A stretch of DNA of 61,777 nucleotides, from contig JAKQKQ010000025.1 in assembly GCA_029560585.1 (NCBI GenBank), positions 1 through 61,777 on the forward strand, given 5' to 3'. Positions 1 through 61,777 of the stretch are shown here, one piece after another. Under the pieces are notes generated by a model that saw nothing but the letters and a program-made list of their open reading frames with translations, was not told where the DNA came from and searched no databases. Every line of letters begins with the position of its first letter. The first letter of the stretch is position 1. A program made the position numbers and the translations under genes. This DNA comes from Verrucomicrobiota bacterium (GTDB taxonomy: Bacteria > Verrucomicrobiota > Verrucomicrobiia > JADLBR01).

Positions 1-1
1 C

Positions 2-1579
2 ATATCCGGCAGCAACACCCCCAGCGTCGGCATCGTCCACTGGGCCTACGGGCAGGAGGACAGCCGGGCCGCCGGCCTCGTGCAGAGCAACCTCGGCCTG
101 GTCACCTACGACCGCACCACGAATAGCGCGGGCGCCGAGAATGGATTCCGCCTCCTCCGCACCAACGAGTACAACTACCAGACATTCGACTTCGGCGGAA
201 ATGTCTGGATCACCAACGGCATGTACGGCTCCACCAATCTCGGCGGCACCGTCACCATCGCGTCGAACACCGTTATCCACAGCCTCGTCTACCAGAAGAC
301 CAGCACCAACTCCGCCGCAACGACCCTCCAGCTCGGCACCAATCTCCTGACTATCGAATCGGGCGCGCTGCTCGCCATAGGCAACAGCGCCGGTGCGACC
401 CACCAGATTCTGCGCCAGACCGTCGGCGGCGTGAGCGGCGGCCTGACCTTCGGCAACGCCAGCAACGGCTACGAGGCCGTCATCACCACCGCGCGTCGCC
501 TCGACGTCTACGCCCCGATCCACGACAACATCGACGCCCTCGGGGTCACCAACAAGGTCACGCTCATCAAGTCGGGCACCGGCGAGCTCATCATGCGCGC
601 CGACGGCGGAGGCCTCTCCACCTACAGCGGCGACACCTACATCAACGCCGGCACCCTCCGCATGGAGGGCACCAACACGACCGCATTCAGCACAAAGTCC
701 GTCATCCCCACCAACACCTACGTGCACATCTATAACCGCGACGCGACCTTTGACCTCTACAACTCCGGCCAGATCGTCGGCAGCATCGACGGCTGGGGCC
801 GCGTCCTCGGCTCCAGCGGCAGCCGCAACACGAATGACTTCGTCGTCAATTATACCAACACCTCGGTCATCGATCGGTTCGACGGCTGGATCCAGGACGG
901 CGGTGGGACGAACGCCGCGATCCTCAACGTCGTCAAGCGGGGCGCCGGCACCCTCGAGTTCACCACCCTGAACCAGACCAACGTCTACCGCGGCAGTACC
1001 ACCATCGAGGGCGGCACGCTCCTGATGAACGGCATCCACATCATGACCACGAATGCCGCCAACTACTTCGTCCGCGATACCGCCACCCTCGCCGGCACCG
1101 GCCTCGTTCGCATCGGCGGCTCCTTCACCTTCGACGACGGCGCCACCCTAGCCCCCGGCAGCGGCGCCCCCGGCACCCTCACGCTCGACGGGAACCTGTC
1201 GCTCTCGTCGAACTCGGTCCTCGCCTTTGAACTCAACGGCGGCAACACCGCCGTCGATGGCGGCATCAACGACCTCGTGGCCGGCGTCAATAACCTCTAC
1301 CTCGATGGCATCCTCGACATCACCGCCCTCGCCTCTTTCGCCGGGGCCACCACCAACGACTTCTGGACCCTGATGACCTACGATGGCTCGCTCACGACCA
1401 ACCTCCTGGACATCTCGGCGTCCTCGCAGTCGCTCCTTTCCGGCGGCCTCTCCTTCGCCATCGATGACTCCTTCACCGGCCAGATCCGCCTCACGATCAT
1501 CCCGGAACCCCAGAGCTGGGCGCTCATCGCCTTCGGCCTCGGCATCGTGACCTGGCTCGCCCGACGGCGCCGCGTGTAG
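2..1579 (+). CDS. Partial autotransporter-associated beta-strand protein with PEP-CTERM anchor
   Basis: The reading frame is open from the left edge (base 2), so the gene starts outside the window; an internal GTG at 80 is not a convincing start. The visible part is rich in Asn, Thr, Gly and Ser and contains two autotransporter-associated beta-strand (PATR) repeats, at about nt 560-671 (core KSGTGELIM...GDTYINAGTL) and 923-1033 (KRGAGTLEF...GGTLLMNG), typical of beta-helical passenger stalks. The last 28 residues hold a PEP motif (IIPEPQSWAL), a hydrophobic stretch and a terminal Arg cluster (ARRRRV), the PEP-CTERM signal processed by exosortase. Known for the family: export and exosortase-dependent surface sorting. 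Inference: a surface adhesin or matrix protein. No exosortase gene is in the window. Confidence 0.93.
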   Translation: MSGSNTPSVGIVHWAYGQEDSRAAGLVQSNLGLVTYDRTTNSAGAENGFRLLRTNEYNYQTFDFGGNVWITNGMYGSTNLGGTVTIASNTVIHSLVYQKTSTNSAATTLQLGTNLLTIESGALLAIGNSAGATHQILRQTVGGVSGGLTFGNASNGYEAVITTARRLDVYAPIHDNIDALGVTNKVTLIKSGTGELIMRADGGGLSTYSGDTYINAGTLRMEGTNTTAFSTKSVIPTNTYVHIYNRDATFDLYNSGQIVGSIDGWGRVLGSSGSRNTNDFVVNYTNTSVIDRFDGWIQDGGGTNAAILNVVKRGAGTLEFTTLNQTNVYRGSTTIEGGTLLMNGIHIMTTNAANYFVRDTATLAGTGLVRIGGSFTFDDGATLAPGSGAPGTLTLDGNLSLSSNSVLAFELNGGNTAVDGGINDLVAGVNNLYLDGILDITALASFAGATTNDFWTLMTYDGSLTTNLLDISASSQSLLSGGLSFAIDDSFTGQIRLTIIPEPQSWALIAFGLGIVTWLARRRRV

Positions 1580-1703
1580 CGGCCCGTTGATAGACATCAT
1601 CGACCCACCATGGCGGGTCGCGTTGCCCAATCTCGCAGGGAGGGCCCGCGGTCTCGCTTGGAATCGTCGAGAAACCAACCACACGCTTCTGTACGCCTGA
1701 CCT

Positions 1704-1770
1704 GAAATTTCGGGGGCGGTTTTCGGGCGCGGCTCGTGCCCCGACCCAGGATCCGGGCCGGGAGGGCTTT
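1704..1770 (+). repeat. Composite repeat segment C, copy 1
   Basis: This 67 bp segment contains GGGCGCGGCTCGT and CGACCCAGGATCCGGGCC. It recurs, inverted and about 80-85% identical by eye, at 53080-53146. In both copies it is followed in the same order by the F palindrome half (GGACTGcGGTG) and REP-like element A, so the three behave as one composite unit. Confidence 0.85.
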
Positions 1771-1908
1771 GGACTGCGGTGTCAGAGTCCGGCAACCGCC
1801 GGACGGCGCCACCGCTTTGGCAGCGCGCGAAGCGCGAGCCGGGACCATCGGCTTCGGCTACGCCGGGGGCAAGAGCGGTGTCGCCGCTTCGCTCTGCCAC
1901 CGCAGTCC
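1771..1908. repeat. Long imperfect inverted repeat F
   Basis: The segment begins GGACTGCGGTGTCAGAG and ends with the near-perfect reverse complement CTCTGCCACCGCAGTCC. Each half also carries a copy of a CACCGCTxTxGC motif, so it looks like two facing REP-type units. A single half is found at 53061-53079. It could fold into a large cruciform; it is not coding. Confidence 0.75.
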
Positions 1909-1999
1909 ATAACGGCCCCGCTCCCAGAAGTTTTGCCCTGAACAATCCGGCGCGTAGACGACTCTGGCCGGCGCCGCCCCCGCGCGCCGGGGGCGGCGC

Positions 2000-2074
2000 T
2001 GACTCAAAAATTCAGATGCCGGCAGTAGGAGCCTGCTTGCAGGCGATTCGAATCGCGCGCAAGCGCGCTCCTAT
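2000..2074 (+). repeat. REP-like doublet, family A copy 1
   Basis: A flank TGACTCAAAAATTCAGATG leads into GTAGGAGC, then small hairpin CCTGCTTGCAGG, central palindrome CGATTCGAATCG, second small hairpin CGCGCAAGCGCG, and closing arm GCTCCTAT. The outer arms TAGGAGC/GCTCCTA pair, so it is two facing REP units (BIME-like). Four further copies are at 6525-6591, 31458-31533, 52968-53044 and 61507-61572. Confidence 0.93.
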
Positions 2075-2120
2075 GTCTCCTTTTCAGCCCCGCTGGTCCG
2101 GCAGCCGCCGGATGGGATCT

Positions 2121-2163
2121 TGCCCGGATATTTCACAGCCCTTAGGCTCTGAAACATCTGGGC
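2121..2163. repeat. Degenerate B-family hairpin, copy 1
   Basis: TGCCCGGATATTTCACAGCC is followed by an imperfect inverted match ending TGAAACATCTGGGC. It is a decayed version of the B hairpin seen intact at 11135, 21588 and 61639. It lies about 60 bp upstream of the gene starting at 2225. Confidence 0.75.
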
Positions 2164-2224
2164 CAAGCAGCGCTTGCCCCCGACGTTCGTCGGTAGCAGC
2201 ATCTTTGTCGCCCCATACGCTCCG

Positions 2225-3247
2225 ATGAATTCCCGACGCATCCACGCCCTCATTGCGACGATGGTCTTCGCGCTGGCTCCGGCGGTCACGGCCAGTGCCC
2301 CCGCCAAAGACTCCATCCCGAAGGGCATCTACGCCCTCTTCCACGTTGATTCGAAGCGCACCGGCCTGCCCGGCGACGACGCCGCATCGAAACCCTTCGT
2401 GACCGGCATCGCCACGCGCACCTACTGGAATCTGATCGAGCGAAAGGAGGGCGAGTTCGACTGGACTACCTTCGACGCGACCCTCGCCCTGGCCAAGCGG
2501 CACGCCAGGCACGCCGCCTTCCGCGTGATGAACGGCATCGGCACCCCCGACTGGGTCTATGCGGCCGGCGCCAGGCGCTACGATGCCGGCGAATGGCAGG
2601 GGAAAAGCAAGGGCATCGTGCCCGTCCCGTGGGATCCCGTCTTCAACGATAAATGGCGCCGGTTCCTGGCCGCCTTCGGCGCGCGCTACGATGCCAATCC
2701 GGCCGTGGCCTACATCGCCATGTCCATGCCCGCCGGTGCCTGGGCCGAACTGTTCTACCCTAAGACACTGCGCGAATTGCCCGACTACACGTACCCGAAG
2801 TGGAAGGAAACCCACCAGCGTTTCATCGGCTATTACGCGGGGGCATTCAAAACGACGCCTCTCACGCTCGCCCTCTCCGGCCATGGCCCCCTCCAGCAAC
2901 TCGTGAGCGATATCACCGACTATATCGTCGCCGAATACGGCCCGCACAATGCCCGCGTCTACATCCAGGCCAATGGATGGTCCGACCACGGCGTCATGGG
3001 CGCCCCAACGCCTGACATCGAAGCATCTTTCGCCCCCATCTGGGAAAAGCCGCTTCGCCATGGCTTCCAGCAGATCGCCGGCGTCGCATGGGCCAAGCGT
3101 GGCGACCACCGCATGGGCGACCAGACCAAGGCCAACGATCTGTTCCTGCGCCTCCGAGGCGAATACGCCGAGATCTACGATGCCGACGTCCTCGCCGACG
3201 AATGCCACCTCCCCCTCCAGCAGTTGGCGAACGCCCTGCGGCGCTGA
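2225..3247 (+). CDS. Secreted GH42/GH5-like TIM-barrel protein of unknown specificity
   Basis: The ATG at 2225 is chosen because it starts a good Sec signal peptide (MNSRRIHALIATMVFALAPAV, likely cleaved near residue 22); upstream in-frame starts would add a tail encoded by repeat DNA. The 340-residue protein has barrel-type sequence: an N-terminal GIYALFHVD strand, a WNLIERKEGEFDW segment like the 'W..iepepG.fdw' signature of GH42 and related clan-A beta-galactosidase-type barrels, and later AYIAMSMPAGAWAE and ARVYIQANGWSD. No clear catalytic Glu pair could be assigned, so the enzyme activity is inferred. It lies 65 bp upstream of the DUF6259-like gene, in the same direction. Confidence 0.85.
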   Translation: MNSRRIHALIATMVFALAPAVTASAPAKDSIPKGIYALFHVDSKRTGLPGDDAASKPFVTGIATRTYWNLIERKEGEFDWTTFDATLALAKRHARHAAFRVMNGIGTPDWVYAAGARRYDAGEWQGKSKGIVPVPWDPVFNDKWRRFLAAFGARYDANPAVAYIAMSMPAGAWAELFYPKTLRELPDYTYPKWKETHQRFIGYYAGAFKTTPLTLALSGHGPLQQLVSDITDYIVAEYGPHNARVYIQANGWSDHGVMGAPTPDIEASFAPIWEKPLRHGFQQIAGVAWAKRGDHRMGDQTKANDLFLRLRGEYAEIYDADVLADECHLPLQQLANALRR

Positions 3248-3312
3248 GAAGCGACGCATCCGGCTGAAAAATTGACACGGCGGGTTGGCGGAATCGAAGA
3301 TGCCATGTCAAC

Positions 3313-6300
3313 ATGTCCATGCGACACACCCTTATGAAATACCGTTGGCCATTTGCCCTTCTCGCCCTCGTTCCATATCTGCTCGCGACCGCCGCTGAGC
3401 CCGTACCCGAGATCGTGGCCCAGTCATCCCACTTCCGCGCGTCCATCGCCCAGGGCGGTATCGCTGATCTCCGGGACGCCAAGGGCATCATCTTTGCCCG
3501 CGATGGCGGCACGAACACGGTGGCCAAGATGCATTGGATCATCGGCGAATGCGCCATGCTCGCTGACCGGTCTCGGCATTCGATCTCGGCCGGCCAGCGC
3601 ACACAGGTGTCCTACGGCCCTCCCGCGGGAACCGATGGCGGCGCGATCGATCAAACATGTGCCATCGATGCCTCCACCGGTGATCTCATCATCGAACAAA
3701 ATGCCCGCTCCCCGAAATCGGGCCTATGGGGCGTATCGTGGTCGATCGGCGACATCCCCGAGGATTTCGCCATCATCGTCCCGGGCCGATCGGGCATCCG
3801 CCTCGATGCGAAGGCCCCCGGCGAAAAGCACACCTTCGACTACCCACAGGGCTGGGAGGCACAGCTCGTCATCGTCGAGGGCGCAGGGCGCGGATTCTAT
3901 GTCTTCGCCGACGACCCCGATGGCCGCTACAAACGCCTGACGGTCACCCAAACGCGCGGCGGATGGCGCCTCCAGCTCGCGACGCTGAACGATGCGCCCT
4001 TCGACAATCTAACCGAGTGCGCCTCCGTACGCTGGCGCCTCAACACCTACGAGGGCGACTGGCGCGTCCCGGCCCGCCGCTACCACGACTGGATGACACA
4101 GAACTTCAAACCCGAGACCACCGCCGGCCGTCAGCCCGCATGGGCCAAGGATATCCGCGCCTGCGTCATCGTCGGCATGTCGGTCCCGCTGATCGAGGAA
4201 TTGGCCAAGCGCCTCGATCCCAAACAGACCCTCCTCTATATCCCCGACTGGCGCAGCGCCGGCTATGACCGCAATTATCCCGACTATACCGCGCCACGCG
4301 AAGACTTCGGCCCCTTCCTCGCCCGCGCACACGAGCTGGGCTTCCGCGTGATGCCGCACGTGAACTACTTTGGCGTGGACCCCCTCAACGCGGAGTACGA
4401 GACCTTCCGGCCCTTCCACGTCCGCAGCCCCTGGGGCAAGCATGAGCCTGAGTGGTGGGACTGGGATCGCGCCCAGCCACCCATCAAGTTTGCCTATATC
4501 AATCCCGCCGCACCCGCATGGCGCAGGCGCTTCGTCGGCGCGATGGCAGAACTCTGCCGGCGCCTCCCCATCGATGCGCTCCACCTGGACCAGACACTCT
4601 GCATCTACAACGACAACAATGGCCGCATCGACGGCATGAACATGATCGCGGGCAACATCGCGCTCCACCGCGAACTCCGCACCGCCCTGCCCGATGTCGC
4701 ACTCTCGGGCGAGGGCCTCAACGAGGTCACCTGCCGCTACGAGTCCTTCGCACAGCGCCACGTCTTCGGCCTCGACCACAGCGAGAGGACGTGGAACGAG
4801 GCATGGCTCGCGCGCGCGCACCCGATCTCCTCCTACCTGTTTGTTCCACACACGACGATCTACGGATACCTCGGCATGGCCCCGCCCGACGTCGACCAGC
4901 TCTACGGCGCCTGGAATCAGGCCTATGCGCATTTCGGTGTCATCCCCACGCTCAGAACGGATCCCGGCAGACTGAAATCCCCCACCGGCTTCCTCACCCA
5001 GTTCTTCGATGAGGCAAAACTCTGGCAGGAGCGCAGACTTTCACCGGACCCGGATGGCCCATGGCTTCCCGATGTGGCCTTCCCTTTTCGCGCGGCCGAC
5101 GGTGGCCATGCCGCGCGCATGATCGACGGCCGACTTCTTGACGGGACACGAGTCGTGAGCCAGACGCTCTTTGGCCTGAATCGCGCCCAGACCGCCTTTT
5201 CCATTCCGGGTTGGCCCGTCTATGACACGCGATGGATCATGGGTCTCGATCCCGCCCGTCGCTATCCTACCTTCGCCGTGCCGCGCGATAACTCGACCCC
5301 TCACTTTGTCGAATTCCCCGAGGGCCTCGTCGCCGAAAGCGCCGTCATCGGGCCCGACTTCGCCGTGATCCGCACGCGCGCCGTTCGCGGACTCCTCCTG
5401 GATGCCTGCGCCGACCTCCGCTCCGCCGAATGCGGAATCCGATGGTGCGGGGCACGGGCGGACGGTAACGCCCGTGCCCTCTCCGATGACAGCGGGGCCC
5501 GATTCCAGACCTCCGGTAACAGGATCTCCGCGCATCCGCCGTATAAGAATGTCCCACCGGGTGGCGAGACATTCGCCCGCTTCCACCTCGCCCTGCCTCG
5601 CGATGGGCGCCCGCGCTTTACCAGCAGCGAGGCGCTTGGAAAGGGAGCCTCCGAGCCGGGCCATTCTGACGGCGTCCTGTTCCGCGTCACGGCCTCGGCT
5701 AATGGGAAAGCTCTCGTCGCCGAGCATCTCCAGACCTCCGAGGAGCCCGCGCCCCTCGACCTCGACCTATCGCCCATTGCCGGCCACGAAATCGATCTCG
5801 ATCTAGTCGTTCATCCAGGCCCCAGGAATGACCCCAGATTCGACTGGGCAGAATGGCTCGCGCCGCGCGTCGAAACCGAGGCCCACAGGCGCGGATCGCT
5901 GGCCATCACTCCGGGCGATCGGTGGACCAGCGCGATCGACGCCGCCGGCACCGCCCACGTGGAACAAAAAGTCGACACCCTCCACATCCAGGCCGACCTG
6001 CCCGGATCGGTCTTCCTTCTCAAAGACGCCCCCGCGCCCGCCACCCTCCCGCTTGATGTCATCGGACGACGCCGCTTCGTCATCACCGGCGGCACGCGCG
6101 CAGATTCCTTTGCCGCCGATGTGCCCGTCGGCGCTCGGTCATGCGGTGGGGTTAGCAAGAAATCCCTCTTCGCACACCCGCCCCCTAATGGCACCACCGC
6201 GCTGCACTTCCCGATCCTCTTGCCCCAGGGCCCCGCGCAATTCCACACCTTCGTTGGCCTCGCGGACGGATCCAAATCCAAGGGCGCCACATTCATTGTC

Positions 6301-6483
6301 GAGATCAATGGCAAACCCGCCGCTCGCGAAAGCATGCTCCCCGGCGGATGGCGCGAGATCTCCTCAAACCTCGGGCCCTGGGCAGGCAAACCCATCATCC
6401 TCTCTCTCATCACCGACCCCGACGGCAGCTACGAATTTGACTGGACCGTCTGGGGCGAACCCAAAATTCTCCCGGCACATTGA
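3313..6483 (+). CDS. Large secreted glycoside hydrolase-like protein (DUF6259-like) with two C-terminal beta-sandwich modules
   Basis: The 1056-residue protein begins with a signal peptide (hydrophobic segment FALLALVPYLLATAA); ATGs at 3313, 3319 and 3334 are all possible starts. Residues about 30-250 look like a beta-rich super-sandwich as in DUF6259 and GH36/GH101-type enzymes. A TIM barrel follows (about 275-560) with strands ending in TLLYIPDWRS, FRVMPHVNYFG and IDALHLDQT; the Asp of HLDQ is in the position of the family's likely nucleophile, and LSGEGLNEV may supply an acid. The C-terminal third holds two related NPCBM-like modules, each closing with a FDWaeW or FDWtvW strand. Likely an exported or periplasmic glycosidase. 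A second, shorter family member is at 58927-61203. Confidence 0.85.
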   Translation: MSMRHTLMKYRWPFALLALVPYLLATAAEPVPEIVAQSSHFRASIAQGGIADLRDAKGIIFARDGGTNTVAKMHWIIGECAMLADRSRHSISAGQRTQVSYGPPAGTDGGAIDQTCAIDASTGDLIIEQNARSPKSGLWGVSWSIGDIPEDFAIIVPGRSGIRLDAKAPGEKHTFDYPQGWEAQLVIVEGAGRGFYVFADDPDGRYKRLTVTQTRGGWRLQLATLNDAPFDNLTECASVRWRLNTYEGDWRVPARRYHDWMTQNFKPETTAGRQPAWAKDIRACVIVGMSVPLIEELAKRLDPKQTLLYIPDWRSAGYDRNYPDYTAPREDFGPFLARAHELGFRVMPHVNYFGVDPLNAEYETFRPFHVRSPWGKHEPEWWDWDRAQPPIKFAYINPAAPAWRRRFVGAMAELCRRLPIDALHLDQTLCIYNDNNGRIDGMNMIAGNIALHRELRTALPDVALSGEGLNEVTCRYESFAQRHVFGLDHSERTWNEAWLARAHPISSYLFVPHTTIYGYLGMAPPDVDQLYGAWNQAYAHFGVIPTLRTDPGRLKSPTGFLTQFFDEAKLWQERRLSPDPDGPWLPDVAFPFRAADGGHAARMIDGRLLDGTRVVSQTLFGLNRAQTAFSIPGWPVYDTRWIMGLDPARRYPTFAVPRDNSTPHFVEFPEGLVAESAVIGPDFAVIRTRAVRGLLLDACADLRSAECGIRWCGARADGNARALSDDSGARFQTSGNRISAHPPYKNVPPGGETFARFHLALPRDGRPRFTSSEALGKGASEPGHSDGVLFRVTASANGKALVAEHLQTSEEPAPLDLDLSPIAGHEIDLDLVVHPGPRNDPRFDWAEWLAPRVETEAHRRGSLAITPGDRWTSAIDAAGTAHVEQKVDTLHIQADLPGSVFLLKDAPAPATLPLDVIGRRRFVITGGTRADSFAADVPVGARSCGGVSKKSLFAHPPPNGTTALHFPILLPQGPAQFHTFVGLADGSKSKGATFIVEINGKPAARESMLPGGWREISSNLGPWAGKPIILSLITDPDGSYEFDWTVWGEPKILPAH

Positions 6484-6524
6484 TCGCCCAAGGCACTCTC
6501 ATCCGGGGCAAAAAAATAGGACGA

Positions 6525-6591
6525 GGGAGCGCGCGATTCGAATCGCCTGCACGCAGGCTCCTACGATTCGGTGTCTGAAATTTCGAGTCAG
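6525..6591 (-). repeat. REP-like doublet, family A copy 2 (shortened)
   Basis: In minus orientation this copy has the flank CTGACTCGAAATTTCAGACA, then CGTAGGAGCC, the CCTGCGTGCAGG hairpin and CGATTCGAATCG. The second small hairpin is collapsed (GCGCGC only), so the doublet is partly deleted. It lies between two convergent genes. Confidence 0.88.
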
Positions 6592-6631
6592 ACCATCGTG
6601 CGGCGGAACCCGCTTCGGAATCCCATGGGAA

Positions 6632-7540
6632 TCAGTTCTTGAAGAACGGAAACAGCTGCCGCAGATCTTCGCGCGTGGGTTGCCTGCCGAACTCGCAGAT
6701 CTCGAAGGCCTCGGCGCATTTCACCGCCTTGCCCTTCTCTGCGCCGTACCACTTCACGAGCAGGTCGCGATAGCGATCGGCCGTGCCGCCATCGCGCTGC
6801 AGCCACGACTTGCGAAGCATCTCCATCCGTTTTGCCGGATCATCGGCCGCGCGCACTTTCGCGGATTCCGCCGATCCGAGCGCGCCGCCCTCATACACCT
6901 GTGAAATTAGCGCATCGACCGCCTTCAGCTTCTGGTCAAAAGCGTCGTCGATCGATACGGCGATATCCGGCGCCGACGGATAGGGGCGCTGAAATCGGTC
7001 GGTATAGAAAAAGAAAACCGGGTTTTTCTTCAGGGGAGCCACGTCGGGACAGATGAAAGGCACCTGCACCATGTATGCCGCGTCCTGGACGAGCTGCCCC
7101 GTGTACCGGTGGTCGGGATGGTAGTCGCACGGCCGATGTGCGAAGACCATGTCCGCCTTCCATTCGCGAATCACCCGGATGATCTTCTTCCGGTTCTCGA
7201 GCGTGGGCTCGAGTTCCCCGTCGTGAATGTCCAGCACCTCGACCTCGGTGCCCATCCGCCGGGCCGCCTCGACCACCTCCGCGGTCCGGCGCCGCGCCAG
7301 AGGACCGCCGGCCTCCCCCCAGTGCCCGATGTCGCCGTTTGTCACGGAGACCAGCTTCACCTTGTGGCCAAGCCGCGCCCACTGGATCGCGCAGCCGCCG
7401 ATCTTGAACTCCGCGTCATCGGGGTGCGCGCCAAAGGCGATGATTCGCAGCGGCTCCCCGCCACCTTCTGCCGACCACAGGCCAGAAACCGACGACGCGA
7501 GCACCGCGCCAAGACCCAAGAAACGGAATAGGTTCGTCAT
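6632..7540 (-). CDS. Secreted PIG-L/LmbE family N-deacetylase
   Basis: The ATG at 7540 is preceded by a strong GGAGG ribosome site seven bases upstream and starts a signal-like N-terminus (LFRFLGLGAVLASSVSG). The 302-residue protein has the LmbE metal motif AHPDD (His39, Asp41, Asp42) and HPDH (141-144), which together supply the zinc ligands in PIG-L deacetylases. Known for the family: removal of N-acetyl groups from GlcNAc-type amino sugars. Inference: deacetylation of GlcNAc-containing oligosaccharides outside the cytoplasm, in line with the GH89 and GH20-like genes nearby. It runs divergently from the esterase gene at 7694 across a 153 bp gap that should hold both promoters; none was recognised. 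Confidence 0.92.
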   Translation of the reverse strand: MTNLFRFLGLGAVLASSVSGLWSAEGGGEPLRIIAFGAHPDDAEFKIGGCAIQWARLGHKVKLVSVTNGDIGHWGEAGGPLARRRTAEVVEAARRMGTEVEVLDIHDGELEPTLENRKKIIRVIREWKADMVFAHRPCDYHPDHRYTGQLVQDAAYMVQVPFICPDVAPLKKNPVFFFYTDRFQRPYPSAPDIAVSIDDAFDQKLKAVDALISQVYEGGALGSAESAKVRAADDPAKRMEMLRKSWLQRDGGTADRYRDLLVKWYGAEKGKAVKCAEAFEICEFGRQPTREDLRQLFPFFKN

Positions 7541-7693
7541 TTTGATGTCCTCCGTGCCGCCATCCTGAACCACCGAAGTCGGTCCGCCAAGAAAACATGC
7601 GGCCTCAAAGGTGTCTGACATGAATCCGAACCGCATTATGCTTTCCCAGACGAGCGGGCCACCCCATAGTCTCGAACCGAAAAAGGTGCCATC

Positions 7694-8434
7694 ATGAACC
7701 ATGCCAAATCCATCACGACCGCAACGCTTCTCGCCGCAACCCTGATGGCAGCACCAGCCCAAGATGCCATGACACTCCAACCGATGACGCTGAAGAAGAC
7801 GGTGACGCACGATGTCACCCTGAAATATTGGCTCGCGCTGCCCAAGGGCTACGCCGACGACACCACGAAGAACTGGCCCCTGATGATCTTCCTTCACGGG
7901 GCGGGCGAGCGAGGCGATGATCTCGAGCTCGTCAAAAAGCACGGCCCGCCGAAACTCATCAGCGCGGGGACCAATCTCCCATTTGTCGTGGTGGCGCCGC
8001 AGTGCCCGGCCGACAGCTGGTGGGAGAGCACACAGCAGGTGATCGCGCTCGTCGCGCTGCTGGACCATGTCCAGGCGTCCCACCGCATCGACCCCGACAG
8101 GGTCTACTGCACCGGAATCAGCATGGGCGGCTACGGCACATGGCGCCTCGCGTGCGAATACCCGTCGCGCTTCGCCGCCGTCATTCCGATCTGCGGTGGC
8201 GGGCGGCCTTTCTTGGCCAAGGCCATGAAGAGCCTCCCCGCGTGGGTCTTCCATGGCGCAAAGGATCCCGTCGTTCCGCTCTCCGAATCGGAGAAGATGG
8301 TCGACGCCCTCAAGCGCGCGGGCGGATCCGTGGAATTCACCGTCTATCCCGAAGCCCTCCACGACTCCTGGACCGCGACATACGATAACCCCGCCATCTA
8401 TGATTGGCTCCTCCAACATCGGCGCGCCCAGTAG
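7694..8434 (+). CDS. Secreted alpha/beta-hydrolase esterase (prolyl-oligopeptidase/PHB-depolymerase-like)
   Basis: The 246-residue protein has a signal peptide (about residues 1-22, ending ATLMAAPAQ). It shows an oxyanion segment FLHGAGERGD, nucleophile elbow GISMGG with Ser143, acid Asp191 in HGAKDPVVP and His223 in ALHDSW, so the full catalytic triad is present. Such small hydrolases are carboxylesterases that remove acetyl or feruloyl groups from polysaccharides. Actual substrate unknown. It is followed 119 bp later by the beta-hydroxyacid dehydrogenase. Confidence 0.92.
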   Translation: MNHAKSITTATLLAATLMAAPAQDAMTLQPMTLKKTVTHDVTLKYWLALPKGYADDTTKNWPLMIFLHGAGERGDDLELVKKHGPPKLISAGTNLPFVVVAPQCPADSWWESTQQVIALVALLDHVQASHRIDPDRVYCTGISMGGYGTWRLACEYPSRFAAVIPICGGGRPFLAKAMKSLPAWVFHGAKDPVVPLSESEKMVDALKRAGGSVEFTVYPEALHDSWTATYDNPAIYDWLLQHRRAQ

Positions 8435-8553
8435 GCGGCCCGGAAATCGCCGGCCCCCATGGACAATCCGCCGTCCTCCGGCCAACTTCCCCGTGGCGCA
8501 CCGCGCGATCGGACGAGGATCGCGCCAGGCTGGCACCAGATAAAGGAGCTATC

Positions 8554-9459
8554 ATGGCTGATCGCATCGGATTCGTGGGCATCGGTCGCATGGGCGCTAA
8601 CATGGCCCGGCGGCTCAAAGATGAAGGGGAGAATATCGCCGCAGTCTACGACGTGCGCCGGGATGCGGCGATCGCGCTCGCCAATGAACTCGGCTGCGCC
8701 GCGCCCGAAAAACTGGCCGGGGTGACGGCGGCGTCGGATGTCATCTTCACCGTGGTGACCGATGATGCCGCGATGCGCCGCATCTTCGCAGCCCCATCCA
8801 AGGGCGATGGCCTGCTGCTGGGCGCGCGGGGCCGACTCTTTATCAACTGCGCGACCATCACCCCCTCGGTGCATCGCGAGGTCGAGCGGGTCGCGCGCCG
8901 ATCGGGTGCCACCACCCTCGCGGCGTGCATGGCTTCCAGCATCACCCAGGCCCGAGACGGCACTCTCTATCTCATGTGCGGGGGCGAATCGGCCGCGTTC
9001 AACCGGGCCCGGCCCCTCTTGGAGAAGCTCGCCGGCTCGATCCGCCACGTCGGCTCCGCCGAACAGGCGGCAATCCTCAAGGCGCTGGTGAACATGGTCA
9101 TGAACATCAATACCGCCGCCCTCGCCGAGGGCCTCGCCTTGGCCGATGCCGAAAAACTCGACCTCGCATTGGTGCGCGATGTCTTCTCCCAGACCGGCGC
9201 CGCCTCCCGCGTCCTCCAGACCGATGGCGAGGACATGCAGAATCGCGAGCACTCCTGCTTCTTCTCCGCCGAACACGCGGCCAAGGACTCCGGCATCGCC
9301 CTCAGGCTCGCCACCGAGAAGGGCCTGGATCTTGCCCTCGCCGCGGCGACAAAACGCCAGTTCGCGCGGATGGTCAAGGAAGGCCTCGGCCAACTCGATA
9401 AGTCCGGTATCGCCGAATTGACCTTCAAGGGCAGACACGGGCGACGGCGCAGAAGATAG
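8554..9459 (+). CDS. NAD(P)-dependent beta-hydroxyacid dehydrogenase (3-hydroxyisobutyrate/tartronate-semialdehyde type)
   Basis: The start ATG at 8554 follows an AAAGGAG ribosome site at 8542-8548. The 301-residue, apparently cytoplasmic protein has an N-terminal Rossmann motif (GFVGIGRMGANMA, residues 6-18) and the catalytic Lys176 with Asn180 in AILKALVNMVMN, as in HIBADH/GarR enzymes. The usual substrate loop DxPVSGG is altered to ACMASS (125-129), so its hydroxyacid may differ from the standard ones. The C-terminus is a basic tail (GRHGRRRRR). Inference: oxidation or reduction of a sugar-acid derivative released by the surrounding hydrolases. Confidence 0.9.
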   Translation: MADRIGFVGIGRMGANMARRLKDEGENIAAVYDVRRDAAIALANELGCAAPEKLAGVTAASDVIFTVVTDDAAMRRIFAAPSKGDGLLLGARGRLFINCATITPSVHREVERVARRSGATTLAACMASSITQARDGTLYLMCGGESAAFNRARPLLEKLAGSIRHVGSAEQAAILKALVNMVMNINTAALAEGLALADAEKLDLALVRDVFSQTGAASRVLQTDGEDMQNREHSCFFSAEHAAKDSGIALRLATEKGLDLALAAATKRQFARMVKEGLGQLDKSGIAELTFKGRHGRRRRR

Positions 9460-9502
9460 GAGCAAACCCTGACCCTTCCGATATCCAAAGGAGAACCCCG
9501 CC

Positions 9503-11137
9503 ATGCAAAGAACGTTCCTCCGCGTCCCAGCCCTCGCCCTCGCCGCGGCGATGGCTGCGCCCCAGCTATCCCCCGCCGCACCCGAGCGGCCGAACTTCCT
9601 CGTGATCGTCGCCGACGACATGGGGTACTCCGACACGGGTTGCTACGGCGGCGAAATACAGACCCCGACCCTCGACCGCCTCGCGAACGAGGGGCTGCGC
9701 TTCACGCAGGTCTACTCCACCGGCCGCTGCTGGCCCTCGCGTTCCTGCATCCTGACCGGCTACTACGCGCAGCAAGTGCGCATGGATCCTCCGTTCGGCC
9801 GCCTCCCCGAATGGACCCGCGTGCTGCCCCAGTATCTCAAGCCGGTCGGCTATCGCAGCTATTCCTCCGGCAAATGGCACCTCAGGGGCGCCCCGAAGGC
9901 TCTCGCCGACGCCGGCTTCGACCGTGCCTACCTGATCGAAGACCACAACCGCAACTTCAACCCACAGCAGGCCACCCTCGATGACAGGCCGCTAGCCCCC
10001 GTCGAGTTGGACCAGGGCTACTACTCCTCAACGGCCATCGCGCAATACGCCATCGACTTCCTCAAGGAACACGCCGCGCAACATGCCAAGGACCCATTCT
10101 GCCTCTATCTCGCATTCATCTGCCCGCACTTCCCGCTGCAGGCGCCCCAGGAGGATATCGCGAGGTACCGCGGAAAATACGATGTCGGATGGGACGTCAT
10201 CCGCGATCAGCGCTGGCCCAGGATGCGCGAGATGGGACTCGTCAATTGCGCCCTCTCGCGCCGCGACCCCGTCACCATCCCAAACTGGAATATGTCGGAC
10301 GACCAGCTCCGGTCAGAGATCGGCCCCGGCGAGATGGGGCACGCCCTGGCATGGCGGGAACTGACCGACGCGCAGCGCGCATTCCAGGCCACCAAGATGT
10401 CCATCCACGCCGCCATGATCGACCGCATGGATCAGGAGATCGCCCGCGTGCTGCAGCAGATCAAAACGATGGGTGCCGCGGACAACACGGTCACCTTCTT
10501 CGTCTCCGACAACGGTGCCAGCGCCGAGATCATCAACCGCGGCGACCGGCACGATCCGACCGCCGCACCCGGATCCGCAAAATCCTACCTCTGCCTCGGG
10601 CCCGGATGGTCCACGGCCGCCAATACGCCATTCCGGCTCCACAAGCACTGGAATCATGAGGGCGGCATCGCGTCGCCCCTCATCGTCCACTGGCCCAGGG
10701 GCATCCCCGCCCACGGCGAACTGCGCCACAACCCCGGCCACTTCATCGACATCCTCCCCACGATCGCCGATCTCGCGGGCGCCAGCATCGCCGGACCCTG
10801 GAACGGCAAGGAAGTGCCCCCACTTCCCGGTAAGAGTCTCGTGCCGGCATTCGCGAAGGACGGCAGCGTCCCACGCGAATACCTCTTCTTCCACCACCAG
10901 GACAATCGCGCGATCCGCGTCGGCGACTGGAAACTCGTCGCCAAGGGCAAGGATGGCCCGTGGGAACTCTACGACATCTCGAACGATCGCTGCGAGTCCA
11001 ACGACCTCGCCGCAAAGAATCCGGACAAGGTGAAGGAACTCACAGCCCTCTGGCAGCAGCGCGAAGACGAGTTTCGCGCCCTCGCCGGCCCCATGCCGGA
11101 ACCCCGCAAGAAGAAGGGCGGCAAGAAAAGACCCTAG
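9503..11137 (+). CDS. Secreted formylglycine-dependent sulfatase (arylsulfatase family S1)
   Basis: The ATG at 9503 follows AAAGGAG at about 9487-9493. A signal peptide (about 1-25) precedes the sulfatase fold: metal-binding ADDMGYSD (Asp38/Asp39), the CxPSR signature CWPSR with Cys76 to be converted to formylglycine, SSGKWHLRG supplying the conserved Lys and His, and the metal-binding SDNGA. At 544 residues it is full length. It cleaves sulfate esters, so the target polymer is probably sulfated. No anaerobic or aerobic formylglycine-generating enzyme gene is in the window. The TAG stop codon is the first three bases of B-family hairpin copy 2, see that entry. Confidence 0.96.
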   Translation: MQRTFLRVPALALAAAMAAPQLSPAAPERPNFLVIVADDMGYSDTGCYGGEIQTPTLDRLANEGLRFTQVYSTGRCWPSRSCILTGYYAQQVRMDPPFGRLPEWTRVLPQYLKPVGYRSYSSGKWHLRGAPKALADAGFDRAYLIEDHNRNFNPQQATLDDRPLAPVELDQGYYSSTAIAQYAIDFLKEHAAQHAKDPFCLYLAFICPHFPLQAPQEDIARYRGKYDVGWDVIRDQRWPRMREMGLVNCALSRRDPVTIPNWNMSDDQLRSEIGPGEMGHALAWRELTDAQRAFQATKMSIHAAMIDRMDQEIARVLQQIKTMGAADNTVTFFVSDNGASAEIINRGDRHDPTAAPGSAKSYLCLGPGWSTAANTPFRLHKHWNHEGGIASPLIVHWPRGIPAHGELRHNPGHFIDILPTIADLAGASIAGPWNGKEVPPLPGKSLVPAFAKDGSVPREYLFFHHQDNRAIRVGDWKLVAKGKDGPWELYDISNDRCESNDLAAKNPDKVKELTALWQQREDEFRALAGPMPEPRKKKGGKKRP

Positions 11138-11179
11138 CCCGGAATTTCACGGCCTGACGGCTGTGAAATATCCGGGCTA
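11135..11179. repeat. B-family hairpin, copy 2, containing the sulfatase stop codon
   Basis: TAGCCCGGAATTTCACGGCC and the reverse-complementary GGCTGTGAAATATCCGGGCT form a long stem with a tiny loop. The leading TAG is the stop codon of the sulfatase gene. The stem sits between convergent genes and could act as a transcription stop, although no T-run follows it on the plus strand. Confidence 0.9.
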
Positions 11180-11405
11180 GGAAGCTGCCAGACTTTCCAA
11201 AGTCCAACAGGCTAGTTCGAAAATAGGACGTCACGGCCGAGTGCCGAAGGGCTTGCGCCCTTCGGCGTGGGCCGGGCGTTCGCCGAAGCCGGAATGTTGG
11301 TAAAATCGCCTCTGCCGATCGGCTTCGCTACGATTTCCCACCCCGATGAAGCCAGCGCAACCTTGGCGGTTGACATGGCGGCCCAGCACGCGCCCGCAAC
11401 CGACC
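11180..11405. other. Convergent intergenic region with further palindromes
   Basis: A perfect hairpin GCCGAAG...CTTCGGC with inner GGC/GCC pairing lies at 11244-11267, followed by a looser CGCCGAAGCCGG/CGGCTTCG pair. It separates the convergent sulfatase and oxidoreductase genes, so these are possible two-way terminators. Nothing coding was seen. Confidence 0.6.
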
Positions 11406-12776
11406 TCAGGCTTTTGGCAAGGTCCACGGGGCGCGCATGGGGCGCACGAGCAGCTTGTTCGCCTCGTCGTCCCCGGGGAACTTTTCGGCCACCGGATCCC
11501 ATTTTAGCCTGCGCCCGAGCCGGATCGCGATGAGACCGATCTGACAAATCGTCGAGGTCCGGTGCCCGACTTCGGCGGGCTCCACCGTCGGACGCCGCGA
11601 TTTCACGCCCTCGATGAAATCATCCTTCTCGCTCCCCTTGGGCAACTGGATCTCGTTCGGTCCGATCTGCGATCGCAGGAGTTCGGGCGGCTCGGCGGTC
11701 ATGCTCTTGAACCACTGGACTTCGATCCAGCCCTTTTCACCTTCGAAGCGGACGAAAGGCCGACCCGCCATCGTGTAGAGAAGCTCGGTGCCATCGGCAT
11801 AGCGGTAGGTGACCTCGAAATTCTGAAGGACGTCCCACATGGAGTCTTTCGGAAAGGTTCCCTTCCCCCCGACCTCAGTGGGACCGGTGTATTCGGTCCC
11901 TAGACCCCATTGGACGATGTCGATGATGTGCGCGCCCCAGTTGAGGATCATGCCATCGCAGTAGTCCTGGATGCACATCCAGCCGGGACGTTTCGAGCCA
12001 GTCGCACCGACACCGGCCTTGCGGGGATGGACGCGGAGTTCCGTATAGGGGCGCTCGGGCGCCGGTCCCTGCCACATCGCGTAGTCCAATTCATCGGGCA
12101 CGGGCATCGGATCGGGCGTGCCCTTCAAGGGCGGTTGCTCTTTTGGAACGCCCGCAAGCACGCGCCGGACCTTGCCGATGCGGCCGTTTCGGACCAGCTC
12201 GCACTGGCGCCGAAAATAGGCGTAGGACCGGCATTCGCTGTCGACGCGAAAGATGCGATCAAATTTCTTCATCGCGTCACTGATCGCGCGGCCCTCCTGC
12301 ACTGACATCGTTATCGGTTTCTCCAGGGCGACATCCTTGCCGGCCCTCGCGGCCTCGATGCCCATGATGGCGTGCCAGTGATCGGGCGTTGAGATCATGA
12401 CCGCGTCAACGTCCTTGCGGGCGAGCACCTCCCGAAAGTCGCGGTGCGTGAAACAGCCCTTCCACGAGTCGATCCCAGTCTCTTTCGCGTAGTGTGTCTT
12501 GACTCTCTCCGCTGCTTGCTCCAGCCGCCACGCGTCCACATCGCAAAGGGCCACGACCTGCGTGTCCGGGTGCGCCAAGAACGGCGGAAGATTCGCGAAA
12601 TATGCCTGACGGCCGATGCCTATGAGGGCGACGTTGATCCTGTTGTTCGCCGGCGCCTTGCCCGCGGCCCCCAGCGCCCGGGCCGGGATGATCGCAGGCG
12701 CCGCCAGCGACGCCGAGGCCGCAAGGCCGGTTTTGATGAATTGTCGACGGACGATTTTGGATGACTCAATTCTCAT
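11406..12776 (-). CDS. Tat-exported Gfo/Idh/MocA family oxidoreductase
   Basis: The ATG at 12776 starts a Tat signal (SSKIVRRQFIKTGLAA, twin Arg10-Arg11, then a hydrophobic Ala-rich run). The 456-residue protein has the Rossmann motif GIGRQA (53-58) and the family's EKP motif (Glu151-Lys152-Pro153). A typical C-terminal beta-sheet domain follows. Known for the family: NAD(P)-dependent sugar or inositol oxidoreductases, some acting as glycosidases by redox chemistry; Tat export suggests folding with bound cofactor before secretion. Very common in PVC bacteria in many paralogues. Substrate not predictable. Confidence 0.95.
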   Translation of the reverse strand: MRIESSKIVRRQFIKTGLAASASLAAPAIIPARALGAAGKAPANNRINVALIGIGRQAYFANLPPFLAHPDTQVVALCDVDAWRLEQAAERVKTHYAKETGIDSWKGCFTHRDFREVLARKDVDAVMISTPDHWHAIMGIEAARAGKDVALEKPITMSVQEGRAISDAMKKFDRIFRVDSECRSYAYFRRQCELVRNGRIGKVRRVLAGVPKEQPPLKGTPDPMPVPDELDYAMWQGPAPERPYTELRVHPRKAGVGATGSKRPGWMCIQDYCDGMILNWGAHIIDIVQWGLGTEYTGPTEVGGKGTFPKDSMWDVLQNFEVTYRYADGTELLYTMAGRPFVRFEGEKGWIEVQWFKSMTAEPPELLRSQIGPNEIQLPKGSEKDDFIEGVKSRRPTVEPAEVGHRTSTICQIGLIAIRLGRRLKWDPVAEKFPGDDEANKLLVRPMRAPWTLPKA

Positions 12777-12935
12777 GGTGCATCTCTGCAAGGGCCTGGC
12801 CTCGCCTGCGTGTCCCAAAAGTCTCTCGGAAATCAGCGTCCGCGTCATCCATTCTTTTCCGCTCCATCGCTGTCTCACCATCCGTCATGACCCGCGTTGC
12901 GTCTTGGCGTGGGGTCCCATGCGACCAAACCGTGG

Positions 12936-14252
12936 TTACGGCGCGCGTTCGAGCTCCAGCGTCAGTGACACTGGCGCCCGGCCGTCAGTATTCTCCTTGG
13001 CGTAGAACTTGAAGTCACAATCCATTCCCGATACACCCTGCGTACGACCCGGACCAATGGCGAGTGTTATGACCGTCGGTCCAGATTGGCTGATCTTGCC
13101 TCTCACGAATGCGCCAAGCGCGCCCTGTCGGTCGGAGAACTGCAGAAGACTGCCAACAGGCGTCGTCGACGTATCGAATCGCAGAATCTCCAATGACTGA
13201 GCCTGACTGCCGAAAGTGAAATTGACACTGCCAGAAGCCGTATAAGCGGTTATCACGCCATGGCCGATGGCATCATGTACAGTATCATGAGTCACGGTCG
13301 AGAGATCCGGATTGACGCTGAGACCCAGTACCTCCAGCTCTATCGGCCTATCGGGCGCCCATTCGGGTTTGCCGTAGAAGTTGTGATTCTGGGCTACGGT
13401 GCCCGCAAGCCTTGCGCCGGTCACATTCCAGCCGACCGGTAGTTGGGGCAACGTAAACTGAACCAATCCCAGCCGACCCATATCCACTATGCCTCCTGCC
13501 CCGGTGAGATCGGGGTGAAATCGGCAGTTCCGGATGTGAATCTGATCCTTGCTTCCATTGTGGTTCGTGCCTGGCTTTGAGCTGTCGACGAAAGTGTCCT
13601 CCACCAGCGTCGCGGACAACACCCTCGCCCCCGCCGATATCCCAAGAGTCGTTGCCGATGGCTTGCAGCTCGTAACCTTGGGAGCCGAATAGCTTACAGA
13701 GTCCACGATGATCTGCCCGTTGGTGCTGGTGTTGTTCCACTCCATCATGGTCAGCGGCATGTGCGGCGGATACACAGTCGTCTGCGAGTCCTGCACCACC
13801 CCATTTATCGAGACGCTTGAGCCGCCCGAGTCCCAATGGAAGACGACCACATCTCCCTTGGCCAGCGAAGAGGCGATGGTCGGGCCGGTGTAAATTTTAG
13901 ACCCGTTTCGAACATGAAAGTGCCAGCCGACCCCACTGTCGGCCAGAACGAGGTACGGGTCGCCGTCATCGATGTCACCCAGACCAAAGAGTCCCTGTGA
14001 GGTGGCGGAGGGACCACCTATCACGAACTTAAAGTCACCCCCCAGGAATATCCTCGAAGTCGTGAGATCCGACTCGTTCAGTATGGCGCTGGTACCGTCC
14101 ACACCCGCCAGACCGCCCCGCCACCATTTCGCCCTGTCGAAAGTCGTGTCGGCGTACGTAAAATCGTCGTACAGGGTATACTCTTCGGGTGCCTCGCCGC
14201 TCGCCAGGCACGCCACCACCGACAACAACACATGGGACACTCGCCTTTTCAT
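12936..14252 (-). CDS. Secreted beta-sandwich (DNRLRE/concanavalin-like) protein, unknown function
   Basis: The 438-residue product has a signal peptide (MKRRVSHVLLSVVACLASG). Residues about 25-200 resemble a concanavalin-like jelly roll (FTYADTTFDRAKWWRG ... VVVFHWDSGGSSVSINGVV). From about 210 the sequence (ATLVEDTFVDSSKPGTNHN ... GLVQFTLPQLP) is like the DNRLRE/disaggregatase-related beta-sandwich found in exported PVC proteins. No catalytic residues are evident; it may bind carbohydrate. Its base composition appears less GC-rich than neighbouring genes, a possible sign of different origin. It lies 48 bp downstream of the GH28-like gene in the same direction. Confidence 0.85.
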   Translation of the reverse strand: MKRRVSHVLLSVVACLASGEAPEEYTLYDDFTYADTTFDRAKWWRGGLAGVDGTSAILNESDLTTSRIFLGGDFKFVIGGPSATSQGLFGLGDIDDGDPYLVLADSGVGWHFHVRNGSKIYTGPTIASSLAKGDVVVFHWDSGGSSVSINGVVQDSQTTVYPPHMPLTMMEWNNTSTNGQIIVDSVSYSAPKVTSCKPSATTLGISAGARVLSATLVEDTFVDSSKPGTNHNGSKDQIHIRNCRFHPDLTGAGGIVDMGRLGLVQFTLPQLPVGWNVTGARLAGTVAQNHNFYGKPEWAPDRPIELEVLGLSVNPDLSTVTHDTVHDAIGHGVITAYTASGSVNFTFGSQAQSLEILRFDTSTTPVGSLLQFSDRQGALGAFVRGKISQSGPTVITLAIGPGRTQGVSGMDCDFKFYAKENTDGRAPVSLTLELERAP

Positions 14253-14300
14253 TGAATTGATTGCGACCCAGATTCGCGGCGCATGGCGAATGCCCTTCGC

Positions 14301-15890
14301 TCACTTCACCGTGACGGCGTCTTTCGGCACATCCCCGGATACCTCGGTGACGCTCGCCACGCCGCCAAGGTCATTTCCGACCAACGCGACGCCGCCACTC
14401 CTGTCGCCAGCGACTCTCAGGAACGCGCCATCCTTCGCGCGAGGCCGACAGCCCCGAATAAGCGCATCTCGACACTGGACCAGGCCCAAGGCCGGCGCCC
14501 CGCCAGAGCAGGTTGCCGCGTCGAGCCCATCCACCGCCAGATTCTCCACGTCATCGAAGACGATCGCATGGCGCAGGTCTGGTGCGGCAGTCCGCAACTG
14601 CACGTTCGAGAAGCGCAGTCCTCTCACGTGCCGGCAGTAAAACCCGTATGCCGGCAGATCGCCGAACATCTTGGATTCGGGATATTTCTCCGCGACCTCC
14701 GGGACCTGTCTCGCTGCCAGGTCGCGCGCACCGCCGCCCTCGAATGACAACATGATGTTGTTGAAAGAAACGTTCTCGACCGGGTGACCCGGCAAACCGG
14801 TGATCGAGCAACCCGTCTTGCCGACGCCCGTGGCGACGATGTTGGCAATGACAACGTCCCGGAGACTGCCGGTGGGCGGCGGGGGCATCCCCTCCTTGAA
14901 CGGGCGCGCTCGGTCGCCGAGCCTGAGGAACAGCGGCACATTCACGCCCTGGATGGTGATGTTGGCGACGGCGATGCGCTCAAGCCGCCCTCCATCGACC
15001 AGTTCGAGCGCAAGCCCGCACATGCCGCGCTGCATGCCATAGATCAGTCGCGCGTCATCCGGCGGCGATGTCACCACGCAATTGGCGATCGTGATGTCCA
15101 TGAATCCCCCGTTGGATTCCGTGCCCATCTTGATGGCATTGCAGTGGCTGCGCGCGACGCAATCGCTGATCGAGATGCGCTCACAGGGCCGCTCGAACGT
15201 GCTCTTCAGCGTGATGCCGTCGTCATCGCTCTCGAACACGCAACCCGAAACGGCGCAGTCCTTGCACCCGTCGAGATCAAGCCCATCGTTGTTCGCATTC
15301 CCAAAATTTCGCACCCGGATGCCCCTCATGATCACGCGCTCGCAGCCCAGATAATGCTGCATCCACATGGCCGAGCGCTCGAGGCGGAGCCCTTCGACCA
15401 GCACATCGCGGCAATTGACGAGCCGGATGAGATAGGGGCGATTCTCGTAAGGCCTCGTTCGATCCGCCATCTTGAAGCTCTCGCCCTGCCCGTCGATCAG
15501 GCCACGCCCGACAAGGCCGATATTCTCGAGATTCTCGCCCGCAATCAGGCTCTGTTTCACGTAGTTGTCGGTGTAGGATCGGATGGCGGGTATGTTCTGT
15601 GGATAGTGCGCGATGTTCGTGCTGCCGAGCAGGGTCGCGCCGGCCGCAATCTCCAAGGTCACGTGATCGCGAAGGTAGATCGTTCCGGAAAGGAACTTCC
15701 CCCCTGCCAGACGCACCGTGCCGCCCCCGGCCGCGGCGGATGCATCAATCGCCTTCTGGATCGGCTCAGTGCAGAGTGTCTGCCCATCGGGCCTGGCGCC
15801 GAAGCCGCACGGGTCAACGACCGCCTCGGCCCTCAGCGCAAGGCAAGCCGTACAACCGAGCACTACTATGGCGAACTGTCGCTCACTCAT
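14301..15890 (-). CDS. Secreted GH28-family polygalacturonase-like protein
   Basis: A GGAGGAA ribosome site precedes the ATG at 15890; residues 1-23 form a signal peptide. The 529-residue protein opens with the pectate-lyase-type DPCGFGARPDG...IQKAIDA segment and folds as a right-handed beta-helix. GH28 motifs are recognisable but altered: NTD becomes NND (201-202), the DD pair is present in ESDDDGITLKS (Asp222-224), GHG becomes SHC (248-250), and RIK becomes AIK (252-254). The general acid/base Asp residues are therefore present, but the substrate-binding Arg is missing, as in many bacterial GH28-like proteins. Probably acts on uronate- or rhamnose-containing glycans. It is in an apparent operon with the symporter pair upstream. 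Confidence 0.92.
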   Translation of the reverse strand: MSERQFAIVVLGCTACLALRAEAVVDPCGFGARPDGQTLCTEPIQKAIDASAAAGGGTVRLAGGKFLSGTIYLRDHVTLEIAAGATLLGSTNIAHYPQNIPAIRSYTDNYVKQSLIAGENLENIGLVGRGLIDGQGESFKMADRTRPYENRPYLIRLVNCRDVLVEGLRLERSAMWMQHYLGCERVIMRGIRVRNFGNANNDGLDLDGCKDCAVSGCVFESDDDGITLKSTFERPCERISISDCVARSHCNAIKMGTESNGGFMDITIANCVVTSPPDDARLIYGMQRGMCGLALELVDGGRLERIAVANITIQGVNVPLFLRLGDRARPFKEGMPPPPTGSLRDVVIANIVATGVGKTGCSITGLPGHPVENVSFNNIMLSFEGGGARDLAARQVPEVAEKYPESKMFGDLPAYGFYCRHVRGLRFSNVQLRTAAPDLRHAIVFDDVENLAVDGLDAATCSGGAPALGLVQCRDALIRGCRPRAKDGAFLRVAGDRSGGVALVGNDLGGVASVTEVSGDVPKDAVTVK

Positions 15891-15922
15891 GGTTCCTCCG
15901 AAGATGCGTCAATGCAGGGCGG

Positions 15923-16081
15923 TCAATTCGCGTCGTCACCATCCTCGCCGCGCCGCAGCAGATCGCGGAGCATCTGCCTGATATCGACGATGCCTTTGAC
16001 GCTGACGAATACCGTGATGGTCGAATACCAGATGATACAGGCCCAAACCAGAAAGAACCAGAAGGCGTGTCCGTTTGTCAT
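15923..16081 (-). CDS. Small single-span membrane protein, symporter accessory
   Basis: This 52-residue reading frame starts with ATG at 16081 and overlaps the stop codon of the SSS symporter gene by four bases (ATGA), a sign of translational coupling. It has one membrane span (FWFFLVWACIIWYSTITVFV) followed by a charged, acidic tail (RRGEDGDDAN). Small single-span partners encoded directly after SSS symporters are known in many bacteria (annotated as symporter small accessory proteins). Inference: a stabilising or regulatory subunit of the symporter. The GH28-like gene follows after 32 bp. Confidence 0.85.
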   Translation of the reverse strand: MTNGHAFWFFLVWACIIWYSTITVFVSVKGIVDIRQMLRDLLRRGEDGDDAN

Positions 16082-17571
16082 GGTACGATCCTCTTCCGCG
16101 GTTTCAGCAACGAGCCCGCGATCATCCCGATCGCCGCGGCTGCAAAGGCCGCGGTCCCCGCCGCGTCCTTGCCGATGGACGCGGCCAGACCCGCGGTGGC
16201 GGGGAGCTTTTCCATAGTCAGGTGCGCGATGGGCACGGTGGCCCCAAGGATGATTGCGCCGAGCGCACCCCAGTTGTTCGCGCGCCGCCAGTAGCAACAG
16301 GCAATGAGCAATACCGACATGCTGGAGAGATAGATCGCCCCTGTCAGCAGCAGATAGGACCAGACATTGCCCTCGATGGTGTACAGGAGCCCAAACACGA
16401 AGAGGTAGACGCCGATCAGCGCGACGATGCAGCGATTCCAGAGGATCGCCCGCCTGTCGGACCAGGGTCGTCGCCGGAAGGGCGCAAGGATGTCGTTGTA
16501 GATGACGCTGCCCCAGCCCAGCATGTAGCTGGAATCGGTGGACATGTCGGCCGCGAGCATGGCGGCGATGACGATTCCGAGCAGGCCCGCGGGAAGGATG
16601 GCGCTGAGAAATCTCGGCATCGCGTGGAGCGAGGCGGCGTTGAGCTTGCCCACGGCGGTTCGCTCAAGCGCCGCGGTCTCCTCGCCCGAGAGTCGCGCAA
16701 GGGGCCGACCCGGGCCCGAAGAGGCGATCTTCTCTTGGACCACAGGTGGGATATCGGCCAGTTCGTCGGGGGTTAGCTCTTTCAATGGCCGCCAACCGAG
16801 GGCGCCGAGCGCCGCGATGCCCCATAGGCCGGGGATCAGCCAGCGGCACACGAAGAAGAAGCTGGTGCGCGTGTAGACCTTGCGGCCCGTGTCGGTATCT
16901 TTCGCGGAAAGCATGCGGGCCAGGGTCGTCTGCCACGTGAGCGTCGCGGCGGTGTTACCCAGGATTTGCATGATCACAAAGGTCCAACCGAGATTCGGGT
17001 TGGCGAGAGGGTTGAAACCACCCGCGCCGTGGTGCCGTTCCACGGTCTCGACGAGCCTCTCCCAGCCGACCTGATGGAGGATCATCGCGGTCACGACGAG
17101 CAACCCCACGCTCATTACCACGAACTGCAGGAAATCGGTTACCAGTACGGAAAGCAGCCCGCCGAGGACGATGACGACACCCGCCAGCCATCGGACGAAA
17201 GTGCCATAGCGTTTCTCGAAGAGCTCGGGCAAGGTCATCGCGCCCGAATCGCGCAGCGGCTTCACGCAGAAGCCGGTGAGCCCGATGAGGAACATGGCCC
17301 CGGCCTGACAGATCCCCGGCAATGCGCCCGCGAAGCCATCTGTGTAGCCCGCCTGCGCCGTGAACATGCACGTGATGATGCCGAACTCCGTTGCCGCCAG
17401 CGACGCGATGCCCAGATAGACGTTCATCTCGCGCCCGGCCACGAGATAGTCCTCCACGCGGCTGACGTACTTCCGGACGCAGATGCCCGCCCAAAGTGTC
17501 GCGAGGAGGTACAGGCCCAGGATTGAGCCGTCCACCCATGGCGCGAAATTCGTGGCGATAAACATGGTCAT
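16078..17571 (-). CDS. Sodium:solute symporter (SSS family)
   Basis: The 497-residue product has the usual 12-13 hydrophobic segments of the SSS family: an N-terminal GSILGLYLLATLWAGI span, a cytoplasmic loop YLVAGREMN typical of the family, and GFAGALPGICQAGAMFLIG in the core. Two ATGs, 17571 and 17565, are possible starts, both after a weak GGCGGG. The upstream Tat-barrel gene ends 13 bp before. The location between a barrel protein, a small accessory subunit and a GH28-like enzyme suggests Na+-driven uptake of the uronate or sugar they release. The transported substrate cannot be read from sequence. Confidence 0.95.
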   Translation of the reverse strand: MTMFIATNFAPWVDGSILGLYLLATLWAGICVRKYVSRVEDYLVAGREMNVYLGIASLAATEFGIITCMFTAQAGYTDGFAGALPGICQAGAMFLIGLTGFCVKPLRDSGAMTLPELFEKRYGTFVRWLAGVVIVLGGLLSVLVTDFLQFVVMSVGLLVVTAMILHQVGWERLVETVERHHGAGGFNPLANPNLGWTFVIMQILGNTAATLTWQTTLARMLSAKDTDTGRKVYTRTSFFFVCRWLIPGLWGIAALGALGWRPLKELTPDELADIPPVVQEKIASSGPGRPLARLSGEETAALERTAVGKLNAASLHAMPRFLSAILPAGLLGIVIAAMLAADMSTDSSYMLGWGSVIYNDILAPFRRRPWSDRRAILWNRCIVALIGVYLFVFGLLYTIEGNVWSYLLLTGAIYLSSMSVLLIACCYWRRANNWGALGAIILGATVPIAHLTMEKLPATAGLAASIGKDAAGTAAFAAAAIGMIAGSLLKPRKRIVP

Positions 17572-17584
17572 GACCCGCCGGGGC

Positions 17585-18544
17585 TCAATTTGCCCTGATG
17601 AAATCGCGCACCCACGTGGCCTGCTCGGGATGCATGTCGACCAGGAATCCCCCGAGGATCGAGTAACCTTGGATGGTGCCAGAGGCCAGGGCATTGAGCA
17701 CATATTCCCACTGGACCCTGAGCATGTTCATCGGCACGCCAGCCAGTAGGGTGAAGTCGCGCAGATAACAGCCAACGTTGATCGGCTTTCCGGGAAATAT
17801 CTCCCGGCACTGTTCGACGTACCGCCCAAGGTTCACCAGATCCTTGGACGCCCAGACCCAGAGCGTGACCACGTCCAGCAGATCCTCGAAACCGACCCAA
17901 TTCTCCTTCTTTAGCTCATGTGAATAGACCACGCCCCAATGCTTCAGCCTCGGGTTGGCGCTTTGGATCGCGCGATGGACGGTGGCGTATTGGTCCGGCG
18001 TGATGTGCTCGACCTTAATCTTCCCATAGAGGTCGTCGTCGAATGCACCGGTGACGTTCGGGTATTTCAGCGACAGCCGGCTGACGATCTCTGCCTCGCG
18101 GCACTTGCGCTCGGTTCGGCCATCGTGATGCATCCGGATCGGGGCGCCTAGGCCCTTGCCCGGCTCCTCGACCTTCTGGTACTCCCATTTTGAGATCTCG
18201 CAGACGACCTCCTCCACGTCCTTCAGCTTCTCCATCGCCATCGACGTGTTGGGGTGGAACATGAAACAGCACTTCCGCAGGCCAAACCACTTCGTGCCTT
18301 CGCCGGCGCCGAAGATCGAAAGCTGCCATTGCCCGTTGATCGCCTGCCCATCCCAGCACCAGCCAAAGTCTGCCATGCTGCGTGGCCGATCCGCCCCGGC
18401 GAGCGCGGGGAGAGACAGCGCAGCGGCGACCGTGCCCACGGCGCCCCGGATGAGATCTCGGCGGGATACGCCAGGCGCCACTTTGACATTGGGCGTCGTT
18501 CCCGTTTGGACGCTGCCATGATTCGCCGCTTGATCGGCACTCAT
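17585..18544 (-). CDS. Tat-exported TIM-barrel-like protein, unknown family, paralogue of 23246-24277
   Basis: The 319-residue protein has a Tat signal (VSRRDLIRGAVGTVAAALSL). Its mature part shares a distinctive pattern with the product of 23246-24277: KYPNvTGafdDD, then VVYSHEL, then LDVVTLWVWASKDL, and a C-terminal MLRVQWEYVLNAL. Strand-like segments each end in Asp or Glu (FDDDLYG, VYSHE), in keeping with a TIM barrel, possibly a glycosidase-like domain. I do not recognise a named family. The symporter gene follows after 13 bp, so the two are probably co-transcribed. Confidence 0.85.
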   Translation of the reverse strand: MSADQAANHGSVQTGTTPNVKVAPGVSRRDLIRGAVGTVAAALSLPALAGADRPRSMADFGWCWDGQAINGQWQLSIFGAGEGTKWFGLRKCCFMFHPNTSMAMEKLKDVEEVVCEISKWEYQKVEEPGKGLGAPIRMHHDGRTERKCREAEIVSRLSLKYPNVTGAFDDDLYGKIKVEHITPDQYATVHRAIQSANPRLKHWGVVYSHELKKENWVGFEDLLDVVTLWVWASKDLVNLGRYVEQCREIFPGKPINVGCYLRDFTLLAGVPMNMLRVQWEYVLNALASGTIQGYSILGGFLVDMHPEQATWVRDFIRAN

Positions 18545-18716
18545 CAGATTCCTCCCTCGGGTCGGCTTTTACTCCACCGCCGGCTGCACCTCTACAAAAC
18601 CGAGCATCGTCTTGACCGATCGTCCCTCGCGGTTCATCGGGTTTCGCCCAGTCGCCAGTATTCAAATTTGCTCCTGCGTTGCGCCAAGACCCAGTATCTC
18701 AAGGGCCTCCAGCCAC

Positions 18717-21347
18717 CTATTTTGCCGGAACCAGCAGCCGGTCTTTCGACTGAGCCCAGTAGGGCGGCAGATTGTCACCGAGGGCAATCGCGTAGTCCTC
18801 AAGTGTGCCCTTGGGCGCCCTCGATGGCACCACGGACCACGCCGTGCCATCCTGCCCTGGCGGCACTTCGATCTTGAGATCAACCTTCGGGGTTTCAACG
18901 GTGTTTCCGGTGGCGACCTCGCGGCCGGAAGGATCCATCACCGTGGCTCTCGCAGTCTCGCCAGGGCCGGGTGACGTGAGCGTGATGGTGAACGCCTTGG
19001 TCTTCGGTGGCACGTAGAAGTAGAGTGGGCCGCTTTCGCCCAGCAGGGCCAATTCTCTGCCCAGGATGACTGCGTGATCGTTGAGCAAGGTGACCTGTCC
19101 CGCGTTGCGGGAGGTGTTCAACACCAAGTTACAGATGCCGCCCGACGGGACGGCGACCTCCACCTCGGCCGCTTTGCCGGGCTCGATGTCGCCCTTGGCG
19201 AGCGGTTGTCTCTTTGCCGAGTAGAGGCTCCAACGGGCCGGCTCGAGATTGGTCTTGCCAATCTTTCGGATCGAGATCGTGGCGCGAAAGCTCTCCCCCG
19301 ACCCGAGCGAGGCGATCATGCCAAAGTCGCCGCGCAGCGAGACCGGCCGGATGCTGGCAGGCGCAACTTCCCCGGCGATGGGCTTCAGTGGCTGGCCGCC
19401 GTAGGCCACTTCGCGCGCCCCCTTCGATTCAAATGCGCGCGATTCGAGCGACGCGCAGAATGCGAGGTTGGCAACATTGTCCTTCTCGATATGCCTGCGA
19501 TACGCGCGCAAATCGGACAGCGCCTCCTGCGCGGCAATGAAATCACCGCTGGCCCGCGCCCGGCTGACCGCGGCGCACTTCTCGGCGTGCGCGAGACCTT
19601 TCCCGAGAAATGCGACGCGCGCCGCGGCGAGCGCGTCGGCCCCAGCCGCCTCCGCCGCCGCGGCGAGCAATTCTCGGCCGCCCGCAAACGCCTCGGGCGT
19701 GAAGCACTCGTGCGCCAAGCGGGGGTAGCTCGCCCAATTCGCCCCCATCTTCTTCTCCGCGGCCCGGAATCGCTCACGGTTGCCCATCGTGTAATTCTCC
19801 CAGTAACTGAAGTAGGCTTTGACCCCCTTCGCCGCAGGACCGAATGCGCCGTAATACTCGGCCAGCACTTCATCTGCCGTCTTGTCGAGGCAACTCTGCC
19901 AGCGCGCGAACAGATACGCCTGCGGGCCCTGCGTCGCCCACATGGCGGTGAGCGAATCAAAGTCCGTGGCGATCATCCCATGTCTGGCATGGTGGGCGAA
20001 CTCATCGGCGAACTGATGCGCGTAGATGAACGGCATGCAATAGCCTTCGAGGGTGTAGTTTGGCCGAAGAAAAAGCCTGCAGCCGGTCTTCGCCCACCCC
20101 TGCCACATTGCGAGGCACTGCTCGTGTTCCGCCTCGGAGCGGGGGAAGAATGAGTCGGGCACGAGCCCGATCCAGACGTGCTCGTTGAGCGTCTCTCGGA
20201 CGGGCGGCGGCGCATAATTCACGTAGGCATAGCCGGTCACAATGGCATCGGGGTCATGTTTCGACGCCAGTTCCTGGAGCGTGCGCCAGAATCGTGCGTA
20301 GCGGTCCGAGACGATGCCGTGTTTGCTGAAACGCTCGGGGTAGAGCCCTTCGTCGGGCCGCGGGGGATCCCACGCCCTGCACCGGTCGCACCCACACCGC
20401 CCAAACACGTCATTCTCGCACCCGTTGATGTTGGGCTTGTTATCGGGGTCGGAGGCACAGGCCTTCAGCCAGTTCTCGATGATCTGCGCGTGGAAACCGG
20501 GATTGGAGACACACATGCCCGCCCGGTCGCCGCGATCGCCGTATTGCGGGCCGCGCTTCCCGCCGTCGAGCAGGTTGAACCAGTCGGGATGTTCCCCGCC
20601 ATATTGCTTCCACCACGTGGTGAACGCGTGGCCCCAGCGCATCTTTCGAGAATGGCCCATGCGCTGCCGGCGGAGCCACTTCCCCTCATCCGCGCGCGCT
20701 TTCTTCAAAGCCTCCGGCGAAAACGTATCCCCCCCCGCCGCGCCGGGCCGGCCATCGAGCGTGCTGCGCAGGCGGCGGATGATCAACCTAGGAGCGACGA
20801 TCTTGTCCATTGCGGGAATCACGATGCTCTTCGTGGGCGGGACATGCTCCCCCAGTTCTCCCGGCCACAGCCACCTCACCCCCATGACGTTCTCCAGAAC
20901 CTCATACACGCCAAACAGCGTCCCGGCCCACGTGTCGGGATCGAGCGGTTTACCGTCGCTGTCGCGCCCCGCGATGCAGAGCGCATCCCGTGCCCCGCGC
21001 AGCACAAACTCGTCCGGCGACAGCGCCTTGGCGTCGATGCCGGCCCTGGCCGCCGCGGCCGTCGGGCCGATATAGATGCGCGCCAGCGCCCCATTCGGTT
21101 CCCGCCCTTCTTCAACCACGGTCAACTTGGCGCCCGTCGCCTTCTCCACGTGATAGACCAGTTCCTCGGCAGCATATTTTGCGACGGATGATGGCGCGAC
21201 AGGCAATACGACAACGGCGCCCGACAGCCCATCGACAACGAGAGGCGTGCCAATGCGTTGGCCGTTCCCCTCGCCGCCCGGGGCCATCGCCCTAATGCAC
21301 GAAATGCCAGATGACAGGATTACAATGAGCGCCAGGATTTGTTTCAT
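18717..21347 (-). CDS. Secreted DUF4838 protein (GH67-like N-terminal domain)
   Basis: The ATG at 21347 starts a signal peptide (MKQILALIVILSSGISCIRA); an ATG nine codons upstream would add an unhelpful leader. Residues about 45-165 (SSVAKYAAEELVYHVEKATG) match the alpha-glucuronidase N-terminal-like domain that precedes DUF4838. The DUF4838 barrel is recognisable from NGCENDVFGRCGCDRCRAWD, a Cys-rich loop typical of the family, and WIGLVPDSFFPRSEAEHEQC. The C-terminal approximately 250 residues are beta-sandwich-like. At 876 residues it is full length. DUF4838 proteins are abundant in PVC and Bacteroidota glycan loci; activity is not established, a glucuronidase-like role is only inferred. 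Confidence 0.9.
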   Translation of the reverse strand: MKQILALIVILSSGISCIRAMAPGGEGNGQRIGTPLVVDGLSGAVVVLPVAPSSVAKYAAEELVYHVEKATGAKLTVVEEGREPNGALARIYIGPTAAAARAGIDAKALSPDEFVLRGARDALCIAGRDSDGKPLDPDTWAGTLFGVYEVLENVMGVRWLWPGELGEHVPPTKSIVIPAMDKIVAPRLIIRRLRSTLDGRPGAAGGDTFSPEALKKARADEGKWLRRQRMGHSRKMRWGHAFTTWWKQYGGEHPDWFNLLDGGKRGPQYGDRGDRAGMCVSNPGFHAQIIENWLKACASDPDNKPNINGCENDVFGRCGCDRCRAWDPPRPDEGLYPERFSKHGIVSDRYARFWRTLQELASKHDPDAIVTGYAYVNYAPPPVRETLNEHVWIGLVPDSFFPRSEAEHEQCLAMWQGWAKTGCRLFLRPNYTLEGYCMPFIYAHQFADEFAHHARHGMIATDFDSLTAMWATQGPQAYLFARWQSCLDKTADEVLAEYYGAFGPAAKGVKAYFSYWENYTMGNRERFRAAEKKMGANWASYPRLAHECFTPEAFAGGRELLAAAAEAAGADALAAARVAFLGKGLAHAEKCAAVSRARASGDFIAAQEALSDLRAYRRHIEKDNVANLAFCASLESRAFESKGAREVAYGGQPLKPIAGEVAPASIRPVSLRGDFGMIASLGSGESFRATISIRKIGKTNLEPARWSLYSAKRQPLAKGDIEPGKAAEVEVAVPSGGICNLVLNTSRNAGQVTLLNDHAVILGRELALLGESGPLYFYVPPKTKAFTITLTSPGPGETARATVMDPSGREVATGNTVETPKVDLKIEVPPGQDGTAWSVVPSRAPKGTLEDYAIALGDNLPPYWAQSKDRLLVPAK

Positions 21348-21374
21348 GGTTTTGGCAAGGTTCGAATAATGCAT

Positions 21375-21587
21375 CCGGTTGGTCCCAAAGGCGGCCGCGC
21401 GCGGCCGTGATCCGCCGCGCGAATGTCCCTTGTGCCCACGCAGCCAGTCGCGGGGAGGCGAGGATCGCGGAAGTCCGTCTCATGGCGATTGGACCGGGTT
21501 CAAGGCACATTGTCCAAGATCCATAATTAAATACAATCGTCTTTGTCGTAACGGAGGCATCCACTGGCACGCGAGCGTGCGGTGGAC
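21375..21587. other. Upstream region of the DUF4838 gene
   Basis: This stretch carries an AT-rich patch (ATAATTAAATACAATCG, about 21522-21538), unusual for this GC-rich sequence and a possible promoter element for the minus-strand DUF4838 gene; no convincing -35/-10 pair could be assigned. A small GC hairpin GGCACGCGAGCGTGC is at about 21566-21580. Nothing coding was seen. Confidence 0.4.
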
Positions 21588-21632
21588 TAGCCCGGACATT
21601 TCACAGCCTTTCGGCTGTGAAATATCCGGGCT
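21588..21632. repeat. B-family hairpin, copy 3
   Basis: TAGCCCGGACATTTCACAGCC pairs with GGCTGTGAAATATCCGGGCT around a TTTC loop, with one mismatch. It forms the left border of the 135 bp element described in the next entry. The same hairpin followed by the same DNA is found at 61639. Confidence 0.95.
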
Positions 21633-21635
21633 CTG

Positions 21636-21770
21636 GGAAAACCGCGCCATGAAAGCCATTTATTGGGAAAGGTCAGGCAATGACTGGGATCTTTCGTGGG
21701 TGCAGAATGTGTTTCGCGGATCGGTGGCCCCAAACCTTCCAAAATCGCATTTTTCAGAGCGCGGTTTTCC
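21636..21770. mobile_element. 135 bp MITE-like element with 12 bp terminal inverted repeats
   Basis: The segment starts GGAAAACCGCGC and ends GCGCGGTTTTCC, a perfect 12 bp inverted repeat. It is flanked on the left by hairpin B3 and on the right by hairpin E. The first 92 bp recur at 61686-61777 (about 88-90% identical), cut by the window end. A short plus-strand frame (MKAIYWERSG...) spans it, but the differences between the copies mostly change residues, so it is not a conserved protein. Probably a non-autonomous mobile element or structured RNA. Confidence 0.7.
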
Positions 21771-21774
21771 TTTG

Positions 21775-21814
21775 AGCCTGCATGTTTCACGCGGGAGCGT
21801 GAAACATGCAGGCT
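21775..21814. repeat. Hairpin E with perfect 18 bp arms, containing a gene's stop codon
   Basis: AGCCTGCATGTTTCACGC and its exact reverse complement flank a four-base loop GGGA. On the minus strand the adjoining TAG (21815-21813) is the stop codon of the ceramidase-like gene, so the stem begins inside the stop codon. The shared TTTCAC/GTGAAA core suggests kinship with the B family. It is well placed to end transcription on both strands, though no T-run is present. Confidence 0.93.
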
Positions 21815-23162
21815 AGTTGGGGGCCGCCGTTTCTCTCACAAGTTCATCAACCTCCTTCGTGATCTGCTCCTCGACGGTCTCCGTGTAAGGGGCGCGGTGA
21901 CCATATTCGAGCATCCCGGTTGTGCCCTCGTAGCCTCCTTCCCTGAGCACCCGCAGGCTGGGCACATAGCTGAGCAGGTCGTTATTGTAACCGCAGACCC
22001 AGGTGGAGTCCCAGCCGTAGGCGGCCTTGAACCTGAGCGAGTAATCGACCACCGTCTCACCCGTGAGGGCGATGAGCGTCAGCTGGGGGCCGAAGCGCCA
22101 CACCTGCACGGGATAGCCCACGCGGTCTGGCGGCGATCCCAAGGTCTCGTATTGTCGGATGAGGTGCTCGAATTCGCGTCTCGGCATTCCGGTGAGGGCC
22201 GCCTGGCGCTTTTGGAGTTCCTCGAGCGAAAGGCCGGGTTGAAAGAACAATTCCGTCTCGCCCATCGCCGCTCGGATCGGGCCGCTGAGAGGGACCATCT
22301 TGCCCGCGACGACCTGGCGAACCGCCTCGGCCAGAATCTTGCCATACATGCGTGCGATATCCGTCGCCCGGGCATCCTCGCCGCGAATGCGGGGCAGCGG
22401 ATTGGCGTCGCCGCCGCAGTTCTGTATGAACATCGCGACCGAGTCCGGAAATGACCTCTCAAGCTCAAGCTGCGCAAAGCCGGGGTAATCGCCACTGATG
22501 CTCAGGCCCCCGAGCGCGGTCGGGTGGCAGGAGTAGCCGAAGACGACGGTCTTGATCTGCTCGCCATCCCTGACGACGATCACCGGCACGTCTTGGTCCA
22601 CCTGGCCGCCGGATCCGCGCCCTTGGGGGCGCGAGCGGCGCCGGTTCACCGCCACTCCGGCCAGCCCCTGCTCAAACTCGACCGCCGCCGGCGCGAGATT
22701 CGCGATGGCGTCGCCAATGACCCTGTCATACGACGCATAGACACTCGCCGTGTATCGATCACGCACCGCCGCCTGCTCCGGTGTCAGCTCATAATAGAGC
22801 CACAGGACATCCTCGGTGACCGGACAACTGTGGTTGTGCGAGGCGTTCAAAATCAGACGCTCCCTGGGGATACCGTGCTTCCTCGTCGCCTCTCTTGCGA
22901 TCTGGCCGACCATCTTCGCGCTCAGTCCGACGAGATCGGCGGTGATCATCACCGAGGTCGCCCCCGCGTCATCGCGCAGTGCGAGCGCCTTCAGCCAGAT
23001 CGGATGCTCGACCCGCTGCGACATCCGGGTCTTGCCCCCATAGCCGGCCAGCGGCACGGATTCACCCGGCGTGATGTCCACCTTTGCCGCACCGGCCTGC
23101 CATGCGCCGGGGCATTCACAGACAACGGCGGCGACCAAGAGGGCGGTGGCGAGGGCGTTCAT
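21813..23162 (-). CDS. Secreted neutral/alkaline ceramidase-like hydrolase
   Basis: The ATG at 23162 starts a signal peptide (MNALATALLVAAVVCECPGA). The mature 449-residue protein begins AGAAKVDITPGESVPLAGYGG, the hallmark opening of the neutral/alkaline non-lysosomal ceramidase N-terminal domain, and has the zinc-binding-type SHNHSCP (family SHTHSGP) and a second His in GYSCHPTA. The C-terminal domain of true ceramidases is absent, as in the many PVC proteins of this kind, whose substrates are unknown. It is the last gene of a co-directional group from 28049 and ends in hairpin E. Confidence 0.92.
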   Translation of the reverse strand: MNALATALLVAAVVCECPGAWQAGAAKVDITPGESVPLAGYGGKTRMSQRVEHPIWLKALALRDDAGATSVMITADLVGLSAKMVGQIAREATRKHGIPRERLILNASHNHSCPVTEDVLWLYYELTPEQAAVRDRYTASVYASYDRVIGDAIANLAPAAVEFEQGLAGVAVNRRRSRPQGRGSGGQVDQDVPVIVVRDGEQIKTVVFGYSCHPTALGGLSISGDYPGFAQLELERSFPDSVAMFIQNCGGDANPLPRIRGEDARATDIARMYGKILAEAVRQVVAGKMVPLSGPIRAAMGETELFFQPGLSLEELQKRQAALTGMPRREFEHLIRQYETLGSPPDRVGYPVQVWRFGPQLTLIALTGETVVDYSLRFKAAYGWDSTWVCGYNNDLLSYVPSLRVLREGGYEGTTGMLEYGHRAPYTETVEEQITKEVDELVRETAAPN

Positions 23163-23245
23163 GTTTGGTTGTGGTCGGGCATAGGGTGGCAGCAGGGACT
23201 TTACGTCGTCAGCCCGTGACCGAAGGGATACCGGTCCGAGATCCT

Positions 23246-24277
23246 TCACGGTTGGCGGTTGAGCCTCTCGTCGCCGACCTTCTGGATCCATTGTCTGGAA
23301 AACTCAGCACTGGGCAGCCCGACGTCCAAGACGGTGTTGGCCAGAAAGATCATGTCGTGGATGCGGCCGTCCCTGAGCCACTCCAAGCCCAACTTGCACT
23401 GGTGTTCCATCAGTTCCACCGGGATCGGCTTGCGGTTGTGAAAATCCCAGATGTAGAGTCCCAGGGCGATGCGAGCACCCTTTGGGGCGATTTTCTCCAA
23501 AGCGGCCAGGTTTTCCTTCAGACAAGGCAATTCGTCCGAGTTCCACGTCCAGAGTGTCAGGACGTCAAAGAGGCTGAGGAATCCCGCGAGAGGTGGCTCG
23601 CACCCGCGGAACGCCGGGGACGCGATCGTGCGCGATGGATTTATTTCATGGGTGTAGAGCGTCACCCAGGTTTGCATGGGGCGGCCGACGGCCCTCATCT
23701 GCTCTTTCGCCCGCGCGATCTCATCCGGGCCAAGGGCGGGGCGGCCCACGACGCGACCGTCGGCCTGTTTCTTGGCGTCGATGATAAAATCATCCAGATA
23801 GATGCCGGTGAAGTTGGGATACTTCCTGGCGAGCTCCAAGGCTGGCGAGAGCTCGTTCATGCCTCCCTTGCCGCCGCTCCCGACAACCGACCAGATCACG
23901 CGCTGCAGTGGTTGGAAGGAGATGGCATATTGCTCGAAGGCGGTTTTTGCCCTCCAGCGTTGGCCCCCGGGAAGGGCGGGGGTCTCGTGCGAGCGGATGA
24001 GCAAAAGGTTCGGTACGCCCAACCAGAAGGCACCCTCTGCCGGCGTCATGCGCGAACCGCCGCGAATACCGCCAAGCTCGAGGGAGTCGTCATCCCCGCC
24101 CGCAAGGACAGTGAAGATCCACAGCCGGTCGCGAACCGTGGCATCCGGCGGAGCAGCGGCGGCGGGCTGTTCCGCGGGCAAACGCCCCGCGGCGCAAACG
24201 AGGGCGGCAGCAATGGCAACCGCCAACGAACTGGGCACCGCGCGGCGCGATGGGCTTTGTCCACTCAGTCTGGTCAT
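23246..24277 (-). CDS. Secreted TIM-barrel-like protein, unknown family, paralogue of 17585-18544
   Basis: A GGGGAGAG ribosome site precedes the ATG at 24277, and residues 1-36 form a long Sec signal. The 343-residue protein shares with the product of 17585 the segments KYPNFTGIYLDDF, TLYTHEIN and FDVLTLWTWNSDEL, in the same order. The LDDF and THE strand ends are the best candidates for active-site acids. I do not recognise a named family. It lies 46 bp after the six-hairpin glycosidase and 83 bp before the ceramidase-like gene, within one likely transcript. Confidence 0.85.
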   Translation of the reverse strand: MTRLSGQSPSRRAVPSSLAVAIAAALVCAAGRLPAEQPAAAAPPDATVRDRLWIFTVLAGGDDDSLELGGIRGGSRMTPAEGAFWLGVPNLLLIRSHETPALPGGQRWRAKTAFEQYAISFQPLQRVIWSVVGSGGKGGMNELSPALELARKYPNFTGIYLDDFIIDAKKQADGRVVGRPALGPDEIARAKEQMRAVGRPMQTWVTLYTHEINPSRTIASPAFRGCEPPLAGFLSLFDVLTLWTWNSDELPCLKENLAALEKIAPKGARIALGLYIWDFHNRKPIPVELMEHQCKLGLEWLRDGRIHDMIFLANTVLDVGLPSAEFSRQWIQKVGDERLNRQP

Positions 24278-24323
24278 GAGGCTCTCCCCATGTGGCTTTT
24301 TCTGTTTCCGGTCATGGGCGCGG

Positions 24324-26795
24324 CTACTCTACTCCCCTGCGCACGAACTCCTCATAGCGCCGACGATACTCGGCCTTGTAGTCGGCGACAGCCCGCTCGT
24401 AGCTTAATCTCGGGCCGTCGGGTTTGATTCGGCCAAACAGAATAAGCTCTTTGCCTGTTACGGGAACGGCAAAGTGTCCGTCCTTGGCATCGATGGCCTT
24501 GCCGTCGAGCGTGGCGCGCCCGATCGAGTAAAACCACGGCACGCGCACCAGCAGCCGCCGCGGGGATTGCCGATACTTTTCCGGCAAGCGGATCGTCAGC
24601 TGGTCCCTTGCGGCCTCAGCGGTAAAGCTGATTGGGCCGAAAGAGGATGGTTCATCTCGCACTTCGATCGATCTGCCCGACTGCACCCATTCCGGCGAAA
24701 TGGCCGACAGCAGATACAGGTCCGCGCCCTGCTCGCGTACGAGCATGTTGCGCAGGAGTTGGATGACGTTGGCCGAACTGGTGCACTGTGGCGTGATGTT
24801 GAACACATGACTGTAGCCCCGTGTGCTCCATGGAATCGTCCCGAACTCGGCGGGGAGGTGTGTCGAGGTTGAGTGCAGCAGCATCGCGTAGAGTTCCTTC
24901 ACCGCCCACTCCTGGTCCCACGCGGTACCGCGAACCAGCGAGACCTGCGCGTTGTTCGGCGTCTGCCAATAGTGCAGACCGGGCCGCTCATTGAAGACAA
25001 ACTCGTCGCCGCGCTTGCCAATGGCAGCGGGCCAAGTGTACGCAAGGAGCCCTTCCTGATAACGACCGCGCACGGTGCGCAGCGTCGCTTCCACGCGCGG
25101 ATCGGCAGGATCGAAGAGTATCTCCGGATGGAGGGTGCGCAGATTGTCCCAATCGTTGCCGGCAACCGTGCGTTCGAGGGCCGGTGGGATGTATCCGCCG
25201 GTCTTCGCGGTTTGTCGGTCGAGCAGCTTGTCGAACGCCGCCCGGAAGCGACGCTCCTGCGCCTCGAAACGCGCAACGTCTTCGGCCTTTCCCATTTCTT
25301 TGGCCATGCAGACCGCGTTGCGGAGACCGATCAGGCCCCACAGGTGTTGGCCGGTCTGGCGGCAATCCTTGAGGTACGCGTCGTCCGCCACGGTGGCCGG
25401 AGGGAAGAGGCCCAGCGGATCCTTGCCGGTGATGGTCTCGTGCCAGGCCATTGCCTTGACCACGCCAGGATAGACGTGTTCGAGAAACTCCCGGTCGCGC
25501 GTGAGCTGATAGTGCCGGCCCCAGCCCCAGAGATTGTAACCGAAGAATTCCCAGTACAACGCGTTGGGATTCTGTTCGAGGCGGAAGCCGCCGTCGGGAC
25601 CCTGCTTGCTGAAAAAGAACAGGAAAGCGCGCCGCGCGACGTCGAGTAACCCCATGTACTCGAAGGCCCGTGACATCTCGGTGGTGTTGGCGCCACAGTA
25701 CCAGTTATGATAGTGAAATTTGTTGACGTTTACGATGAGGTCGTCGCCGACCAGGTCGATCGTTAGCAGATTGTTGATCGTGTTGGCCAACAGATACTCC
25801 TGGACTTTGTGCTCGGGGAATCGCAGGGGAGGTTTGGCGATGATCCACTTCTCCCAAAACGCGACCATTTCGGCAAAAAGACGGGGGGGATCGGCATCGC
25901 GCACCTGGCGCGCCTCGGGCGAGTCGTCCGGCGACGGCACGAGCGGGAGCTTGAAGGTCAAGGTTTGGCCCTGGCCGGGTTTGAGTTGGATGCAGTAGGT
26001 GACGATGCCAACCGGGGTGTGAGGGTCCTGGGTGTGGCGCGGGTTCGGATCGCCCTCGATCTCGCCAGAAAAATAGCGGCGCATGTGCAGGCCCCAATCC
26101 TCGAGCGCCAGCGCCCGGCGACTTGGCGCCGGATCGGTCGGGAACGTGAATAACATCCTTCCATCGCGCCGCACCGCATCGTCGGCCCAGGTGAGCTGAC
26201 AGCTCGGTTTGAAGCTGCCGAGATCCTTGGTCAGGTGCGCGGGGATCGAACCCCCGCGCTGACCGAACCGGTAGTCGCCCGCCGCGGTGTGGAGCGTGTT
26301 GACGGGCGAGCGATACCGCCAGCCCGCGCTCAGATATGCCGCACGCGGCTCGGCATCGAGCGTGTTGGTCACGGTGACCATGGCGAAACTCACCGGTACG
26401 CCTTTGAGCGCGCCGCCGACATCAGCTGCAAACAGCCGGAAGGAATACCGGACGCCGTTCTGCGCGAGATCATATTCGACCGCGGGCAGGCAGCCTTTGT
26501 GCAGCGTGCGGATACGGGCGCTAACGGGGACAGGAGGCAGGCCGGTGAAGAACATCAGCTCCCCGAATCCGGTCCAGATGTAGCCTTCCGGCGTGACCTC
26601 GACTCCGGCCGGCGCGCCCCATGCGCCGAGCATGTCGGTCGGCCAGGCGAAATAGGAAAACGGTTTGTCGGGCGGATCCAGCAGGTCCGGATCGAACATT
26701 CCGCCCAGCCCGCTGCCCGCATGTTGACCGGCGACGGGCGACAGGGCGAAGACGCCGCCAAACAGCAATGAGATGATCGTGTGTGGCAGGTGCAT
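24324..26795 (-). CDS. Secreted six-hairpin (alpha/alpha)6 glycosidase-like protein
   Basis: The ATG at 26795 starts a signal peptide (MHLPHTIISLLFGGVFALSP). The 823-residue protein has an N-terminal beta-sandwich (about 30-330) followed by a helical toroid (about 350-690): segments YHNWYCGANTTEMSRAFEYM, FFGYNLWGWGRHYQLTRDREFL and WPAAIGKRGDEFVFNE are typical of the six-hairpin superfamily (GH78, GH63, GH116, GH95 group). The C-terminus is a small beta-sandwich. Acid residues within the toroid such as Glu in NTTEMSR or Glu in RGDEF are candidates; the exact family could not be set. Likely hydrolyses terminal rhamnose, fucose or glucose residues. Confidence 0.88.
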   Translation of the reverse strand: MHLPHTIISLLFGGVFALSPVAGQHAGSGLGGMFDPDLLDPPDKPFSYFAWPTDMLGAWGAPAGVEVTPEGYIWTGFGELMFFTGLPPVPVSARIRTLHKGCLPAVEYDLAQNGVRYSFRLFAADVGGALKGVPVSFAMVTVTNTLDAEPRAAYLSAGWRYRSPVNTLHTAAGDYRFGQRGGSIPAHLTKDLGSFKPSCQLTWADDAVRRDGRMLFTFPTDPAPSRRALALEDWGLHMRRYFSGEIEGDPNPRHTQDPHTPVGIVTYCIQLKPGQGQTLTFKLPLVPSPDDSPEARQVRDADPPRLFAEMVAFWEKWIIAKPPLRFPEHKVQEYLLANTINNLLTIDLVGDDLIVNVNKFHYHNWYCGANTTEMSRAFEYMGLLDVARRAFLFFFSKQGPDGGFRLEQNPNALYWEFFGYNLWGWGRHYQLTRDREFLEHVYPGVVKAMAWHETITGKDPLGLFPPATVADDAYLKDCRQTGQHLWGLIGLRNAVCMAKEMGKAEDVARFEAQERRFRAAFDKLLDRQTAKTGGYIPPALERTVAGNDWDNLRTLHPEILFDPADPRVEATLRTVRGRYQEGLLAYTWPAAIGKRGDEFVFNERPGLHYWQTPNNAQVSLVRGTAWDQEWAVKELYAMLLHSTSTHLPAEFGTIPWSTRGYSHVFNITPQCTSSANVIQLLRNMLVREQGADLYLLSAISPEWVQSGRSIEVRDEPSSFGPISFTAEAARDQLTIRLPEKYRQSPRRLLVRVPWFYSIGRATLDGKAIDAKDGHFAVPVTGKELILFGRIKPDGPRLSYERAVADYKAEYRRRYEEFVRRGVE

Positions 26796-26800
26796 GTGTC

Positions 26801-27058
26801 TTATCCCCCGCGTAGCCGATCGCCGACGGCGATTGGCGACTGGGCGCGGGGCCAAACGCTCACGCGTTCGGCTGCAGCTTGCCGTTCGGCATTTTCACCC
26901 CCGATGGCGCCCCGTCTCCGGGGCATGGGATCCCGCCCGAACTCCTGCGCGTCGCGAAATGGCTCAATTTCGCCATAGCCAATGTCGGCCAGCATCATCC
27001 GGATGCGGTCGTCGTTCCTCGAAATATCGACCTGGTCCCTGTTGAAAGGGCCCCTCAT
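26801..27058 (-). CDS. Small uncharacterised protein coupled to the upstream membrane protein
   Basis: This 85-residue frame starts one base after the stop codon of the 27060 gene (TGA-C-ATG) and ends five bases before the start of the six-hairpin gene, so it fits a coupled operon position. The sequence is charged and lacks a signal or membrane span (FNRDQVDISRNDDRIRMML, then GEIEPFRDAQEFGRDPMPRR). Codon use resembles that of its neighbours in the first 50 codons and is less convincing later. No family is recognised. It could be a chance frame in an intergenic gap. Confidence 0.45.
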   Translation of the reverse strand: MRGPFNRDQVDISRNDDRIRMMLADIGYGEIEPFRDAQEFGRDPMPRRRGAIGGENAERQAAAERVSVWPRAQSPIAVGDRLRGG

Positions 27059-27059
27059 G

Positions 27060-28049
27060 TCATTGCGTTCCCCCGCCACCGGACGACCGGAGCGTCAGGT
27101 GTATGAAACCGTCGGAAATCCGTTCCACGTTGAATGCATCCATGACCCGCGTCTCGGCGACCGGCCCAGCCATCGCCCCGCGCAGGTTATCCCAGAGCGC
27201 CATGACCAGTTTGCGCGGCATCACCGTCCAGGTCCCAACGCGGGCGGCCGGTTCGCCAAAGCGCAATGCGTTCGTTCGGCCCTCCACGGGCACGATCAGC
27301 GTGACGATCAGGGACAGGCCCAGCAGCTCGGTCTCCTGATAGATGAGAACCGCATTGCCCCGCACGTCGATCGTCAGCGACTTGCGGCGGGGCTCCAGAA
27401 CAGGGGGATTCCTCCTGGCGACGAACTCCAGGCGATCTTCCAGAAATAGGTTAACGCTGCCGTCGTGTAGCGCGACGGTGCCCAGGTCGTACGGGTCACC
27501 TGCGAACTCTGCGCGCCGCCGCGCGAAAGCAACGATCGCCTCGACAAAGGAGGCGTCGCCCTGGGCCATTGCCTTCAGCGTCACGAGGTCGGGGGGTATC
27601 TCGAGCAGGCGCATGCCCATCATCGCGTACAGGCCCAATCCGCCCAGCGCGCAGACCAGGTACCCGAAGGCGTTGGCCCGCATCCGAACGAGTCGCTCCA
27701 GCCCCCGCATCGCGCATAGCATGAAGAACGTGATCGAGAGCACCCCCGCCATGGCGATCCCCGCAAGAGACTGTGCCGGCGCTGCGCCGCCCGGCAGCCG
27801 AAGCTTGAAATCCCCCGGCAACTTCAACGCTTCGGGGCTCATCGTTGGCTGCTGTGCCTTCTCCGTGGGATTCTCCTGCGGCAAGGCGGGTGGCGGATTC
27901 GAGGGATCTGCCTGCGGCTGGCTGGCCGGCGTATCGTGTCCGACACTATTGTCCGCGGCATGCAGCCCCGCTCCAATAAACCATCCCCCCAGCACGACGA
28001 GAAACACCCGCCCCCGCCACGCTCCAAACATCCGATACAAGCATCCCAT
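27060..28049 (-). CDS. Membrane protein of unknown function with Pro/Gln-rich linker
   Basis: The 329-residue protein has an N-terminal signal or anchor (GRVFLVVLGGWFIGAGLHA), a Pro/Gln/Ala-rich stretch (about 33-85), then two probable spans (SLAGIAMAGVLSITFFMLCA and ANAFGYLVCALGGLGLYAMM). The C-terminal 170 residues are soluble, with an ALHDGSVNLFLEDRLEFV segment and alternating hydrophobic strands. No family is recognised. The next gene follows after one base. Together with the small protein it is out of character beside the hydrolases. Confidence 0.85.
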   Translation of the reverse strand: MGCLYRMFGAWRGRVFLVVLGGWFIGAGLHAADNSVGHDTPASQPQADPSNPPPALPQENPTEKAQQPTMSPEALKLPGDFKLRLPGGAAPAQSLAGIAMAGVLSITFFMLCAMRGLERLVRMRANAFGYLVCALGGLGLYAMMGMRLLEIPPDLVTLKAMAQGDASFVEAIVAFARRRAEFAGDPYDLGTVALHDGSVNLFLEDRLEFVARRNPPVLEPRRKSLTIDVRGNAVLIYQETELLGLSLIVTLIVPVEGRTNALRFGEPAARVGTWTVMPRKLVMALWDNLRGAMAGPVAETRVMDAFNVERISDGFIHLTLRSSGGGGTQ

Positions 28050-28187
28050 GTGGTTGTCCTTTCCCGTTCTCTTGTGGCATGAGGATCTGCACTACGGTTC
28101 TTGATGGTTCTCCGTGCCGCGGCTCGCGGCAACACTTTTCTCATTACCTGGGCCAACCACAATTATCCCCGACTCGGGAACCTCAGG

Positions 28188-29096
28188 CTATCGCGCCCGT
28201 TCGGCCCTCGCATTGATGGCGCGCCACGCCCCGATGGTGCGTTCCAGGTTATCCCGCGCGTCGCCGCCGATTCCGTAGCCCTGAAAGCCGACGGGGCCCG
28301 CGTACCCGATGGCGTCGAGCGCCCGGATGACGTTGGCCACGTCGAAGGTGCCGCGATCGAGTGTCTGGATGATCCGCTTCCATTCGGCCCCGCGGCAACC
28401 GCTGTCGGCGCCGTTGATGCTGACGCAGCGCAGGCGGCTCTTGGCCCTCCGCAGCACATCCGAAAGATCCGCCTCATCCTGGAGCCGGAGAAAGTGGCAG
28501 AGGTTGAACATCACACCGATGTCCGCGCGCCCCGTCTTGTCCGCGAACCGGAGGGCATCATCCATGCGCTCGAGCCAAAAACCGGCATGCGGGTAAAGGA
28601 TGATCGGGACGCCGTTATCATCGGCGGGGGCGGCGATCTCCTTGAAACGGCGCAGCGCGAATTCGTCGCCGGCTAGATCCGCAGGTTTGAATTTCTTGCT
28701 CGTGAGCCCGAGCCAGAGCGCCACCCCGCGGCCCTTGAGTTGTCCGAGTGCCTCGAACAGCACCGGATCCACGGTCGTGCCCTCGTCGATAGGCACAACC
28801 GCGTAGATGCTGAAGATCGTGATGCCCTGCTTCTCTGCGGCCACCAGGGCCTCCGGCACATGCGCCGGGCGCACGCTACCGATGCCGTCGTAGCCGAGTT
28901 CCTTCAACAGCGCGATCTGCGATGTCGTGTCCGGGTGGGCGGTGTCCTTGGCCGCGTTATCGAACGCGAAGAAGGGCCGCCGCGCGGGGACGGCGGTGGC
29001 GTCAGACGCCCCCAGGGAAAGTGCGACTGCCGCGATCGCGGCGACACCACCGCGGAGCCATGCATGGTGCGTCAGCTGGGCGTGGTCGGATCTCAT
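28188..29096 (-). CDS. Secreted xylose-isomerase-like TIM-barrel protein (sugar phosphate isomerase/epimerase family)
   Basis: The ATG at 29096 follows GGGAGGTGAG. A signal peptide (about 1-36, AAIAAVALSLGASDATA) precedes an AP-endonuclease-2/xylose-isomerase-type barrel: LLKELGYDGIGSV, ITIFSIYAVV, IILYPHAGFW, IGVMFNLCHFL and GPVGFQGYG are the barrel strands, with Glu/His/Asp/Gln ligand positions only partly kept (His of YPHAG, Asn/His of NLCHF). Secreted members of this family are common in PVC bacteria. Sugar isomerase or epimerase activity is likely but unproven. It is 302 residues, normal for the family. Confidence 0.92.
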   Translation of the reverse strand: MRSDHAQLTHHAWLRGGVAAIAAVALSLGASDATAVPARRPFFAFDNAAKDTAHPDTTSQIALLKELGYDGIGSVRPAHVPEALVAAEKQGITIFSIYAVVPIDEGTTVDPVLFEALGQLKGRGVALWLGLTSKKFKPADLAGDEFALRRFKEIAAPADDNGVPIILYPHAGFWLERMDDALRFADKTGRADIGVMFNLCHFLRLQDEADLSDVLRRAKSRLRCVSINGADSGCRGAEWKRIIQTLDRGTFDVANVIRALDAIGYAGPVGFQGYGIGGDARDNLERTIGAWRAINARAERAR

Positions 29097-29462
29097 GGTC
29101 TCTCACCTCCCGGGCATTGGATGCGCTATCGTGATACATTCTCCGCCCGATCCTCGGGCAAGCCAACACCAGAGTGCTTGGTGGATTGCCAGCCGCCGGC
29201 GCCCGAGGGCGCCGCATCATTCTTGGGGGAACTTGACGCCCGTTGCCGCCTGACACAGGCGGCCCACTAGTGCAGTGTCCCGTTTGGTCCTGACACATGC
29301 TTCGGGAGGGGCCGCGGCCTCGCGGGCCGGGTCGGCCCAGGAACCGCACATCCGGTGAGACGCGGACGCCGGGGACGGCGTCCCTCCCCGTTTGCAAATT
29401 GGATCAGATGGATGTTCAGATTCATTTGAAACACCGCACGAGGCCGCGCGCGCCCCTGCCGT
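29097..29462. other. 366 bp intergenic region with GC-rich repeat motifs
   Basis: No gene was seen. A 15 bp motif CCGCGGCCTCGCGGG at 29312-29326 recurs exactly at 58729-58743. A hairpin GGACGCCGGGGACGGCGTCC at 29364-29383 overlaps a 20 bp string whose reverse complement occurs, with one change, at 58850-58869. Both intergenic regions therefore share fragments of another repeat family. Confidence 0.6.
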
Positions 29463-31001
29463 TCAGTCGCGTATCCTGAACGCCACGGCATGGCCGCAGG
29501 GCCACGCCGCGGGTTTCTGGATCACGAGGGCATCGGCTTCCTGTTTCCATGAGATCCTCTCGTCGCTGCCCAGCAGTTGGACGCTCGAGACGGGCTTCTT
29601 TCCCTTCGCAAGGGATTGGATCCGCACCTCGCCCTCGGGGATCCCGAGCGCGACCGCGTAAAGGGTCTGCCCGTCCTTCGATCGCGTGAACCTGATGTCC
29701 CTGGCCGAAAACGCAAAATCCTCCTTGAAGTGGCCGCTGTCCACCTTGGTCTCGCCCTCGCCATAGACCTCCCAGGGCCGCGTCGCGTAGATGGCCTCGC
29801 CGTTCACTTTCGTCCAGGCCGCGATGTCCGCGAGCAGCTGCTCGACCTCTGGATCGAGCGACCCGTCGGGCCGCTGGATGATATTCAAGAGCATGTTGCC
29901 GTTCTTGCTGACGATGTCTACGAGGTTGCGGATCACCCACCCCGGGGCACGGTACATCGTGCCGGTGTCCTTGGCCTTCCAGTTCTTGTTGTAGAACCAG
30001 TCGCCGATCGAGGTGTCGGTCTGCCACGGTTGTTCCTTGATGCCGGAAAGCCCACCGCGCTCGATATCCTGCACGCCGATCCCTTCAACGTAATCCCCGT
30101 GCCCCGTTCGCTTCCCCGGATCCTTCAGGCAGTAGACGGCCTGCACGTTTCCACCGTGCCGCGCCTGGCTGGAATTGTAATAGTTCGCGAGCATCGTGCG
30201 ACCGACCTCGCCGAACGGGAGCGCCCCGTCGGTGTAGAGCAGGTCGGGCTGGTATTGATCCACCAGATCCGTGATGCGGCACAGCCATTCCTTCGCCCAA
30301 GCCGGGTTCGTGCTGTACCAGGCCTTGTCGTCGGGAGCCGCGGGCGGGTGGTAGAGGTCCTGCCACTGCGGGTCCGCACCGTCGTACGGCACGCCGGCCA
30401 TCGGCCCCTCCTTGTCGCTGCCATGGCTGGTCTGGAACCAGGTGAAGCTCGCGCCCAGATGTTCTGAGACGCCAAATTTCAGGCCATTCTTCTGCGCGGC
30501 CTTCTGCCACGCGCCCACGATGTCGCGCCCCGGGCCCATCTGGACGGCGTTCCACCGGTGGTGCCTCGAGTTCCAGAGGTCGAAGTTGTCGTGGTGCACG
30601 CCCATGCTCACGAAGTAGCGCGCGCCCGCGGCCTTGTACAAAGACATCAGTCGGTCGGGATCGAACTTCTCCGCTTTCCACAGCGGGATGATGTCCTTGT
30701 ATCCAAACTTCGACGGGTGGCCGTAAGTCTCGACGTGGTGTTTGTACTGGTCGCGATTCGCGCCCGGCACGTACATGTTCTTGGCATACCAGTCGCCCCA
30801 CATCGGCACGCATTGCGGACCCCAGTGCGCCCAGATGCCGAACTTCGCATCGCGGAACCACTCGGGGCACTTGTACCGCTGCAGCGATTCCCATTCGGGC
30901 TTGAAGGGCCCCGGGGCGCTGCCCCCCTCCCCCAATGCCGCTAAGGCGAACGCGCCCGCCGCCAGCATCGCCATCGCCAACTTCGACTCCATCGTCCTCA
31001 T
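29463..31001 (-). CDS. Secreted alpha-L-fucosidase (GH29)
   Basis: The ATG at 31001 follows GGAGG; in-frame starts further upstream would be encoded by intergenic DNA. Residues 1-26 are a signal peptide. GH29 landmarks are clear: FGIWAHWG (His59-Trp60), GVHHDNFDLWNS (His136-His137), and the nucleophile Asp258 in PDLLYTDGALPFG. A C-terminal beta-sandwich follows. The 512-residue length is normal. It removes alpha-linked L-fucose from oligosaccharides, directly supporting a fucose-containing target glycan. The acid/base residue is variable in GH29 and was not assigned. Confidence 0.97.
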   Translation of the reverse strand: MRTMESKLAMAMLAAGAFALAALGEGGSAPGPFKPEWESLQRYKCPEWFRDAKFGIWAHWGPQCVPMWGDWYAKNMYVPGANRDQYKHHVETYGHPSKFGYKDIIPLWKAEKFDPDRLMSLYKAAGARYFVSMGVHHDNFDLWNSRHHRWNAVQMGPGRDIVGAWQKAAQKNGLKFGVSEHLGASFTWFQTSHGSDKEGPMAGVPYDGADPQWQDLYHPPAAPDDKAWYSTNPAWAKEWLCRITDLVDQYQPDLLYTDGALPFGEVGRTMLANYYNSSQARHGGNVQAVYCLKDPGKRTGHGDYVEGIGVQDIERGGLSGIKEQPWQTDTSIGDWFYNKNWKAKDTGTMYRAPGWVIRNLVDIVSKNGNMLLNIIQRPDGSLDPEVEQLLADIAAWTKVNGEAIYATRPWEVYGEGETKVDSGHFKEDFAFSARDIRFTRSKDGQTLYAVALGIPEGEVRIQSLAKGKKPVSSVQLLGSDERISWKQEADALVIQKPAAWPCGHAVAFRIRD

Positions 31002-31457
31002 CGTGATGTCCTCCGCTCTCGCCGCCAGATCTCGCGCAACCGCCGCCTGACGCGCCTGTGCCGCCAGACCCTTGTTCCTTAACATAGCAGGCACGCCCCG
31101 ACGCGAGGGATGGCTGGAATTGACCGAGGCATGGCGATTCTTGACCCTGCGACGGGTCTGGGGCGACGGGTCTGGGGTCAACTCTTGAAACTTGAAAATC
31201 GGCGGGGCCCCCATTCTCGTTCGGCTTGTCCAGAGCCATTCGCGTCGAATTTGGGAGCGCGGTGCATTACGCCACGGCACAGGGCAATGGTCGCTCGGAG
31301 ATCGCATCGCATGGCGATGGCGGGAGACTGGGCGGCGATCAGATGGTCGGGGCGGCCGGGGACTTTGGGTGTCGCCACGACCGGTGCGCGGCCGGGATCG
31401 ATCAGGGACTCAGGAGATCACTATCAGGGGCTGCTGATGGAGCGGGCACCCGGGCGC
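31002..31457. other. 456 bp non-coding region with a 14 bp tandem repeat and inverted TTGACCC/GGGTCAA
   Basis: At 31150-31177 the 14 bp CGACGGGTCTGGGG occurs twice in tandem. The pair is enclosed by TTGACCC (31141) and GGGTCAA (31175), followed by CTCTTGAAACTTGAAAATC. Such GGGGTCAA...CTTGAAACTTGAA ends are often seen at borders of small transposon remnants (my recollection, not checked). No protein was recognised in the rest of the region. Confidence 0.6.
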
Positions 31458-31533
31458 TGACTTGAAAATTCAGACACCGCATCGTAGGAGCCTGCTTGCA
31501 GGCGATTCGAGTCGCGCTCAAGCGCGCTCCTAC
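31458..31533 (+). repeat. REP-like doublet, family A copy 3, containing a gene's stop codon
   Basis: The flank TGACTTGAAAATTCAGACAC leads into GTAGGAGC, hairpin CCTGCTTGCAGG, a centre CGATTCGAGTCG with one change, hairpin CGCTCAAGCGCG and closing arm GCTCCTACG. On the minus strand the closing GTAGGAGC supplies the TAG stop codon (31532-31530) of the small gene at 31530-31826. Confidence 0.93.
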
Positions 31534-31826
31534 GCTCCGACGATCCAATCGATCTCCACCCGGTCGCCCGCCCTCGCGCCTCCCGTCGTCGGATCGAGGC
31601 GGATCGCGCGGATGGCCTTCCGATGCCATTGCTCATGGGTGGCCACGGGCACCTCATACTCGTGCCACTCTCCATCAGGCTTCACGGGGAAATTCAGGTA
31701 CTTCTTATCGCTGAAATGGGGGTCCTCATTGGTGGTCCAGAAAAGCTGCGCCACCGCACTGCCACACAGGAACGCCAGGGACTGGATCGCCCCCATGGCA
31801 CCGAGGATTGTTTCGCGGCATCTCAT
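31530..31826 (-). CDS. Small secreted protein, orphan beta-sandwich domain
   Basis: The 98-residue product starts at ATG 31826 (a GTG at 31832 is also possible) and has a weak signal-like N-terminus (MGAIQSLAFLCGSAVAQ). The remainder (LFWTTNEDPHFSDKKYLNFP ... GEWHEYEVPV ... AIRAIRLDPTTG ... VEIDWIV) is one small beta-sandwich domain. The same domain closes the protein at 33298-34689 (LYWSTLEKPAFGGERSVRFP ... FQDIQVPL ... GVRLDPPSG). It normally occurs at the C-terminus of larger exported proteins, so this may be the remnant of a longer gene or a free-standing binding module. The stop codon lies inside REP-like copy 3. Confidence 0.7.
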   Translation of the reverse strand: MRCRETILGAMGAIQSLAFLCGSAVAQLFWTTNEDPHFSDKKYLNFPVKPDGEWHEYEVPVATHEQWHRKAIRAIRLDPTTGGARAGDRVEIDWIVGA

Positions 31827-31850
31827 AGGCACATTCTCTTCGTGGCTCCG

Positions 31851-33215
31851 TCACCCCCGAGGAAAGAGCCGGAGCCAGAGGCGCTGCGGCGCGCGAAGGA
31901 CATCGCGGATCACCTCGTCAACATCCCGGGCCCTCGGCTCGTCGAGCTTCCTGCACAGCACGAGGGCAACCCCGAAAGCCGCCAGCGCGCACAGAAAGAA
32001 GAAGCTGAACCGGTTGAGCTCCATGCCGCCACCACCGTAACGCCGGTCCCCGAATGCATCGATCAGCAACCCCCAGCCCATGGGCGCCAGCCCCAGCGCG
32101 AGGTTCGTCACGACCGAATACATAGCGAAGAAATGGCTGCGTCCCATCTCTGGCACAAGCACCATTGCGAGCCGCGTGTTGTTGACGTTCACGAGCGCGT
32201 ACGCAAAACCCATCAGCAGCTCGATCGCGATCAGGAACCGGAAGCGGGCGGGAATCGGTCCGGCGGCCAAAAGGAACCAGCCGACCAGGATCGCCATCCA
32301 GACCCACAGGCCGAAGGTCAGCACGGGCTTGCTCCCAAATCGGTCCGTGCGCGACGCGAAGGAGGCCAGGGCTATCAAGCCGCCGACAAATGAGAGCGCG
32401 GTGACCACCATGATCGTGCCCTCGGCAAGTCCGGCACCGACGCGCAGATATGCGACCGTGAAGGTGCTGATGCCCCCATAGGCCACCGACCATGCCACGC
32501 TCAGGGCCAGCAGCTTTCGGAAAGGCGGATGGCGCGCGATCGCGAGCCAGGGCACGGCTCCCTTGCCGGATCGCTCCTCGTGCGGCACGGCCACGTCCGG
32601 GATCTTGTTCAAGAAGATCAGGCTCACCGCACCCATCACGGCACTGAACACGAAAATCAACGCGAAATGCCACGGGAGGGAGTGGCTCCCCAGGCAGGCC
32701 CCGGCCAAGAGGAACGCGCCGCAGCTGGCCACGTGGTTGAAGGTCGCCTCCCGGGCGAGGTATTTGCCGCGAACTTCCAGCGGCACCAGCGTCGTCACCC
32801 ACGGGAGCCAGCCCGCGCTGGATATGCCGCGCGACAGGTTGAAGCAGAACAACAGGAACAGCATGAGCGCCAGTTGGCTCGTCGAATTCAGAAACCAGCC
32901 CGCCAGGGGCACCAGCGCCATCCCGAAGATGAACATCACCCTCGTTCCCCAGCCGGCATAGACAAAACGTTTGTACCCGACCCGCACGACGTGCCTAGCC
33001 GCGGGAATCTGAAAGATGACCAATAGCGGCATCATGCCGGCGATGATCCCCAGCACGGTCGCGCTGGCATTAAGCGACTTGGCGTAGAGGATCATCGGGC
33101 TCCCCAGCACCATCTGATAAGAGAGCGCGTTGAACGTCGAGAAGAGGTATGCGTTCCCGATCCCCCGCGGTAATGCCGCGGGCGATGCCGCCCCATGCTC
33201 GGGTTTCGCACTCAT
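31851..33215 (-). CDS. Major facilitator superfamily transporter
   Basis: The 454-residue product has about 12 hydrophobic spans in two halves separated by a cytoplasmic loop (NKIPDVAVPHEERSGKGAVP). Typical MFS features include VVRVGYKRFVYAGWGTRVMF after helix 2 and SFASRTDRFGSKPVLTFG in the matching loop of the second half. The C-terminal tail (DEPRARDVDEVIRDVLRAPQ) is charged and cytoplasmic. Probably a sugar or oligosaccharide importer for the products of the nearby hydrolases. It lies between the uncharacterised 33298 gene and the small orphan-domain gene, both co-directional. Confidence 0.93.
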   Translation of the reverse strand: MSAKPEHGAASPAALPRGIGNAYLFSTFNALSYQMVLGSPMILYAKSLNASATVLGIIAGMMPLLVIFQIPAARHVVRVGYKRFVYAGWGTRVMFIFGMALVPLAGWFLNSTSQLALMLFLLFCFNLSRGISSAGWLPWVTTLVPLEVRGKYLAREATFNHVASCGAFLLAGACLGSHSLPWHFALIFVFSAVMGAVSLIFLNKIPDVAVPHEERSGKGAVPWLAIARHPPFRKLLALSVAWSVAYGGISTFTVAYLRVGAGLAEGTIMVVTALSFVGGLIALASFASRTDRFGSKPVLTFGLWVWMAILVGWFLLAAGPIPARFRFLIAIELLMGFAYALVNVNNTRLAMVLVPEMGRSHFFAMYSVVTNLALGLAPMGWGLLIDAFGDRRYGGGGMELNRFSFFFLCALAAFGVALVLCRKLDEPRARDVDEVIRDVLRAPQRLWLRLFPRG

Positions 33216-33297
33216 GCCAATCCGTTCAGGATGGCATCAAAGACTGACCGCCGCATTGTCAGCAAGCAAAAGGCGCGCCCCAAGGCGTGCTCGCCGT

Positions 33298-34689
33298 TCA
33301 TTTCTGCTCGGTCGCGGGCCCCATCGGCCGATGCACCAGCCAGCGTAGTTTGAACCATTCGCCCGATGGCGGGTCCAGGCGCACGCCGGTGATGATGCCC
33401 CCGTAGCCCGGCGCCCCAGCAAGCGGGACTTGGATGTCTTGGAACTCACCCCCGCCCTTGACGGGGAATCTCACGCTCCGTTCACCGCCGAATGCCGGTT
33501 TCTCAAGCGTGCTCCAATACAAGGTCGCCTCGCCGGCGCCTTTGGACGCCGCGCGCACGTACAGGTTCGGCACATCGTGCGCGCGCCAGGCGCTAGGCGG
33601 TCCGGTGAGGCTCGCGCCGCCCTCGCCCGTTTGTACCCACAATCCCTCCTTCAGTGGCCACCCGCCCGCATCGATCTCTGGCCTGTGATACCATCCCTGC
33701 CGATCCTTGCTGAAATCATAGGCGGGCATCGCGGCCCACTTGCCATTCAGATACACCCACTCGCGAATCTCCTTCAGCGTCCCGAGGATCAACGCGTAGC
33801 CATATTCGTGCCCGATGTTGTGATCGAGGAACTCCGATCGGATGGGCGCGATATAGCCCGTGGGCCCATCCTTCGGCCCTCCCGAGCCGGGCCTGCCCGC
33901 GAAACCCCCGATGAACCGCGACGTCGCCGGCTGCCACACGCCCAATCCCCAATCCCTCTTATTGACCTGCGCCGCCCAGAATTCTGTCGTGGTCCAACTC
34001 GCCCATGGCCCCTTCACCTCCGGGCCCTTGACGATCTCCGCCAAAGGACTTCCCATGAATGGCTCCGCATTCGTGTAGGTCATCAGCCGGCAATAGGGGC
34101 CGTTGACATAGACGGCGGGCATCTCCTGGTGCCGCGCGGAATACAGCGTCTTGTCCGACCTCGCGTTGTTGATCCGGCATCGCACGCGCGCGGCCGATCC
34201 CTCCAGCCGGATCCATGCTTCGAACGTGCACTCGCCGGGCACCCCATCGTGCGGCCACTGCATAGGGACGCAGCTCACATAGATCGATCGGCCGTCATTC
34301 TTGTGCTCCAGCACTTTCGACGGGTTCATCGCCCAATCGCCCGATTGGATCGGATTCCAGCCCAGTTTCGCCCAATGCTCGACGGGTTTCTTATCTCCCG
34401 CGATATAAGGATTCGGTCCCGAGTAATACGACATCTGGATCTGCCGCCCGAGATCGTGGCTGTTCACAACGTTCTCGGCCGAGCCCGATTTCGAGACCCA
34501 CGTGATCGCACCGCCCAGCGCCAGATTCACCCCCACCTTGATCGTGCCGTTGTCGATGAAGCTCATCTTCTCCTTGGGGAGTTCCTTCCGCTTGGGCATC
34601 GCAGAGGGAGCCGACAACGGCCACGCCAGAATAGCCAGCGCCACCGAGGAACGGAGACCGCATCCACATCCATATATTGAGCTGCGCAT
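33298..34689 (-). CDS. Secreted beta-rich protein of unknown function with C-terminal binding-type domain
   Basis: The 463-residue protein has a signal-like start (RSSVALAILAWPLSAPSA). Residues about 40-350 (MSFIDNGTIKVGVNLALGGAITWV ... QMSYYSGPNPYIAG ... GKWAAMPAYDFSKDRQGW) are beta-rich; the LGGAI opening resembles mutarotase-like or super-sandwich folds found next to glycosidase barrels. Residues about 375-460 are the same small beta-sandwich as in the 31530 protein. No enzyme motif was recognised. It may bind glycan. It runs divergently from the M14 carboxypeptidase across 147 bp. Confidence 0.82.
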   Translation of the reverse strand: MRSSIYGCGCGLRSSVALAILAWPLSAPSAMPKRKELPKEKMSFIDNGTIKVGVNLALGGAITWVSKSGSAENVVNSHDLGRQIQMSYYSGPNPYIAGDKKPVEHWAKLGWNPIQSGDWAMNPSKVLEHKNDGRSIYVSCVPMQWPHDGVPGECTFEAWIRLEGSAARVRCRINNARSDKTLYSARHQEMPAVYVNGPYCRLMTYTNAEPFMGSPLAEIVKGPEVKGPWASWTTTEFWAAQVNKRDWGLGVWQPATSRFIGGFAGRPGSGGPKDGPTGYIAPIRSEFLDHNIGHEYGYALILGTLKEIREWVYLNGKWAAMPAYDFSKDRQGWYHRPEIDAGGWPLKEGLWVQTGEGGASLTGPPSAWRAHDVPNLYVRAASKGAGEATLYWSTLEKPAFGGERSVRFPVKGGGEFQDIQVPLAGAPGYGGIITGVRLDPPSGEWFKLRWLVHRPMGPATEQK

Positions 34690-34836
34690 GATGGCGAAGA
34701 TCCTTGCAACCGAACAAAGCAGACCGCAAGGCCGTTTTGGTCCAGGAACGGCTCGTCAGGGCGACGCATCCCTGACGCTATCTCCGGGATCGCAGTCCAG
34801 CGGCGCCTTCGTGTACGCTGTCCCCGAGGAGAACCC

Positions 34837-36111
34837 ATGCGACACCGTAGCGATACCAATCCGCGGCGAGCCCTGGCCCTCGGCGCCGCGATCCTGGCGG
34901 CTCCGGTTGGCGCGGCCGAGGTCCCCGACCCGCGCATCGATTGCGCCTTCCCGGGCGGCAACGCGATCGTCGAAAGCATCGAGAACGACACCGTCATTTT
35001 GAAACAGGACCGGCGCGATACCGAGGGCTGGTGGTTTTACTGGTACTTCCGGGTCCAGGGCGCCGCCGGCCGCACGCTGAATTTCAAATTCACCGACGGG
35101 GCCCCCGTCGGGGTGCGTGGTCCCGCTATCTCGTTGGACGAAGGACTCAGCTGGGAATGGCTTGGCAAGGAAAGGTCCACGACCAACGCCTTCAGCTATG
35201 CGTTTGGGGAGGACGCGCGATCCGTGCGCTTCTCATTCGGGATGCCCTACACCGAAACCAACCTCGGGGCATTCCTCAAACGGTTTTCGGGCAACCCCGC
35301 GCTCAAGGTCGAGACACTGTGCCAGAGCCGTAAGGGCCGACCGGTCGAGTTTCTCAGGCTCGGGTGCATCGATGGCGCACCGCAGGCCCGCGTCTTCATC
35401 ACCTGCCGCCACCATTGCTGCGAGATGATGGCCAGCTATGCGGTCGAGGGCATCGCGGAATCCGTGCTGGCGGACGACGATGCCGGACGCTGGTTTCGCG
35501 AGCATGTGGCGTTTGGGATCGTGCCGTTCGTGGACAAGGATGGCGTGGAGGATGGCGACCAGGGGAAGAACCGCCGCCCACACGACCACAATCGAGATTA
35601 CGGCAATAATGGGATCTACGCCGAAACCCGCGCCATCCGCGCGCTGCTGCCCCGCTGGTCTGGCGGACACCTTTGCATCACGCTCGACCTCCATTGCCCC
35701 TCGATCCGTGGCGGCGAGAATGAGCACATCTATCAGGTCGGCAAAGAACCGCCCGATCAATGGGCGCGACAGCAGGACTTCGGCAAAATCCTGGAGGATG
35801 TCCGTCAGGGTCCCTTGCCCTACAAGGCCTCGGGGGATCTGCCCTTCGGCCAGAAATGGAACACGGCCAAGAACTACGCCGCGGGCACGAGCTTCTGCCA
35901 GTGGGCCCACACGGTTCCCGGCGTGTGGCTGGCAACCAGTTTCGAGCTCCCCTATGCCAATGCATCGGGCTTCGAAGTGACCGCGCGCACCGCCCGCTAC
36001 TTCGGGCACGACATCGCCCGCGCACTCCGCCGTTACCTCGAACAGATTCCGAACACCGCGCGCGTCATCACAACCGGGGAGAACCCGACCGGATCGATTC
36101 AGGCGCATTGA
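34837..36111 (+). CDS. Secreted M14-family zinc carboxypeptidase
   Basis: A signal peptide (about 1-27) is followed by an N-terminal beta domain (about 28-150) and an M14 catalytic domain. Zinc ligands are His193 and Glu196 in RHHCCE (HxxE) and His286 in LDLHCP. Asn252-Arg253 in HDHNRDY match the carboxylate-binding NR pair, and a late Glu in TSFELPY is the expected catalytic Glu. The 424-residue architecture (beta-sandwich plus M14) is like the M14 subfamilies that trim peptidoglycan or glycopeptides. Inference: removes terminal residues from glycoprotein or cell-wall peptides. It converges with the GH38 operon, only 26 bp apart. Confidence 0.92.
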   Translation: MRHRSDTNPRRALALGAAILAAPVGAAEVPDPRIDCAFPGGNAIVESIENDTVILKQDRRDTEGWWFYWYFRVQGAAGRTLNFKFTDGAPVGVRGPAISLDEGLSWEWLGKERSTTNAFSYAFGEDARSVRFSFGMPYTETNLGAFLKRFSGNPALKVETLCQSRKGRPVEFLRLGCIDGAPQARVFITCRHHCCEMMASYAVEGIAESVLADDDAGRWFREHVAFGIVPFVDKDGVEDGDQGKNRRPHDHNRDYGNNGIYAETRAIRALLPRWSGGHLCITLDLHCPSIRGGENEHIYQVGKEPPDQWARQQDFGKILEDVRQGPLPYKASGDLPFGQKWNTAKNYAAGTSFCQWAHTVPGVWLATSFELPYANASGFEVTARTARYFGHDIARALRRYLEQIPNTARVITTGENPTGSIQAH

Positions 36112-36137
36112 GCCCCGAAACCGGCATGGTGTTTTAC

Positions 36138-38744
36138 CTACTCTCTCACGCGCGCGCGCAGGTTCACTATTTTCCAGGGCGCTATCTTGAATCGCATCTC
36201 CCGGCCCGCGCAGTCGATCGTGCCCGATTCGCCGGTCGCATTGCCTAGAAAATCGGTCTCCCGCACCGATTCGAATGGCTGGTGCAGGCGAAAATGCGCC
36301 TGGGCCTCTTGCCCCGATCCCTCATAGAGACGAATCTCAATCTCCGGGGGCCGGTTCCCATCCGCCGATCCGATGACCCGGAGCGCTGACAGGATCACGT
36401 TTGACGGACCGACTTCTGCGAACGAGGCAACATCATCAAGGGTGGCCTGTTTGTTCTGGGGTGCCTTGCTCACCCGCACGCGACGCAATCCCAGATCGGG
36501 CGAGAATGCCATCAGGGGCACGTGTGATTCCATGGCCTCGCGCTGGCGGGCGGCATCGGTCCCGGCTCCTGCGTGCGGCACGACGGCACACCTGAGCACA
36601 TGATGGCCCGTCCCCTTGATGGAGGGGTGCATCTGCCCCCACTTGTCGGGTGTCAGCGGGCGCACCCGGAGCAGAATGAATTCCAGCGTCTTCTCGTCTG
36701 GTTCGAAACCGTAGCCGGTGTGGGCACCGGGTGGGCAAACGAAGGTGTAGCCAAATGCGTCGGACGAGATATCCGTCCAGCGCGCCGCACAGTAGCCGGT
36801 CGGATAGCCCTTCACGAAGATCTCCCCACGAAAGGGTTCCTCCGCCAGATTCTCTCGCGGCTCCGCGCCAAACGGAATTCCCGCCCGCACGCGCCCGCTG
36901 ATCCCCACCGGGAAACGAATCACGAAAACTCCGGAACCGTCGGCGGCATTCAGTTCCACGCGATAATCCAGGCGACGACTTCCACGCCAGATGCGGAGTT
37001 CGCGTGTCGCGGAGTGCGCGCCGAAGGTGCCCGAAGCCCGCGCCGATGCGAACACCGGGCCCTGGACGCGCCGGAGGCGGTCGTCGCCCGTCGCCCAGGC
37101 ATGGCTGGCGCCCAAGGGGCCGTTCATCTCCCAGCTCTTTGACGGGGGCGCATCTCGATAGACAATGTCGCCAAGGCCTTCCCCGGTCACGCCAAGCGAC
37201 AGCCCGCTCGCCTTATCGAAGACCTCCAGCTCCCCATCCGCACGAATCCGCACGCGATAGCCATCGGTCTCAACCAGTCCGGCACCAACGCCCGTGTCCG
37301 CGCCGCCGCCCGCGACGGCGGATCTTCGGCTGAGATAGAATGTCCGGTAACCGCATGCGGGCACCCCCTCTGCAATGAATGCCAATCCCCGCCCGCCCGC
37401 GCCTGTTCCTGGCACCCACTGCACCGGGATAGCGCCGCCGGCACCATCGCGAAGCACCAGGCCCGACGGATCGCCTTCCGCCGCGAATTCCACCGGACCC
37501 GAGACGGGCCACGCGTGAAAATTAAACACCACGAGCGGTGCCCCCAGATCGCCCCGAAAGTTGATCCTGCCGACGATGCCCGATAGCACTTCGTGGAGTG
37601 CTTGCTCGATCCTCGCGCGACGGAACCGGGCAAAGGCCAGTCTCTCCTCGTAGTCCACCGTCCATGCCCATTGGATCGCATGGCCCGCGCAGGCAAGCAC
37701 GTCTCGCCAGAGTTGGTCCGCCGCGCCGGTTCCGATCGGTTCGCCCGCCGCGAGCGCCATGACCTGCGCTTTCTCCAGGCAGAGCAAGAGGTCCTCGTCC
37801 TGATTGTTCTGCATATAGAGGCTGCGATCCCCGTGAACGCCCGCCTCGACATAGCACTCGAGCGAATCCAGCGACCCCTTCAATTCCGTGATGGGCGCGC
37901 CGCATTTCTCGACCTCCTCAAAATATCGGCTGTTGGTCCCAAGTACTTTTCTGCTTGGGTCCCAGGCGGCGGCCTCCTGCGGCAACTTTGGGTCCGGCAA
38001 TTGATCATCGGCCCCGATGGCCAATCGCCAGATCGGCGAGGGCGAGCATCCCTTCACTGGTTTGCCGAACTTCCCCATCTGATTGTAGCCATAGAAGCAG
38101 CGCGCCGATAGCATCCGCGTGCCATCGAGCCCCTTGCGCCAGAAGACGACCTGCGGGCCCATCGGCCGGGAGAACATGAAGTAGCGATAGCCGGCCTTGG
38201 CGAGAATCTGCGGCATTTGCGACGGGCCGCACATCAGGTCCACGGCATTGTAGACATTCAGCGTGGCCCCAGGCGCATTCCGTCGGTAGTCCTCCTTCGC
38301 CAAGACCAGGTTGCGCACGATCGTCTCGGGATATACTTCGGTGAGCCTCGGATTGCACACGGCACCGATCACCTCGATGCGGCCCTCCCGAACCCGCCGC
38401 CAGAATTCCTCGACCATCCCCGGCCATTCGCGCCCGGCTTTCTCCAGAAATGGCGCCAGCTCCTCGTTCTCGTTCTCCAAAAGCCACACGTAATTCGGAT
38501 TGTCGCGCATGAGAACGAGGACCTGGCGGATGATCTCCGCGTAGCGCTGCTCGTGCCACAGCCGCGTATGGCCCCAGCACCAGTCGCAGTGCGAGGACAA
38601 GTTCACCACCGTGAACTTCGGATCTTCCGATGGTCCCGTGGCCGGGTCGCACCACGCGCCAACGAGCGCGAGCGCAGTCACCACGACGATCGCGAAATGG
38701 ATCGCCCCCTTCTTCGATGAGACTCCCTTGTTGTGGCGATTCAT
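36138..38744 (-). CDS. Secreted GH38-type alpha-mannosidase
   Basis: The ATG at 38744 follows a GAGGAA site; a much longer in-frame extension is only a shadow of the preceding gene. Residues 1-31 form a signal anchor or peptide. The GH38 N-terminal domain shows the metal-binding HCDWCW (His52, Asp54) in place of HxDPGW and the nucleophile candidate Asp169 in NVYNAVDLMCGPSQMPQILA, followed by AGYRYFMFSRP. The long C-terminal part (about 400-868) is the usual beta-rich region. It is the last gene of a five-gene operon. It should cleave alpha-mannosides, but the altered HCDWCW and DLMCG motifs mean the exact specificity may differ. Confidence 0.92.
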   Translation of the reverse strand: MNRHNKGVSSKKGAIHFAIVVVTALALVGAWCDPATGPSEDPKFTVVNLSSHCDWCWGHTRLWHEQRYAEIIRQVLVLMRDNPNYVWLLENENEELAPFLEKAGREWPGMVEEFWRRVREGRIEVIGAVCNPRLTEVYPETIVRNLVLAKEDYRRNAPGATLNVYNAVDLMCGPSQMPQILAKAGYRYFMFSRPMGPQVVFWRKGLDGTRMLSARCFYGYNQMGKFGKPVKGCSPSPIWRLAIGADDQLPDPKLPQEAAAWDPSRKVLGTNSRYFEEVEKCGAPITELKGSLDSLECYVEAGVHGDRSLYMQNNQDEDLLLCLEKAQVMALAAGEPIGTGAADQLWRDVLACAGHAIQWAWTVDYEERLAFARFRRARIEQALHEVLSGIVGRINFRGDLGAPLVVFNFHAWPVSGPVEFAAEGDPSGLVLRDGAGGAIPVQWVPGTGAGGRGLAFIAEGVPACGYRTFYLSRRSAVAGGGADTGVGAGLVETDGYRVRIRADGELEVFDKASGLSLGVTGEGLGDIVYRDAPPSKSWEMNGPLGASHAWATGDDRLRRVQGPVFASARASGTFGAHSATRELRIWRGSRRLDYRVELNAADGSGVFVIRFPVGISGRVRAGIPFGAEPRENLAEEPFRGEIFVKGYPTGYCAARWTDISSDAFGYTFVCPPGAHTGYGFEPDEKTLEFILLRVRPLTPDKWGQMHPSIKGTGHHVLRCAVVPHAGAGTDAARQREAMESHVPLMAFSPDLGLRRVRVSKAPQNKQATLDDVASFAEVGPSNVILSALRVIGSADGNRPPEIEIRLYEGSGQEAQAHFRLHQPFESVRETDFLGNATGESGTIDCAGREMRFKIAPWKIVNLRARVRE

Positions 38745-38755
38745 GGCTTCCTCAA

Positions 38756-40084
38756 TCAATTGCCCAGGGCAAATCGGATTCCCTGGTAAGCCTCCAGCCT
38801 CGGCAGCGTGATCTGCAGCATGCCGCCACGGTCCTCTTGCCGGAACGGCAACACCACGCCCTGGATTGTCGCGTACTTCCCCATCGCGGCCATCCGGACC
38901 ACGTTGGCCCCGACATCCCGCATCGTCGCCGCGAGCGCCGTCGCATGGATTTCCAGTTCGGGCGTGAACGGGTCCGCTGCGTGGCCGGACGGAGTGGATC
39001 GGACGCCTCCGCCTCCCATCGGCCCGCCAAGCCGCACCCGCATCAATCGCGAGCCCGCCCCATAATACAACGTCTGTTCGGGGGTCACGAAGAACCCCAT
39101 CGCTCGCGCCAGCGACTTGTCGCGTGCGACGATGCGCGCCACGTGATCGGTCGGGTCGATGGCGAACACCGCATCGTCGCCGACCCCATAGATGAGGCCC
39201 CGCGGACCCGCGGGTTCGTCGCTCAATTCGGGAAAGCGCAGGCCCTTCACCGGCAACTCGCCGGTGAAGACGGTCTCCCGCCTGGCCGGGTCGAACGCGT
39301 AATATCGTGTCCCGGCGATGCCGTACAGGAGACCGTTCCGCGCGGGCACGACCGCACCGTAGTGCTTCGTCCCGGCAACGGGTCGCGCCCGGTACGCGAC
39401 CTCCTCGCGCTTGCAGTCCCACAGGAAAACCAGGGCCTCCTTCTCGGTCGGGATCGCGCTCGAGCCGCCGTGGATCGACGACGTGCAGAACACGCCCCCC
39501 AGGTCCGCCACGGACGCGAGGCCGACGATGCTCTGGTTGGCGACGATATTCGTCCAGACCCTGCAAGAGAAATCGTCCGGGTTGATCCGCGCCAGGGCCC
39601 CGCCAAGCCGGCCCTTGGAGGGAAACGTCCCCGTGTAAATCATCTCATCCGGCCCGATCGCGCTGCCCAACCAGTAGCTTGCAGGTGATGCCGGCACCCC
39701 GAGATCCACGAGCTTGCCCGCGGCCAGATCATATTTGAAAAAGTGGCCGGGCGAACCGGCATATACGTAAGGATTGCCGTCGGCGGCCTGGATCATCTGG
39801 ATATGGGTCCGGCCCCAGCGGGTGAGGTCGACCCAGATGGTCTCGCCGCTGTCGGTCCTGACGCCCACCAGTGCATGCCTGTCGGGTGCCTCATATGTGC
39901 TCCACGCCACAAATCCGTTTTGGGGATCATGCGTGACGATTTCCATCGTCAGTTCGCGGACCAGCACCGGTTCGCCCAGATCTTCGAAAGTGAACGGGAT
40001 GCCGGATGCCATGACATCCGTTTTGACGCCCGTCAGGAGAATCGCGGCCACGAGAACGACTGGCGCTGGCGATGCCGCACTCAC
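38756..40084 (-). CDS. Secreted beta-propeller protein
   Basis: I choose the GTG at 40084, one base after the TGA of the preceding gene, because it starts a good signal peptide (SAASPAPVVLVAAILLTGVK) and indicates translational coupling; ATG 40018 is an alternative lacking a signal. The 442-residue product has repeated blades with the pattern NPYVYAGSPGHFFKYDLAAG, LLYGIAGTRYYAFDPARRE and DAVFAIDPTDHVAR, typical of a seven- or eight-bladed propeller. No catalytic motif was recognised; oligogalacturonate-lyase-like or binding roles are possible. The GH38 gene follows after 11 bp. Confidence 0.85.
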   Translation of the reverse strand: MSAASPAPVVLVAAILLTGVKTDVMASGIPFTFEDLGEPVLVRELTMEIVTHDPQNGFVAWSTYEAPDRHALVGVRTDSGETIWVDLTRWGRTHIQMIQAADGNPYVYAGSPGHFFKYDLAAGKLVDLGVPASPASYWLGSAIGPDEMIYTGTFPSKGRLGGALARINPDDFSCRVWTNIVANQSIVGLASVADLGGVFCTSSIHGGSSAIPTEKEALVFLWDCKREEVAYRARPVAGTKHYGAVVPARNGLLYGIAGTRYYAFDPARRETVFTGELPVKGLRFPELSDEPAGPRGLIYGVGDDAVFAIDPTDHVARIVARDKSLARAMGFFVTPEQTLYYGAGSRLMRVRLGGPMGGGGVRSTPSGHAADPFTPELEIHATALAATMRDVGANVVRMAAMGKYATIQGVVLPFRQEDRGGMLQITLPRLEAYQGIRFALGN

Positions 40085-40085
40085 T

Positions 40086-42839
40086 TCACGGGTCCTTATT
40101 CGTCGTCTCCAATCGAATATTGTCCACGTAGAAGATCCCGCCGGGCTTTCCGGCACTCGAGAAACCAAACCACGTAAGGTGGCGGAACTCGCGATGGAGA
40201 CATGGGACCCGATCGAAGATCATCTCCTTTTCACCGGCGACAGTGATCGCGAGGCGATAGCCGCGGGGAGCGGATTCCGACTCCGGGGTTTCGAGTTTCG
40301 AGCCGGGATCGATCTGGATGTCGATGTGGATCCATTTGCCGGGGGGAACCTTGGCGAGCGGCTTTCCGGCTGCGGTGACCGAGCCATCGGCGCGGAGCAT
40401 GACGCTCGGGCCCTCGCGGTATTCAAAACCTTTCTGCGTGTAATCGCGGAGGCCGATGGCGCACTCGGAGGGATGCTCGGCACTGTTCAGTATATCGCAG
40501 GTGAAGTGGGCGACGCCGTTGGTGTACCGGGCCGATGTGAAAAACAAGTGAGGCTCCCATGCGTGCGGCAGGCCCTCCGCCTCGGTGAATTTCAGGCTCT
40601 TCTTCCCGTCGCAAGGGGCCTCCTCCGTGACCTGGAGCACGTCCGGTCGATCCGGGGGATAGCACTGAAAGCCGTCGGGCTGTTTGCCGGTTGGGGTGGC
40701 TTCGAAACCTTCGGCGAGCGGCTTCGGTGGCGGGGCGGGGGGCAGTGGCGGCAGGACGGGAAGCGGTGGACGCGTGATTCGTTTCGGCGCATTCACCCAC
40801 GTCCGGTCGCCATAGAGCCCCACCGCTTCCAGTGCGATCGGCCCAAAACCCATCGCGAGCGCGGGCGATGTAGGCCTGAGGCGGAAATCGCCGCGCCCCG
40901 GATCGTAGAATTGCGGGTCCGCGATCCTCGAATCTTTGTCGCGGCCGGTGTGCTGCCATTCGGCGAAGCTCACCCCGGAGAAGATTGGCTCCCTGCCGGA
41001 AACATCCCAATAGAGGTTGCGTCGGAACTCGGTCTTGCACTTGAGCGGACTGAAGTGATCGGACGTGGCCTGGCCCTTTTCGGAGAGCACGATGTTGCCC
41101 TCGAAGGTGAATGACAGGTGATCCTCGACCCGGCAGCAGGTGATCGTGTTGCTCCCACCGAAAGCGAAGATATTGTTCCGCGCGACGTTCTCGCGCCCGT
41201 AGTGCTGATTGTAGGCCCCGGCGCCCACGCAATAGACGATGTTGCTCTCAACCAGGATGCCCGTGGAGCCCTCGTCGTGGTAGATGCCGGTCCCGCCGAC
41301 GGGCATCATCGGCGTCGGCACGACATCGTGGACGATGTTGTTTCGGATGATGGTGCCGGGCGAAATCCCGAGGGTATAGATACCGCCGCCGTCGCTGAAG
41401 AAGCCGTTGCAGATGTGGTGGACGTGGTTGAAGGCGATGAGGTTGTGGTTTGCGGAACTCGGAGCGTAGCCCCACGAGTGTCCCACGGAGATCCCGAGGT
41501 GATGAAAATCGGAGATCTCGTTGTGCGTGACCTGATTGTAAGACGACCTGCCAATCCAGACACCCTGGCTGCCGCGGAAGATGTGCGAGCCGTCGTGGAT
41601 GAAGCAGTTGTCCACCGTGTTGCGGTCGACGCGCATCTCCGGCGTATCGCGCCAGACCTTGGGTCCGATGAACACCGCGCTGCCGGCGAGATCATGGATG
41701 TGGCAGCGGCGCATGAGGTTGTCGGCGCAGCCGCTGTCGAGCCATAGGCCGTTCTCTCCGGCGTGCGCGATCTCGCAACCCTCGAAGGAGGCGTGGCGCA
41801 ATCCCTCGGCGGCGATCAATGGCATGCGCTCGATCGCACCCTGCTCGTCGGGCGGCATGTCGGGGGCGATGCGGCAATCGGTGTGCTGGAATGAGAGGCC
41901 ATCGAAATGCAGGTGCTCGATGTATTTCTTCTCCGCCGGAACGCCCTTGAATGCGACGAGTGTCTGCGGGACGACCGGCGCGACCACCTCGGCCCGGCGC
42001 ATGTCCTCGCCCGGCATTGGCCAGTAGGAGAGCACGCCCGTGGCGCGATCGAGGTACCACTCGCCCGGCACATCGAGCGCCTCGGGGATGTTCTCCACTT
42101 GGTAGCGGGTGTTCCACTCCCACCAGTAGCCGATGGGCCACCGGGAGATGGGCGCGAGGTGAACGACTCGCTCGGCCTCGTCCAAGTCCGTGATCAGATG
42201 GATAGACGTGGTCCAAGAATGGTAGATGACGACCCGGGCATCGCCAAAGTTCTGCCACCGCTTTATGTCCCCGTCGCGATACACGAAGCCGCGCTTTGCG
42301 AGGATGTTCGGATCTGACCATTTCGCGCGGTTGAACGGGGCCAGAATACCCTCGGTGTAGAGGTAGCCCTCGTTGGGCGTGCGCGCGCAGGTGCGGCGCT
42401 CCCCACTGACAAAGAGCTGATGGAAATACCATCGGCCCTCCTTGGCCGCCGCGACATCCGCCCGCCAGATCGCGCCCTCCCCTTTCCTCCAGCCGGTGAT
42501 GGGCCTCCCCCCGGAGATAATAGGGCGCTCGCGACCGAAGGCGCGGTAGGTGATCGGTGCTTCCGCCGTGCCCGAATCCTCCGGCGTGAATTCGATCGTT
42601 TTGCTCGCGCGGTACACGCCACCTCGGAGGAAGACGGTCACAGGACCCGCCTGCGTTTTGGCGACCTTCCTCCTGCGGATCTCGTCGCGGGCCCGCTCAA
42701 GGGTCGCGAAGGGTTTGGCGCGGGTGCCGGGATTCGCGTCATCGCCGCTCGGCGCCACGTAAATGCCGTTCGGTGGACCCTCACCCATCTGGCAGGCCGA
42801 CAGCAGCAACAGCGTGACAAACCAGGTGTTTCTTCTCAT
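40086..42839 (-). CDS. Right-handed parallel beta-helix lipoprotein (copy 2 of a tandem pair)
   Basis: The ATG at 42839 starts a lipoprotein signal with lipobox LLSAC (MRRNTWFVTLLLLSACQMG). The opening IYVAPSGDDANPGTRAKPFA then LERARDEIR is shared almost exactly with the neighbouring 42922 gene. A beta-helix follows (about 340-640) with repeated N-x-I-x-x-N turns (VTHNEISDFHHLG, IIRNNIVHDV, LVESNIVYCVG). The C-terminal 230 residues are a jelly-roll domain (HFTCDILNSAEHPSECAIG ... FYVDNIRLE). At 917 residues it is larger than its paralogue by that domain. Likely an outer-membrane-facing polysaccharide lyase or glycosidase; no active-site residues were assigned. Confidence 0.92.
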   Translation of the reverse strand: MRRNTWFVTLLLLSACQMGEGPPNGIYVAPSGDDANPGTRAKPFATLERARDEIRRRKVAKTQAGPVTVFLRGGVYRASKTIEFTPEDSGTAEAPITYRAFGRERPIISGGRPITGWRKGEGAIWRADVAAAKEGRWYFHQLFVSGERRTCARTPNEGYLYTEGILAPFNRAKWSDPNILAKRGFVYRDGDIKRWQNFGDARVVIYHSWTTSIHLITDLDEAERVVHLAPISRWPIGYWWEWNTRYQVENIPEALDVPGEWYLDRATGVLSYWPMPGEDMRRAEVVAPVVPQTLVAFKGVPAEKKYIEHLHFDGLSFQHTDCRIAPDMPPDEQGAIERMPLIAAEGLRHASFEGCEIAHAGENGLWLDSGCADNLMRRCHIHDLAGSAVFIGPKVWRDTPEMRVDRNTVDNCFIHDGSHIFRGSQGVWIGRSSYNQVTHNEISDFHHLGISVGHSWGYAPSSANHNLIAFNHVHHICNGFFSDGGGIYTLGISPGTIIRNNIVHDVVPTPMMPVGGTGIYHDEGSTGILVESNIVYCVGAGAYNQHYGRENVARNNIFAFGGSNTITCCRVEDHLSFTFEGNIVLSEKGQATSDHFSPLKCKTEFRRNLYWDVSGREPIFSGVSFAEWQHTGRDKDSRIADPQFYDPGRGDFRLRPTSPALAMGFGPIALEAVGLYGDRTWVNAPKRITRPPLPVLPPLPPAPPPKPLAEGFEATPTGKQPDGFQCYPPDRPDVLQVTEEAPCDGKKSLKFTEAEGLPHAWEPHLFFTSARYTNGVAHFTCDILNSAEHPSECAIGLRDYTQKGFEYREGPSVMLRADGSVTAAGKPLAKVPPGKWIHIDIQIDPGSKLETPESESAPRGYRLAITVAGEKEMIFDRVPCLHREFRHLTWFGFSSAGKPGGIFYVDNIRLETTNKDP

Positions 42840-42921
42840 GGCCGATCTACCGAGCATCCCAAAAGCACAGCTCTGGCACTCCTGTCACAAGTCCACATCC
42901 GATCGAGGCAGCAAGACCCTT

Positions 42922-45090
42922 TCACTTCGCCTGGCCCGCTTTCGGCGGCGGCTCGACCATGGGCCGGACGCTGTGGCTCACGGGCCACGTGGCACGATCG
43001 GCGCTCTGATAGAGGCCGATCTTCTCGATCGGGATCGGCCTGAAACCGAGTTTGAATGCCGGGGAATCGTCGCGGAGCCGAAAGTCGAGCTTTTCGCGAT
43101 CGACGAATTTCGGATCCCCGTCCAACAGGTTGTTCTCGAGCGTGACGAAGGGCTGCGCTTTTTTGTCGATCTCGTCCCATTTTCCGCCCGAACAGATGTT
43201 GCGCGCGACCAGGGTGCCCGTCGGCGATGCGGGGTCCTTATCGAGGATGCCGATGAGCTTCGGATAGCGCGTGCTATAGGGCGGCTCCTTGAAATGGATG
43301 CCATTGAGCGTGCCCTTTTCGCCGCCCTCTTTGATGAGGCCCTCGGGCATCGCGTGGGCCCACCCCATGCCGCGAGCGTCCACGTGCACCGCGGGTTTGC
43401 AATCGACGAAAATGTTGTTCTCGATGGTGTTGTCGTGGCCGCCGCCGATGAACGCGGCGCGCGTCACCTTGTAGAAGACATTGCTGGCGATGGCCGTGCC
43501 GCAAAACATGTCGTCGAGATACACGCCGACGCAGCCTCGGCCCTCGAAGCCATTGATGTGGTGCAGGTAGTTGCAGCGGACGACCGTGCCGCGCATCGTC
43601 CAGTTGCGACCGGAGTAGATCGCGCCCGCATCGTTGCTCTCGTGGCACACGCTGTGGATCTCGTTGAATTCGATGACGTGGTCGTTCCCCCCGAACCCGA
43701 TGGCGGTGTGCGGTGCATTCTCCAGCAGGTTGCGTGAGGCGCGATTCCCCACTCCGCTCAGCGAGATCGCCGGCCGATACATGCGGTTCCAGCGGCTCCA
43801 GTGGTGGATGTGGTTATTCTCGGCATAGAGACCGGCGGGCTCCAGCGTCTTTAGGGCGCCACCGCTCAGGCCGATGCCACCGTCAGCCGTCGCATAGATA
43901 TCGCAGCCCACGACCCCGGAATCCTTGCCGTCGCTCACCCGCACGGCCCAGCTGCCAACATTCCGGATGGTGCAGCCCGCGACGACGCTGTTGGTGCAAC
44001 CCTTCATGATGATGGCGTCGTTGCGCGTTGCCTCAAAGGTGAGACCGCGCAACGCGACATGGGCGACGCCGGTCATCGTGACGAGGTGGGGCAGCACCGA
44101 CACCGTGGGCTTCCCCTGCCCGATCTCCGCCGGTGGCCAGAAGTAAAGCCGACCGGCCTCGCGGTCGAGATACCACTCGCCGGGCTGGTCGATCTCGCAG
44201 AGCAAATTGAACCCGTAGAACCACTGGCCCTTGCGATACCCGTAGCCGTGGAACGGCTTGGCGAGGGTCATCACTTTCTGTTCGGCGTCGATGGACTCGA
44301 TGCGGTGCCGCTGTTCCGCCCAGTCATAAAACCAATAGCCGAGAACCCAGGGGTCCTTCTCGCCAATCCATCGCCGTGGCCGGTCGTCATCGTAGGAGAA
44401 GATACCCTCGAGCCGGCCCTTCGTGCCGCGCACGTCGCGCTCCGTGGCGCCCAGTACGGCCGATATCCGGATGAAGCCCTCGTTGGGGTAACGCGCCAGG
44501 GTCATCGGTTTGTCCTGGAAAAATAATTCCAGCCCCGGGCCGCCGCCTAGGCCGAATCCGCCGCCCATCTGTCCAAAGTCCGTCACGCCCAGTGCCCGAA
44601 GGTCGGCTTGCATCACCTTCCCGCGCGCCGCCGGATCAAGCCTCTCCAATACGGCCCCATCGCTAACCACCTGCCATCCGGTCACCGCCCTGCCCCCGAC
44701 GATGCGCGCCTCTTCCCCCTTCCGGGTCCGATACACGATCGGCGCGCCCGCGCTGCCGGAATCTTGCGCGGTCAGCTCGAACGGTCGCGCGACCTCATAC
44801 CTGCCGCCGCGGAGAAGCACGGTCACGGGTTCCTGGGGTTGCGCCCCGGCGCCCTTTGCGCGCAGGGCGCGGATTTCATCGCGCGCGCGCTCCAGCGTCG
44901 CGAAGGGCTTTGCCGCGGTTCCGGGATTGCCGTCATCGCCACCGGACGCGACGAACAGCGCCAAGCCCCGGGATGGTTCGGCGTCCTCCGGCCGCGATTC
45001 CGCTTTCCCGCCGCGGGAGCATCCGGCCACCAGCGCGAGCAAAGCGAGGCCAGCGGCCGATATGTGGTATCTGATGTCAATCGATATCAT
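42922..45090 (-). CDS. Right-handed parallel beta-helix lipoprotein (copy 1 of a tandem pair)
   Basis: The ATG at 45090 lies four bases after the stop of the GH20-like gene. The lipobox is LVAGC (SAAGLALLALVAGCSRGG). The mature N-terminus LFVASGGDDGNPGTAAKPFA and the following LERARDEIRALRAKG match the downstream paralogue, showing tandem duplication followed by divergence. The helix (about 370-640) carries many Asn ladder turns (IIMKGCTNSVVAGCTIRNVG, GGHDNTIENNIFVD). It lacks the C-terminal jelly roll of its neighbour. Family resemblance is to PbH1-repeat proteins, including polysaccharide lyases and GH120/GH141-type enzymes; specificity is unknown. Confidence 0.93.
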   Translation of the reverse strand: MISIDIRYHISAAGLALLALVAGCSRGGKAESRPEDAEPSRGLALFVASGGDDGNPGTAAKPFATLERARDEIRALRAKGAGAQPQEPVTVLLRGGRYEVARPFELTAQDSGSAGAPIVYRTRKGEEARIVGGRAVTGWQVVSDGAVLERLDPAARGKVMQADLRALGVTDFGQMGGGFGLGGGPGLELFFQDKPMTLARYPNEGFIRISAVLGATERDVRGTKGRLEGIFSYDDDRPRRWIGEKDPWVLGYWFYDWAEQRHRIESIDAEQKVMTLAKPFHGYGYRKGQWFYGFNLLCEIDQPGEWYLDREAGRLYFWPPAEIGQGKPTVSVLPHLVTMTGVAHVALRGLTFEATRNDAIIMKGCTNSVVAGCTIRNVGSWAVRVSDGKDSGVVGCDIYATADGGIGLSGGALKTLEPAGLYAENNHIHHWSRWNRMYRPAISLSGVGNRASRNLLENAPHTAIGFGGNDHVIEFNEIHSVCHESNDAGAIYSGRNWTMRGTVVRCNYLHHINGFEGRGCVGVYLDDMFCGTAIASNVFYKVTRAAFIGGGHDNTIENNIFVDCKPAVHVDARGMGWAHAMPEGLIKEGGEKGTLNGIHFKEPPYSTRYPKLIGILDKDPASPTGTLVARNICSGGKWDEIDKKAQPFVTLENNLLDGDPKFVDREKLDFRLRDDSPAFKLGFRPIPIEKIGLYQSADRATWPVSHSVRPMVEPPPKAGQAK

Positions 45091-45094
45091 GGCA

Positions 45095-47809
45095 TTACCT
45101 TTCGGGGGTCGTCCCCACGCTTCTGCCGGAAATGGCGAAGAGCAGGAGCGACACGTCCAAGATGTTGTCGTGCTCGGCGACGACGCGCGCGATCTCACGA
45201 TCCGGTTCCGGGTTCACCCACTCCCATTGGAAGAGGTGCACGGGCTCACCGCACGCATCGTTGATCGTCCACGCGTACCGGCAGTTGAGCGAAACCCGCG
45301 TGGCGCCCGCGGTGTCCAATCGCTTGATGTTATCGGTCATGCGAACCGGCAGCGTGCACCGCGTGCCATCGGCATAGTGGACGACATAGTTGCCGCAGGG
45401 CCAACCATACATCCAATCGCGAACGCGCACTCCCGCCACGTTCTTGTCCTTCGGATCATTGACGAACGCCGAATGCAGAAAGATCAGGGATGAGAATCTC
45501 CCGTGGACTGGCAGCGCCACGGGCGCGCCGCCCTTGCGCAATATCGCGCAGTCGCCGGTGCCCCGGTCGGCCAATCGCATCGGGATGAACCCGATCGCGC
45601 GCTCGCCGGTGGGCAGGGCCGCGCGCTTCGCCTCCGGTGTGCCGCTGCCCGGTTTCACCTCGTTGAGGAATGCATCGAATCGACGGGTCAGCGCCTGACC
45701 GATGTCGATAGGTTCGATGCGGTCCCCCGCGCGGGGGTTCGGCCGCACGGCCAAGAGATGCTGGACCGCCACGAGGCGCGCGGGGTCGGCGTCCTCACCC
45801 AGGTCGAGGTTCCACGCGTAGTCGCCCACCCGCAGGAGGTTGCTCATCGACCAGAGCGGCGAGTACTCGTCGAGCAGATTCGATCGGTCGTCGCCGAAAG
45901 AGTACATGCCCTTGCCGAAACCCATGACGCGGCCCCGCGCGTCGTCGCCCAGGGTGAACATGCCGGTCGCATTGGGCCAAATGCGAAAACCCCGCCCCGT
46001 GAAGTACCGGATCTCCCGGTCGATGTTCCCGCTGCTCCAGAGCGTCAGGATGATATCCTTCGGGAACGCGTCGATGATCCTGTAGGTATCGAAACGCTTG
46101 CCGTTGTGATAGGGGGACAGCATGTCCTCGAACATCATCATGGTGATCCCGCGCGCCTTCAGCCAGTCATTCAGGCGCACGTGAGAATCGAGGTACGCCT
46201 GGGCGCGGGTCTTGCCGTGGAGCAGGGCGTCGGGTGGCTCGCCCTCCTTGCGCTCGTGCCACCACTCGTCGGACTTCGGGCTCAGGTATCTCGGCCGCAG
46301 GGCCTCGATGACGTCGAGCATGCAGTCGCGCACGATGGCGTCATGATCGGGATGGGTCACGTCGCCCTGGCTGGGCCAGCCCTTCTCGCGCAACTCGGGA
46401 TGATACCCGATCGTGAGCCACCAGTTCGCGTGTCCGCCGATCTGCCACGCGGGGCACAGATCGATGAAGTGATCCCGGCAGAACGCTCCGAATCGGCGCA
46501 GGTCCTCCAGCGAGTAGATCTTCTCCGAGCCGTTGAACTCGGGCCTGCGCTCGTATCGCACGTTGGCCGACAGATCGATGTAGAATGTGTTGAACTTGTT
46601 CCCCGCCACGAATCGGTCGGTCCAATCGATGAGGTAATCGATGCCGCGATTCTCCCGGACGGGATAATTGCGGAAGGTGTGGGGATGCTCGAGGCGGATC
46701 AGTCGATTCGGCGTGTCGGGCCAATCAGTGATCTCGGCGCAGGGCACGGGCAGATCCCGCGAACCCTTCTTCACCGCGTGCTTGAGCAGCTGCAAAAAAG
46801 TGATGGTCCCATAGTACAGCCCCGGCTCGTCGTTTCCCGTGATGGCAACGCCGCCCGGCGCCACGCTCAGGGCATACCCCTGCGGGTGCCGAACCGCCTC
46901 GCCGCCCTCTGGCACCAGGCGGAGGATGATACCCGCATCCGGCGCCGCACCCTCGAATGTCCGCAGTTTGGGCCACCGGCCGGTATGCCCCCCGTAGCGA
47001 TCGGAGAAGATCTCCGCCGTGCGCCGGGTCCGATCGGTGCGGCCCGCCTCCAGATACAGCGGCCAGGCCCTTCGCGCCGAAAACGCTCCCTCTTTCCACT
47101 CCACCCGTTTCGGCCGGGGCGAAAGGAGGCACTCGGCGAATCGATCGGGCACCCGCTCGCGATCGATGCCGTCTCCCGCCTCCCCCTTGATCTGGCACAG
47201 GGTCATCCTCCGGAGCCGGTAGCTCACGTCGTTTCTCTGCCGGCTGGAGTCCAAAGTCAGCATCACGTGCGACAGCAGCGCCCAATCGGGTGGCCGCTTC
47301 TCGCGGCGGAATCCGCTCTCGACCAAGTACTCGTGCCGGCCGCGGTCCAGGGCCAGGTCGTGGCTCAGTTGCGATTTGTCGGAGAAATTGACGTTTACGC
47401 CGATGTGGGGGTAGTCGTCGCGGTCGCAATCAATGGTTAGGTAGATGCCCCGATACAACATGCCGGGATCGGGCGGTGGCATCTGCGCAAAGAACGCGGT
47501 CGAGCACGCCATTCCGTTCGTACCCCGAAACGCGAATTCCACCCACGCCTCCCCATCTTTCGTGACGGCCCTCGCGACCGGCACCAGATCGCTCCCCGCC
47601 TTCCACCGGGCCGTGTAATTCTGGATAGCGGCGGAATCGTTGCGCCCGGCATCGAACAGGACGACGTCCCCTCCCTGCCTCTGTGGCGTCAGACGGGGCG
47701 CGTCCGCCGCATCGGCCAGGCTTCCCATGAGGAGCACCGCCGAAAACAAATTGCGCACGACCCGCCCCATCGATCGCCCGCCGCGACAAATCCATCCGAT
47801 CCGCCTCAT
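45095..47809 (-). CDS. Secreted GH20-like beta-N-acetylhexosaminidase
   Basis: GGAGGAGATGCC precedes the ATG at 47809. A signal peptide (VVRNLFSAVLLMGSLADA, about 18-35) is followed by an extra N-terminal beta domain (about 40-215), then a GH20 domain-2-type region (LLSPRPKRVEWKEGAF ... GYALSVAPGGVAITGNDEPG LYYGTITFLQLL), and a barrel from about 380. The KSDEWW segment corresponds to the catalytic Asp-Glu of GH20 (usually GGDE), so activity may be kept, though the flanks are altered. First gene of the five-gene operon. Expected to release beta-linked GlcNAc or GalNAc. At 904 residues it is longer than classic members. Confidence 0.88.
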   Translation of the reverse strand: MRRIGWICRGGRSMGRVVRNLFSAVLLMGSLADAADAPRLTPQRQGGDVVLFDAGRNDSAAIQNYTARWKAGSDLVPVARAVTKDGEAWVEFAFRGTNGMACSTAFFAQMPPPDPGMLYRGIYLTIDCDRDDYPHIGVNVNFSDKSQLSHDLALDRGRHEYLVESGFRREKRPPDWALLSHVMLTLDSSRQRNDVSYRLRRMTLCQIKGEAGDGIDRERVPDRFAECLLSPRPKRVEWKEGAFSARRAWPLYLEAGRTDRTRRTAEIFSDRYGGHTGRWPKLRTFEGAAPDAGIILRLVPEGGEAVRHPQGYALSVAPGGVAITGNDEPGLYYGTITFLQLLKHAVKKGSRDLPVPCAEITDWPDTPNRLIRLEHPHTFRNYPVRENRGIDYLIDWTDRFVAGNKFNTFYIDLSANVRYERRPEFNGSEKIYSLEDLRRFGAFCRDHFIDLCPAWQIGGHANWWLTIGYHPELREKGWPSQGDVTHPDHDAIVRDCMLDVIEALRPRYLSPKSDEWWHERKEGEPPDALLHGKTRAQAYLDSHVRLNDWLKARGITMMMFEDMLSPYHNGKRFDTYRIIDAFPKDIILTLWSSGNIDREIRYFTGRGFRIWPNATGMFTLGDDARGRVMGFGKGMYSFGDDRSNLLDEYSPLWSMSNLLRVGDYAWNLDLGEDADPARLVAVQHLLAVRPNPRAGDRIEPIDIGQALTRRFDAFLNEVKPGSGTPEAKRAALPTGERAIGFIPMRLADRGTGDCAILRKGGAPVALPVHGRFSSLIFLHSAFVNDPKDKNVAGVRVRDWMYGWPCGNYVVHYADGTRCTLPVRMTDNIKRLDTAGATRVSLNCRYAWTINDACGEPVHLFQWEWVNPEPDREIARVVAEHDNILDVSLLLFAISGRSVGTTPER

Positions 47810-48151
47810 GGCATCTCCTCCGCGCAGGATGTGCCCCGCCCGCCCCGCGCACAAGATTCGATCACCAACAGGGACGGCCCACCCCCAGGGACTTTGACTA
47901 ATCGACAGCAACCTGTTGGAGTTCAGCCTTTAGGCTGAATCGGGCACGAAGCAGGCTAAAGCCTGGACTCCAACGGCTTTGGTCGAGCGAACCAAAAGCC
48001 CTGCGGCCACCTCCGCGTCGTCGATCCACCGCTGTGCGCCGGTCTCCACGGCATCCGGGACAACCACCGAGGATTGTGTGGTTGGGGCCCTCGTCCCATG
48101 CTACCAAGGCATCCGAACGGCCCGTGCGGGGCCGTAGACTGAAAGGTACTC
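47810..48151. other. 342 bp divergent intergenic region
   Basis: It separates the start of the five-gene operon (minus) from the start of the 48152 gene (plus), so promoters for both should lie here; none could be assigned with confidence. The centre is occupied by doublet repeat D (47915-47974). GAAAGG at 48141-48146 is the ribosome site for the GTG at 48152. Confidence 0.6.
47915..47974. repeat. REP-like doublet, family D
   Basis: Outer arms GTTGGAGT and ACTCCAAC enclose two small hairpins, TTCAGCCTTTAGGCTGAA and CAGGCTAAAGCCTG, separated by a short spacer. The architecture (GxxGGAG arm, small hairpin, spacer, small hairpin, inverted arm) is the same as in family A, but the sequence is different. 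One copy is present in this window. Confidence 0.88.
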
Positions 48152-51121
48152 GTGCGATCGATTTCCGCCTGTCTCATATTGATTCTTGCACTGTCACCGG
48201 CAAAGGCGGGCGAGCCGCAGCAGCCCGATGTCCGGGAAAGCATCTACGCCGGTGACCTCGTCGCCTTCCCCGGCCCATGGGGTCTCGGCATGGGCCGATC
48301 TGGCATCGTCCTTGTCTCCGATCGCGAGCTCGAGATGCTCGCCGATCCAGACAAGGTCCTGAACCTCAGCGTGACCCTGGACAAGCGCGAGGCCAGCCTT
48401 CGCCAGATCTGTGAGCAAGCCCAGCAGCGAGGCAACCGGACGCTCATGGTATTCTTCGACCACTTCTTTCGGCAATACCGCCCCGGCCAAGACACCCCGC
48501 GGCGCCACATGCCGGATACCGACGCCTACATCCAGCGCATCGCTGCCGTCGGACGCTTCGCGGAAAAATACGGCCTCGGGCTCGAGCTTAGCATCCTTTC
48601 CCCCCTGGAGATCGGTCCCGGCTACCGGGCCGCCACCGGCGAATCCGGCCTATGGATGCACTTCCGCAAGGGGCTGCGAGACCCAAAAACCGGCGCGTTC
48701 GGTGTCGATATCTGGCGCGACCGCAGATGGGCCAATAACAAGGGCGTCATCGACATCGAGGACGCGGGCGTCCGGGTTTTCGCCTTCTCGGAAAAACCCG
48801 TGCCCGGAACGCCCTATCGCGCGGTGGACCCAAACGCGATCCGCGATATCACCGATGCCGCGAAGGTCGATATATTCGAGGGGATCGAGCGCCGGCACGG
48901 CGACCACCTCAGCGTGCGCGCGCGCATCCACGGATCGGGCCACACGGATATCGGCCCGCTGGACCGCGTGCTGGTGGTCCAGCTGTATCGCACACCGGAG
49001 ATGGACTATTTCAGCCCCAAGGCTCCCGCATTCCTGCAGGACCTCATCGACCGGTACGCGCGGGCCGGCGTCAGGCTCAACGGCCTGTACTCCGACGAGA
49101 TGCACATCCAGCAGAGCTGGGCATACCACAGCCACCACGACCACGGGCAATTCGCCATGCGCTACGCCAGCCCGGGCTTCGCGGCCAGGTTTGCAGAACT
49201 CTATGGACCGCGGTACGGCGATTTCGCCAAGTGGCTCGTGTATTTCTGCGGCGGTCAGGAGGACACGGCGGACGATCTGACGGCCCGCGCCCAGGTCATG
49301 CATGTATTCGGCCCGACGCCGAAAGCGATCCGCGAAACGGCGCTGTTCCGGGCGCGGTACTACCATCTGCTCCAAGACGGCGTGGTGGATCTGTTCGCGG
49401 GGGCCAAGCGCCATGCGGAGGGCCGCATGGGCCACCGCCTCGAGGCCCGCGCCCACGCGACCTGGGCCGAGAGCCCCACCATCGATTTCTGGGAAACCAG
49501 CCGAGGCGGAGCCGTCGCCGCAAAGTACGAATATACCCCAAACTTCCTGTGGTCCGCCACCGTCCACCAGGCCGCCTCCGCATGTTATGACTATTTCAAG
49601 TGGGGAGATTTCCTCACCGGCAACGGGAACGATCATGCCGAGGGCGGTTGGCTCGACCGCAACTATTGGGGGCTGGCGCTTGCATGCTCCACCGGCATCC
49701 TCAACGACACGCCGCTCTCCTATGCCGCCTGCTGGGGCGGACCCGCCGAGATCATGGAGCGCCATCACCTCGCCGAGCGCGCGTTCGGCACCGCGGGATC
49801 CGGGGACAAAGCCGCGCCGGTGACCGGCCTCCAGCACCGCGACGTCTCCGTGCTCATGCTCTACCCCATCGACCTGGTCGCCACCGACGACCGCTTCGGG
49901 AGCTGGATGACCCAATACGCCTACGCCAACTGGATCACGCAGGCCAAGCTGCTCGAGCGCGGGCGGGTCGTCGGCGGCGCGATCGAAGTCGCGGGCCGTC
50001 GCTTCACCACGCTGGCAGCGACATTCGAGCCTTTCCCCTTGAGGAAGCTCCTGGCGCTCATGCGCGCGCTCGCCGAGGGCGGCGGCCGGGCAATCTGGTC
50101 CGGGCCGCCCCCTGTCCTGACGGCCGAGGGAGGCGATGCCCTGGCCGAATGGTCGCACCTGTTCGGCGCCGATTACGCGCCCGGCCCCGACGAGGGCGTC
50201 ATGGCCCCCGGTTGCCAAATCACTTTTGAGGGCAAGCTCGCGGGGGTCCCGCCACAGACGATCCTGACGCACTTCCTCGTGGACCGCATCTACCCCGTCA
50301 CCCCACGCGACGGCACGCAGGCCGCCGCCCGCGCCAACGGCACCGTCGTAGGCGCGCACCGTCCCTGCCCCAACGGCGGCAGCGCCACGTTCCTCGGCTA
50401 CCGGCCGCGCGATAACCAGTCGCGGAGCCTTGGACAGGACGAGCGGAACTGGTTCGATGTCCTAAACGCCCTCGGCGCATACCCGCCCAGCGGAAGATTC
50501 CCCGACATCAACGATAACACCGAGGCGCTCTCCCGCACCGCCGATCTTCTCGTTTGCCGATTCCCCAACGGCGCCATCGCGATCGTCCCACACTACCGCG
50601 GCATTGTCGAAAACTGGCCGGGTGGTTTCGGCCGCGATCGCGAGAAGGACAAGGCCTGGCTCGAAAAGAATCCCCTGCCGTCAGACACCCTCCGCCTCAG
50701 GGGTTTCAAGGCGAATGGCCACACCATCGACTACGAGGGCGTGAAGTCCGTCGTCTTCCGGCTCGACGCCCAAGGTCAAGTGATCGCGTTTGCCGGCCAC
50801 CATGCGAATCAGATCACGGTGGATGGCAAGACGACGCGCTTTTCCGAAGGCGGCCGCGGCACAGTCTGCTGGGCACCCATCGCAGAAGAACGGCGCGTCA
50901 ACGGCGGCGCGGTCCTTCAAGTCAAAGCCGATGGCAATGGCGCCGTCCGGATTCCCGCTCCCGGTCTCACCGGTGCCGTGAAGCTCTTCGCCGAAGGCCC
51001 CACCCCAGGCAGCCGCGGCGCCGCCATCGCTTGCCACATCGAAAATGGCGTTCTGGTTTTCGAGCCACCCCGCGAGGCCTGGGGCCGATGGATCTACGTT
51101 GTTCCGTGCGAGCGGAACTGA
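48152..51121 (+). CDS. Large secreted protein of unknown family, probable glycosidase-type barrel
   Basis: A GTG at 48152 starts a short signal peptide (RSISACLILILALSPAKA). The 989-residue product has a barrel-like core: LMVFFDHFF, YGLGLELSILSPLEIGPGY, VRLNGLYSDEMHIQQSW and a following HSHHDHGQ. The Asp-Glu of YSDEMH at a strand end is a good active-site candidate. The region about 600-760 (LKLLALMRALAEGGGRAIWSG-like) resembles the beta-galactosidase trimerisation-type Rossmann domain of GH42, and the last 150 residues are beta-rich. I cannot place it in a numbered family; a distant GH42/GH-A relative is an inference. The 51374 gene follows in the same direction. Confidence 0.85.
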   Translation: MRSISACLILILALSPAKAGEPQQPDVRESIYAGDLVAFPGPWGLGMGRSGIVLVSDRELEMLADPDKVLNLSVTLDKREASLRQICEQAQQRGNRTLMVFFDHFFRQYRPGQDTPRRHMPDTDAYIQRIAAVGRFAEKYGLGLELSILSPLEIGPGYRAATGESGLWMHFRKGLRDPKTGAFGVDIWRDRRWANNKGVIDIEDAGVRVFAFSEKPVPGTPYRAVDPNAIRDITDAAKVDIFEGIERRHGDHLSVRARIHGSGHTDIGPLDRVLVVQLYRTPEMDYFSPKAPAFLQDLIDRYARAGVRLNGLYSDEMHIQQSWAYHSHHDHGQFAMRYASPGFAARFAELYGPRYGDFAKWLVYFCGGQEDTADDLTARAQVMHVFGPTPKAIRETALFRARYYHLLQDGVVDLFAGAKRHAEGRMGHRLEARAHATWAESPTIDFWETSRGGAVAAKYEYTPNFLWSATVHQAASACYDYFKWGDFLTGNGNDHAEGGWLDRNYWGLALACSTGILNDTPLSYAACWGGPAEIMERHHLAERAFGTAGSGDKAAPVTGLQHRDVSVLMLYPIDLVATDDRFGSWMTQYAYANWITQAKLLERGRVVGGAIEVAGRRFTTLAATFEPFPLRKLLALMRALAEGGGRAIWSGPPPVLTAEGGDALAEWSHLFGADYAPGPDEGVMAPGCQITFEGKLAGVPPQTILTHFLVDRIYPVTPRDGTQAAARANGTVVGAHRPCPNGGSATFLGYRPRDNQSRSLGQDERNWFDVLNALGAYPPSGRFPDINDNTEALSRTADLLVCRFPNGAIAIVPHYRGIVENWPGGFGRDREKDKAWLEKNPLPSDTLRLRGFKANGHTIDYEGVKSVVFRLDAQGQVIAFAGHHANQITVDGKTTRFSEGGRGTVCWAPIAEERRVNGGAVLQVKADGNGAVRIPAPGLTGAVKLFAEGPTPGSRGAAIACHIENGVLVFEPPREAWGRWIYVVPCERN

Positions 51122-51373
51122 CCCGAAGTCTCCACCCTCGGCGGTCCGGCACCCAAACATCTCCCGCGCGAATTGGCAACGCGCTTGCGCGTTTGCGCAC
51201 CGGTCACCCCGCCACGCGTCAAATTCAGCGTGACAATATCCGACCTCTACTCGCACGCTTCTGGCCATACAGGGTTTGCTATGGTGGTGCGACGATTCGG
51301 GTTGGATCCGCATAGGTCTGACGCTGACGGTCCCCGCGCCGTGCATGGACCCTCACAACCGGGATCTCGAACC

Positions 51374-52864
51374 ATGTTGAAACAAGAGCGTGTCACCACC
51401 CGACAATTAACATTTGCCAGCATTTGTCTGATCGCAGTGATGGCCCACGCGGCGACATGCCACTCCGCAGACGCGAGCAATCCCTCCCAAATCAACGTCG
51501 TCATCGGCCGCAACATCACATTCACCGACCTGAGCGGCCGCGTGTTCAAAGACGTACGGGTATTGAGCTTTGAACAAGGCTTCCTCAAGGTAATGACGTC
51601 CGAGGGGATCAGCCGCATCCCATCCAAGCTGCTACCAGAAAACCTCCGGCTGCCCGAAAACTCCAATCCCCAACCCGCGGAACCCCCCGAAGCAAAACCG
51701 CCCCCTGAGGTCGTGTCCGGAAGGGTGGCCCTCGCTTCGCTGGAGGCCCAGCTCCAGCGGGCCCGCCAAGAGCTCCCTTCACTCCAGAAAAGCCATGACC
51801 ACTACAAAGCGCAATACGATACCAAGTATGCGGAAATCCAAAAACGATATCGGGCACAGTATCGGTCGGAAAAGGCGGCGTATGACGATCAGGGTCGCTC
51901 TGCCCACATCCCCCCAGTAATGGGTAATCCGGCCACCCATCCCGACGTCGTCCGACTTAAAGGGTTGGTGGATGGCTATGCCACGCAGATCTCGGATCGG
52001 CACCGATGGATCGCCGACTGCGAGCGGCGGCGCGATGAGGCCAAAGACCGTATCGTGCAGGCCGAGGCCGCGCAGCAGAGGGCCGAGGTGGACAAGGAGG
52101 TGGAGCAGAAGGCCATGGAGGTTGAATCATCGGAGAAGCAGCAGACCGCTATACGAGAGAAGGTAGAGTCGGAGCAGAAGCGCGAAGAACAAGAGAAGAA
52201 GAGCGCGTTCGAGAAAGCTAAGTCCGAATGGAGCCAGAGGCTCCGGACGGTCGAAGAGGAAATCAGGCGACTCACCTCTTCGGGTGAGATCAAGGCCGCA
52301 TTTCTCCAATTCCAAGAAGCCGCCGGCGACAGGCGCGCATGGGACCGTTGGGACCCGGAAGGGACCGAAAGCCTGATCAACGCGGGCGTCCAGCTCTTCG
52401 CCTCGGCCAGGGCACGCGGCGAGCTATCGATTGCCGCCGGCACGCTGAAGGCGGCCATCCATTGCGTTGGGCGTTCGAAGTCCATCCTCGGCGAACTTGC
52501 CACTCTCTATGACGAGATGAAGCTCGCGTGCCAGAACGGCGACGTGGCGGCGGTGACTGCCCGCGTGGGTCTCTTGGATATCGCATCGGGCGCAGATCCC
52601 GCCGGCTGCGCGCTCCAACGCCGTGAACTGTCCGCCACTGCCCTGGATGTTGCGTTCGGGAAGTTTTTCAAAGCAGATATCTCTGGCGGGTTTGACGCGG
52701 TCGATCTGGCCCAAGACCTCTGGCCTGAGAACCCCAAACTGCACAGGGTGCGCATGATGACTAGGACGGCATACGTGGTCGTCTTTGGTGCGGCCGTATG
52801 GCTCGTGATAAGGTTTTTCATCAAGAGGTTCGAGAGGTCGCACGGAGGCTGGTTGTCCAAGTGA
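51374..52864 (+). CDS. Coiled-coil protein with secreted SHD1-like domain and C-terminal membrane anchor
   Basis: The ATG at 51374 starts a signal-like segment (LTFASICLIAVMAHAATC). Residues about 35-95 (NITFTDLSGRVFKDVRVLSF then MTSEGISRIPSKLLPENL) form a small beta domain that recurs in many exported PVC proteins. Residues about 115-330 are strongly charged, with heptads rich in Glu, Lys, Gln and Arg, a long coiled coil. A helical region follows, and a membrane span (TAYVVVFGAAVWLVIRFFI) plus basic tail closes the 496-residue protein. No enzyme motif is seen; it may be a scaffold or envelope-spanning tether. Its base composition appears less GC-rich than that of its neighbours. Confidence 0.88.
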   Translation: MLKQERVTTRQLTFASICLIAVMAHAATCHSADASNPSQINVVIGRNITFTDLSGRVFKDVRVLSFEQGFLKVMTSEGISRIPSKLLPENLRLPENSNPQPAEPPEAKPPPEVVSGRVALASLEAQLQRARQELPSLQKSHDHYKAQYDTKYAEIQKRYRAQYRSEKAAYDDQGRSAHIPPVMGNPATHPDVVRLKGLVDGYATQISDRHRWIADCERRRDEAKDRIVQAEAAQQRAEVDKEVEQKAMEVESSEKQQTAIREKVESEQKREEQEKKSAFEKAKSEWSQRLRTVEEEIRRLTSSGEIKAAFLQFQEAAGDRRAWDRWDPEGTESLINAGVQLFASARARGELSIAAGTLKAAIHCVGRSKSILGELATLYDEMKLACQNGDVAAVTARVGLLDIASGADPAGCALQRRELSATALDVAFGKFFKADISGGFDAVDLAQDLWPENPKLHRVRMMTRTAYVVVFGAAVWLVIRFFIKRFERSHGGWLSK

Positions 52865-52967
52865 CGGTCTCGAACAATTCGGGCGGATAGATCTTCGACG
52901 ACGCCCGTGCCCCGGACGCGCGCCAGTCGGGGTACATTCGGGGCACCACCGGGAGTGACAATGAGAA

Positions 52968-53044
52968 GTAGGTGCGCGCTTGCGCGCGATTCGAATCGCC
53001 TGCAAGCAGGCTCCTACTGCCCGGCATCTGAATTCTCGAATCAG
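52968..53044 (-). repeat. REP-like doublet, family A copy 4
   Basis: In minus orientation it has flank TGATTCGAGAATTCAGATG, then GTAGGAGC, CCTGCTTGCAGG, CGATTCGAATCG, CGCGCAAGCGCG and GCACCTAC. It is adjacent to F-half (53061-53079) and segment C (53080-53146), in the same order as at 1704-2074 but inverted. It lies between two convergent genes. Confidence 0.93.
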
Positions 53045-53060
53045 CGCCGCCCCGATCCGG

Positions 53061-53146
53061 GGCTCTGCCACCACAGTCCAAAACACTCCTGGCCCGGATC
53101 CTGGGTCGGGGAACGAGCCGCGCCCGCAAACGGCGCCCGAAGTTTC
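53061..53146 (-). repeat. Composite repeat F-half plus segment C, copy 2 (inverted)
   Basis: On the minus strand 53146-53080 matches C1 (1704-1770) over 67 bp and continues into GGACTGTGGTGGCAGAGCC (53079-53061), the F half. The second F half and about 90 further bases found in copy 1 are absent here. The TAG stop codon of the abhydrolase gene (53152-53150) lies immediately beside the repeat border. Confidence 0.85.
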
Positions 53147-53149
53147 TAG

Positions 53150-55210
53150 CTAGGGTCCCCAGAGTTGCCTGCCTTCGGCGGCCTTGGTCAGCATCGCGGC
53201 GTCCTCTTCTAAGAGCAGTCGCTGATCCTTTAGAGCACGGGCGGCGTCCGCGAAGCGGGACAGATAAGACTCGCGAGTCGGATATCGTTCGATCACGGCG
53301 GGCCGCGGATCGCCCGCCTTGAGCTGCTCTTCGCGCGTCTTCTCGAACGCGAGATACGATCCGCTGTAGGGGGCCAGCATGCCCTCGGCGCCGTGCGGGG
53401 CCGCGCGGAGGTTCCATCCCGCGTAGGTCGCCAACGGAACGGCCACGTCGGGCAGTCGGATGCCCGCGATCTCATTGCCATCGGCATCCACGGCCGGCAC
53501 CAGCGTCCTATAGGGCCGACCTATCTTGGGGGGAACATAATCGGCTATCCCTTCCCTCTCCCAGCGGGGGCCGCAGTCCAACCGCAGGGGCGTGTAATTC
53601 CCCGAGGGCAATCGCACCCCCGGGATCGCAGGAAACGCCTTCCGGAACAACTCCACGGACACCAGCGTTCCGTCGCCGATCCTCGGATGGCGGCTCTCGG
53701 GCGGCGGCGTGCCGTTGCTCACCCATGCGTCCAACGCCACGAGAAGTGCCCGCAACACGGGTCCACGGTCGTCCAGGGGATTGCCGGGATTCTGGTAATT
53801 GCCGCGTTCGGTGGTTCCACCGCCGAGGTGTTGCGCCCCGGCGACGACGTAAAGGCGCACGCTGGGGTCGAGGCCGATGTCTTTCGTTCCCTCCACATCG
53901 GTGTGCAGCAGCGAGGCACCGCGCGTCCAGTATTCTGTCGACGTTTCGGTAAAAAAGATCTTCGGCACATGTCCGCGGGCGCGCGCGACCGAGAGGATGT
54001 CGCCAGAGCGGCCATTCTCCGGATCGGTCTGCGGCACCGTGGCGAAGGGGAACGAGTCGGAAGGCACGAGGTTGTGCTCGTGCTGTGTCGCCGCCAGGGT
54101 GCCCATGCCAAATCGCTGGTTGAACAGCCCGCGGCCCGCGCCGCCCACGTGCGCGAGGGCGCCGTCGAAAACGATCCGTTGGCGCTCGTCGGTATCGAAC
54201 CCCTCGTAGATGAAGTGGTTAACGAAACGGCCCGATTGCGAAATCCCGAATACGTAGGCCCGCTGGATGGCGCCCGCCAACGGGTTGGCGTTGCCCTCGC
54301 GATCCGCCGCCTCATACCGAAAGAAGGAGGCGCAGTCGCGCACGGCGGCCAACCCTAGCCCGGAGACGCGGGGATCCCGCGCCGTGTAAACAAGGTCGTA
54401 GAGCCAACCCGGGCGGAGGCCACCCTCGACCCATAGACTGCCGGCATCGGCGACCCGTTGGCCGCCCTCGGCGCGCGCGAACGCCCACCGCTCTGCCGCG
54501 ATCTCGGCGCCGGGTTCCGAGCGCCTCGGTCGCATGGATAGCTGCGCCAGTTTGGTGTCGAGACTCACCGGCGCGTACGGGATGGCGTTGACCCACGGCG
54601 TCCAATAGAGCGGACTGCTCGGCACGGGATCGTCGCGGCAGATCTCCACGTGCACGGGACCCGAGATCGGCTTGCCGCCCTCTTGGGCCACCGGTAGGCC
54701 AATCAACAATCGGTCCTCGCCCGCGGGCACATCCCCACCCCACCCACACCACAGCACCGAGTAACCGCGCCCCATCAGGAACCCATTCCCGGCCTCCGCC
54801 AGGGTGTTGGGGTTGTTGCCGCGAGTTCCACTGTTAAATGTCCACAGGGCCAGCTTGTTCCCGCGGTTGTTCACGTCGTACAACAGCCGCCCGTTGCCGC
54901 GACGCACATCCGCGGGCTTCAGCAGGAAAAAGTCCGTCCAATATTCGACATTCCCGCGCGCGTTCTTTGGCGCCAGCCTCAGGTCGGCGACCCGGGCCTG
55001 CGCCGGATCCCCCGGATCCACCTCGCAGTACAGTCGGCCCACGATCCGCTCGTAGCTGCCAGCGTCGCCAAACTCTTGTCCCCCGGCAAAGCTTGCCCGC
55101 TCCCGGACCTCCAGTCGCACGACCTCGGCGCCCGCGCGCCAACCGAGGCTCAGGCAGACCACGGCCGCCCACATCGACCCCACGCGCCTTATCCATTCTC
55201 TTCGACTCAT
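53150..55210 (-). CDS. Secreted alpha/beta-hydrolase (Abhydrolase_10-type)
   Basis: The ATG at 55210 starts a Tat-like or Sec signal (MSRREWIRRVGSMWAAVVCL). The 686-residue protein matches the family of large alpha/beta-hydrolase-domain proteins: VVRLEVRERASFAGGQEFG at the N-terminus, GRLLYDVNNRGNKLAL, VLWCGWGGD, and the nucleophile elbow FGISQSGRF with Ser324. A late His in VAGAQHLGG is the likely triad partner. Substrates of this family are largely unknown (esters are assumed). It converges with the coiled-coil gene across repeats A4, F and C. Confidence 0.9.
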   Translation of the reverse strand: MSRREWIRRVGSMWAAVVCLSLGWRAGAEVVRLEVRERASFAGGQEFGDAGSYERIVGRLYCEVDPGDPAQARVADLRLAPKNARGNVEYWTDFFLLKPADVRRGNGRLLYDVNNRGNKLALWTFNSGTRGNNPNTLAEAGNGFLMGRGYSVLWCGWGGDVPAGEDRLLIGLPVAQEGGKPISGPVHVEICRDDPVPSSPLYWTPWVNAIPYAPVSLDTKLAQLSMRPRRSEPGAEIAAERWAFARAEGGQRVADAGSLWVEGGLRPGWLYDLVYTARDPRVSGLGLAAVRDCASFFRYEAADREGNANPLAGAIQRAYVFGISQSGRFVNHFIYEGFDTDERQRIVFDGALAHVGGAGRGLFNQRFGMGTLAATQHEHNLVPSDSFPFATVPQTDPENGRSGDILSVARARGHVPKIFFTETSTEYWTRGASLLHTDVEGTKDIGLDPSVRLYVVAGAQHLGGGTTERGNYQNPGNPLDDRGPVLRALLVALDAWVSNGTPPPESRHPRIGDGTLVSVELFRKAFPAIPGVRLPSGNYTPLRLDCGPRWEREGIADYVPPKIGRPYRTLVPAVDADGNEIAGIRLPDVAVPLATYAGWNLRAAPHGAEGMLAPYSGSYLAFEKTREEQLKAGDPRPAVIERYPTRESYLSRFADAARALKDQRLLLEEDAAMLTKAAEGRQLWGP

Positions 55211-55564
55211 GGTGTTCCCTTCTGCCAAGGCCATCAGGCCGTGTCGATAGCAACCTCTGCCTCCCGCCAACACCGACGCCGCGCCATTCCCCATTGACCC
55301 CTCCGCCGGTCCACCTTAAATCCTATTGTCGTGGCGTTCGTGCTTCTGCCGCCGCATCCGACTTCCACGCCAATGCCTCGGTCTGGGATGGCTATAGAGC
55401 ACGCGATCCAGAATCTCGTCTGCCCTCGCCCCGCTTTCCACAATCTCGTGTGGCCAAACAACGTCACGCGCCGCACGGACGAAGACCCTCTTTCTTCGCG
55501 TGATCCCATCCAACATGGTGGGGAGGGATCGTCCGCCCGAACTCGCGACCGTCGTTAGAGTTCT
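55211..55564. other. 354 bp divergent intergenic region
   Basis: It separates the abhydrolase start (minus) from the small gene at 55565 (plus). Overlapping short frames on the minus strand (for example one with RKRVFVRAARDVVWPHEIVE) have no ribosome site and no recognisable family. No repeat of families A-F was seen. Promoters are expected but not assigned. Confidence 0.5.
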
Positions 55565-55981
55565 ATGATTCACGAGATGACAGCTTCGGAGAGCGCCCAG
55601 TGGACGGCGGCAATGCTTTCGGCATTCGGAAGAGACTGCCGCCGCGAAGCCCAATACTACTGGGAGATGCTGGATGCCCGATCCGTGGAGCGATTGCCGA
55701 TGTCGGAGATCCTGCGCGGGATGGAAGCGGAGCCCGTTCTGGTTCTCCTCTTCGATCCAAATCCGCAGAACGTTGCAGATGCCAATATCATCGCGCAGCT
55801 CTTCGGCGTTGCCGACGTCCCTGGAGTGATGGGTTCGCGGGGAGAATTCTCGCGGCTCGACGGTGTCCTCGACGGGGATTTCTATCTGTTTCCCCCCACC
55901 CTTCGCTCTCTCATGATTGCAACCCGCGAAGATGATGTGGGCAGCGGCGCCCGTGTATGTCGCAGGATGACAAACTTCTGA
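55565..55981 (+). CDS. Small uncharacterised cytoplasmic protein
   Basis: The 138-residue frame starts with ATG 55565. It has no signal or membrane span and a normal composition with alternating helix- and strand-like segments: SAQWTAAMLSAFGRDCRREA, EPVLVLLFDPNPQNVADANI, DFYLFPPTLRSLMIATRED. No family is recognised. It ends 32 bp before the preferred start of the GH89 gene, so co-transcription is likely. Its non-secreted nature sets it apart from its neighbours; a regulatory role cannot be excluded. Confidence 0.62.
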   Translation: MIHEMTASESAQWTAAMLSAFGRDCRREAQYYWEMLDARSVERLPMSEILRGMEAEPVLVLLFDPNPQNVADANIIAQLFGVADVPGVMGSRGEFSRLDGVLDGDFYLFPPTLRSLMIATREDDVGSGARVCRRMTNF

Positions 55982-56013
55982 CCAGGGGATTCAGGCAACC
56001 TCGCCCGCACACG

Positions 56014-58650
56014 ATGCCCAACCTTCGCCATCAACATCGGAAAGCGTATCCGCGCATCGCATTGGGCCCCCTCCTTCTGGCCTTTGCCGCCACCCTGGCA
56101 AAGGCCAACGCGACGCCCGATCCAGTGAGCGCCGCCCGCGATCTCGTCGGGCGACTGATCCCCGAACACGCCAGTGCCTTCGTGTTTGAGGTCATCCCTC
56201 GGGATAATGGCGGCGATGTCTTCGAGATTGAGACCGTCGGCCCCCGGACGGTGATCCGCGGCAACGACGGCGTGGCGATGGCAATGGGCCTCAACTGGTA
56301 TCTCAAGCACTATTGTCACTGCCACGTTTCGTGGTACGGCGACCAGTTGAACCTGCCGCGACCGCTGCCGCGCCTGGTGCCCAAGGTCCGTCGCGCGAGC
56401 TGGGCCCAGCATCGCTACTTTCTCAACTACTGCTGCTTTGGATACAGCCTGCCGTGGTGGGACTGGAACCAGTGGGAGCGGCTCATCGATTGGATGGCGC
56501 TCAATGGCGTAAACCTCCCGCTAGCCGTCACGGGGCAGGAGGCGGTCTGGCGGGCCGTGTGCCAGAGGCTCGGGATGAGCGATGGGCAGATCGCCGGATT
56601 CCTCGCCGGCCCACCGTACCTGCCATTCCAATGGATGGGTTGCCTAGATGGCTGGGGCGGGCCGCTGCCGCAAAACTGGATCGCGCGCCACGAGGATCTG
56701 GAGAAGAAGATTCTCGCGCGCGAGCGCGAGTTCGGCATGAGGCCCGTCCTGCAGGGTTTCACCGGCCATGTGCCGGGGGCGGTCGCGCAGCTTTTTCCGA
56801 CGGCGCGGCTCCAAGAGATCAAATGGATCGAATGGGAGACGCACCTCCTGGATCCGCTGGACCCCCTCTTCGCGGAGATCGCCCGCCTGTTCTTGGAGGA
56901 GCAGACGAGGCGATTTGGAACGGACCACCTCTATGCGGCGGACACGTTCATCGAAATGGTTCCACCCAGCGGTGCCGTGAAGTATCTCGCCGACCTGAGC
57001 CGCGCGATTTACGACGGCATGGCCGCGAGCGATCCGCAAGCGGTCTGGGTGCTGCAGGGCTGGGCGTTCATGAACAAGCGGGAGTTCTGGACGCAGCCGC
57101 GCTTCAGGGCGTTCCTCGATGCCATCCCCGACGACAGGATGGTCGTGCTCGATCTCTACTGCGAGACCCAGCCCATGTGGAGCGCCACCGACGCGTTCTG
57201 CGGAAAACCCTGGCTCTGGTGCAACGTGCAGAGTTTTGGGCGAACGGTCGGCCTCGGCGCGGCGCTGCAACGTAACAACGAGGGCGTCCACGCCGCGCGG
57301 CGCGACCCGAAAAGCGGGCGACTCTTCGGCCTTGGCTTCGTCAACGAGGGGCTCTGCTACAATCCCATCGCCTACGACCTGATGTTTGAGATGGCCTGGC
57401 GCGAGGAACCCGTGGACTTGAAAACGTGGGTGAACGACTACGCCCGCCATCGTTACGGCCGGGACAATGCCGCGGCGCAGCGCGCCTGGCAGGCATTGCT
57501 CGACACGGTCTTCAACATCCCGTCCCGCGGCGTGTCCGCGGTCACCTCGGCGCCCAACCTGGCCCGTTCGCATCCGCTGGCGCCCTATGATCCCACGCGG
57601 CTCGCCGACGCCTGGCGCGATCTGCTCCAGGCGTCGGACGACCTGGGCGCGGTGGACACATTCGGTTTCGATCTCGTGAACGTCGCGCGCCAGACGTTGG
57701 CCGACCACGCCGACCGGCTTCACGGGAAACTGATAAAGGCATGGCGCGCCAGGGATGCCACCCGGTTCGAGGGGGCGTCGCGGCATTTCCTGGAGCTGAA
57801 CCGCGACCTCGACGAACTGCTCGCCACGCGGAGGGAATTTCTCCTCGGCGCCTGGCTTGAAGACGCCAGGCGCTGGGGCGCGACACCCGAGGAGCGCGCA
57901 AAATGCGAGTGGAATGCCCGGCGCGTGCTGACGCTCTGGGGCGCGACGCCGGCGATCAACGATTACGCCCGAAAGCAGTGGTCCGGCATGCTCACTGGTT
58001 ACTACGCCCCGCGCTGGCAACGCCTCCTCGACGCAGCCGCCGATTCATTGCGCGGCGGCCAGGCCCTCGACAAAGCGAGGATCGACCAAGATATTCTCCA
58101 ATGGGCCACCAAATGGTCGGACGGCGGCGACACCTATGCCACGAGACCGAAGGGCGACAGTATCGCCGTCGCCAAGAAGCTGTGGCAGAAGTATTGCGAT
58201 GAATTCAAACCCGAACCCGTCATGCCCGAGGTCCTGAGCCTGACGACGGGCAAACCCGTCACGTGCTCACGCGCCCTCCCACCGTATCCCGCGCGGCTCG
58301 CGAATGACGGCATCCGTTCCGACACCGACAGCTATTGGGCCACCGACGTGAAACAGGATCCCGCAGCATGGTGGCAGGTGGACCTCGAGAAACCGACGAC
58401 CGTCGGCCGCGTGGTTCTCGTCTGTTACTACGGCGACGGTCGCCACTACGGTTTCACCGTCGAAGTCTCCAACGATGCCAAGGACTGGGAGATGGTCGCC
58501 GATCGCCGCGACAATACAGAGCCTTCAACCGAGGATGGCTATACGTGCACATTTCCGCCGCGCGCCGTCCGCTACATCCGCATCACCCAAACGCACAACT
58601 CCGCCAACACCGGCCGCCATCTCGTCGAAGTCATGGCAGATGCCAAATAG
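56014..58650 (+). CDS. Secreted alpha-N-acetylglucosaminidase (GH89) with C-terminal CBM32/F5-8C domain
   Basis: I prefer ATG 56014, which begins a clean signal peptide (IALGPLLLAFAATLAKANA) and avoids overlap with the upstream gene; ATG 55957 is 19 codons earlier. The 878-residue protein has the NAGLU N-terminal domain (about 30-115), then the barrel with WDWNQWERLIDWMALNGVN and LPLAVTGQEAVW. The catalytic pair is Glu314 in AADTFIEM and Glu445 in FVNEGLCYN, at almost the same spacing as in human NAGLU (Glu316/Glu446). A helical C-terminal domain and a discoidin-type module (about 745-878, WWQVDLEKPTTVGRVVL ... RYIRITQT) follow. It releases terminal alpha-GlcNAc, as in heparan sulfate or mucin. 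Confidence 0.96.
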   Translation: MPNLRHQHRKAYPRIALGPLLLAFAATLAKANATPDPVSAARDLVGRLIPEHASAFVFEVIPRDNGGDVFEIETVGPRTVIRGNDGVAMAMGLNWYLKHYCHCHVSWYGDQLNLPRPLPRLVPKVRRASWAQHRYFLNYCCFGYSLPWWDWNQWERLIDWMALNGVNLPLAVTGQEAVWRAVCQRLGMSDGQIAGFLAGPPYLPFQWMGCLDGWGGPLPQNWIARHEDLEKKILAREREFGMRPVLQGFTGHVPGAVAQLFPTARLQEIKWIEWETHLLDPLDPLFAEIARLFLEEQTRRFGTDHLYAADTFIEMVPPSGAVKYLADLSRAIYDGMAASDPQAVWVLQGWAFMNKREFWTQPRFRAFLDAIPDDRMVVLDLYCETQPMWSATDAFCGKPWLWCNVQSFGRTVGLGAALQRNNEGVHAARRDPKSGRLFGLGFVNEGLCYNPIAYDLMFEMAWREEPVDLKTWVNDYARHRYGRDNAAAQRAWQALLDTVFNIPSRGVSAVTSAPNLARSHPLAPYDPTRLADAWRDLLQASDDLGAVDTFGFDLVNVARQTLADHADRLHGKLIKAWRARDATRFEGASRHFLELNRDLDELLATRREFLLGAWLEDARRWGATPEERAKCEWNARRVLTLWGATPAINDYARKQWSGMLTGYYAPRWQRLLDAAADSLRGGQALDKARIDQDILQWATKWSDGGDTYATRPKGDSIAVAKKLWQKYCDEFKPEPVMPEVLSLTTGKPVTCSRALPPYPARLANDGIRSDTDSYWATDVKQDPAAWWQVDLEKPTTVGRVVLVCYYGDGRHYGFTVEVSNDAKDWEMVADRRDNTEPSTEDGYTCTFPPRAVRYIRITQTHNSANTGRHLVEVMADAK

Positions 58651-58926
58651 GCCTCCTATCGGCGTGCCTGAAGAAACGCGGCAATGGGTCGGCCAGAACG
58701 GCGCTAACCTGGGGCATCGTGGGCGGGCCCGCGGCCTCGCGGGTCATGGAGCCGAAGCAGGCCGGTGGCTCCCGGGCGCCGGGGCGAGCCTGTCTCAAAA
58801 CGCCAGACCATCACCTCCACGTTGGCGTCTCAGTATCAGTTGGGAGAGACACCGTCCCCGGCGTCCGCGATTAACCAGCTGCGCAACGCCCGGGCCAGCG
58901 CTTCTCGGATCACGCGGTATTCTCGA
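58651..58926. other. Convergent intergenic region with GC-rich repeat fragments
   Basis: CCGCGGCCTCGCGGG (58729-58743) and CACCGTCCCCGGCGTCCGCG (58850-58869) are the counterparts of motifs at 29312-29326 and 29361-29380, the second one inverted. Nothing coding was seen between the convergent GH89 and DUF6259 genes. Confidence 0.55.
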
Positions 58927-61203
58927 TCAGCCACCCCCGCTCTTGCGCAGCTCGATGAACACGGTCTCCATCGGCTCGAGATCCGCGATGAATTCCTTCG
59001 GCATCTGTGCTTTCCGCCAAAGGGGTTTGAATAATTCTACATCGGTCGATCGCAGGATCTCCGCGTCGTAGGATCTCGCGGGAGGCGCATTCCTCGTGTC
59101 CAGGGCCACCTTGAGCGGCTGCTTGGTCTCGGCGATACTGACGAAGAGGTGCCCGACCGCGCCATCGGGTGACTGCCACGAACTGGTGAGGATCGCGGGC
59201 GTCGGAATTTTTTCCGTGACCCACTTGTCGCCCTTTCTCACGCCGAGGCCGATGTCCAGCATCGGCACCCGCAATTCCAGGGGGTGGAGCATCGTTCCCA
59301 GCATGAGGAAATCCTTGGCGCGGGTCTTGAGGAGGCGGCAGTGGTTTCGGATGATCGCGATCTGGTCGGGGTGGGCATCGTACATGCTCTGGTGCGATGA
59401 CCAGATGGAGCCGCCGGGCGTCCGACCGGCCACGAGATTCATCGCGTGGCAGCGGACGTTCCAGCGGCTGTTGTCCTTGCTCAGCCCGGCGCTGTCACCC
59501 CCGTAGCCGATGGCGTATTCATGGTAGAGGTAGGAGAACAGGGGGATTCCCACCGCGCCGGGATAGCCCCGATACCAGCGCTTCTCGAAATACTCGCGCA
59601 CGTGGAAACCATCGAGGTGCGGGATGAGCTGCTCGTGCGGCTCTTCGTGCAACAGTATGAAATCTGCCGATCCCTTCTTGCCATGTTGGCGCAACGCATC
59701 GAGCAGCGCCCAGAATGAGCGACTCTGATAGACCCCGGGACCCGGCGGGTGGCCATGCGCGGCCGAATAGCAGGCGTCCGCGGCACCCTGGGTGGTCTGG
59801 TCCATCTGCAAAACGTCAACGCCGACGTCCCGCGCACGATCGATCACGTCGCAGAAGAACTTCCGCGTCTCCGGCGCGGACGCGCAGAACTGATAGGAGT
59901 GGCGCTTCCAATCGCCGGAGGGATTGGACTCGTTCAGCACATATTCCTTCGGATTCCCCGTCTTCTCATCGACGACGTAGGAAGCCGCGTGCCCATTCGC
60001 TGCCGAGATCTCGCCACCGTCGCGGCCCTCGTTCCGGTAGGTATAGAAAAGGCCGGACAGAAAGAAGAACGGCCTGAAGCCCTCCTGCTTCATCTCCCCG
60101 ATCACCCGCCTGGCGTTATCCGCGTCAAAGATCGGAAAATAGTCGCCCCCCGTCCAGCGACGGTGGTTTTCCCATCCCGCGAGCATCGCGACGATGGGGC
60201 CATCGATCTTCTCGCGGAAGGTGCGGAGATGATCCAGCAGCCTGGGGTAATAGGAGCCGGTGCACGTCCGCTTGCTGTCGTAGGTGCGGACCTCACACAC
60301 GTGTACGTCGGGACCGTTCTTCCACCAGGTGGGGATATCGCCGCGATCCACCAGCCTCTTGGCACACCACGCCTGATTCAGTGCCCAGCGCTTGTAGCGA
60401 TCTGCCGTGTCGCACCATGTTCCCGACGTCACTCCCAGTGCCACGGGATACGAGCTGCGCCAATCCTTGCCATCCGCTCCCGGCGCATCGGGCACGGGAA
60501 CCACCTCGTGCCAGAAGCGGGTTCCCCCGGCCTGCTTGAGCGCCACCATGGATTTCGGGTGACCCTGCGAATCCATCCCGGCGAGATACAGGCCCGCCGT
60601 GCGATCCTGATACGCGAGAAACTGCGCCGAGAGATCACCCGGATAGCGCAGGTTCACGCTCTGCCCCTCGCGCCAGTTCTGCGACGGATTCTCGATCAGG
60701 CTCCCCGACATCGCCGGGAGAACGATGAAGTCATCGATCCCCTCGCCTATCGTCTCGACGGCCAGCGCTTGCGGGAACCGGACCGCCGTGATGCGCCGCC
60801 CCGTGCCATTCTCAATCCGCATCGACCAGAGCGTCTCGAGGCTGTTCGTTTCGCACGTGGCCGTGACCTCGACGACCAGACCGGGCACCGGGAATTTGCC
60901 ACACCGGATGGTGACACCACCCGACCCCGGTGCGGCAATGCTCGACTCGCCCGCGCGGCCGCTCTCGATTGTCTCCGTGGCCCCGCCCGGTTTCTCGAGG
61001 AAAATCGAGAAGAGGCCCACGCCCTTCGAGCCCACGACGATCTCCTGTCCGCTCGGTTTGTGGATGAGGCGCTCGATCGAAGGCGTGGGCGCGCCACGGA
61101 TCTCCATGCGAAGCGAGGTATTCTCCAAAACCGCCACGTCCGCGGCGCCTGCCGCCATGGCCGTCACACAAGCGCCGCAGAGGATGATGCCAAACAATCT
61201 CAT
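58927..61203 (-). CDS. Secreted DUF6259 glycoside-hydrolase-like protein
   Basis: The 758-residue product has a signal peptide (LFGIILCGACVTAMAAGA). An N-terminal super-sandwich (about 22-270: VAVLENTSLRMEIRG, ETLWSMRIENGTGRRITAVR) precedes a TIM barrel (about 290-600) with GPIVAMLAGWENHR, FRPFFFLSGLFYTYR, VDVLQMDQTTQG and ILLHEEPHEQLI. The Asp of QMDQ and Glu of HEEPHE are the likely nucleophile and acid. The C-terminus is a small beta-sandwich. DUF6259 proteins belong to the GH36/GH101-like clan; substrate is unknown. It is the smaller relative of the 3313-6483 protein, without the two extra C-terminal modules. Confidence 0.93.
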   Translation of the reverse strand: MRLFGIILCGACVTAMAAGAADVAVLENTSLRMEIRGAPTPSIERLIHKPSGQEIVVGSKGVGLFSIFLEKPGGATETIESGRAGESSIAAPGSGGVTIRCGKFPVPGLVVEVTATCETNSLETLWSMRIENGTGRRITAVRFPQALAVETIGEGIDDFIVLPAMSGSLIENPSQNWREGQSVNLRYPGDLSAQFLAYQDRTAGLYLAGMDSQGHPKSMVALKQAGGTRFWHEVVPVPDAPGADGKDWRSSYPVALGVTSGTWCDTADRYKRWALNQAWCAKRLVDRGDIPTWWKNGPDVHVCEVRTYDSKRTCTGSYYPRLLDHLRTFREKIDGPIVAMLAGWENHRRWTGGDYFPIFDADNARRVIGEMKQEGFRPFFFLSGLFYTYRNEGRDGGEISAANGHAASYVVDEKTGNPKEYVLNESNPSGDWKRHSYQFCASAPETRKFFCDVIDRARDVGVDVLQMDQTTQGAADACYSAAHGHPPGPGVYQSRSFWALLDALRQHGKKGSADFILLHEEPHEQLIPHLDGFHVREYFEKRWYRGYPGAVGIPLFSYLYHEYAIGYGGDSAGLSKDNSRWNVRCHAMNLVAGRTPGGSIWSSHQSMYDAHPDQIAIIRNHCRLLKTRAKDFLMLGTMLHPLELRVPMLDIGLGVRKGDKWVTEKIPTPAILTSSWQSPDGAVGHLFVSIAETKQPLKVALDTRNAPPARSYDAEILRSTDVELFKPLWRKAQMPKEFIADLEPMETVFIELRKSGGG

Positions 61204-61378
61204 GTCTCAATGAAAGATGCGGTTTGGGCCCCGATCAAGGTTGAGAAAGTGATCGGTCGCCGATGGAGATTGGCCCATCCGACCAGTCTCGCATCGGCCG
61301 GGGCGACTGATGCCCAGGACATGCCGCATCATTCGCGGATGACTCCTGGTGGCCCGAATGGCCGCGCCAACGCGAAAA
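61204..61378. other. Upstream region of the DUF6259 gene
   Basis: This 175 bp stretch has no recognisable gene or repeat and should contain the promoter of the minus-strand DUF6259 gene. No convincing -35/-10 pair was assigned. Confidence 0.4.
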
Positions 61379-61388
61379 CTCAGACACC

Positions 61389-61504
61389 GAATGGCGCTAA
61401 GTTAAGGGACATTTGGGATCGTGGCATGGGCATCCTGCCCATGGCCAGCCCCACGGCCAGGATGGCCGTGCCACTATCGCGACAAACTTAATTTAGCGCC
61501 ATTC
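61389..61504. mobile_element. 116 bp MITE-like insertion with 18 bp terminal inverted repeats
   Basis: The ends GAATGGCGCTAAGTTAAG and CTTAATTTAGCGCCATTC form an inverted repeat with one mismatch. The 14 bp CTCAGACACCGAAT occurs directly on both sides (61379-61392 and 61507-61520) and belongs to the flank of REP-like family A, so the element has split or duplicated that flank. The centre (61421-61474) is a doublet palindrome with arms GTGGCA/TGCCAC and cores GGGCATCCTGCCC and GGCCAGGATGGCC. No coding capacity. Confidence 0.82.
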
Positions 61505-61506
61505 AA

Positions 61507-61572
61507 CTCAGACACCGAATCGTAAGAGCCTGCTTGCAGGCGATTCGAATCGCGCGCAAGCGCGCTCCTACG
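61507..61572 (+). repeat. REP-like doublet, family A copy 5
   Basis: CTCAGACACCGAAT leads into CGTAAGAGCC (one change from GTAGGAGCC), CCTGCTTGCAGG, CGATTCGAATCG, CGCGCAAGCGCG and GCTCCTACG. Its left flank has been interrupted by the MITE-like element at 61389-61504. Confidence 0.93.
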
Positions 61573-61594
61573 TCCCATTTTCTGCCCCGGTGGT

Positions 61595-61630
61595 GCCCCG
61601 AATGCCCGCCGACAGGCGGGCGCGCGGGGC
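61595..61630. repeat. GC-rich hairpin between A5 and B4
   Basis: GCCCGCC (61604-61610) and GGCGGGC (61615-61621) pair around GACA, and outer GCCCCG/CGGGGC extend the stem after a small internal loop. Function unknown. Confidence 0.6.
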
Positions 61631-61638
61631 ATGAGAGC

Positions 61639-61777
61639 TAGCCCGGATATTTCACAGCCTGCCGGCTGTGAAATTCCGGGCTCTGGGAAAACCGCGCCAT
61701 GAAAGCCATTTATTGGGAAAGGTCAGGCAAAGACTGGGTCTTTTCGCGGTTGCGGAGTGTGTTTCGCGGACCGGTGG
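61639..61777. mobile_element. B hairpin copy 4 plus truncated copy of the 135 bp TIR element
   Basis: TAGCCCGGATATTTCACAGCC...GGCTGTGAAATTCCGGGCT (61639-61682) is followed by the GGAAAACCGCGC terminus (61686-61697) and continues to match 21636-21727 until the window ends. The hairpin and element are therefore linked as a unit in both places. The missing right end must lie just outside the window. Confidence 0.85.

Follow-up and report, generated by a model that had tools for sequence, protein, structure and literature searches.

What is the palindromic cassette at 21588–21815 of the window, as we call the whole 61,777-nucleotide stretch of Verrucomicrobiota DNA analysed here? The original prediction, made from the sequence alone, described it as a nested structure of 228 bp and offered three identities: a miniature non-autonomous DNA transposon (MITE), an RNA with two terminal hairpins or a cassette recombination site. 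The anatomy given there, with hairpins B and E and perfect 12-bp inverted termini, was exact. On the forward strand, hairpin B (21589–21632) has 20-nt arms (21589–21608 and 21613–21632) that are complementary at 19 of 20 positions, and hairpin E (21775–21814) has perfect 18-nt arms (21775–21792 and 21797–21814) separated by a 4-nt loop. Between the hairpins lies the inner inverted repeat, GGAAAACCGCGC at 21636–21647 and its exact reverse complement GCGCGGTTTTCC at 21759–21770, which together span 135 bp and enclose a non-coding, unstructured core of 111 bp (21648–21758). The structure of the cassette thus stood, but its size had to be revised. The element proper is 222 bp (21591–21812, with borders set by aligned copies), and the figure of 228 counts three bases of each bordering CTAG. 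Its order is hairpin, 12-bp inverted repeat, core, 12-bp inverted repeat, hairpin.

In each end hairpin, the outer terminal repeat is paired with an inverted copy of itself that lies further in; the outer arm of hairpin B is the left terminal repeat and that of hairpin E the right one. These outer arms, TAGCCCGGATATTTCAC and TAGCCTGCATGTTTCAC, form imperfect terminal inverted repeats, and the inner 12-bp repeat is perfect. The unit is bordered by a left CTAG (21587–21590) and a right CTAG (21813–21816), the two copies of a 4-bp YTAR target-site duplication (TSD). The CTA of the right CTAG doubles as the reverse-strand TAG stop codon of an open reading frame at 21813–23291. Among the neighbouring genes in the window are those for a DUF4838 protein (18717–21374), a sulfatase (9503–11137) and a GFO/IDH/MocA oxidoreductase (11406–12881). 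As had been noticed, hairpin and element recur near the contig end: a second forward-strand copy, including its left CTAG, occupies 61638–61777, where the contig end cuts it, and is about 91% identical to the first over the shared body.

The genome of 7.06 Mb is split into 336 contigs, and copies were gathered by searches that are not a complete census. With up to three mismatches, 125 left-end and 119 right-end sites were found, against one left and no right site for the reversed-pattern control. These correspond to approximately 120 genomic copies with about 89% identity. For the listed left ends, the spacing between paired ends is 131 (or 134 on the reverse strand, an equal distance) in all but 3 of 66 cases. 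Of these three, one is a 1-bp change, one a copy with a repeat nested in its core, and one a deletion derivative that lacks most of the core and retains both ends and the TSD. In one copy (L174), the MITE has a further element nested inside it, which measures about 300 bp and has TAGCCAGAAAC...CTGGCTAG ends. Many of the unpaired ends coincide with contig ends. Dozens of contigs in this assembly and in that of a sister species, including the contig of this window, end inside a copy, and the element is probably a main cause of the fragmentation of these genomes into hundreds of contigs.

The alignment of 30 copies with their flanks revealed a sharp border. Similarity stops abruptly at the YTAR, and the flanks outside are unrelated. 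The copies elsewhere in the genome share not the hairpin alone but hairpins and 12-bp repeats together. The original prediction had proposed a search for target-site duplication among genomic copies, and we compared left and right tetranucleotides in 60 copies that have TA in each of the two, using 20,000 shuffles. The last base (R) agrees in 58 of 60 copies against 43.2 expected, a value that none of the shuffles reached, and the first base (Y) agrees in 53 of 60 against 46.4 expected (p 0.00025). Bases beyond the tetranucleotide show no left/right agreement. Among the same copies, a right TTAG is always paired with a left TTAG, and CTAA mostly with CTAA; the duplication is imperfect in some, with T on the left and C on the right in 6 of 60. 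Because the agreement between the flanks is direct and not inverted, it is what target-site duplication predicts. In addition, seven copies (L052, L117, L120, L191, L121, L139 and L023) interrupt other repeats. Taking out the element together with one YTAR leaves a sequence that can be aligned with intact paralogues of these repeats through the junction, with no gap there or a single 1-nt gap nearby (for example, GCGCGCTAG/CGCGC compared with GCGCGCAAG/CGCGC).

The 222-bp unit thus inserts with a 4-bp duplication. Matched YTAR duplications and empty sites are two independent tests, and both point to a MITE moved by a transposase that makes target-site duplications. The element also shows every general MITE feature that we tested: less than 500 bp without a transposase gene, dispersed copies with the same borders, terminal inverted repeats and a TSD. 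We therefore consider it very probable that the element is a MITE mobilised in trans at YTAR, the first of the three identities offered. A cassette recombination site is not supported. The copies are scattered through the genome, each insertion has a YTAR duplication of its own, and there was no sign of an array. CTAG is rare in the window, with 24 occurrences against 206 expected from base composition (an approximately 8-fold depletion), and 6 of the 24 border these elements. We also considered targeting of stop codons. In 20 of 35 copies the TSD is able to end an open frame of at least 80 codons, but the same holds for about 45% of background YTAR sites, and special targeting is therefore not claimed.

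Two inverted palindromes around a spacer, a clover-like fold and a high copy number are also features of REPINs and BIMEs, in which two inverted REP hairpins, here with a long spacer, would be spread through single-stranded DNA by a RAYT (REP-associated Y1 tyrosine transposase). REPINs are inverted REP doublets that form hairpins (PMC3116915). The genome contains six Y1_Tnp matches; however, none of the six loci carries this hairpin in the fetched flanks, which reach up to about 1.5 kb, so that no RAYT was found alongside the element. One Y1_Tnp locus does have a GTAG-type repeat nearby, but of a different family, and the tag of the 222-bp element is CTAG, not GTAG. YTAR is duplicated on insertion, and Y1 HUH transposition (IS200/IS605) is not known to make a target-site duplication. 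The TSD largely refutes a REPIN, which we regard as very unlikely. The GTAG-type repeat itself is a separate family, a REP-like palindromic doublet GTAGGAGCCTGCTTGCAGGCGATTCGAATCGC...GCTCCTAC, found in the window at 2025–2074, 6529–6564, 31484–31533, 52968–53017 and 61522–61571; the copy near a Y1_Tnp gene is at locus L035. Further repeat families in the window lie at 1704–1790, 52908–53146 and 61505–61631.

Next to the MITE, the prediction had placed a structured RNA, and had judged the internal sequence to be non-coding. The latter was borne out. A 55-aa open frame is kept in 50 of 60 readable copies, but its ratio of nonsynonymous to synonymous changes is neutral (2.84 against 2.77 expected), and changes are spread evenly over the three codon positions (195/216/184). 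Differences between subfamilies lack codon periodicity, and Pfam yielded no significant match, so a protein-coding core was rejected. A hidden palindrome in the core was likewise not supported. The core is a non-coding spacer.

The fold of 21588–21815 is strong (−121 kcal/mol, z = −10.6) and, together with a small number of compensatory hairpin changes, would suit a family of structured non-coding RNA genes dispersed in the genome, whose RNAs would have a hairpin at either end and a stem that closes them. However, the strength of the whole-element fold stems from the three stems and not from the core: in the main families of both species, the core folded by itself is no more stable than shuffled sequence; one minor core of the sister species (s3) reaches z = −2.1. 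No pairing beyond the inner repeat is conserved across diverged subfamilies. Covariation of the internal stem had been suggested as a check. In single copies, most stem changes affect one side only, the pattern of insertions in decay, and a few are compensatory. Rfam contained no match for the element, and the insertion sites are scattered and carry TSDs. An RNA family is thus highly improbable as the identity of this element.

The one other member of the genus that was found has about 84 left ends. In its main family the ends are 90–92% identical to those described here, whereas the core has no detectable similarity (p 0.38) and a nearly equal length, 112 bp against 111 bp. Searches of 37 further relatives gave no match except for 30 bases in one of them. 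Relatives named through an 18-mer in GTDB contigs were also rejected: among the matches listed, little was shared beyond the seed, and the hairpins were absent. A search with the junctions uncovered a second group with the same plan in both genomes: CTAG, hairpin, CTCTGGCAAAACCGCC, core, GGCGGTTTTGCTTT, CTAG, hairpin, CTAG. Measured alike, its cores are 108–109 bp, compared with 115–116 bp for the cores of this element. Between related subfamilies the cores diverge by up to about 40% with no change in length, and between other subfamilies they are unrelated. In these comparisons, the cores hold their length while their sequence diverges.

Modules are also exchanged. One copy in the sister genome (L297), apparently a recombinant, has two left-type ends and a core inverted relative to hairpin B. 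Chimeras that join hairpin B to the IS1182-type hairpin of the second group occur at independent CTAG/CTAG sites (L298–L300), and the reverse combination of the two hairpin types occurs once in this genome (L245). The exchange of hairpins and cores between subfamilies, with junctions, target and length fixed, amounts to a natural test of the end requirements of a transposase. The sequences thereby give access to the rules of end recognition and spacing, which can then be tested.

Which enzyme could mobilise the MITE? A transposase supplied in trans would recognise both hairpin-bearing ends, move or copy the element and insert it at YTAR, mostly CTAG, whereupon the 4 bp would be duplicated. The mobiliser is probably a DDE transposase of the IS1182/IS5 type; we infer this from the sister group of the same layout, which shares its terminal repeat with a resident IS1182, and from the chimeras, which have inserted more than once. 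The resident element (L200) encodes an IS1182-family transposase of 517 aa (NCBIfam 322.7 bits, cut-off 270), has the terminal repeat CAGCCTGTCGGACTT and is bordered by CTAG on both sides. In both genomes, CAGCCTGTCGGACTT(T) or a variant of it adjoins CTAG in the second-group hairpins. A second IS1182-like element (L202), which is under the NCBIfam cut-off, has the borders TTAA and TTAG. IS5, which belongs to the DDE_Tnp_1 group as well, makes YTAR duplications (PMC10359306).

The ends of the resident IS match the group with 108-bp cores, through the L200 terminal repeat, and not hairpins B and E; the chimeras link both. The inner GGAAAACCGC repeat was not seen beside the IS1182 ends of L200. 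In neither genome did the PF01609 transposases include one from an autonomous element with CCCGGATATTTCAC and CCTGCATATTTCAC ends; both assemblies are fragmented, often at these very elements. Searches of both genomes with PF01609 and PF13546 returned IS1182, IS1634 and others, none with hairpins B or E at its ends. At the fetched loci, what follows the left and right ends is a known, diverged or truncated core and never a transposase, and viral contigs did not contain the L200 transposase. The simplest reading would be that one class of DDE transposase acts on both end types, and the hairpins may well be required for end recognition.

Hairpins of both types also occur alone. In the window, a solo hairpin-B unit of 39 bp with CTAG on both sides (11134–11180) adjoins a decayed IS1182-type hairpin that is followed by CTAG (11181–11215), so that 11134–11215 comprises two adjacent solo hairpins separated and bordered by CTAG. 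Further solo hairpins flanked by YTAR were found at L264 and L319, and solo IS1182-type hairpins extend to other genera of the class, for example at L355 (CTAG...CTAA). These YTAR-bounded units suggest a possible origin of the composites by stacking, one unit inserting at the CTAG of another: hairpin, inner-repeat element and hairpin would each have been an independent YTAR-inserting unit, and later would have moved as one block. A CTAG persists between hairpin and inner repeat at L147, L302, L303 and L298–L300, and at L314 an IS1182-type hairpin directly abuts the right end at CTAG. On the other hand, the inner-repeat element was not encountered on its own, without hairpins, and exactly bordered solo copies of hairpin B are rare, with 3 sites. 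We consider stacking possible, at somewhat less than even chances. It concerns the origin of the element and not its current behaviour, and is compatible with a MITE.

More tentatively, and with some doubt, these elements may be members of one superfamily of composite MITEs, assembled from interchangeable hairpin units of 34–45 bp, each of which would be the palindrome of one IS end and could insert at CTAG on its own. Transposition would fix the exact spacing of the ends, so that the core could be replaced, inverted or randomised while its length could not change.

In a limited search of the open-licence literature, we found no description of this MITE family. Its target and mobility are ordinary; what is unusual is that its ends are double palindromes, its modules exchangeable and its cores locked in length. 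MITEs of the IS5/IS1182 group, which have a DDE transposase and a YTAR target, are likewise short and non-coding, with terminal inverted repeats and a 4-bp YTAR duplication, and the terminal repeat of the resident IS1182 is that of the sister group of elements. They differ in that here each end is a complete hairpin with a separate inner inverted repeat, the left and right ends are unlike each other, and no IS with the ends of this element was found. REPINs and BIMEs with RAYTs (PMC3116915) resemble it in the features weighed above; the element described here differs in its tag, its TSD, the lack of a neighbouring RAYT and its size of 222 bp. Some of the TIR repeats of TIRYT/TIRtron loci (PMC3733652) are double palindromes that occur in dimers or clusters, but these flank Y1 tyrosine transposases, a link not seen for this element. 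QMITE2 of Coxiella and Chunjie of Geobacter are of similar size (about 190 and 235 bp) and are described in the consulted part of a review (PMC10969869) as TIR, core and direct repeats; a common sequence or target is not shown there, and that part does not mention hairpin ends or an exchange of ends between subfamilies.

Beyond this genus, the IS1182-type hairpin CTAGCAGCCTGTCGG... appears as a solo repeat at L355, at L357 and in other members of the class, and at L357 the TAG of the solo hairpin coincides with the stop codon of an open reading frame. Within the window, a decayed solo relative of hairpin B lies at 2119–2163 and lacks CTAG borders.
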